Below, piece after piece: positions 1-27,658 of a stretch of DNA of 27,658 bases. Below the pieces are notes generated by a model. The model saw only the letters and a program-made list of their open reading frames with translations. It did no database searches and was not told the origin of the DNA. The stretch is from a virus. The translations under genes and the position numbers were made by a program. Numbering within the stretch: position 1 is the first letter of the stretch; each line of letters starts with the position of its first letter. The stretch is from positions 1-27,658 of IMG/VR virus record IMGVR_UViG_3300023210_000170; one strand, 5' to 3'.

Positions 1-16
1 ATAGAATAAGTAAATT

Positions 17-361
17 ATGAGAGTATTAATAATATTATTTTTTATTGTTAGTTGTGGAACTTATACTCCTAAACCAACTATAAAGCACGTTTTAGCTGTT
101 ACTTCTGAAGGTGATACTTTGTTATTACCAATAGATAGAATACGTCCTAATATATATCAATCTATATACCCTATCTATGGTAGAAATTGGGATTCTTATT
201 ACTATAACGGATGGCAGTATAATACTAATATTTACTCAAATCATAGAAATTATGAACCTAGTTCTAATGCTAGTTCTAATAATAGTTTTAAAGCTAAACA
301 CGAATCTAAAGATATATCAAGGTTAGATGTAAATTCTGAAAAGGTTAAAATAAAGAATTAA
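17..361 (+). CDS. Small phage lipoprotein (signal peptide II type)
   Basis: This 114-residue protein starts with a short hydrophobic signal ending in a lipobox-like stretch (FFIVSC), so Cys13 is the likely lipidated residue. Residues about 24-42 (HVLAVTSEGDTLLLPIDRI) look like a small beta domain. The rest is rich in Tyr, Asn and Ser and probably disordered. It lies directly upstream of the endolysin with a 3-nt gap, so it shares a transcript with the lysis genes. I recall similar lipoproteins next to lysis genes in flavobacterial phages, but none with a proven role. An outer spanin or a superinfection-exclusion lipoprotein are guesses. The lipoprotein call is firm; the function is unknown. 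Confidence 0.75.
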   Translation: MRVLIILFFIVSCGTYTPKPTIKHVLAVTSEGDTLLLPIDRIRPNIYQSIYPIYGRNWDSYYYNGWQYNTNIYSNHRNYEPSSNASSNNSFKAKHESKDISRLDVNSEKVKIKN

Positions 362-364
362 TAA

Positions 365-835
365 ATGAATCGCATAAGTAAACATATAACCTACAAAGAA
401 GCTACAAGAAGTGTCACAGCTCTACGTTTAGGTATTGAAAATAAACCTAGTGAGTATGAGCTTCAGAATATGGAATTAATAGCAGAGAAAGTATTTGAAC
501 CTCTTAGAGAAGCTGTTAATAGTCCAATAAAAATTAACTCATTTTATAGAAGTGAAGAACTTAATAAAGCAATTGGTGGAAGCAGTAGAAGTCAACATTG
601 TCAAGGTAGAGCTATTGATATTGATGATTTTTATGGTTATGTTTCTAATTCTTATATGTATTACTATATTAAAGATAATCTCGATTTTGATCAGCTTATT
701 TGGGAGTTTGGTACAGATACTAACCCTGATTGGGTACACGTTAGTTATGTAGATGGTGACTCAAATAGAAAGAGATGTTTACTTGCATATAAGGAAGATG
801 GTAAAACTAAATATAAAGATATAAGTAATGTTTAA
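365..835 (+). CDS. Endolysin, peptidase M15 family (D-Ala-D-Ala carboxypeptidase-like)
   Basis: This is a 156-residue zinc peptidase of the M15 type used by many phages to cut peptidoglycan cross-links. The motif SQHCQGRAID at residues 76-85 supplies His78 and Asp85, and WVH at 123-125 supplies the third ligand, His125. This is the usual SxHxxGxAxD...WxH arrangement. There is no signal peptide, so it needs a holin, and the next gene is holin-like and overlaps it by 8 nt. The length is typical for the single-domain form, and no separate wall-binding domain is visible. It could be called a peptidase instead of an endolysin, but the neighbours favour lysis. Confidence 0.88.
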   Translation: MNRISKHITYKEATRSVTALRLGIENKPSEYELQNMELIAEKVFEPLREAVNSPIKINSFYRSEELNKAIGGSSRSQHCQGRAIDIDDFYGYVSNSYMYYYIKDNLDFDQLIWEFGTDTNPDWVHVSYVDGDSNRKRCLLAYKEDGKTKYKDISNV

Positions 836-1223
836 AATATTATCAAAACTATTTGGAAATGCAGGTGGAAATGTAGCAGAAAAGATTTCTGGTATAATAG
901 ACAAGCATACTTTTAGCAAAGAGGAAAAAGCTAAAATGAATAAAGAAATGGAGCAAGTTTGGATTGATGCAGAAGCAGATATACAAAAGAATGTTACTGA
1001 AAGATGGAAGACAGATATGAATAGTGATAGTTGGTTAAGTAAGAATGTTAGACCTTTAGTTCTTATATTTCTAGTTGTATCTACAGTTCTTATGGTATTT
1101 ATAGATGCAGGAGTTATTGCATTTGAAGTAAAAGCAAGTTGGATTGACTTATTACAATTAGTACTTATAACGGTTATAGGAGCTTATTTTGGAGGTCGTA
1201 GTGCAGAGAAATTTAAAAAGTAA
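828..1223 (+). CDS. Holin, 3TM-holin (GTA holin) family
   Basis: The 131-residue protein has a charged, helical N-terminal half (to about residue 65). A signature segment SWLSKNVRPL at the start of the first membrane helix (about 67-88) follows, and a second membrane segment lies at about 104-122. The D-x-x-S-W-L-S-x-x-x-R-P-L signature is what I know from the 3TM holin family found in phages and gene transfer agents. Its role would be to release the upstream endolysin through the inner membrane. It overlaps the endolysin by 8 nt, and its TAA overlaps the next ATG by one base, so translation is probably coupled. Confidence 0.8.
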   Translation: MFKILSKLFGNAGGNVAEKISGIIDKHTFSKEEKAKMNKEMEQVWIDAEADIQKNVTERWKTDMNSDSWLSKNVRPLVLIFLVVSTVLMVFIDAGVIAFEVKASWIDLLQLVLITVIGAYFGGRSAEKFKK

Positions 1224-1348
1224 TGGCAAAGCTAACCACAAGTAATTATCGTTCCTCTAAACGCACTAAAAGACCTGGTGTACATTCTAAGAATGCTAGT
1301 AAGGGTCAAGTAAAATTCAAAAAAAAGTATAAAGGTCAAGGCAGATAA
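1223..1348 (+). CDS. Small very basic protein (41 aa)
   Basis: This 41-residue frame begins at the ATG that overlaps the holin stop (taATG). It encodes a strongly basic, low-complexity peptide with KRTKRPGVHSK near residues 13-23 and a KKKYKGQGR tail. I recognise the pattern (KRPGVxSK...KKYxGQGR) as a recurrent tiny protein in flavobacterial phages, usually near lysis or structural genes. No function is known to me; the charge suggests nucleic-acid binding. The tight overlap with the holin and the typical tail support it being real. Confidence 0.65.
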   Translation: MAKLTTSNYRSSKRTKRPGVHSKNASKGQVKFKKKYKGQGR

Positions 1349-1522
1349 ATATTTTTTTATATATTTGATCTTGCTAATAGCTAAACTTGCACAACCTAAT
1401 AAAGTTGGACGGTGCTTGGATCAGGTATTACTTTCTTTCTTTTTTACTAGGTTTTTTCTTTCTTTTTCTTTTTACTCTTTTTCTTTTTCTTTCTTTTAAT
1501 TATAATTTATATCTTAGTGACT
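1349..1522 (+). other. Non-coding interval with AT-rich start, possible stem-loop and pyrimidine tract
   Basis: There is no convincing gene here. The first 30 nt are T/A-rich. At about 1389-1416 a GCAC...GTGC pair encloses AAC...GTT around a CTAATAAA loop, a possible weak RNA hairpin. From 1431 to 1497 the top strand is almost pure pyrimidine (see the mirror repeat). The NinG-like gene starts 25 nt after the tract. I see no clear TTG/TAnnTTTG promoter and no classical terminator. Confidence 0.6.
1454..1497 (+). repeat. Polypyrimidine mirror repeat, 20-nt arms
   Basis: Reading outward from a 4-nt centre (ACTC, 1474-1477), both sides give T5-C-T5-C-T3-C-T4. These are two perfect 20-nt mirror arms (1454-1473 and 1478-1497). 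A shorter pyrimidine run (1431-1445) precedes them. Polypyrimidine mirror repeats of this kind can form intramolecular triplex DNA. The function here is unknown. Confidence 0.85.
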
Positions 1523-1936
1523 ATGAGAAAGGTATCACGCAAAAGTCTTGTAAAGAAGTTAGACACTATATTCTCTATATATATAAGGCTTAGAAAAGCT
1601 AATAAACTAGGTATAGTATCTTGTTATACTTGTGGAAAGAAAGCATATTGGAAAGGTGAAGGAATGCAGAATGGACATTTTATGTCTAGAAAATCATATT
1701 CTACAAGATGGCTAGAATTAAACTGCCAAACACAATGCTACTCGTGTAATGTGATGCGATATGGTGAACAATATAAGTACGGATTAGAACTCCAAAAAGA
1801 ATATGGTAAAGACTTACCAGAACAACTGCTTATACAATCTAAACAGATAAAAAAGTTCTCCAATATAGACTTAGAGGAGATGATAAATAAATATCAAAAA
1901 CTAGTTGATAAAAGAAAAAAAGAATTATCTTTATAG
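1523..1936 (+). CDS. ninG: NinG/Rap-like recombination nuclease
   Basis: I place the start at the ATG at 1523 (137 residues); a GTG two codons upstream is in frame but less likely. Two cysteine pairs, Cys34/Cys37 and Cys72/Cys75, flank a GHFMSR segment (His52). The second pair is followed by Asn76 (CYSCN). This C-x2-C...GHF...C-x2-CN layout is that of lambda NinG/Rap, a structure-specific nuclease acting on Holliday-type recombination intermediates. The N-terminus is a basic helix. The gene stands alone between the lysis genes and a terminator and is followed by the replication region. Family assignment is good; activity is inferred. Confidence 0.82.
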   Translation: MRKVSRKSLVKKLDTIFSIYIRLRKANKLGIVSCYTCGKKAYWKGEGMQNGHFMSRKSYSTRWLELNCQTQCYSCNVMRYGEQYKYGLELQKEYGKDLPEQLLIQSKQIKKFSNIDLEEMINKYQKLVDKRKKELSL

Positions 1937-1976
1937 TATTAATCTGTTTATTTCAGGTCTTAGTGATTTTGTTTTG

Positions 1977-2008
1977 AAGGGGGAATTAATTTTCCTCCTT
2001 TTTTTTTT
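1977..2008 (+). terminator. Rho-independent terminator after NinG gene
   Basis: A 9-bp stem (AAGGGGGAA at 1977-1985 with TTCCTCCTT at 1992-2000, one G-U pair) has a 6-nt loop and is followed by eight more T residues. It sits 40 nt after the NinG stop and just before an early promoter, so it separates lysis/NinG transcription from the early operon. Confidence 0.85.
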
Positions 2009-2012
2009 GCAT

Positions 2013-2043
2013 TTGTTTTATTAACATTTTTTAATTAACTTGC
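2013..2043 (+). promoter_or_regulatory. Early promoter P1 (Bacteroidota-type)
   Basis: TTG at 2013-2015 is followed after 20 nt by TAACTTGC (2036-2043), close to the Bacteroidota consensus TTG-N19-23-TAnnTTTG. It lies directly behind a terminator and in front of the first early gene (2083). It resembles the elements at 5450 and 10846. Expected to use host housekeeping sigma; start site not known. Confidence 0.6.
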
Positions 2044-2048
2044 TAAAG

Positions 2049-2066
2049 TATTGCAATAAAGCAATA
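2049..2066 (+). promoter_or_regulatory. Leader hairpin / inverted repeat downstream of P1
   Basis: TATTGC (2049-2054) and GCAATA (2061-2066) are perfect inverted repeats around AATAAA. A matching hairpin with a 6-nt loop follows the promoter at 10846 (10885-10902). It could be an operator or a structured mRNA 5' end that protects or regulates the transcript. Confidence 0.5.
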
Positions 2067-2082
2067 TATTAAAAACAATTAT

Positions 2083-2301
2083 ATGACCCATAAAGAAGAT
2101 TTATTAAGGCTTTTAAAAGCTGAAGTAGAGCAACTAAGAAAGCACTACTTAGAGAGTGATGCTAAGATCAGTAAACTTGAGAATAGCATAAAAGACAAAG
2201 ACAATTTAATCGAGTCTTTAGAACTTCAGATTAGAGAACAAGAAGTTAAAATGAATTATTATGAAATAGGTATTAACATAGTAGATGAATATATAAAATG
2301 A
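2083..2301 (+). CDS. Small coiled-coil early protein
   Basis: The 72-residue product is a single predicted amphipathic coiled coil. Leu and Ile recur at heptad spacing from residue 5 to 55, with many Glu, Lys and Gln. There are no catalytic motifs. It is the first gene after promoter P1 and overlaps the next gene by 4 nt (ATGA), so it is the head of the early operon. Position suggests an early regulator or a structural adaptor. I do not recognise a family and would not assign a function. Confidence 0.7.
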   Translation: MTHKEDLLRLLKAEVEQLRKHYLESDAKISKLENSIKDKDNLIESLELQIREQEVKMNYYEIGINIVDEYIK

Positions 2302-2669
2302 AAAGTAAAATAACACATATCGACCCAAAAGGTACTTGGTCAAATGCATCAGGTACTTTTAACAAGTATCAAGTATCATTAGCAAATGGAAACTCTTATG
2401 GCTTCTTAGCAAAAGGAGAATTTAAAAAGAAAGTGGGAGAAGAAGTAGAATATGAAGTAACTAACAAGGAGTATAGTACAGCAAAACTTATATATCCTAA
2501 ACCACAAAATAACTTTACTGCACAGTCTGTATCTAAACCACTTGACACGCATAGTAGTATATTAAGACAAGTAGCTTTTAAAGGAGCTATAGAACTTGCT
2601 TCTTCTGGCAAGATAAACATTCAAGAGATAGAAGAATTTACAAATACATTTAATAAAATTTTAAAATAA
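2298..2669 (+). CDS. Probable OB-fold single-strand nucleic-acid-binding protein
   Basis: This 123-residue protein has a beta-rich N-terminal half (residues 1-60). It carries a GTWSNASGTFNKYQVSLANG stretch, a pattern I associate with small OB-fold proteins of flavobacterial phages. The C-terminal half has a Pro/Gln linker and then a helix (about 88-122). It lies immediately before a DUF3127 protein with an SSB-like tail and before a helicase-like ATPase, which fits a DNA-replication accessory role. The OB-fold is inferred from composition and memory of homologues, not from a conserved active site. Confidence 0.6.
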   Translation: MKSKITHIDPKGTWSNASGTFNKYQVSLANGNSYGFLAKGEFKKKVGEEVEYEVTNKEYSTAKLIYPKPQNNFTAQSVSKPLDTHSSILRQVAFKGAIELASSGKINIQEIEEFTNTFNKILK

Positions 2670-2674
2670 TAAAT

Positions 2675-3007
2675 ATGGAAATTACAGGTAGAATTAAAAA
2701 GATCAATAGTACACAAACAAGAGGTGCTAAAAACTTTAGAACTAGAACTATGTGGCTTGTTACTAATGACAAATATCCTCAAACATTACAAGTAGAGTTC
2801 TTACAAGACAAAGTAAATCTATTAGACAACTTTACAGAAGGTTCTTTTGTTAGAACAGCTATAAACCTAAGAGGTAGAGAGTGGGAGAATCCACAAGGAG
2901 AAGTAAAAGTATTTAATAGTATTGAAGGTTGGAAGTTAGAAGATGATGTAGAGCAAGTAAGTGCTTCACAACAGAGTCCTGATAGAAACAATGACTTACC
3001 TTTCTAA
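2675..3007 (+). CDS. DUF3127-type SSB-like protein
   Basis: The 110-residue product opens with MEITGRIKKI and continues as a single beta-rich domain (to about residue 85) typical of DUF3127. The acidic/polar tail ends in NNDLPF (105-110). That ending closely resembles the DDDIPF tip with which single-stranded DNA-binding proteins recruit replication and repair partners. A role as phage SSB is therefore likely. The stop overlaps the next ATG (taATG). Homologues I remember are often encoded beside replication genes in Bacteroidota phages. Confidence in the family is good; DNA binding is inferred. Confidence 0.75.
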   Translation: MEITGRIKKINSTQTRGAKNFRTRTMWLVTNDKYPQTLQVEFLQDKVNLLDNFTEGSFVRTAINLRGREWENPQGEVKVFNSIEGWKLEDDVEQVSASQQSPDRNNDLPF

Positions 3008-3291
3008 TGACTGCTGAAGAAAGAAAAAAGACTCCTGTCTATTCAGGGGTCTTAAATTATTTTCCTGATGCTATTTTTGAAGTGGCAAAAGTTTCTTATA
3101 TTGGTAATCAACAACACCATCCTGATTTACCTTTACATTGGGACAGAAATAAAAGTACAGATGAATTAGATGCTTTAAGCAGACATTTAATAGAAGCAGG
3201 TAAGATTGATAGTGATGGTGTAAGACATTCTGCTAAGGTAGCTTGGAGAGCTTTAGCGAACTTACAAAAAGAAATAGAAAACAATAATTAA
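3007..3291 (+). CDS. DUF5664-like, probable dATP/dGTP diphosphohydrolase
   Basis: This 94-residue helical protein matches the pattern I know for DUF5664. An N-terminal FPDAIFEVAKVSYIG segment is followed by His/Trp-rich residues (HHPDLPLHW, 37-45). Then come SRHLIEAGKIDSDG (58-71) and His74 in RHSAKVAWRALANL. Characterised relatives are all-alpha nucleotide pyrophosphohydrolases that remove dATP or dGTP. In phages that replace adenine with 2-aminoadenine they work with PurZ, but no PurZ is present here. It sits between the SSB-like and helicase-like genes, consistent with nucleotide-pool control during replication. Confidence 0.65.
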   Translation: MTAEERKKTPVYSGVLNYFPDAIFEVAKVSYIGNQQHHPDLPLHWDRNKSTDELDALSRHLIEAGKIDSDGVRHSAKVAWRALANLQKEIENNN

Positions 3292-3292
3292 G

Positions 3293-4207
3293 ATGCTAAT
3301 AAACTTTGACCAACAGATTGATAAATTAAAACAAATAAGGTCAGGTAAAATAGTAGAAGGTTTAGGATTAGGATTCCCAGAAATAGATGAATACTTTAGA
3401 TTTAAACAAGGTAACTTTTTAGTATGCTTAGGTCACGCTAATGTAGGTAAGACTACTGTGATCTTGTATCTAATGCTTTTATATTCTATAAAACATAAAG
3501 TTAGGTGGCTTGTATTTTCAAGTGAGAATGAAGCACATAGTATTATCAGAAAGCTAATAGAATTCCTAGCAGCAAAACCTATAAATAAAATACCTGAAGA
3601 AGAATTTGAAAAACACAAAAAATTTATATTTAATACTTTTAAGATAGTTGATGCTAATGAGCTTCATACATACAAGACTCTCTTAGAATTAGCTACAAGT
3701 ATTAAGAAGGCTTGGAACTATCACGGATTCCTTATAGACCCTTATAACTCTTTGATGAAAGATAGAGAAATGTTAAAAGGCATTAACTCTCACGATTATG
3801 ACTATGAAGCAACTTCTGAAATAAGATTATTCTGCAAGACTTTTAATGTAGCAGTTTGGTTAAACACTCACGCAGCTACAGATTCTCTAAGAAAGAAACA
3901 CGGTAATTCAGATGAATATGCAGGACATCCTATTCCACCTATGGCTAGTGATGTAGAAGGTGGGGGGAAGTTCGTCAACCGTAGTGATGAATTCTTAGTC
4001 ATCCATAGATATACTCAACATCCTACAGATTGGATGTATAACCATATTCACGTTAGAAAGGTTAAGGATATTGATACAGGAGGAAGACCAACTCCTTTAG
4101 ATGAACCTATAAAACTTAAATCAATACTTAACAATGTAGGATTCCAATTAAATGGAAATCATATAATAACGCCAACTATGACAGAACAAATAAACTTGCC
4201 ATTTTGA
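3293..4207 (+). CDS. RecA-fold replicative helicase-like ATPase (DnaB/RepA type)
   Basis: The 304-residue protein has a Walker A loop GHANVGKTT (47-55) and a Walker B-like strand FLIDPYN around Asp149. A polar sensor motif LNTHAATD lies near residue 200. This is the layout of DnaB-type hexameric helicase motor domains. The DnaB N-terminal primase-interaction domain is absent, as in phage RepA-like helicases. It probably unwinds the phage replication fork. Its last residues, INLPF, resemble the tail of the SSB-like protein upstream. It overlaps the next gene by 4 nt. No separate primase or DNA polymerase is seen in the window. Confidence 0.75.
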   Translation: MLINFDQQIDKLKQIRSGKIVEGLGLGFPEIDEYFRFKQGNFLVCLGHANVGKTTVILYLMLLYSIKHKVRWLVFSSENEAHSIIRKLIEFLAAKPINKIPEEEFEKHKKFIFNTFKIVDANELHTYKTLLELATSIKKAWNYHGFLIDPYNSLMKDREMLKGINSHDYDYEATSEIRLFCKTFNVAVWLNTHAATDSLRKKHGNSDEYAGHPIPPMASDVEGGGKFVNRSDEFLVIHRYTQHPTDWMYNHIHVRKVKDIDTGGRPTPLDEPIKLKSILNNVGFQLNGNHIITPTMTEQINLPF

Positions 4208-4683
4208 AAACTCCTGTAGAATTAGCGTATGATAAACATAAACAATGGGTAGATATAGTATCAACCTTTGGAGGATTAAATAGAGAAGAATGTGAGGATG
4301 TAGTTCAAACTATGTATATTCTGCTAATAAAGAACACAAAGAAAGGAATAGATTATTTATATAAAGATGAGATTAACTATTATTATGTTTTTAAATTACT
4401 AAGAGGATTATATGTTGATTTGATTAGAAAGAAAAGTAAAGTTAAATTAGTCAGCTTAGAAAACATTGAACCTGTTACAGAAATAGATCACAACAATTAT
4501 GATGAGATTTATAACAAGCTCCAGGTGATTCTAAAAGATATGTACTGGTACGATAAAAAAGTATATGAAATCATAGAAGATGGTACTAACATAAGTGAGC
4601 TATCAAGAAAAAGTAAAATAAGTTATTACAGCTTGTATAATACTTATAAGAAAGTTAAACAAATACTAAAAGATAATTTATGA
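4204..4683 (+). CDS. Sigma-70/ECF-like RNA polymerase sigma factor
   Basis: This 159-residue protein has two helical regions in the order of a minimal sigma factor. Residues about 28-80 (EDVVQTMYILLI...YVFKLLRGLYVDLIRKKSK) resemble sigma region 2. Residues about 115-156 (YDKKVYEIIEDGTNISELSR...SLYNTYKKVKQILK) form a region 4 helix-turn-helix. I recall similar proteins annotated as sigma factors in flavobacterial phages. The start is a TTG overlapping the upstream stop (TTGA), and no in-frame ATG lies near. It is the obvious candidate to read the late promoter motif found five times downstream. A non-sigma helix-turn-helix protein remains possible. Confidence 0.65.
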   Translation: MKTPVELAYDKHKQWVDIVSTFGGLNREECEDVVQTMYILLIKNTKKGIDYLYKDEINYYYVFKLLRGLYVDLIRKKSKVKLVSLENIEPVTEIDHNNYDEIYNKLQVILKDMYWYDKKVYEIIEDGTNISELSRKSKISYYSLYNTYKKVKQILKDNL

Positions 4684-4841
4684 AACTAGGAAACTTAGTA
4701 GAACTTATAACGACATACACAGGAATAAAATACTTAGTAGATACTTACCATAGTATAAGAGGAACTAAGTGTAATTGCGACAAGAGAAAAGATGCTTTGA
4801 ATCAATTTAAAATAGATAGAAATGGTATTACAAAAGTTTAG
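4680..4841 (+). CDS. Tiny CxC protein (53 aa)
   Basis: The start overlaps the stop of the sigma-like gene (ATGA). The 53-residue product contains a hydrophobic helix (LGNLVELITTYTGIKYLVD) followed by GTKCNCDKRKDALNQF, with Cys31 and Cys33. I recall the CxCxxRKxxLN pattern from tiny proteins widespread in flavobacterial phages. Function is unknown; the paired Cys and charged helix could bind a metal or contact another protein. It overlaps the next gene by 20 nt. The following protein also has a CTC motif, so the pair may act together. Confidence 0.65.
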   Translation: MKLGNLVELITTYTGIKYLVDTYHSIRGTKCNCDKRKDALNQFKIDRNGITKV

Positions 4842-5040
4842 TCAGGAGGATTACGATAAATGGACAGACTTTAAGGCTGCCAATGGTAAGAGCATTAATA
4901 GGAAAGAACAGGAGCTAATTGCTAAACTACATTCCATCTATCATAAGCATAGCTACTATCTTCCTTGCACTTGTAGTCCAAAAACATATATAGCGTGGAT
5001 AAAACAACTAAATGACATTTACGCTAATGGGACTGAATAA
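4822..5040 (+). CDS. Small helical protein with PCTCSPKT motif
   Basis: This 72-residue protein has a helical first half, then HSYYLPCTCSPKTYIAWIKQLN (two Cys two residues apart) and a short tail. I recall homologous sequences with HKYYxPCTCNPKT following the CxC protein in flavobacterial phages, so gene order seems conserved. No enzyme motif is visible. The overlaps on both sides (20 nt upstream, 29 nt downstream) argue for one transcript and coupled translation. A DNA-binding or zinc-site role is possible but unsupported. Confidence 0.65.
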   Translation: MVLQKFSQEDYDKWTDFKAANGKSINRKEQELIAKLHSIYHKHSYYLPCTCSPKTYIAWIKQLNDIYANGTE

Positions 5041-5446
5041 GATACACATATATGAACAGGCAGTTGTCAAAATGTTAAATATGGATAACTGGAAATTAAA
5101 ATGGGCAGGTAATAGTTATAAGCATTATGATGCTATAGGTAAAACTCCTAAGGGTCACGAATGTGTTATAGAAATGAAGTTCAGGAACAAATACTATGAA
5201 GAAAAGATGTTAGAGGTTTACAAGTATGATAAACTTATAAGTATGGATTCCGAAATAGTAAAACTTTACTTTGTTTCAGACCCTAAAGGTAACTATCTAT
5301 ATTGGTTAAACTATTTAGATATGCCAGAACCTGTTGAGATGTATTGTCCTGATACTACTATGTGGACTAAGAAACGATTACTAAAACCTGTATATCTTCT
5401 AACAGAACAACAAGCAAGTATAGTAAATACAGAATCAGATAATTAA
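5012..5446 (+). CDS. PD-(D/E)XK nuclease-like protein
   Basis: The 144-residue product fits a small PD-(D/E)XK nuclease. A strand with Asp40 (KHYDAIGKTPKG) is followed by Glu54-x-Lys56 (CVIEMKFR), and a helix with YYEEKMLEVYKYDKL follows. These are the metal and catalytic positions of that fold. The ATG at 5012 lies inside the upstream gene; an ATG at 5027 (MGLNKIHIYEQ) is also plausible and would reduce the overlap. The DNA substrate is unknown; a recombination or resolvase-like role would suit the surrounding genes. A second PD-(D/E)XK gene lies at 6108. Confidence 0.6.
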   Translation: MTFTLMGLNKIHIYEQAVVKMLNMDNWKLKWAGNSYKHYDAIGKTPKGHECVIEMKFRNKYYEEKMLEVYKYDKLISMDSEIVKLYFVSDPKGNYLYWLNYLDMPEPVEMYCPDTTMWTKKRLLKPVYLLTEQQASIVNTESDN

Positions 5447-5449
5447 ATT

Positions 5450-5479
5450 TTGTTAATAACTCTAAATGAGTTATATTAG
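5450..5479 (+). promoter_or_regulatory. Early promoter P2 with operator-like dyad
   Basis: TTG (5450-5452) and TATATTAG (5472-5479) are separated by 19 nt, matching the Bacteroidota promoter layout. Inside the spacer is a perfect dyad, ATAACTC (5456-5462) and GAGTTAT (5468-5474), around TAAAT. It overlaps the downstream promoter box and could be a repressor or activator site. It precedes the gene at 5506. Confidence 0.6.
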
Positions 5480-5505
5480 CTTGTATAAATTTTAAAAACA
5501 AAATT

Positions 5506-5709
5506 ATGAGTGAACCAATAAGTAATGAAATATTTGAAACATTTAGAATTCAAGAAAGAGCTAAAGAGCAAGTCAAAGCTGTAAAACTTCTAGCACAACA
5601 AGGCTACACCATCTTAGATTTAGAAGGTAACATTATTAATAGAGAAACTATTAAGTTAGATCAGAGTAAGAGACCTATCTACGATTATTCAAGAGCAAGA
5701 AAAAAATAA
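5506..5709 (+). CDS. Hypothetical early protein (67 aa)
   Basis: This is the first gene after promoter P2. The 67-residue product has a helix (residues 5-30), a short beta-hairpin-like segment YTILDLEGNIINRETI, and a basic C-terminus ending in ARKK. I do not recognise a family. The leader is A-rich (AAAAACAAAATT), like the other early genes. It is probably a small regulator or takeover protein, inferred from position only. Confidence 0.6.
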   Translation: MSEPISNEIFETFRIQERAKEQVKAVKLLAQQGYTILDLEGNIINRETIKLDQSKRPIYDYSRARKK

Positions 5710-5719
5710 AACATTTAAG

Positions 5720-5848
5720 ATGAAAAAAAGACAATATAGATCAAATCAAGGTAGAAGTCCTGAAAAAGAAGAACAGATATTTAATGTTCTAAAAGCAGGA
5801 TTCATAGCATTAATCATAGCTAGTATTAGTTACATAATACTTAACTAA
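5720..5848 (+). CDS. Tiny single-pass membrane protein (42 aa)
   Basis: A 42-residue frame begins at ATG 5720, 10 nt after the previous stop, and its TAA overlaps the next ATG (taATG). The N-terminal 22 residues are basic and polar (MKKRQYRSNQGRS). Residues about 25-41 (AGFIALIIASISYIIL) form one membrane helix. The positive N-terminus predicts an N-in orientation. Unknown role; small membrane proteins in phage early operons often alter the host envelope or exclude other phages, but nothing here shows that. Confidence 0.55.
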   Translation: MKKRQYRSNQGRSPEKEEQIFNVLKAGFIALIIASISYIILN

Positions 5849-6111
5849 TGACTGTATTCCAAAACCAAGTGTATGAAGCTAACTTTAATTATATAGGTCA
5901 AGCTCTAGTTAAAGCATACGACACTAAAAAAGAAAATAAGCAATCTACTACTGAATTAGGTAACCTTATTAAATGCTTAAATGAAATGCATATGTTTGTA
6001 GCAGGTCTTAGAAACGAGGTACAAGTATTAGACTTTAAAATAAAATTAGCAGAGTCAGATAAACTAAGAGCTATAGAAAGAGCTAGAAAAACAGAAAAAC
6101 TATTAAAATGA
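5848..6111 (+). CDS. Small helical/coiled-coil protein (87 aa)
   Basis: The 87-residue product is mostly helical. A central GNLIKCLNEMHMFVAGLRNEVQVLDFKIKLAESDKLR stretch shows heptad hydrophobics, and the C-terminus is basic (RARKTEKLLK). No catalytic motif is present. It overlaps the downstream exonuclease gene by 4 nt (ATGA), so it may be an accessory subunit of that nuclease, for instance an annealing or regulatory partner. I do not recognise it as a known single-strand annealing protein. Confidence 0.6.
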   Translation: MTVFQNQVYEANFNYIGQALVKAYDTKKENKQSTTELGNLIKCLNEMHMFVAGLRNEVQVLDFKIKLAESDKLRAIERARKTEKLLK

Positions 6112-6875
6112 TAAAACTATTAGACGGTAAAAACTATGATCATAAAGAACTATTATCTAAGATGGATGACGATTCTTTCTACTATGGAGAACTAAACAGA
6201 TTGGCATTAAGCAGTTCTTCACTTAAACTACTACTATCAAGTCCTAAGACTTATAAGCACGTTACTAAGTATGGTAATCCTGAAACACAACCTTTAAGAG
6301 ATGGGTGGTTATTTCATACAGCTATATTAGAACCTCACGTTTTCAATGCACAAATATTTGTAGATGTTGCAAGTAAGAATACTAAAGCATATAAGTTAGC
6401 TAAAGAGGAACACGGTAAAGTATTTACAATATCAGAAAAGAATAAAGCTGAGAAGTTAGCAGATGCATTCTTTAGAAATGAACACGCACTTAAACTAATA
6501 ACAGACTGTGAGTTTGAAGTTCCTGCAATAGGAAACGTATGTGGATTTCCATTTAGAGGTAAGGCTGATGTTCTTGGAAAAGATAGAATAGTAGATTTAA
6601 AAACTACAACAGACATAAAAGGCTTTCCTTATGCTGCAAAGAAATATGGATATGATGTTCAATGTTATTTATATTGTTCTCTCTTTAATGTGGGATATGA
6701 ACAATTCAAATTTTTAGTAATGGACAAAGGAAGTTTAGATATAGGTGTATGGGATTGTTCTGAAGAATTTTACTTAGAAGGCAAAAGAAAAGTAGAGAAG
6801 GCAGTAGATATATTTGAAACCTTCTTTATTAATGGAGCTTCTTTAGATGATTATGTCTTGACAGGTGAATTATGA
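6108..6875 (+). CDS. RecE/Cas4-like PD-(D/E)XK exonuclease (DUF3799 type)
   Basis: The 255-residue protein has the usual order for the RecE C-terminal nuclease family. LSSSSLKLLLSSPKTY (34-49) is followed by the histidine-containing helix DGWLFHTAIL (His70). FRGKADVL supplies Asp154, VDLKTT supplies Asp163 and Lys165, and QCYLY gives the Q-x3-Y motif (185-189). Such enzymes resect dsDNA ends to start recombination. The neighbouring NinG-like and OB-fold genes fit a phage recombination module. No clear Redbeta/RecT annealing protein is visible, which is unusual unless one of the small neighbours serves. Confidence 0.8.
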   Translation: MIKLLDGKNYDHKELLSKMDDDSFYYGELNRLALSSSSLKLLLSSPKTYKHVTKYGNPETQPLRDGWLFHTAILEPHVFNAQIFVDVASKNTKAYKLAKEEHGKVFTISEKNKAEKLADAFFRNEHALKLITDCEFEVPAIGNVCGFPFRGKADVLGKDRIVDLKTTTDIKGFPYAAKKYGYDVQCYLYCSLFNVGYEQFKFLVMDKGSLDIGVWDCSEEFYLEGKRKVEKAVDIFETFFINGASLDDYVLTGEL

Positions 6876-6997
6876 AAGAACTAATTGGTGACATAGACAT
6901 TATAATAAATGCTATAGATATGGGAGATAATGAAGATGCTATTAAAATGCTCCAGGAGATACAAAGAGAATTAAAAATTAAACTATTACTATTATGA
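6872..6997 (+). CDS. Tiny acidic helical protein (41 aa)
   Basis: This 41-residue frame is bounded by overlaps on both sides (ATGA with the exonuclease and ATGA with the DnaA-like gene), the pattern seen throughout this operon. The product is a pair of short helices (IDIIINAIDMGDNEDAIKM and LQEIQRELKIK) with a Leu-rich end. I cannot assign a family or function. The exact overlap spacing is the main support that it is translated. Confidence 0.55.
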   Translation: MKELIGDIDIIINAIDMGDNEDAIKMLQEIQRELKIKLLLL

Positions 6998-7416
6998 AAA
7001 AGAGAGCTTTAGATGTAGCAAGACAAGTAAGTAACCTTGCAGAGTTGAATCCATTTGACAATACAAGACAAAGAGAGTATGTAGAAGCTAGAGCTTTGAT
7101 CTGCTTAATACTAAATAAATATCTGGGAATAGGATTATCTAGAATAGCAAACTTCTTCAAGGAGAATAAAAAGGATATGCATCACGCAACTGTATTACAC
7201 TTAGTAAGAAGTTTTGATACTTACAAGTTCTACAACAAGAACCTAGACAAGTGGTTAGATGTTATTGTAAACGATATTGATGATGTGGGAAATGCAAACA
7301 AAAGAATGTTAATTAAACATCGTATTAAATATCTTACTAATAAAGACATAGATGAATTAGCTCTCTATACAGAGGATATGTATAATAAAGTTTTACAAAA
7401 AGAAGAAGTTAGTTGA
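6994..7416 (+). CDS. DnaA domain IV-like DNA-binding protein
   Basis: The 140-residue product carries a region (about 30-75) that looks like the DNA-binding domain of DnaA. It runs VEARALICLILNKYLGIGLSRIANFF, then an HHATVLHLVRSF segment corresponding to the DHSTV signature. In DnaA this helix-turn-helix reads DnaA boxes. No AAA+ domain is present, so it cannot act as a full initiator alone. It may mark the phage origin or recruit host factors. It overlaps both neighbours by 4 nt. The His-Ala replacement for Asp-His-Ser in the signature suggests altered site specificity. Confidence 0.6.
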   Translation: MKKRALDVARQVSNLAELNPFDNTRQREYVEARALICLILNKYLGIGLSRIANFFKENKKDMHHATVLHLVRSFDTYKFYNKNLDKWLDVIVNDIDDVGNANKRMLIKHRIKYLTNKDIDELALYTEDMYNKVLQKEEVS

Positions 7417-8516
7417 ATCACTTAGATTTATTTAGTGGCATTGGAGGTTTTAGTCTAGGACTTAAAAGAGTATTTAATATTAAGCATTCTTATTTTTCAG
7501 AGATAGATAAGTATGCAATAGATGTATATAAACATAATTTTAAAAACAGTACTTATGTCAAATCAGTTACAGATATTCGAGGAAGGGACTTGCCAAGAAT
7601 CGATGTTATCACTTTCGGAAGTCCTTGCCAAGATTTTAGTATGGCTGGAAAGAGAAAAGGAATGGATGGCGAAAGATCAAGTCTTATCACCGAAGCAATT
7701 AGGCTTATCAAAGAATGCAGACCAAGTTTTTTTATCTGGGAAAATGTTAAAGGAACTTTCTCCTCAAACTCTGGCGAAGACTTTTGGGCAATTATCCAAA
7801 CCTTTGCAAACATTGGGGACTATAGACTTGAATGGCAACTGCTTAATACAAAGTGGTTTCTACCCCAAAATAGAGAGAGAATCTACCTTGTCGGATGTCT
7901 TGGAGAAGGAAGTGGGAAACAAATATTTCCTATCACAGAAAACAGTAGAGAGATTAATGAGCTACAAGGACAACAAGCAAATACCTGTACACTCACAACA
8001 AGATATGAAGCAGGAGGAAATGGGAGCTACATTATTGAATGTGAACTCGATGCACAAGAAGAAATAAAAGTAAGATCTGCAACTAAATCTGGATATGAAA
8101 TAGCTAAGGTGGGAGATGCTATAAATTATATAAATATAAATTCAGATACAAAAAGAGGTAGAGTAGGAAAACAATCAGCACAAACTTTAGATACAAACTG
8201 TTGTCAAGCTGTTATAACTGAACCTATAGTTAAAGCTGTACAGATAGGTAATTCAGAAACTTTTGGGAATTATGAAAGAGAAGGAGATGCTTTTACATTG
8301 AGAGCAGCAAATCCTAATGGTGTAAGATACAACAACAAAATAAGAAGACTAACTCCTATTGAATGTGAAAGGTTACAAGGATTTCCTGATAATTGGACAA
8401 AGAATGGTATGGAGCTTGGTGAAATATCAGATACACAAAGATATAAGATGTGTGGTAATGCAGTAACAGTAGATGTAGTAGAAGCAGTAGCTAAAAAAAT
8501 TAAAGAATCATTGTGA
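7413..8516 (+). CDS. dcm: DNA cytosine-5 methyltransferase
   Basis: The 367-residue enzyme shows all main C5-methyltransferase motifs. Motif I is LDLFSGIGGFSLGL (4-17), motif IV is GSPCQDFS with catalytic Cys72, and motif VI is ENV (110-112). Motif VIII is QNRER (152-156), and the C-terminal LTPIECERLQGFPDNW and GNAV close the fold. A variable target-recognition region lies at about 165-310; the site recognised cannot be read from sequence. The start is TTG overlapping the upstream stop (TTGA). GC rises sharply at about 7560, from 13/60 to 24/60 per line, exactly where another reading frame becomes open (see 7555-8067). It likely protects phage DNA from restriction. Confidence 0.93.
   Translation: MNHLDLFSGIGGFSLGLKRVFNIKHSYFSEIDKYAIDVYKHNFKNSTYVKSVTDIRGRDLPRIDVITFGSPCQDFSMAGKRKGMDGERSSLITEAIRLIKECRPSFFIWENVKGTFSSNSGEDFWAIIQTFANIGDYRLEWQLLNTKWFLPQNRERIYLVGCLGEGSGKQIFPITENSREINELQGQQANTCTLTTRYEAGGNGSYIIECELDAQEEIKVRSATKSGYEIAKVGDAINYININSDTKRGRVGKQSAQTLDTNCCQAVITEPIVKAVQIGNSETFGNYEREGDAFTLRAANPNGVRYNNKIRRLTPIECERLQGFPDNWTKNGMELGEISDTQRYKMCGNAVTVDVVEAVAKKIKESL
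7555..8067 (+). CDS. Overlapping out-of-frame gene inside the methyltransferase (170 aa)
   Basis: In the +1 frame relative to the methyltransferase an ATG at 7555 opens 170 codons. The frame is also open upstream to an ATG at 7522. The product ends with a segment IERESTLSDVLEKEVGNKYFLSQ, then KTVERLM. I recall short S-LSD-(I/V)LE...KY(F/Y)LS-K motifs in phage proteins encoded with or overlapping cytosine methyltransferases. Only this part of the methyltransferase has raised GC (about 37-45% per line at 7561-7920, against 22-35% around it), as expected if both frames are constrained. Function unknown; possibly a methyltransferase partner. A chance open frame remains possible. Confidence 0.55.
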   Translation: MSNQLQIFEEGTCQESMLSLSEVLAKILVWLEREKEWMAKDQVLSPKQLGLSKNADQVFLSGKMLKELSPQTLAKTFGQLSKPLQTLGTIDLNGNCLIQSGFYPKIERESTLSDVLEKEVGNKYFLSQKTVERLMSYKDNKQIPVHSQQDMKQEEMGATLLNVNSMHKKK

Positions 8517-8517
8517 A

Positions 8518-8546
8518 CAAAAATTTAATTTATTTTTCGATATATA
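8518..8546 (+). promoter_or_regulatory. Late promoter L1 (CAAAA-N-CGATATATA), before terminase
   Basis: CAAAAATTT begins at 8518 and CGATATATA at 8538, 20 nt apart start to start. The same pair occurs before four other structural operons. Here the element is followed by GATATA rather than NNTATG, and the gene starts 36 nt further on. A perfect 12-bp palindrome, TTGATTAATCAA (8558-8569), lies in the leader and may be an operator. Confidence 0.65.
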
Positions 8547-8582
8547 GATATACAGTTTTGATTAATCAAGTTTTTTCAAGTT

Positions 8583-8816
8583 ATGAGTACACACGGAGGT
8601 AAAAGAGAAGGTTCAGGTAGAAAAGCAAAAACAGAAGAAATACAGCTTATTGAAAAGTTGAAACCTTTAGAAGACTTAGCCTTTGAAGCACTTAAAGAGG
8701 GGTTAGAGAAAAAAGACTTTAAGTTTGTTCAGCTTTACTATAATTATTTTGCAGGTAAACCAAAAGAAACAAGGGATATAACTATAAACGAAGATGTACC
8801 TTTATTCATTGATTAA
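8583..8816 (+). CDS. terS: Terminase small subunit
   Basis: The 77-residue product starts with THGGKREGSGRKAK, the basic GGxRxGSGRK opening common in phage small terminase-type proteins. It continues as two helices (about 20-60) and a short acidic tail. It abuts the large subunit with no gap, which is the usual arrangement. Its role is to recognise phage DNA and regulate the large subunit during packaging. It is shorter than most small terminases, so it could be a minimal version or a related DNA-binding adaptor. Confidence 0.7.
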   Translation: MSTHGGKREGSGRKAKTEEIQLIEKLKPLEDLAFEALKEGLEKKDFKFVQLYYNYFAGKPKETRDITINEDVPLFID

Positions 8817-9986
8817 ATGTTTTCAAAAACAGAAGCAGTAATAAAACTTAGAGAATTAGGTAGTAGAATAAGAATAGTAAGAGGAGGTTCTTCTGCAGGT
8901 AAGACTATTGCAATTCTAATGATACTTGTTGACTATGCTATTAAAAACAAGAACAAAGAAATTAGTGTAGTAGCAGAATCTGTCCCACACTTGCGTAGAG
9001 GAGCTTTAAAGGACTTTCTTAATATACTTAAACAAACTAATAGGTATGATGATAGAAAGTTCAACAAATCAACTCTAAAGTACCAATTCAGTACAGGGTC
9101 TTATATAGAGTTCTTCTCCACAGACCAACCTGACAAATTAAGAGGAGCAAGAAGAACAGACTTGTTCATTAATGAGTGCAATAACATTCCTAGCTTTGAG
9201 GTGTATCAACAACTTGCAGTAAGAACATCAGGTACTGTGTGGTTAGATTACAACCCAAGTAATATATTCTGGGTAGATAAAGAACTAATAGGACAAGAAG
9301 ATACTGACTTCCTCACATTAACATATAAAGACAATGATAGCTTACCATCTTCAATAGTAAAAGAAATAGAGAAAGCTAAAGTAAAAGCTAATACTTCTAC
9401 TTATTGGGCTAATTGGTGGAAAGTATATGGACTAGGTGAGATAGGTAGTTTAGAGGGAGTATGTATTCCTGATTGGAAATATATAGATAGTATTCCTAAT
9501 GAAGCTAGGTTATTATGTGGAGGATTAGATTTTGGATATAGCATAGACCCTAGTACGATTATCTTATTATACAAATGGAACAATGCTTACATATATGATG
9601 AGATACTATATCAAAAAGGAATGCTTAATAGAGACATAAGTAGATTTCTAAAAGACAATAGCATAACTACTCATCTATGGGCAGACTCAGCAGAACCAAA
9701 GAGTATTAGTGAGATCAGAGCTTATGGTCATAAAATATCAGGAGTTACTAAAGGCAGAGATTCAGTAGTCTATGGTATCAACCTAATAAATCAAAATGAA
9801 ATATATGTAACCTCCAGGTCTAAGAATCTAATCAAAGAACTACAAGGATATATATGGGCAAAAGATAAAGAAGGCAATAACATACAAAAACCTACAGGAT
9901 CACATCCTGACTGTATTGATGCAGCTCGATATTGTTTAATGATGCAATTAGAGAATCCTAACAGAGGTAGATATACTATTCAATGA
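8817..9986 (+). CDS. terL: Terminase large subunit (PBSX/XtmB-like)
   Basis: The 389-residue packaging motor has a Walker A loop RGGSSAGKT (22-30) and a Walker B strand with the acidic pair DLFINE around residues 115-120. The C-terminal RNase H-like nuclease begins with GGLDFGYSIDPST and includes WADSAEPKS and a final HPDCIDAARY segment with metal-binding Asp residues. ATPase and nuclease are both complete, so it should translocate and cut concatemeric DNA. It follows the small subunit directly and overlaps the PAPS-reductase-like gene by 4 nt. Length is typical for the short Terminase_3 class. Confidence 0.93.
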   Translation: MFSKTEAVIKLRELGSRIRIVRGGSSAGKTIAILMILVDYAIKNKNKEISVVAESVPHLRRGALKDFLNILKQTNRYDDRKFNKSTLKYQFSTGSYIEFFSTDQPDKLRGARRTDLFINECNNIPSFEVYQQLAVRTSGTVWLDYNPSNIFWVDKELIGQEDTDFLTLTYKDNDSLPSSIVKEIEKAKVKANTSTYWANWWKVYGLGEIGSLEGVCIPDWKYIDSIPNEARLLCGGLDFGYSIDPSTIILLYKWNNAYIYDEILYQKGMLNRDISRFLKDNSITTHLWADSAEPKSISEIRAYGHKISGVTKGRDSVVYGINLINQNEIYVTSRSKNLIKELQGYIWAKDKEGNNIQKPTGSHPDCIDAARYCLMMQLENPNRGRYTIQ

Positions 9987-10828
9987 AAAAGATTAATTTA
10001 ATATCAGGAGGTAAGACTTCAGCTTATATTGCAGCTAATTATAAATCTAATTATAATGTATTTTCATTAGTAAGAATAGAACATAATAAATCTAAATTTA
10101 AAGATGAGAAGATAAGAAAAGAAGTAGAGGATAGAATACAAGCTCCATTTATAGCTACAGCAGAAGATGATATAATTATATATACTATCTTAGATTTAGA
10201 ACAATATATAGGTAAGAAAATAAGTTGGGTAACAGGCAAAACATTTGATAAAGTATTAGATACTGCAGGAACATTACCAGACCCATTAAGAAGATATTGT
10301 ACAACACAAATGAAACTAGAACCTATATTTGAATGGTGGAGACAAAAGATTAAAGAACCTGCAGAGTTTAGATTAGGTTTCAGAGCAAATGAACAGGGTA
10401 GAGCTAAAAGAACATTAGCTAAAACAAATGAGAATGGATGCTTAGAAATGAAAGCTATAGTAGGTAAAAGAAAAACTAGAAACAAGTGGGGTATAATAGA
10501 ATGGCAAAAACCTGTATTTCCTTTAATAAAAGATAATATATATAAAGATACTATTGAACAGTATTGGAAAGATAAACCTGTTAGATTTGCTTGGATGAAT
10601 AATTGTGTAGGATGCTTTCATAAAAATCCTTTACTAATCAAAAAGATGCAATCTAAACATCCTAATAAAATAGAATGGTTCGCATCAAAGGAAAGAATAA
10701 AACATAATAAAGATGTTTGGTATAAAGAGAAGAACCTTTCCTTTAATGACATAATAAAATGGGATACACAAACTGAATTATTTGAATCTGACTTCACAGA
10801 TTGCGATTCAGGTTATTGTGGGATATAA
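9983..10828 (+). CDS. PAPS reductase/DndC-like ATP-pyrophosphatase family protein
   Basis: The 281-residue protein starts with a PP-loop, NLISGGKTS (5-13), that binds ATP in the adenine-nucleotide alpha hydrolase family. LRRYCTTQMK near the middle resembles the substrate-binding Cys/Arg/Lys stretch of PAPS reductases. Four further cysteines (Cys208 and Cys211 in NCVGCF; Cys274 and Cys279 in DCDSGYC) could hold an iron-sulfur cluster or zinc. Relatives activate or reduce sulfate, thiolate tRNA, or take part in DNA phosphorothioation. Being joined to terminase by ATGA suggests a DNA-modification or host-sulfur role, but the substrate is unknown. Family call is good, function open. Confidence 0.75.
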   Translation: MKKINLISGGKTSAYIAANYKSNYNVFSLVRIEHNKSKFKDEKIRKEVEDRIQAPFIATAEDDIIIYTILDLEQYIGKKISWVTGKTFDKVLDTAGTLPDPLRRYCTTQMKLEPIFEWWRQKIKEPAEFRLGFRANEQGRAKRTLAKTNENGCLEMKAIVGKRKTRNKWGIIEWQKPVFPLIKDNIYKDTIEQYWKDKPVRFAWMNNCVGCFHKNPLLIKKMQSKHPNKIEWFASKERIKHNKDVWYKEKNLSFNDIIKWDTQTELFESDFTDCDSGYCGI

Positions 10829-10845
10829 AAAATATTTATTAGAAA

Positions 10846-10902
10846 TTGTTAATAATATAAATAATTGTTATATATTAGCTATGTAATTGCAACGAAGCAG
10901 TT
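10846..10902 (+). promoter_or_regulatory. Early-type promoter P3 with leader hairpin
   Basis: TTG (10846-10848) and TATATTAG (10871-10878) are 22 nt apart, as in P1 and P2. The leader then has AATTGC (10885-10890), loop AACGAA, GCAGTT (10897-10902), a hairpin that matches the one after P1. It drives a cluster of four tiny genes placed between terminase and tail genes. Confidence 0.6.
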
Positions 10903-10921
10903 ATATAAACAAAACAAAAAA

Positions 10922-11137
10922 ATGAACAAGCAAGTAAAATTTAAAAATAGTTTCAATTCAATATTTACAGGAACATTGGTAGAAACCTATTATTCTAAAA
11001 AACAAAACATTACTCATCACAAAATAATTGATAGAAGATTAATTAAGAAATCAGATATGAAACCTTTTATAATGAATGGTATTAATGTTATTAATATATC
11101 AGATGAGAAAACAATATTAGATTCACATATAATATAA
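10922..11137 (+). CDS. Hypothetical small protein (71 aa)
   Basis: The start is taken at ATG 10922, because upstream in-frame codons lie in promoter P3 and its leader hairpin. The 71-residue product is basic, with beta-rich segments (SFNSIFTGTLVETYYSK and NGINVINISDEKTI). No family is recognised. It heads a four-gene cluster transcribed separately from packaging and tail genes, which suggests early or accessory use such as host takeover or anti-defence. That is inference from placement only. Confidence 0.6.
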   Translation: MNKQVKFKNSFNSIFTGTLVETYYSKKQNITHHKIIDRRLIKKSDMKPFIMNGINVINISDEKTILDSHII

Positions 11138-11142
11138 ACAAA

Positions 11143-11292
11143 ATGACAATAGAAGATAAATTTAAAATTATAGATATAGAAGCAACCTTAAAAATGTTGT
11201 TAGTACATTCAGACCTTCTTGAATATCAAAAAGAATGGGTAGTAAAATCCTACAAACATATTTTAGAGTTAAAACAACAAAACGATATATAA
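11143..11292 (+). CDS. Tiny helical protein (49 aa)
   Basis: This 49-residue frame starts 5 nt after the previous stop, and its TAA overlaps the next ATG by one base. The product looks like two helices (EDKFKIIDIEATLKMLL and SDLLEYQKEWVVKSYKHILELK). It is soluble and has no known motif. The last codons (AAC GAT ATA TAA) happen to contain CGATATATA but lack the upstream late-promoter half. Function unknown. Confidence 0.55.
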   Translation: MTIEDKFKIIDIEATLKMLLVHSDLLEYQKEWVVKSYKHILELKQQNDI

Positions 11293-11399
11293 TGAAAGAG
11301 ATATACGTTAAAAAGATAACTGCAAGTGCTTTAGAAATGCCTGTAGAAAAAAGAAAAGAATTAATAATAGAACTAACCAAATCACTACTAAAGAAATAA
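11292..11399 (+). CDS. Tiny basic helical peptide (35 aa)
   Basis: A 35-residue frame is linked to its upstream neighbour by a taATG overlap and to the next by a 2-nt gap. It encodes a basic amphipathic peptide (KKITASALEMPVEKRKELIIELTKSLLKK). No family is recognised. Support comes only from the regular gene packing in this cluster, so it could be a fortuitous frame. Confidence 0.45.
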   Translation: MKEIYVKKITASALEMPVEKRKELIIELTKSLLKK

Positions 11400-11401
11400 T
11401 T

Positions 11402-11506
11402 ATGTATAAGAAATTCTTAAAACAAGACCCTAATAACTGGAAATGGCTAATAGCTATTCACGTTTTTGTATATTCAATAATGTTAATTTTAATGATAGAT
11501 TTATAA
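11402..11506 (+). CDS. Tiny single-pass membrane protein (34 aa)
   Basis: The 34-residue product has a polar start (MYKKFLKQDPNNWKW) and one hydrophobic helix (LIAIHVFVYSIMLILMI, about 16-32). It is the last gene of the accessory cluster, followed by a terminator. It resembles in layout the 42-residue membrane protein at 5720. A membrane-localised accessory role is possible; nothing more can be said. Confidence 0.5.
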   Translation: MYKKFLKQDPNNWKWLIAIHVFVYSIMLILMIDL

Positions 11507-11536
11507 ATAATTTAGTAATGTTTGTTTTGTTGAGAA

Positions 11537-11567
11537 AGGGGTAGCAGAGATGTTGCTCTTTTTTTTT
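11537..11567 (+). terminator. Probable terminator before tail operon
   Basis: AGCA (11545-11548) pairs with TGCT (11556-11559). The stem may extend outward through a bulged T44 with G-C and G-U pairs (AAAGGGG with CTCTTT-type sequence), and a T7 tract follows. The stem is imperfect, but the position between the accessory cluster and a late promoter is right. Confidence 0.5.
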
Positions 11568-11577
11568 ATATATATGT

Positions 11578-11606
11578 CAAAAATAGTTTAGAAATTTCGA
11601 TATATA
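11578..11606 (+). promoter_or_regulatory. Late promoter L2, before tail chaperone
   Basis: CAAAAATAG starts at 11578 and CGATATATA at 11598 (20 nt apart). The element ends exactly 3 nt before the ATG at 11610. If it is a -10-type box, the transcript would have almost no leader. Confidence 0.7.
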
Positions 11607-11609
11607 TAT

Positions 11610-12260
11610 ATGAAAGTAGAAATAAATGTGCCTAATGATTTAAAAGAAATCAAGCTGCACCAATATCAAAAGTTCTTAAAGCTCCAAGAAAAGAGTGTAG
11701 ATGAGAAGTTCTTAGCTTCTAAGATGATAGAAGTCTTCTGTGGTTTAAAGCTAACAGATGCTCTTAAAATGAAAGTAGCAGATGTCTATGCTATTACAGG
11801 AATACTTGGAGATATGTTTAATCAGAAACCTAAGCTAGTAAAGAAGTTTAAAATGAATGGTGTAGAATATGGATTCATACCTGACTTAGATCAGATGAGT
11901 TTAGGAGAATACATTGACCTAGACACTTACTTAGGAGATTGGGAAAATATACATAGAGCTATGAATGTTCTATATAGACCTATCAATAATAAGTATTCAG
12001 AAAAATACAATATAGAGGAGTACAATATAGATCATCCTGAGAAGATGCAAAATATGCCAATGGATGCAGTTCTTAGTTCTGTGCTTTTTTTTTATCATTT
12101 AGGAATCGACTTGTCGAAAGCTATGATGAATTATTTGGAGGACAAACAGGAAACGAATTTAGTGCAATATCTCAATTCGGAAGCAAATGGGGATGGTATC
12201 AGTCAATTTACGGACTCGCTCAAGGGGATATTAGAAGATTTGAAAATATCACTAAGTTAA
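11610..12260 (+). CDS. Tail assembly chaperone, short (unshifted) form
   Basis: The 216-residue product is mostly helical and starts with a beta segment MKVEINVPNDLKEIKLHQYQ. It occupies the position of lambda gpG-type tail chaperones, upstream of completion and tape-measure genes. At codons 160-161 it runs through nine T residues. From there a second frame (-1) is open to 12346 and encodes a better-conserved-looking C-terminus. The short form keeps 55 residues after the T tract. By analogy with lambda G/GT, both products would coat the tape measure during tail assembly. Base composition also rises in GC across the doubly open stretch (12121-12240). Confidence 0.7.
   Translation: MKVEINVPNDLKEIKLHQYQKFLKLQEKSVDEKFLASKMIEVFCGLKLTDALKMKVADVYAITGILGDMFNQKPKLVKKFKMNGVEYGFIPDLDQMSLGEYIDLDTYLGDWENIHRAMNVLYRPINNKYSEKYNIEEYNIDHPEKMQNMPMDAVLSSVLFFYHLGIDLSKAMMNYLEDKQETNLVQYLNSEANGDGISQFTDSLKGILEDLKISLS
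12086..12092 (+). other. Putative -1 ribosomal frameshift slippery heptamer
   Basis: T-TTT-TTT in the zero frame lies within a run of nine T (12085-12093), so both tRNAs can re-pair perfectly one base back. A short hairpin, TCGA-CTTG-TCGA (12106-12117), lies 13 nt downstream and might stimulate the shift. The frame reached is open to 12346, overlapping the next gene by 4 nt. Confidence 0.65.
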
Positions 12261-12346
12261 AGATGCACGAGTGTTTTATGATGCTATCATTTATGAAAGA
12301 CAAAGCAGAAGCTGAAGCTAAACAATTTAAAAGTAAAATAAAATGA
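12092..12346 (+). CDS. Tail assembly chaperone, frameshift extension (gpT-like)
   Basis: This -1 frame has no start of its own near the slip site, but once entered it gives 84 residues. These include ISQFGSKWGWYQSIYGLAQG, then DIRRFENITKLKMHECFMML and a Lys/Glu-rich end. The aromatic GW-Y..IY.LA-GD and the following helical block are what I associate with C-terminal extensions of tail chaperones. The fusion from 11610 would be about 245 residues. Its stop overlaps the next ATG (ATGA), the standard junction in this phage, which indicates that this frame, not the short one, is the true operon link. An internal ATG at 12263 alone would give only 27 residues. Confidence 0.7.
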   Translation, partial: LSFRNRLVESYDELFGGQTGNEFSAISQFGSKWGWYQSIYGLAQGDIRRFENITKLKMHECFMMLSFMKDKAEAEAKQFKSKIK

Positions 12347-12813
12347 GTCAAGGAATAAGAGGTTTTTATCAATTAACAGAAACAATTAAAACACAACTAT
12401 TATCTGATGAGAATGTAAATATTGTAACTACTGGAGATATAACTGAAATAGATTTATCTAAGCAAACTATATTTCCTCTATGTCATATTATGGTTAATAG
12501 TGTAAGTACACAAGAACAGGTACTAGCATTTAATATAACTGTTATGGCTATGGATATAGTAGATGTGGAGAAAGAAGCTACTACAGATTTATTTAGAGGT
12601 AATAACAATGAACACGATGTACTAAATACTCAATTAGCAGTTTTGAATAAACTTGTTATGGTTCTTAGAAAAGGTGACTTATATACAACTAAATACCAAT
12701 TAGAAGGTGATCCTTCTTGTGAACCTTTCTTTGATAGATTTGAGAATCAGTTAGCAGGGTGGGCTTGTACTATGGATATATTAATTGAAAATGATATTAC
12801 TATATGCAGCTAA
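12343..12813 (+). CDS. Probable tail terminator / minor tail protein
   Basis: The 156-residue product has a helical start (GIRGFYQLTETIKTQLL). A beta-rich body with repeated hydrophobic strands (FPLCHIMVNSV, LAFNITVMAMDIVDV) follows, and it ends in strand WACTMDILIEND. This resembles small alpha/beta tail-terminator proteins, which cap the tail tube. It sits between the chaperone and an HK97-gp10-like protein. The family is inferred from size, fold pattern and order, not from a specific motif. It overlaps the next gene by 10 nt. Confidence 0.5.
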   Translation: MSQGIRGFYQLTETIKTQLLSDENVNIVTTGDITEIDLSKQTIFPLCHIMVNSVSTQEQVLAFNITVMAMDIVDVEKEATTDLFRGNNNEHDVLNTQLAVLNKLVMVLRKGDLYTTKYQLEGDPSCEPFFDRFENQLAGWACTMDILIENDITICS

Positions 12814-13292
12814 AACAAACTAAAGACATATTAAACAAATTTGCTAAGTATGTGATACAACAATCTCGTACTAATCTTACTAAGAAGAAAAAGAATAGTT
12901 CTAAGTCTCTTTACAATAGTTTAGACTTTAAGTATAAAACAGTTAATGGTGGAATAGGTATTCAGTTCTTAATGGATGAATATGGTATTTATCAAGACAA
13001 AGGTGTAAGTGGAAAGAAAAAGAAATACAATACTCCTTTTAGTTATAAAGATAAAATGCCTCCTAGTTCTGCTTTAGATAAATGGTCAGTTAGAAAAGGT
13101 ATAGCTCCAAGAGATAAGAGTGGAAAGTTCATACCTAGAAAATCTATAAACTTCTTAATAGCAAGAAGCATATACAACAAAGGAATCAAACCAAGTTTAT
13201 TTTTTACTAAACCATTTGAAAAGGCTTACAAAGATTTACCAAAAGACTTAGTTAAAGGATTTATAAACGATATAGAAATAACAATAGAATGA
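12804..13292 (+). CDS. HK97 gp10-like tail completion protein
   Basis: This 162-residue basic protein has an N-terminal helix and a central YGIYQDKGVSG segment (about 53-63). The late segment FLIARSIYNKGIKPSLFFTKPFEKAY fits the pattern of HK97 gp10/tail-completion proteins, where a glycine turn is followed by P-x-x-F and a helix. Such proteins join the tail to the head connector. It overlaps both neighbours, with a 4-nt ATGA at its end. The many lysines suggest contact with DNA or an acidic partner. Confidence 0.6.
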   Translation: MQLKQTKDILNKFAKYVIQQSRTNLTKKKKNSSKSLYNSLDFKYKTVNGGIGIQFLMDEYGIYQDKGVSGKKKKYNTPFSYKDKMPPSSALDKWSVRKGIAPRDKSGKFIPRKSINFLIARSIYNKGIKPSLFFTKPFEKAYKDLPKDLVKGFINDIEITIE

Positions 13293-14650
13293 GTACAATA
13301 ATAAATGCAAGAAGTCCATATTATATAAAAGTAGAACCTGCTACAGGTACGCTTAGTTCAGCTTCAATGGAGCTTTTTATATATTCAGGAACTTTCACAA
13401 CAGACAAACCTGGAACTCCACAGTACACTATAAGCAAAGATATTATAGGAACTAACAATTATGTTATATATGAGATAACAGAACTTATAAGAGATTATCT
13501 AAATACAGAGTATGCTAGTTTTGCTACAGATGGAGTATGGGTAGAAGCAGACATCACATTAACTAAAACAGTAGGAAGTGAAACACAGAACTTAGATTAT
13601 CTTTCTTTTGATGGTTATGGCTATTTTGAGGATGGAGTAAATCCAAGAACTTTAATAGACCCAGTAAACACTTTAGTAGATTCAACAACTACAGGTACGA
13701 CTACAGCTTATAAACTAATAGATAGTACACAAACATTTTTAACAAGTGTAGCAATAGGAGATACTGTTCACAATGATACAGATACTACACAAACTACAAT
13801 AACAGCTATAGATAGTGATACACAACTTTCTATTAAGAATGATATAATGACTACAGGAGAAGATTATAGAATCATAGGTACTCCTAACTATACTCCTCAA
13901 TATCTGCAATCAAATACTAAGATATATTTTAAACAAGGTACTGATATAGTATTTCCTGTATTTGCAGAAGTAGAACCATTAATAGAATTTACAACAGGAG
14001 GAGGAGCTGATGTATTTTGGGAAGAAGTAGAAGATTTCTGGAATTTATATGATGTTAGTTGGGGAAGCACTTTAAATGATATACAAGTAAACGACTCAAC
14101 AGACTCAACACAAAAGATAGTCTATATCAGAATAACTCCTACTGATACTTTAATAACAGGAGATACAATTACTATAACAAGCTCAGTAGGTACTTCACAA
14201 GTAACAACAATTACACTAGAAGCAGTATGTGAACCTAAGTATCAAGAATTACAAGTTATATTCTACAATAAGTTTGGAGCATTACAGATTATGCCTTTCT
14301 ATAAAAAGTCAGTAGATAGTATAAATACAAATTCAGATAGTTATAAAAGAAACCTAATGGACTTTGCTACTGATCCTACATACAATACAGAGAAACATCA
14401 AATAAGACAGTTTCACGTTACAGGTAAAGAAGCAATAACAATGAATACAGGCTTTATACAAGAGAGTTTTAATGAGGTTATAAAACAAATGATGCTAAGT
14501 GAACAAGTGTGGGTAGATAATGGAACAGAGGTTCTACCAATCACTTTAAACACTTCTAGTTTACAATTTAAGAAATCAGTAAATGACAAGCTCATAAATT
14601 ACACAGTTGATTTTGGTTATGCGTTTAATAAAATAAATGATATTAGATAA
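13289..14650 (+). CDS. Large beta-rich structural (tail/baseplate) protein
   Basis: The 453-residue product is beta-rich and starts with a domain (1-115) resembling an Ig-like or tail-tip strand domain (PYYIKVEPATG...MELFIYSGTF). Residues about 125-195 (NTLVDSTTTG...YRIIGT) look like an inserted module of a kind I recall from marine phage structural proteins, with a VDS..F....VGD.V.N.TD pattern. A C-terminal domain follows (about 315-453). No enzymatic motif is visible. The position between tail completion and tape measure argues for a tail or baseplate component. The next gene starts at its final base. Confidence 0.6.
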   Translation: MSTIINARSPYYIKVEPATGTLSSASMELFIYSGTFTTDKPGTPQYTISKDIIGTNNYVIYEITELIRDYLNTEYASFATDGVWVEADITLTKTVGSETQNLDYLSFDGYGYFEDGVNPRTLIDPVNTLVDSTTTGTTTAYKLIDSTQTFLTSVAIGDTVHNDTDTTQTTITAIDSDTQLSIKNDIMTTGEDYRIIGTPNYTPQYLQSNTKIYFKQGTDIVFPVFAEVEPLIEFTTGGGADVFWEEVEDFWNLYDVSWGSTLNDIQVNDSTDSTQKIVYIRITPTDTLITGDTITITSSVGTSQVTTITLEAVCEPKYQELQVIFYNKFGALQIMPFYKKSVDSINTNSDSYKRNLMDFATDPTYNTEKHQIRQFHVTGKEAITMNTGFIQESFNEVIKQMMLSEQVWVDNGTEVLPITLNTSSLQFKKSVNDKLINYTVDFGYAFNKINDIR

Positions 14651-16725
14651 TGCAGAATATTCAATTATATATTGAGGGTAATAGAATGGATATGTTTAAA
14701 GATGAGTCAGTATCTCTAACTCAAACTATTCAAAATGTAAAAGACATAGCTAAGGTATTCACAAACTTTACTAAGACATTCTCATTACCTGCATCTAAAG
14801 GAAATAACAAAGTATTTGAACATTACTACAATTATGATATAGTAGATGGTTTTGATGCAAGAGTTAAAAAGGATTCTACTATTGAATTAAACTATCTTCC
14901 TTTTCAAAAAGGTAAGATCAAGTTAGAGGGTGTAGATATGAAGAACAATAAACCTTATGCTTATAGAATAACATTCTTTGGTAGTATAGTAGATTTAAAA
15001 GATGTTCTTGGAGATGATACCTTACAAGCGTTAGGGTGGTTAGATAACTTTAAAAAACCTTATAGTTCTGCAGGTATATATACAGGTCTAGTAAGTGGTT
15101 ATGATATAACAGTAGATTCAGTTTCATATACTAAGGCTATGATAACTCCTTTAATATCACATACTACTAGACTATTCTATGATAGTACAAATAATACTGC
15201 AGAATATCCTGACCCTAATGGTGGAAATTTATTTGCACACGGTTCTGGTCAAGGACATCATCACGGTGTATATTATGGAGAGCTTAAATATGCTATTAGA
15301 TTGCATTTAATTATTAAAGCAATAGAGGAGCAATATCCTGAAATAGAATTTACTACAGATTTCTTCAATACAAGTAATGATGCTTATTATGGTTTGTATA
15401 TGTGGCTACACAGAAAGAAAGGAGATGTTAATGATCCTAATCAAGTTTTACAATATGAAGAATATGTAGATTTTGGTTTAGACACTACAATGACTAATGT
15501 GACATCACAAGGAGAAGAAATAATAGTAACTGGACATACTACAGGAAACAAACTTACTACTACATTAAATATAAGACCTAATTCTGCAGAGACAAGTAGA
15601 TATGAAGTAGAGGTAACTAGAGATGGTTCTACATTTGCTACAGGAAGTGCTGAAAACTCAGACTTGCAATTAAATATGCAATTACCAAATGGAACATATA
15701 AAGTTCTATTAAAAGTAACTGAAGAATTTGTATTTGGAGAAACAGGTGTAGAGAATGCTGTTGATTGGGAGTTTTCTGACTTATTAGTTCCTGAATCACA
15801 TACATTTGATGTAACACAGTTTACTGTACCTGCTGAGTTTGAGTTTTTACCTACTAAGCAAATACCTACAATGAAAGTAATAGACTTTCTTACAGGTGTA
15901 TTTAAGATGTTTAATTTAACTGCTTTTGCACAAGATGATGGTAAGATCAAAGTACAAACATTAGATAGTTTCTATAGTGGAGGTACGAGTTATGATATAA
16001 GTGAATTCGTAGATATTGATTCTAGTCAAGTAGATATAGCTCTACCATATAGAGAAATACATTTTCAATATAAAGGACTAGGAACTAAGTTAGCATTACA
16101 ACACGAGCAACTTAGTAATTCTGGTATAGGATGGGGAACATTAGAATACAATGCAAATAGTGGAGAAAACTTAGATGGAGGTATATATACAGTAGAAGCT
16201 CCTTTTGAACATATGAAGTTTGAAAGACTTAGAGATGGTAATTCAACTACTACAACTACAATACAAGTAGGATGGAGTGTAGATGATAATGATGATGCTT
16301 ATATTGGAGAACCTATTTTATTTTATCCTATATATCAACAGAATCAAGATGAGATTAGATTTCTTACAGGAGAAGATACAGGACAGAATGATATAAATGA
16401 TTATTATATTCCAAGTAATAGTTTTGCTTTATCTTCTAGTACAAGTGCAATAAACATAAACTTTAACGCAGAGTTAAATGAGTGGACAAGTGATGGTACA
16501 TTTACTGATACTCTATTTGATGATTATTTTACAACTTACATAACAGATGTATTTAATATTAAAAGAAGATTGTCAAAGTATAAAGCATTCCTTCCATTAA
16601 AGATATTAAGAAACTACACATTAGCAGACAGGTTTGTAGTAAACAACAGAAGCTATAAGATTAATAGTATAAACACTAATCTAGGAACAGGAGAAAGTGA
16701 AATAGAATTATTAAACGAGGTATGA
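14650..16725 (+). CDS. Large tail/baseplate structural protein (691 aa)
   Basis: The 691-residue product starts with IQLYIEGNRMDMFKDESVSL followed by FTNFTKTFSLPASKGNNKVF, a start I recall from structural proteins of flavobacterial phages. The middle holds a His-rich stretch (SGQGHHHGVYYG, about residue 200-211) and beta-sandwich-like segments. The C-terminus (KRRLSKYKAFLPLKILRNY...SEIELLNEV) resembles a receptor-tip or distal-tail hub region. It is probably part of the tail tip. No protease or lytic motif is seen. The upstream stop and its ATG share a base, and its own stop overlaps the next small gene. Confidence 0.6.
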   Translation: MQNIQLYIEGNRMDMFKDESVSLTQTIQNVKDIAKVFTNFTKTFSLPASKGNNKVFEHYYNYDIVDGFDARVKKDSTIELNYLPFQKGKIKLEGVDMKNNKPYAYRITFFGSIVDLKDVLGDDTLQALGWLDNFKKPYSSAGIYTGLVSGYDITVDSVSYTKAMITPLISHTTRLFYDSTNNTAEYPDPNGGNLFAHGSGQGHHHGVYYGELKYAIRLHLIIKAIEEQYPEIEFTTDFFNTSNDAYYGLYMWLHRKKGDVNDPNQVLQYEEYVDFGLDTTMTNVTSQGEEIIVTGHTTGNKLTTTLNIRPNSAETSRYEVEVTRDGSTFATGSAENSDLQLNMQLPNGTYKVLLKVTEEFVFGETGVENAVDWEFSDLLVPESHTFDVTQFTVPAEFEFLPTKQIPTMKVIDFLTGVFKMFNLTAFAQDDGKIKVQTLDSFYSGGTSYDISEFVDIDSSQVDIALPYREIHFQYKGLGTKLALQHEQLSNSGIGWGTLEYNANSGENLDGGIYTVEAPFEHMKFERLRDGNSTTTTTIQVGWSVDDNDDAYIGEPILFYPIYQQNQDEIRFLTGEDTGQNDINDYYIPSNSFALSSSTSAININFNAELNEWTSDGTFTDTLFDDYFTTYITDVFNIKRRLSKYKAFLPLKILRNYTLADRFVVNNRSYKINSINTNLGTGESEIELLNEV

Positions 16726-16868
16726 TACAAAACATTTTAGAATTACTCCAAATAGTAAAAGGAGATACAGAAAACATAAGAATAGCTCAAGGTAAGTATA
16801 AACTTCCTGAAACATTTAGTGAAACATTTAAACAAATAAAAACAGAAATAAAATGGCTCAAAAAGTAG
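16722..16868 (+). CDS. Small protein before tape measure (48 aa)
   Basis: This frame begins in an ATGA overlap with the large tail gene and ends 16 nt inside the tape-measure gene. The 48-residue product is helical and basic (IQNILELLQIVKGDTENIRI...FKQIKTEIKWLKK). I do not recognise it. The double overlap suggests translational coupling that sets tape-measure initiation, whatever the peptide itself does. Confidence 0.5.
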   Translation: MIQNILELLQIVKGDTENIRIAQGKYKLPETFSETFKQIKTEIKWLKK

Positions 16869-18637
16869 TAATAGATTTAGAAGCTAAAACGGATGCAGCA
16901 GTCAAAGAGATTGCTGACTTAAAGAAAGAAATAGCAAAGCTAAATCAAGAAGTATCATCAGGTAATAAAGATACTAAAAAAGGTTTAAAGGATGTAGAAA
17001 AAGCATCTGATAAAACAGCAGGTGGTGTAAAAAAAATAGGAGGTGCTTTAAAAGCAGCAGGTATAGGTTTAGCTATTGCAGCATTTGCTAAGTTTACTGA
17101 AATATTAAATCAAAATCAAAAAGTAACAGATTTCTTCTCTACTACATTTGAAGCATTATCTATAGCATTTAATGATTTCTTCAGTTTTATAGATTCAAAT
17201 GCAGGTGTTATTATAGATGCTTTTAAAGGTTTGTTTAGTGATCCTGTACAATCAATTAAAGATTTTGGTAGTGCTATCTATGATGGATTAGTAGTTAGAT
17301 TTGAACAATTTAAAGAAACATTAGGCTTTGTAGCTAAAGGTATAGGAGATTTATTTAAAGGTAATTTTTCTGATGCTGTAGATAGTTTTAAACAAGCAGG
17401 AAAAGAAAGTATTGATGTTATTACAGGAGTTGATAAAAGTTATGAAGAAGTAACAACAACAATAGGAGAATATGTTAAAGGAACTATAAAAGCTGCTAAG
17501 TCAAATGTAGAATTAGAAAAAATTGCAAGACTTGCAGAATCAGCTAATCAAGGATTAATTGAAAAGTACGATAGACAAGCAGAGCAGTTAAGACAAATAA
17601 GAGATGATGAAAGCAAGAGTTTTGAAGAAAGAATAAAAGCTAATGAAGATTTAGGTATATTGCTTGATGAGCAAGAAAAAGCTATGAAAGCTAATGCTCA
17701 AGCAAGAGTAAATCAAGCAGCAGTTGAACTTGCTAAAAATAAAGAAAATATTGATTTGCAAGTAGCATACCGAGAAGCATTAAACGAACAAGCTGCAATA
17801 GAAGCACAGATTACAGGGTTTAGAAGTGAACAACAAACAAATGTTAATTCACTATTGCGAGAACAAAAAGACTTACAAAATGAATTAGCTCTTATTGGAA
17901 AAACAGAAAGAGAAATAGAACGTACAGAATTACAGCAAGACTATGATGCTAAGAAGGCTTTGATAGAAAGAGAAATTTCAGATGAAGCAACTAAAAAAGA
18001 AATGTTAGCTAATCTTGAAAGTGATTATAATTCTAAAATAGCTGAAATAGATGATCAGGCTTTTCAAGAGAAATTAGTAAAAGCCCAAAAAGAAAGAGAC
18101 TTAGAAAAACAAAAGATTAGAGATAAACAAATGGTAGTAGATGCTATTAGTCAATTTGCTGATGCAGAGTCAGGAATAGGCAAAGCATTACTTATAGCTA
18201 AACAAGCATTAGCATTACAAGAAACTTTATTAGATGTAAAAAGAATAACTTTTAAAGGATCACAAGCAATAGGAGAAGCAGGTGTTAACTCAGCACAAAA
18301 CGTTTCTGAAAGTAGTAAAATAGGATTTCCTCAAAACATTATTACTATAGCAGCAGCGATTGCACAAGGTGTATCAATTATTAGGAGTGTTAAAAGTGCA
18401 GTAGGTAAAACAAAAGCACAGGCTTCATCAATGGCTTCATCATTTACTCCTAGTGTAGATTCTCCTTCTTCAACTCCTCCTGCATTTAACGTAGTAGGAA
18501 CTTCAGGAGCTAATCAATTAGCAGGTGCAATAGCAACACAACAACAACAACCTGTTAAAGCATTTGTAGTTAGTAATGATGTAACAACTGCTCAAGAATT
18601 AGACAGAAATATTGTCATAGGTGCAACTATAGGATAA
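16853..18637 (+). CDS. Tail tape measure protein
   Basis: The 594-residue protein has the usual tape-measure layout. A charged coiled coil (residues 5-65) is followed by a hydrophobic Gly/Ala segment IGGALKAAGIGLAIAAFAKF (about 62-81). Long Gln/Glu/Lys-rich helices run from about 220 to 430, and a low-complexity Ser/Pro/Gln tail follows. It sets tail length by spanning the tube lumen. At about 0.15 nm per residue it would predict a tail near 90 nm. It is the last gene of the tail operon, and a late promoter follows. No peptidoglycan hydrolase domain is visible. Confidence 0.85.
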   Translation: MAQKVVIDLEAKTDAAVKEIADLKKEIAKLNQEVSSGNKDTKKGLKDVEKASDKTAGGVKKIGGALKAAGIGLAIAAFAKFTEILNQNQKVTDFFSTTFEALSIAFNDFFSFIDSNAGVIIDAFKGLFSDPVQSIKDFGSAIYDGLVVRFEQFKETLGFVAKGIGDLFKGNFSDAVDSFKQAGKESIDVITGVDKSYEEVTTTIGEYVKGTIKAAKSNVELEKIARLAESANQGLIEKYDRQAEQLRQIRDDESKSFEERIKANEDLGILLDEQEKAMKANAQARVNQAAVELAKNKENIDLQVAYREALNEQAAIEAQITGFRSEQQTNVNSLLREQKDLQNELALIGKTEREIERTELQQDYDAKKALIEREISDEATKKEMLANLESDYNSKIAEIDDQAFQEKLVKAQKERDLEKQKIRDKQMVVDAISQFADAESGIGKALLIAKQALALQETLLDVKRITFKGSQAIGEAGVNSAQNVSESSKIGFPQNIITIAAAIAQGVSIIRSVKSAVGKTKAQASSMASSFTPSVDSPSSTPPAFNVVGTSGANQLAGAIATQQQQPVKAFVVSNDVTTAQELDRNIVIGATIG

Positions 18638-18641
18638 AATA

Positions 18642-18669
18642 CAAAATATTAATTTTAAAACGATATATA
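18642..18669 (+). promoter_or_regulatory. Late promoter L3, before head protease
   Basis: CAAAATATT (from 18642) and CGATATATA (18661-18669) lie 19 nt apart. The second box ends exactly 3 nt before the ATG at 18673. No terminator separates it from the tape-measure gene, so it would reinforce or restart transcription for head genes. Confidence 0.7.
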
Positions 18670-18672
18670 AAT

Positions 18673-19863
18673 ATGAAAATAGTAGAACTTATTTTAGATG
18701 AAAATGAGGAGCTAAATGGAATTGAAGCAATAAGCATTGTAGAGAATCCTGCAATAGAAGAAGACTTTGTCGCTTTAAAAAGTGATGAAATAAAACTAGC
18801 AGAAGTAAATCAAGAAAAGAGAATCTTAATGGGAGCTTTATTAATCCCTAACAAACCTATATACAGAAGGAGTGGAGAGGATGAATATTATATATACTTC
18901 TCCAAAGATACGGTTTTAAAAGCATCCCAAATGTATTTAATGAAAGGCAATCAAAACAATTCAACTTTAGAGCATCAATATTCTCTAAATGGTTTGTCTT
19001 TAGTAGAAAGTTGGATAGTAGAAGATGATGTACACGATAAATCCAGGAAATATAATATGGAAGTTCCTGTAGGCACTTGGATGGGTACTGTAAAAGTAAA
19101 CAATGAAGATGTTTGGAATGATTATGTAAAGACAGGTAAGGTCAAAGGATTTTCTATAGAAGGCTACTTTGTGGATAAAATGGAAAGACCTAAAGACGCT
19201 ACTATAAACGACTTAGCACAAATAGAGGAAGAAGAAGCAAAGGAATTACTATCTACTATTAGAGGTATTATAAAAGGAGACAAAAGAACTAAGAGTGGAA
19301 AGAAAATGGTAATGGAGTCTTATAGAGATTATCCTGATGCAGTCAAGAATAATGCCAAAAAAGGTTTAGAACTTAATGAGAAAGTAAACAACAAATGTGC
19401 AACACAAGTTGGTAAGATCAGAGCAACACAACTTGCACAAGGTAAACCAATAAGTAAAGAAACTATAAAGCGTATGTATTCTTATTTGTCAAGAGCAGAA
19501 GAATATTTTGATCCAAGTGATAATTCTAAATGTGGAACTATAAGTTTCTACTTGTGGGGAGGATTAGCAGCTAAGAGATGGAGTGAGTCTAAGTTAAAAG
19601 AATTAGAATTAGCTTCTATGAAGATAAATGATGACTATGCTATAATAGATGATAGACTTGCATACTCCACAAAAGAGAAAGCTATAGAAATGGCTAAGGA
19701 CTTAGGGTGTGACAAATATCACGAACACGAATATGAAGGTAAGATATGGTTTATGCCTTGTGAACAACACGAGCTTAAAAAACCTTGTCAAGCAGGATAT
19801 GAGCAATATGGAATGAAAAGAAAGAATGGAAGATTAGTACCTAATTGCATACCAATTAAATAA
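18673..19863 (+). CDS. XkdF-type prohead protease (S78_2-like) with two extra C-terminal domains
   Basis: Residues 45-170 match the XkdF/Peptidase_S78_2 pattern. LMGALLIPNKPIYR is followed by LEHQ with His101, then ESWIVED, VPVGTWMGTV and GFSIEG with Ser161, giving candidate His and Ser catalytic residues. Residues about 216-305 form a second domain beginning YRDYPDAVKNNAKKG and ending LWGGLAAKRW, a module I recall fused to various phage head proteins. The last 25 residues (Cys372 to Lys396; GYEQYGMKRKNGRLVPNC) form a third, Cys-containing motif common in marine phages. It should process scaffold and capsid; roles of the extra domains are unknown. Confidence 0.75.
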   Translation: MKIVELILDENEELNGIEAISIVENPAIEEDFVALKSDEIKLAEVNQEKRILMGALLIPNKPIYRRSGEDEYYIYFSKDTVLKASQMYLMKGNQNNSTLEHQYSLNGLSLVESWIVEDDVHDKSRKYNMEVPVGTWMGTVKVNNEDVWNDYVKTGKVKGFSIEGYFVDKMERPKDATINDLAQIEEEEAKELLSTIRGIIKGDKRTKSGKKMVMESYRDYPDAVKNNAKKGLELNEKVNNKCATQVGKIRATQLAQGKPISKETIKRMYSYLSRAEEYFDPSDNSKCGTISFYLWGGLAAKRWSESKLKELELASMKINDDYAIIDDRLAYSTKEKAIEMAKDLGCDKYHEHEYEGKIWFMPCEQHELKKPCQAGYEQYGMKRKNGRLVPNCIPIK

Positions 19864-19865
19864 TT

Positions 19866-20006
19866 ATGGATGATACTACACATAATGTAAGTCCACAAGG
19901 AGGAAACAGAGCTTGTCTTTGTTGGGATAAAGAAACCTATAGTATTAAATGCTGTGATGGTTCATTACACGCACAAGGAATAGGAAGTATAAATAGAAAC
20001 TCATAA
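19866..20006 (+). CDS. Tiny Cys-rich protein (46 aa)
   Basis: The 46-residue product contains NRACLCWDKETYSIKCCDG, with four cysteines as C-x-C...C-C, followed by SLHAQGIGSI. I recognise this CLC...YSxKCCDGSLxAQGIG pattern as a recurrent tiny protein in flavobacterial phage head regions. It starts 2 nt after the protease stop. It could bind metal or form a disulfide-stabilised decoration or assembly factor. Function is not known to me. Confidence 0.65.
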   Translation: MDDTTHNVSPQGGNRACLCWDKETYSIKCCDGSLHAQGIGSINRNS

Positions 20007-20017
20007 AATATATAAAA

Positions 20018-20401
20018 ATGAATCCAATAAGTAAAAAAATTATTAACAAATTATCTCAAGAAGATAAAACAGAACTAAAGTCAGAAAAGATTGAACTTGC
20101 AAAAAGAAAACCACAATCTGTATTGTCAAACGGAAAAGCTATAGATAAAGCTCTTGCAAGTTATTCAGCAAAAATTGATAGGTCATATTTAGATTATACT
20201 AAGTCTTGGCAAAAATTTGACCAACAAATTGATTCTTTGCAATCAGATTTACAAAAATTTAATGAAGATATAAGAGATACAGAAGCAGCTTTAAGAGAAT
20301 TGGGTATAAATGAAAATGCAGAACTTGAACAATCAAAAAAAATATCTTCTAAATTACAAAGAATATTACGAGATTATAAAAAACTCTATCCAAAAATATA
20401 A
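20018..20401 (+). CDS. Coiled-coil head-region protein A (ELKSEKIELA motif)
   Basis: The 127-residue protein has ELKSEKIELA at 19-28 and then a long coiled coil (about 45-125). It ends in a LRELGINENAEL...LQRILRDYKKL pattern. The following gene encodes a diverged relative with the same two elements. It lies between the protease and the scaffold, so an internal-scaffold or assembly role is likely. I know similar KVELA-start proteins from flavobacterial phage head modules but no proven function. Confidence 0.6.
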   Translation: MNPISKKIINKLSQEDKTELKSEKIELAKRKPQSVLSNGKAIDKALASYSAKIDRSYLDYTKSWQKFDQQIDSLQSDLQKFNEDIRDTEAALRELGINENAELEQSKKISSKLQRILRDYKKLYPKI

Positions 20402-20403
20402 TT

Positions 20404-20772
20404 ATGAATCCAAGAACATTAAAATCAGTTTATAAAAAAATAAACAAACAAGAGTTAAAATCAGAAAAAGTTGAGTTAAATAAAATAGAAGATTTATTAA
20501 GTTCTTTGAGAAGAAGTGGAGAATATGACCCGTTTGATGAATTAGCACAATTAAACAAATTTGCTCAAAGGATAGAAAATGGTATCAGAAAAAAGCAACA
20601 AAAATTAGATGAAGTAGAAAAAGAAGCATCACGATTAAGACAAAGCGTTAAAGAATTAGGACTTGACAGAGAATTAAAAGTATTAAACGATATTGATAAC
20701 GATATAAAAGTAAACAGAAGCAATATTAATAAAGTTTTAAAAATAGTTCAACAAGCTCAAATGAATGTTTAA
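20404..20772 (+). CDS. Coiled-coil head-region protein B (ELKSEKVELN motif), paralogue of A
   Basis: The 122-residue protein begins 2 nt after its neighbour and carries ELKSEKVELN at 17-26. A coiled coil runs over about 45-120, with KELGLDRELKVLNDI matching the LRELGINENAEL of the upstream protein. The shared start, motif and end point to tandem duplication and divergence. The likely role is head assembly, by position. There are no catalytic residues. Confidence 0.6.
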   Translation: MNPRTLKSVYKKINKQELKSEKVELNKIEDLLSSLRRSGEYDPFDELAQLNKFAQRIENGIRKKQQKLDEVEKEASRLRQSVKELGLDRELKVLNDIDNDIKVNRSNINKVLKIVQQAQMNV

Positions 20773-20777
20773 AAATG

Positions 20778-20805
20778 CAAAATAATTAAATAAACTCGAT
20801 ATATT
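20778..20805 (+). promoter_or_regulatory. Late promoter L4, before scaffold/major capsid
   Basis: CAAAATAAT (from 20778) and CGATATATT (20797-20805; one base off the consensus) lie 19 nt apart. The box ends 3 nt before the ATG at 20809. It would give extra transcription of scaffold and capsid, the most needed products. Confidence 0.7.
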
Positions 20806-20808
20806 AAT

Positions 20809-21423
20809 ATGAAACCTATGGAAATGTTAAATCAAATCAAAAGCGTCTTGGGTGTAGAATTATCTACAGAAGAAAAAGTAGAACTTGCTCAAGCTAAATT
20901 AGAAAATGGTACTGTTTTAGAAGCAGAATCATTCGAATCAGGACAAGAAGTATTTATCTTAACTGATGATGAAAAAGTAGCTTTACCTATTGGAGAGTAT
21001 GAAATGGAAGACGGTAAGATTCTAGTAATAGAAGAAGACGGTATTATTTCAGAAATCAAAGAAGGTGGGGAAGAAGAAGTTGTGGAAGAAGTAGTAGAAG
21101 AAGAAGAATTAAATGAAGAAGACAAATACGCAACTAAACAAGAACTTCAAGAAATCAAATCTATGGTAGAAGAAATCAAAGAATTGATGAAAGAAGGTAA
21201 AAAAGAAGAAATGCACAAGGAAGAAGAATTGATGTCACAGAAAATGACAGAACTTGCTTGTCAAGAAGATGAAGCACTAAAAGAAGAATTATCTAAACCT
21301 GCTTCTGAACCTATTAAGCATTCTCCTGAAGCAAAGCAGGAATTAAACAAAGTTGTTTACTCTCAAAAGAGAAACTTAACAACTAAAGATATAGTATTCA
21401 ATAAAATAGCAAATTTCAAATAA
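20809..21423 (+). CDS. Probable scaffolding protein
   Basis: The 204-residue product is highly acidic. ELSTEEKVELA at 17-27 echoes the motif of the two upstream proteins. A beta-rich segment (30-80) precedes a Glu run (EEEVVEEVVEEEE, about 88-102), and a coiled coil follows (about 108-165). The C-terminal NLTTKDIVFNKIANFK is a short helix typical of scaffold tips that bind the capsid. It sits directly before the major capsid gene and after the protease, the standard scaffold position. The exact family is not named here. Confidence 0.7.
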   Translation: MKPMEMLNQIKSVLGVELSTEEKVELAQAKLENGTVLEAESFESGQEVFILTDDEKVALPIGEYEMEDGKILVIEEDGIISEIKEGGEEEVVEEVVEEEELNEEDKYATKQELQEIKSMVEEIKELMKEGKKEEMHKEEELMSQKMTELACQEDEALKEELSKPASEPIKHSPEAKQELNKVVYSQKRNLTTKDIVFNKIANFK

Positions 21424-21443
21424 AAATTAAATTAAATTAAATT
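21424..21443 (+). repeat. (AAATT)4 repeat in the major capsid leader
   Basis: Four perfect copies of AAATT fill the whole gap between scaffold stop and capsid ATG. An unstructured A/T leader would favour strong initiation in a host that does not depend on Shine-Dalgarno pairing. It could also change length by slippage. Confidence 0.8.
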
Positions 21444-22394
21444 ATGGCAACTACAGTTTCAATTACAAGTACATATGCAGGTGAGTTTTCAGGGAAGTAT
21501 ATTTCTGCTGCTCTATTAAGTTCTCCTACATTAGAAAAAGGTAACATCGAAATTAAACCTAACGTAAAGTTTAAAGATGTAATCAAAAAGGTAGCAACAG
21601 ATGCTAATGTTATTAAAGACGCTTCTTGTGACTTTAGTGATACAGCTACTGTTACTTTAACAGAAAGAATCTTACAACCAGAGCAATTCCAAGTAAACCT
21701 TGAGCTTTGTAAGCAAGACTTTATCTCAGATTGGGAAGCAATTTCTATGGGATATAGTTCTTTAAATGACCAATTACCTCCAAAGTTTTCTGATTTCTTA
21801 ATCGGTCACGTTGCAGGATTGGTAGCAGAAAAGAATGAGCAAAACATCTGGGGTGGTGTTAATGGTAACGCAGGAGAGTTTGATGGAATCACAGTATTAG
21901 CAGCAGCAGACGGAGACGTTAACGATGCAGCTAACGGTGGTGAAACTGCTTTCAGTTCAACTAACATTATCAGTTTATTAGAAAACGTAGTAGATTCACT
22001 TCCTTCTGCAGTATATGGAAAAGAAGATTTAAAAATCTACGTTCCAACTATCGCTTGGCAATCATACATCAGACAATTAGGAGGATATGCTGCTAATGGT
22101 GTTGGTGGATCAGGTATTGATAACAGAGGTGGTTTATGGTACAATCAAGGTAATGCACTTTCTTTCGATGGAATCGAAGTTGTATTAGCTCCAGGTATGC
22201 CAACAAATCACATTGTTGCAGGACAAAAATCTAACATTTACTTTGGTACAGGTCTATTATCTGACCACAACGAAGTTAAGTTATTAGATATGGCTGACCT
22301 AGATGGTTCTCAAAACGTAAGAGTAGTAATGAGATTCTCAGCAGGTGTACAATATGGAATAGGAAGTGACCTATCTTTATTGACATTAGCTTAA
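21444..22394 (+). CDS. Major capsid protein (HK97-like fold)
   Basis: The 316-residue product follows the scaffold and has no signal peptide. It opens with TYAGEFSGKYISAALLSSPTLEKG and continues with an E-loop/P-domain-like region (KFKDVIKKV...ILQPEQFQVNLELCKQDFISDW). The C-terminal part (GIEVVLAPGMPTNHIVAGQKSNIYFGTGLLSD) is typical of HK97-fold capsids in Bacteroidota phages. Codon choice is more C-ending (AAC, TTC, ATC) than in neighbours, as expected for the most abundant protein. A terminator follows it, which would boost its relative level. Confidence 0.88.
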   Translation: MATTVSITSTYAGEFSGKYISAALLSSPTLEKGNIEIKPNVKFKDVIKKVATDANVIKDASCDFSDTATVTLTERILQPEQFQVNLELCKQDFISDWEAISMGYSSLNDQLPPKFSDFLIGHVAGLVAEKNEQNIWGGVNGNAGEFDGITVLAAADGDVNDAANGGETAFSSTNIISLLENVVDSLPSAVYGKEDLKIYVPTIAWQSYIRQLGGYAANGVGGSGIDNRGGLWYNQGNALSFDGIEVVLAPGMPTNHIVAGQKSNIYFGTGLLSDHNEVKLLDMADLDGSQNVRVVMRFSAGVQYGIGSDLSLLTLA

Positions 22395-22412
22395 TAAATT
22401 GTTTAACATAGA

Positions 22413-22447
22413 GGGGTAGGTAAGGTTAAACCTGCTTACCCTTTCTT
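22413..22447 (+). terminator. Terminator after major capsid gene
   Basis: A 12-bp imperfect stem (22414-22425 with 22430-22441; two G-U pairs, two mismatches) around loop TTAA is followed by TTTCTT. It is weaker than the terminator at 23030 and may be leaky, so that tail tube is still transcribed. Confidence 0.65.
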
Positions 22448-22464
22448 ATAAAAATTATAATAAT

Positions 22465-23007
22465 ATGGCTTGTACATTAACAACAGGAAGAAATATACCT
22501 TGTAAATCTTCTGTAGGTGGACTTAAAACAGTTTACTTTGCAGATTATGGTCTTACTGTTACTGATAATGCCACAGATGCAGAAAAAGTAGATATAGGAG
22601 GAACTCCTGACTTTTTTCAATACGACCTTAAAGGTAGTTCATCTATGGAGACAGCAGTAAACAGCTCAAGAGAAAACGGTACTACTTTCTTCGAATCAAC
22701 TTTAAATATTTCATTACAATTATTAGATAGTAAAACACAAGAAGAATTAAAGATTATAGCTTTAGGACGTCCACAAATCGTAATAGAGGACTATAATGGT
22801 AATTTCTTTTTAATGGGTAGAGAACACGGATGTGAAGTATCTGGTGGCTCATTCACAAGTGGAGCAGCTATGGGAGATGCATCTTCATTCTCTTTAACAT
22901 TAACAGCTCAAGAAGTATCAGCTCCTGCATTCCTTGCAGATTCAACTGATGTAACTGACAATGTGAATGCAGCTAAGATTTCACCTGCTACTCCTAATAA
23001 TGGATAA
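22465..23007 (+). CDS. Major tail tube protein
   Basis: The 180-residue beta-rich product starts with MACTLTTGRNIPCKSSVGGLK. It contains FFQYDLKGSSSMETAVNSSRENGTTFFE and GREHGCEVSGGSFTSGAAMGD. I recognise this start and the SREN/GAAMGD elements from tail tube proteins of flavobacterial siphoviruses. It would polymerise around the tape measure. Unusually it is placed between the major capsid and portal genes, about 4 kb downstream of the tape measure. It has a terminator on each side and no late motif of its own, so it depends on read-through from the capsid promoter. Confidence 0.72.
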   Translation: MACTLTTGRNIPCKSSVGGLKTVYFADYGLTVTDNATDAEKVDIGGTPDFFQYDLKGSSSMETAVNSSRENGTTFFESTLNISLQLLDSKTQEELKIIALGRPQIVIEDYNGNFFLMGREHGCEVSGGSFTSGAAMGDASSFSLTLTAQEVSAPAFLADSTDVTDNVNAAKISPATPNNG

Positions 23008-23029
23008 TAAATTATTAAGTTAGAAAATT

Positions 23030-23057
23030 AAGGGGACTATATGTCCTCTTTTTTTTT
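23030..23057 (+). terminator. Rho-independent terminator after tail tube gene
   Basis: AGGGGAC (23031-23037) pairs with GTCCTCT (23043-23049; one G-U) around loop TATAT, extended by an A-T pair, and a run of T follows to 23057. It is a strong, canonical form and ends the capsid/tail-tube transcript. Confidence 0.88.
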
Positions 23058-23067
23058 GCATTTTACA

Positions 23068-23095
23068 CAAAATATAGTTTTTTTTTCGATATATA
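23068..23095 (+). promoter_or_regulatory. Late promoter L5, before portal operon
   Basis: CAAAATATA (from 23068) and CGATATATA (23087-23095) lie 19 nt apart. The box ends 3 nt before the ATG at 23099. It lies right behind a strong terminator, so it must supply the portal operon. Confidence 0.75.
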
Positions 23096-23098
23096 AGT

Positions 23099-23473
23099 AT
23101 GAAGATATTAACTACAAGTAGCTCTCAACAAACTATTGATGTTATTCCAAGACAATTTTTATCAAGCTATAAATTAATAGTGAAAGATGAAGCTACAAAT
23201 GAGGAAGTTTTTAACGATGAAGTAACTGCTGTAGCTTATGATGATTACAGACAAATACAAGTAACATTTAACCCTGTTTTAAAAGAAGGTCGTTACTATA
23301 CAATGGAAATTAGAAATAGATTAGTAGAAACTGTTATCTATTATAAAGATAAAATATTTTGCACAGATCAAACCATAAGTCAAACAAGTAACAACTATTA
23401 TTCAATTAATGATGGTGAATATACTTTTGATAATACTTCTGGTTCTCACGATAACGATTACATAATAATATGA
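23099..23473 (+). CDS. Small structural protein upstream of portal (124 aa)
   Basis: This beta-rich protein has a VIPRQFLSSYKLIVKDEATNEE start. A central strand pair (RQIQVTFNPVLKEGRYYTMEIRN) and a KIFCTDQ segment follow, and it ends in YTFDNTSGSHDNDYIII. I recall this layout (IPR...YTxxx...NEYI) as a recurrent small protein next to portal genes in flavobacterial phages, possibly a head decoration or tail-related protein. It overlaps the portal by 4 nt. No proven function. Confidence 0.6.
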   Translation: MKILTTSSSQQTIDVIPRQFLSSYKLIVKDEATNEEVFNDEVTAVAYDDYRQIQVTFNPVLKEGRYYTMEIRNRLVETVIYYKDKIFCTDQTISQTSNNYYSINDGEYTFDNTSGSHDNDYIII

Positions 23474-25221
23474 ACGATTTAAGAATAGTAAATTTAAGCA
23501 CTTACACGAGTCCTAAAATAAAAGAAGTTAGTAATAGAGAATGGATTTCTTATGGAGAGGACAACAACTACTTTCAATATCTAATAGACAGATATAATGG
23601 AAGTCCAACTAACAATGCCATAATAAACGCTGTATCTTCTATGATATATGGTAAAGGATTAGACGCTACTAATTCTAATAAAAAACCAGATCAATATGCA
23701 CAGATGATTTCATTATTTGATAATGATAGTGTAAGAAGATTAGCATACGACTTAAAGTTAATGGGACAATGTGCAATACAGGTAATTTATTCTAAAGACA
23801 GAACTAAGATTGCTCAGATAGAGCATATGCCTGTAGAAACACTTAGAGCAGAGAAGTGTAATGAGAAAGGAGATATAGAAGCATATTACTATTGGAAAGA
23901 CTGGAGTAAGATTAGACCTTCAGACAAACCTTTAAGAATACCTGCATTTGGTTTTAGCAAAGAATCTATAGAAATACTTTATGTAAAACCATACAGATCA
24001 GGATATTATTATTATAGTCCTGTAGATTATCAAGGAGGTTTACAATATGCAGAGCTTGAAGAAGAAGTATCTAACTTTCATTTAAACAACATACTTAATG
24101 GTATGAGTCCATCAATGTTAATTAACTTTAATAATGGTACTCCTAATGCAGAGGAAAGAAGACTTATAGAACAAAGAATATACAACAAATTTAGTGGGTC
24201 AAGTAATGCAGGTAAGTTCATATTAGCTTTTAATGATAATGCAGAGAGTGCTGCAAGTATAGAACCTGTTCAACTTAGTGATGCACATAATCAGTATCAA
24301 TTCTTGTCGGAAGAATCTACTAAAAAGATAATGGTAGCTCATAGGGTCGTTTCTCCAATGCTTTTAGGTATAAAAGATAACTCAGGGTTAGGAAACAATG
24401 CAGAGGAGCTTAAAACAGCTTCTACGCTTATGGACAATACTGTTATAAGACCTTTCCAAAATCTTTTGATAGATGCTTTTGATAAAATACTATCATACAA
24501 TAAAATCTCACTTCATTTATATTTTAAAACTTTACAACCTTTAGAGTTTACAGAATTAGATAATGTAGAGGATGAGGAAACTAAAGAAGAAGAAACTGGT
24601 GTTAAATTATCTAAAAAGAATCCAACTGACAAGGAGCATTCACAAATAGCAGATGATTTAATTTCTAATAGTGATGAGATGGGTGATGATTGGATATTAA
24701 TTGATGAAAGTATAGCAGGAGAAAATGAAGATCAGATAAAAAACTATTTTGAATTTGCTACAGTTGTAACAGGAGATGCAAGAAAAAAGAGTAAACAAGA
24801 TTCAAGTTTATTTAGAATAAGATATGCTTTTGCAGGTGACATAGAATCTAACACTAGAGAATTTTGTAGAAAAATGGTAAATGCAAGTAAGTCAGGTAAG
24901 GTTTATAGATGGGAAGATTTACAAGGACAAAAAGATAATAATCCTGGATTTGGTGTAGGAGGTAGAGAGAAGATGAATATTTGGCTTTATAAAGGAGGTC
25001 CTAATTGTAAACACGTTTGGCTTAGAAGGGTTTATTTAAAGAAAGGTAATAAGAAAATATCTGTAGGTAAAGCAAGAAAGATAATATCAAGTTTACCATT
25101 AGATGATAGAAAAGAAGCAAGATTTGAAGGTCCATCTGCTCCTAAAAAATATAAGAATCCAAAAGAGGTGGCACAAAGACCTATAGATATGCCTAATAAT
25201 GGTTATAAAAATCCAAGATAA
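23470..25221 (+). CDS. Portal protein fused to a MuF-like C-terminal domain
   Basis: Residues 1 to about 370 look like a phage portal. A core opens with WISYGEDNNYFQYLIDRYNGSPTNNAIINAVSSMIYGKG and contains the PMLLGIKDNSGLGNNAEELKTA stretch near residue 300. Residues about 440-525 form a second domain: FRIRYAFAG, REFCRKM (Cys466), NPGFG (491-495) and YKGGPNCKHVWLRR (Cys513, His515). I associate that domain with MuF-type head morphogenesis and related proteins. The portal forms the DNA entry ring; the extra domain may recruit or process a head component. Total length (583) fits a fusion. Confidence 0.78.
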   Translation: MNDLRIVNLSTYTSPKIKEVSNREWISYGEDNNYFQYLIDRYNGSPTNNAIINAVSSMIYGKGLDATNSNKKPDQYAQMISLFDNDSVRRLAYDLKLMGQCAIQVIYSKDRTKIAQIEHMPVETLRAEKCNEKGDIEAYYYWKDWSKIRPSDKPLRIPAFGFSKESIEILYVKPYRSGYYYYSPVDYQGGLQYAELEEEVSNFHLNNILNGMSPSMLINFNNGTPNAEERRLIEQRIYNKFSGSSNAGKFILAFNDNAESAASIEPVQLSDAHNQYQFLSEESTKKIMVAHRVVSPMLLGIKDNSGLGNNAEELKTASTLMDNTVIRPFQNLLIDAFDKILSYNKISLHLYFKTLQPLEFTELDNVEDEETKEEETGVKLSKKNPTDKEHSQIADDLISNSDEMGDDWILIDESIAGENEDQIKNYFEFATVVTGDARKKSKQDSSLFRIRYAFAGDIESNTREFCRKMVNASKSGKVYRWEDLQGQKDNNPGFGVGGREKMNIWLYKGGPNCKHVWLRRVYLKKGNKKISVGKARKIISSLPLDDRKEARFEGPSAPKKYKNPKEVAQRPIDMPNNGYKNPR

Positions 25222-25232
25222 AGATAATAAAT

Positions 25233-25733
25233 ATGGCAACAGCATTATTCATAAAACCAATAGACATTAAAAGAAATACCATAATAGATGGTAATGTCGA
25301 TGTAGATAAATTTATACAGTTTATCAAAATAGCACAACAGATACACGTTAGAAATTATCTTGGAAGTGATTTATATAATAAGATCAGTAGTGATATTGTA
25401 GCAGATACTTTGACAGGTGACTATCTAAGTTTAGTAAACACTTATATACAACCTATGCTTATTCATTTTGCTATGGTAGATTATTTACCATTTGCAGCTT
25501 ACCAGGTAAAGAATGGAGGAGTGTTTAAGCATTCATCTGAAAATAGTGAAACAGTATCTAAGAATGAAGTGGATTATTTAGTAAATAAAGAAAGAGAGTT
25601 TGCAGAATACTATACAAGAAGATTTATAGATTATATGGCTAACAATCAAAATTTATTTCCTGAATATACAAGTAATACTAATGAGGATATAAATCCTGAT
25701 AAAGATGCAACATTTAACGGATGGGTATTATAA
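25233..25733 (+). CDS. Head-tail connector-like protein (DUF6712-like)
   Basis: The 166-residue helical protein contains FIKIAQQIHVRNYLGSDLYNKI near residues 29-50 and IQPMLIHFAMVDYLPFAAYQVKNGG at about 70-95. It ends in an acidic tail. Helical proteins of this size following the portal are usually head-tail adaptors, and I recall this pattern as DUF6712 in Bacteroidota phages. It would sit on the portal ring. No catalytic motif is visible. It ends as a tiny gene begins in another frame. Confidence 0.62.
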   Translation: MATALFIKPIDIKRNTIIDGNVDVDKFIQFIKIAQQIHVRNYLGSDLYNKISSDIVADTLTGDYLSLVNTYIQPMLIHFAMVDYLPFAAYQVKNGGVFKHSSENSETVSKNEVDYLVNKEREFAEYYTRRFIDYMANNQNLFPEYTSNTNEDINPDKDATFNGWVL

Positions 25734-25837
25734 AGAAGATTTACAGACCTAAAGAGGGGAATGTGAAAAAATTATTAACTTATTTAAAAAGCAATAATGG
25801 CTACATTAACAAGCACGAAAATAAAAAATACTTATGA
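25721..25837 (+). CDS. Tiny basic overlapping protein (38 aa)
   Basis: A 38-residue frame begins inside the last codons of the connector gene and ends 41 nt inside the fibre gene. The product (GIIKKIYRPKEGNVKKLLTY, then a polar tail) is basic. It reminds me of small proteins containing a KxGxVKxLxxYLK pattern found at this place in related phages. It fills the only gap here, so it is plausible, but low-complexity AT-rich DNA makes chance frames common. Confidence 0.45.
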   Translation: MGIIKKIYRPKEGNVKKLLTYLKSNNGYINKHENKKYL

Positions 25838-27658
25838 TGCGTTATTAAAGTCAATAGACAATGATGCAATAGGAACAACAGCAAAACAGATCACAGATGG
25901 ACTTGGAAACATTACTCCATTATATGTATCAACAACACAAATAGGAATAGGTGTAACGCCAGAAACAGGATTAAATCTTCACGTTTTTGGAGATGCTAAA
26001 ATAGGTAGCAATCTAACAGTCATAGGAAACTTAGTAGTTGAAGGAAGCACTACAACAGTAGGAACAGATACATTAACAGTAAAAGACCCTTTAATTGTAT
26101 TAGCAAATAACAACACTTCTACAGATGCAGTTGATATAGGTTTTTATGGCAAATATACTCCTTCAGCTACTACACTATACTCAGGATTATTTAGGGAAGC
26201 TCTAACAGGTAAATATAGATTATTTAAAGACTTACAAGTTGAACCTACTACAACAGTAAATACAAGTGGAACAGGATATGCAGTAGCTACTTTAATTGCT
26301 AATTTAGAAGGAAACGTCTTAGGTAATCTTACTGGAAATGTTATAGGAGGTTCTATTTCAGGTACTACAGGAACATTTAGTGGAAATATAATAGTTTCAG
26401 GAACAGTCGATGGTAGAGATGTTGCAACAGATGGAGCTAAGCTAGATGGTATTGAAGCAGGTGCTGATGTAACTGATGCTACTAATGTATTAGCAGCAGG
26501 TGCAGTAATGACTACTGGTAATCAATCTATTAGTGGAGTAAAAACATTTAGTGACCAAGTAACTATACCTGCTACTCCAAGTGCAAGTACAGATGCAGCT
26601 TCTAAAGGATATGTAGATTCTGCTATAGGTGATAACAATGAACTATCAGAAGTATTAGCTAATGGTAATACTACAGGAGGAACTGATATAGATGTAAGTG
26701 CAGGAGATGATATAACTTTTGCAGACGATAGTAAAGCTATATTTGGAACTGATGGAGATTTAGAGATATATCATTATTCTATTACAGACCAAGCTCAGAT
26801 AACAATAAACGGAGAATTAGATATAAGAGCTAATACTTTAAGTTTAAAATCGTATGTAGGGGAAACAATGTTAAGAGCATCAAGTAACGGAGCATTAAGA
26901 TTATATTATGACGGTGTAGAAAAATTCATTACAACAAGTTATGGAGTAAATGTTACAGGAGCTATAAACGCTGACGATTATATCAGTATTGAAGGTGCAA
27001 CAAATCCATATTTAAGAATACAAGATACTACTAATGAAGAATATTTAAATTTATATTCAAGTGATAATGAAAGTGCTATAGTTTATACTCAAGATACATT
27101 TAAAATATCTAGTGGTATTGACTTCTTAAATCAAACTCCTAGATTAACAATAGACAGTTCTGGAAACACAACTTTTTCAGGAGATATAATGCCTGCTGCA
27201 GAAAATTTATATGATATTGGTTCAGCAGCTACAAGATGGGAAGATATTTGGGCAGACCAAGTTTATGGTAGAAGTGTTTATGTAGATGACAATATATATC
27301 ACAATGGAGATACAGACACATATATAGCATTTGCAGCAGATAGACAAACTTATTTAGCAGGTGGAGATGAATTTATAGATTTTAGAGAAGCTACTGAAAG
27401 TTATATAACATTAGGAAATAGTAATGATACAGATGCAAGGTTGCAAGGTGGTGCAGGTTATATATTTATACAAGGAAGTAATGGATATATAGGAATAAAT
27501 GATGCTACTCCTTCATATCCTTTTGAGGTTTCTGCAAATACTTATATAGGAGGAACTTTAGAAACTTCTGGAAACTCAACTTTTGCAGGAGATGTAGCAA
27601 TACAATCAACAATACCAAAATTAAGTTTTACAGATTTACAACAAGATGATTGGGATAT
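25797..27658 (+). CDS. Tail fibre / receptor-binding-type protein, 3' end outside window
   Basis: The frame is open for 620 codons from ATG 25797 to the end of the window with no stop, so the gene is incomplete. The product is repetitive, rich in Gly, Thr, Ser and Asn. It includes stretches typical of trimeric phage fibres: VATDGAKLDGIEAGADVTD, KTFSDQVTIPATPSASTDAA with SKGYVDSAI, and ENLYDIGSAATRWEDIWADQ. Such proteins form long fibres or a tail appendage that contacts the host. A C-terminal peptidase or chaperone domain may lie beyond the window. It is the last structural gene seen, before the presumed return to the lysis genes. Confidence 0.8.
   Translation, partial: MATLTSTKIKNTYDALLKSIDNDAIGTTAKQITDGLGNITPLYVSTTQIGIGVTPETGLNLHVFGDAKIGSNLTVIGNLVVEGSTTTVGTDTLTVKDPLIVLANNNTSTDAVDIGFYGKYTPSATTLYSGLFREALTGKYRLFKDLQVEPTTTVNTSGTGYAVATLIANLEGNVLGNLTGNVIGGSISGTTGTFSGNIIVSGTVDGRDVATDGAKLDGIEAGADVTDATNVLAAGAVMTTGNQSISGVKTFSDQVTIPATPSASTDAASKGYVDSAIGDNNELSEVLANGNTTGGTDIDVSAGDDITFADDSKAIFGTDGDLEIYHYSITDQAQITINGELDIRANTLSLKSYVGETMLRASSNGALRLYYDGVEKFITTSYGVNVTGAINADDYISIEGATNPYLRIQDTTNEEYLNLYSSDNESAIVYTQDTFKISSGIDFLNQTPRLTIDSSGNTTFSGDIMPAAENLYDIGSAATRWEDIWADQVYGRSVYVDDNIYHNGDTDTYIAFAADRQTYLAGGDEFIDFREATESYITLGNSNDTDARLQGGAGYIFIQGSNGYIGINDATPSYPFEVSANTYIGGTLETSGNSTFAGDVAIQSTIPKLSFTDLQQDDWD

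Follow-up and report, generated by a model that had tools for sequence, protein, structure and literature searches.

A conserved gene nested in the +1 frame of phage C5-cytosine methyltransferase genes, with a putative role as a partner subunit

C5-cytosine methyltransferases made of two chains are already known. In M.AquI, two chains form one enzyme (PMC3404938), by a simple split into motifs I to VIII and motifs IX and X. M.EcoHK31I is also a two-polypeptide enzyme, in which motif IX is held by the small chain (PMC3404938). The small chain of M.EcoHK31I is encoded in another frame within the gene of the large chain, and M.EaeI is a further two-polypeptide C5-methyltransferase. A different kind of hidden protein is encoded by the ShiLan element, an out-of-frame HNH endonuclease found in mycobacteriophage methylases (PMC11855218). 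Also already known are the family phrog_16143 and the annotation of pneumophage MM1, in which the nested ORF14 (NP_150146.1) and the methyltransferase ORF13 are both annotated, each as a DNA methyltransferase. The MM1 entry is an isolated annotation, for which we found no statement on selection, breadth or mechanism. In the literature that could be searched, with most subscription journals out of reach, there was no account of the nested gene as a widespread family; its breadth, the evidence for selection in several lineages and the displaced segment reported below were not found described before.

The stretch of DNA analyzed here (the window) is a virus record of 27,658 nucleotides (27.7 kb) with a GC content of 31%. 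Its methyltransferase gene starts with a TTG at 7413, which overlaps the stop codon of the upstream gene (TTGA), and encodes a protein that carries motifs I to X, that is, all catalytic motifs. The protein matches PF00145 with an E value of 1.8e-73 over positions 1 to 323 of 324, and hence counts as a full C5-methyltransferase domain, and matches TIGR00675 (dcm) with an E value of 4.9e-76. The nested start at 7555 is offset by one nucleotide relative to 7413, which places the second gene in the +1 frame. The features of the locus are as follows.

7413..8516, + strand: frame 0, C5-cytosine DNA methyltransferase, 367 aa, matching PF00145 and TIGR00675
7522..7554, + strand: possible upstream extension of the nested ORF from an in-frame ATG at 7522, an ATG present in only 25 relatives
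7555..8067, + strand: nested +1-frame gene P0001, 170 aa plus stop, supported by its open core, conserved ATG, synonymous constraint and match to phrog_16143
7564..7578, + strand: +1 residues 4 to 8, QLQIF, resembling a sliding-clamp motif; the motif is enriched, clamp binding is inferred
7866..7895, + strand: frame 0 motif VIII, QNRERIYLVG, read from the sequence; overlaps the start of the +1 C-terminal module
7882..7959, + strand: +1 residues 110 to 135, STLSDVLEKEVGNKYFLSQKTVERLM, the C-terminal module; its profile aligns with the in-frame segment of Dcm-type enzymes, and it is helical in a Firmicutes-phage homologue
8343..8390, + strand: frame 0 motif IX, RRLTPIECERLQGFPD, read from the sequence; in frame and outside the overlap, with the Pfam match spanning the entire domain

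The first-pass annotation, made from sequence alone, had proposed a 170-codon +1 reading frame from the ATG at 7555 within the methyltransferase gene, and this held: the frame is open from 7555 to 8067, and it is open in the relatives as well. Its hand counts of GC were exact (13/60 at 7501-7560, 24/60 at 7561-7620 and 27/60 at 7861-7920), and the drop after the frame closes reaches 16/60 at 8101-8160. Its suggestion that the raised GC reflects two simultaneous coding constraints is supported, since GC is higher inside the overlap than outside in 63 of 63 relatives. It had also tied an S-TLSDVLE...KYFLSQK segment, which corresponds to residues 110 to 129 of the +1 product, to phage proteins that accompany methyltransferases. 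This held too, with P0001 matching phrog_16143 at an E value of 9e-9 (residues 3 to 134 on positions 4 to 135 of the 139-position profile).

The locus thus belongs to the same family as MM1 ORF14, likewise nested in a methyltransferase gene; its +1 protein is a divergent, marine representative that extends further at the C terminus. Unlike in M.AquI, the frame-0 enzyme is not truncated. The likeness to M.EcoHK31I lies in a C5-methyltransferase made as two polypeptides; this compares the arrangement and not the sequence of the small chain, and the partner role of the +1 protein is an inference. Because motif IX stays in frame 0 in the window rather than in the small chain, we do not class the pair as an M.EcoHK31I type. 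Moreover, the +1 chain carries a segment proximal to motif VIII, and P0001 has no GFPxxW. With ShiLan, the window shares a hidden out-of-frame protein within a phage methylase gene. However, ShiLan is an inserted homing endonuclease with a patchy distribution, whereas the overlap seen here covers the conserved methyltransferase core and is fixed in its class (219/219, see below); no match to an HNH domain was found for the nested protein in profile searches.

To assess selection, relatives were gathered from IMG/VR in two ways, by the methyltransferase and by the +1 product, giving a codon alignment of 63 non-redundant sequences. None of the 63 has a stop in the +1 core, whereas synonymous shuffling with the codon usage found outside the overlap predicts about 820 stops over the set (about 13 each) and within-gene shuffles about 518 (about 8 each), which excludes an open frame by chance. 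Synonymous-codon identity lies mostly between 0.7 and 0.96 within the overlap, compared with about 0.4 to 0.67 over most of the gene outside it. In the closest relatives, the +1 product is 96, 92 and 86% identical, compared with 84, 79 and 72% for the methyltransferase. The ATG at 7555 is kept in all 62 relatives in which it could be read; a longer product of 181 residues from the ATG at 7522 was considered and rejected, given that this codon occurs in so few relatives. Nested products range from 137 to 177 residues among the relatives and the final part of the ORF is variable, so the tail beyond approximately residue 135 is less constrained.

The analysis was extended to three independent lineages, namely marine viruses near the window, Firmicutes phages and the P1 dmt group, the latter two sets being fetched around Firmicutes and P1-like sequences. 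For the count of intact ORFs, loci were picked by the methyltransferase alone, to avoid selecting on the +1 frame. The +1 ORF was intact in every unique gene so selected (70/70 marine, 76/76 Firmicutes phages and 73/73 P1 dmt group, in total 219/219). The ratio of fourfold-site diversity inside to outside the overlap was 0.30 in the marine lineage (95% bootstrap interval, 0.22 to 0.40), 0.53 (0.42 to 0.63) in Firmicutes phages and 0.52 (0.40 to 0.65) in the P1 dmt group. In all three, diversity at codon position 3 collapses within the overlap, and in the 3' part of the overlap variation is greatest at codon position 1, which is where the +1 frame has its wobble position. Given that the wobble variation moves to the +1 frame, RNA structure or a frame-0 bias is not sufficient as an explanation. 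In this 3' part, the +1 protein is also more conserved than frame 0 (0.88 versus 0.54, 0.65 versus 0.42 and 0.66 versus 0.54). Finally, the family profile scores 207, 193 and 163 bits in the three lineages, compared with 84, 63 and 33 bits for synonymous shuffles with stops masked. These sequence comparisons show that the +1 product is under selection, with no experiment showing that it is made, and it is nearly certain that 7555-8067 is a real overlapping gene, a statement as well supported as sequence comparison permits.

At 322 of 323 viral loci the family sits in the +1 frame of a C5-methyltransferase, as it does at 79 of 80 loci on bacterial and archaeal genome contigs, the latter two numbers being lower bounds. 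The two exceptions, L311 (at 3141) and L380 (at 4141), are methyltransferase genes with an in-frame stop within the overlap and an open +1 ORF; this could reflect recent decay or, alternatively, use of the +1 protein without the methyltransferase. No free-standing copy occurred among the 403 loci. A search with the C-terminal motif, whose query was a consensus that served only to reach real sequences, led to the P1 dmt gene and to mycobacteriophage, Vibrio, Pseudomonas, cyanophage and Ruminococcus phage genes, and every gene from this search that matched the family profile had its ORF in the +1 frame of a methyltransferase. In P1 (AF234172), the nested ORF occupies about 66713-67198. The C-terminal motif also closes a +1 ORF in Methanobacterium virus Drs3, an archaeal virus. 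Within one genome (G001), the nested ORF is present in some C5-methyltransferase genes and absent from others. In a fold search, an uncharacterized 81-residue protein of mycobacteriophage Thibault matched with 41% identity. Taken over hundreds of phage and prophage methyltransferase genes, sequence comparison shows a nested gene under strong selection that is almost never annotated. The first-pass annotation understated its breadth: its carriers are phages that infect a wide range of bacterial groups, plus one archaeal virus. Neither of the two outcomes that it had named as refuting the gene was met: homologues do not carry stops in the frame (none in the core in 63 relatives and none in 219 loci), and synonymous variation is not normal but strongly reduced. 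Its further idea, that the gene pair forms a compact modification module, is plausible and remains inferred.

Two side observations concern less regular cases. The BFVD model A0A8S5LZA8, a viral "cytosine specific methyltransferase" of 521 aa, is 44% identical to the +1 protein over 125 columns; this might represent a +1 product fused in frame to methyltransferase sequence or a translation across a frameshift. In Sulfitobacter phage phiGT1 and mycobacteriophages SG4 and Ryadel (L408, L409 and L410), short methyltransferases without an in-frame motif IX are overlapped by a +1 ORF with a GFPxxW-like stretch (e.g., NPVWIEWLMGFPPNWT), nearer to the M.EcoHK31I arrangement; these ORFs may represent either a related or a separate overlapping family. 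Actinophage and Sulfitobacter proteins reached with a hand-written query had been considered as separate genes, which was rejected because they too are encoded within short methyltransferase genes, in the +1 frame.

What the nested protein contains is clearest at its C terminus, a helical module with the motif LSDVLE..V..KYFLSxK. Aligned with hhalign, the +1 profile matches an in-frame segment of Dcm-type enzymes (probability 90, E value 1.5e-6, 33 columns), and hmmsearch with this profile hits plasmid-borne Dcm-type enzymes in frame, after motif VIII (6e-4 for L447 and 7e-3 for L446). Among canonical enzymes, 26 of 59 match the +1 profile in frame and none of the 59 has a +1 copy; conversely, none of the 322 frame-0 proteins of the nested class matches it. 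Motif VIII and TLTAR are separated by a median of 35 residues in the nested class versus 82 in canonical enzymes (based on the 157 and 45 sequences, respectively, in which this spacing pattern was found). Sequence comparison thus shows that the frame-0 enzyme of the nested class lacks a segment that Dcm-type enzymes have in frame after motif VIII. Since the +1 module resembles this segment, the simplest reading is that it is supplied in trans. An AlphaFold2 model of a Firmicutes-phage homologue showed the C-terminal helical module with pLDDT above 90 and an N-terminal half that was unstructured or of low confidence, while the window's own +1 protein gave a poor model. PDB sequence and fold searches with the +1 protein gave no solved-structure match and nothing usable, and searches against defence and general family libraries gave no meaningful match.

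At the N terminus, QLx[LMIF]F is present in 66 of 70 marine relatives, compared with 1.1 expected under synonymous shuffling in which only frame 0 is constrained. Streptococcal, enterococcal and mycobacterial members have comparable strings (QMNLF, QMSLF and QLDLF), and in many Firmicutes and P1 members no such motif is present at the start. The sequence resembles the QL[SD]LF-like binding motifs for the bacterial sliding clamp. It is tempting to speculate that QLQ[IM]F tethers the enzyme to the replication sliding clamp, an inference for which there are no binding data.

The explanation we favor, with a probability of about 0.6, is that the nested gene shares its message with the methyltransferase and provides this enzyme with a small partner subunit, a role that is inferred. 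One message would then yield two proteins, the C5-cytosine methyltransferase from frame 0 and, from the internal ATG at 7555, the 170-residue +1 protein, whose C-terminal module would supply in trans the segment between motif VIII and the target-recognition region and whose N-terminal QLQ[IM]F may tether the methyltransferase to the clamp. That the +1 gene stays with one class of C5-methyltransferase is shown; physical binding, a need for the partner in activity or specificity, and clamp tethering are all inferred. The SpSL1 methyltransferase is active in vivo, with 102 of 113 RCGRC sites methylated (PMC6755750), and its gene carries the nested ORF (E value, 1e-41), so this arrangement does not preclude enzyme activity. 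Several points speak against a subunit. Neither production of the +1 protein nor its binding to the methyltransferase has been shown by experiment, and the frame-0 enzyme might work alone because motifs I to X are already present. L311 and L380 keep the +1 ORF despite the stop in the methyltransferase, which might point to a separate function or to recent decay. The low-confidence N-terminal structure, the poor window model and the lack of a solved-structure match count against it as well.

Alternatively, the nested protein could be a regulator of the methyltransferase, for instance an inhibitor or a timing switch, rather than a structural subunit. This is less likely but remains possible: the strict pairing with one enzyme class and the shared message fit equally well, and the frame-0 enzyme has every catalytic motif. 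Against it, the C-terminal module resembles an enzyme segment that is absent from frame 0, for which complementation is a better fit than inhibition. It is slightly less likely again, though also possible, that the protein serves an unrelated phage function (counter-defence, host takeover or replication) and was overprinted for compactness. The open +1 ORFs of L311 and L380 would agree with this, as would the contact with the host replisome that QLx[LMIF]F suggests, without binding data; however, 401 of 403 loci are nested in an intact C5-methyltransferase frame and the gene is never free, whereas a free-standing role should have separated the two in some phages. We regard ribosomal frameshifting into the +1 segment, which would yield a chimeric protein with the canonical segment, as very improbable. 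While the canonical in-frame segment does follow motif VIII in the +1 frame, this frame is conserved from an invariant ATG about 108 codons before the segment, a Shine-Dalgarno-like sequence is found at homologous nested starts in Firmicutes phages, and the product would be without motifs IX and X. That no protein exists, the frame being kept open by codon bias, RNA structure or frame-0 constraint alone, is all but excluded by the sequence evidence: frame-0 conservation does give some +1 similarity (33 to 84 bits in the stop-masked shuffles), but the observed scores are 163 to 207 bits, there are no stops, and the wobble shift to the +1 frame is not a product of RNA structure.

The partner-subunit reading can be carried further, to a methyltransferase split by frame rather than by position. 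In this scenario, which as a whole we consider less likely than not, a shift would have transferred the enzyme's own segment next to motif VIII to the +1 frame, to be kept there as a trans-acting subunit while frame 0 was repaired around it; a new clamp-binding N terminus would have been overprinted, and the pair would subsequently have reached tailed phages and prophages in a wide range of bacteria, as well as at least one archaeal virus.

Prokaryotic viruses rarely offer long nested genes on the same strand that are backed by strong comparative evidence. The present one recurs across phage lineages including P1 dmt, mostly hidden beneath one annotation, and offers a tractable test of how overlapping genes originate and are maintained. 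It also affects the cloning and assay of phage cytosine methyltransferases, where the second protein would be lost upon silent recoding, and it could account for frame-0 residues after motif VIII that are conserved yet look meaningless.

Further observations concern the ends and surroundings of the gene. In P1-like dmt genes (L164 to L243), the 3' end of the nested ORF (RGEKRRKSLPPLLQMAL or RAEARGRKLPEMLEMAL) switches abruptly between otherwise near-identical genes, as if swapped together with the downstream target-recognition region. In the window, the upstream neighbour of the methyltransferase (6994-7416, 140 aa) has a stretch, MHHATVLHLVRSF, that on reading only recalls DnaA domain IV. Downstream of a terminase-like gene, a 281-aa product (9983-10828) starting MKKINLISGGKTSAYIAANYK recalls, likewise on reading only, a PAPS-reductase-type adenylyl hydrolase.
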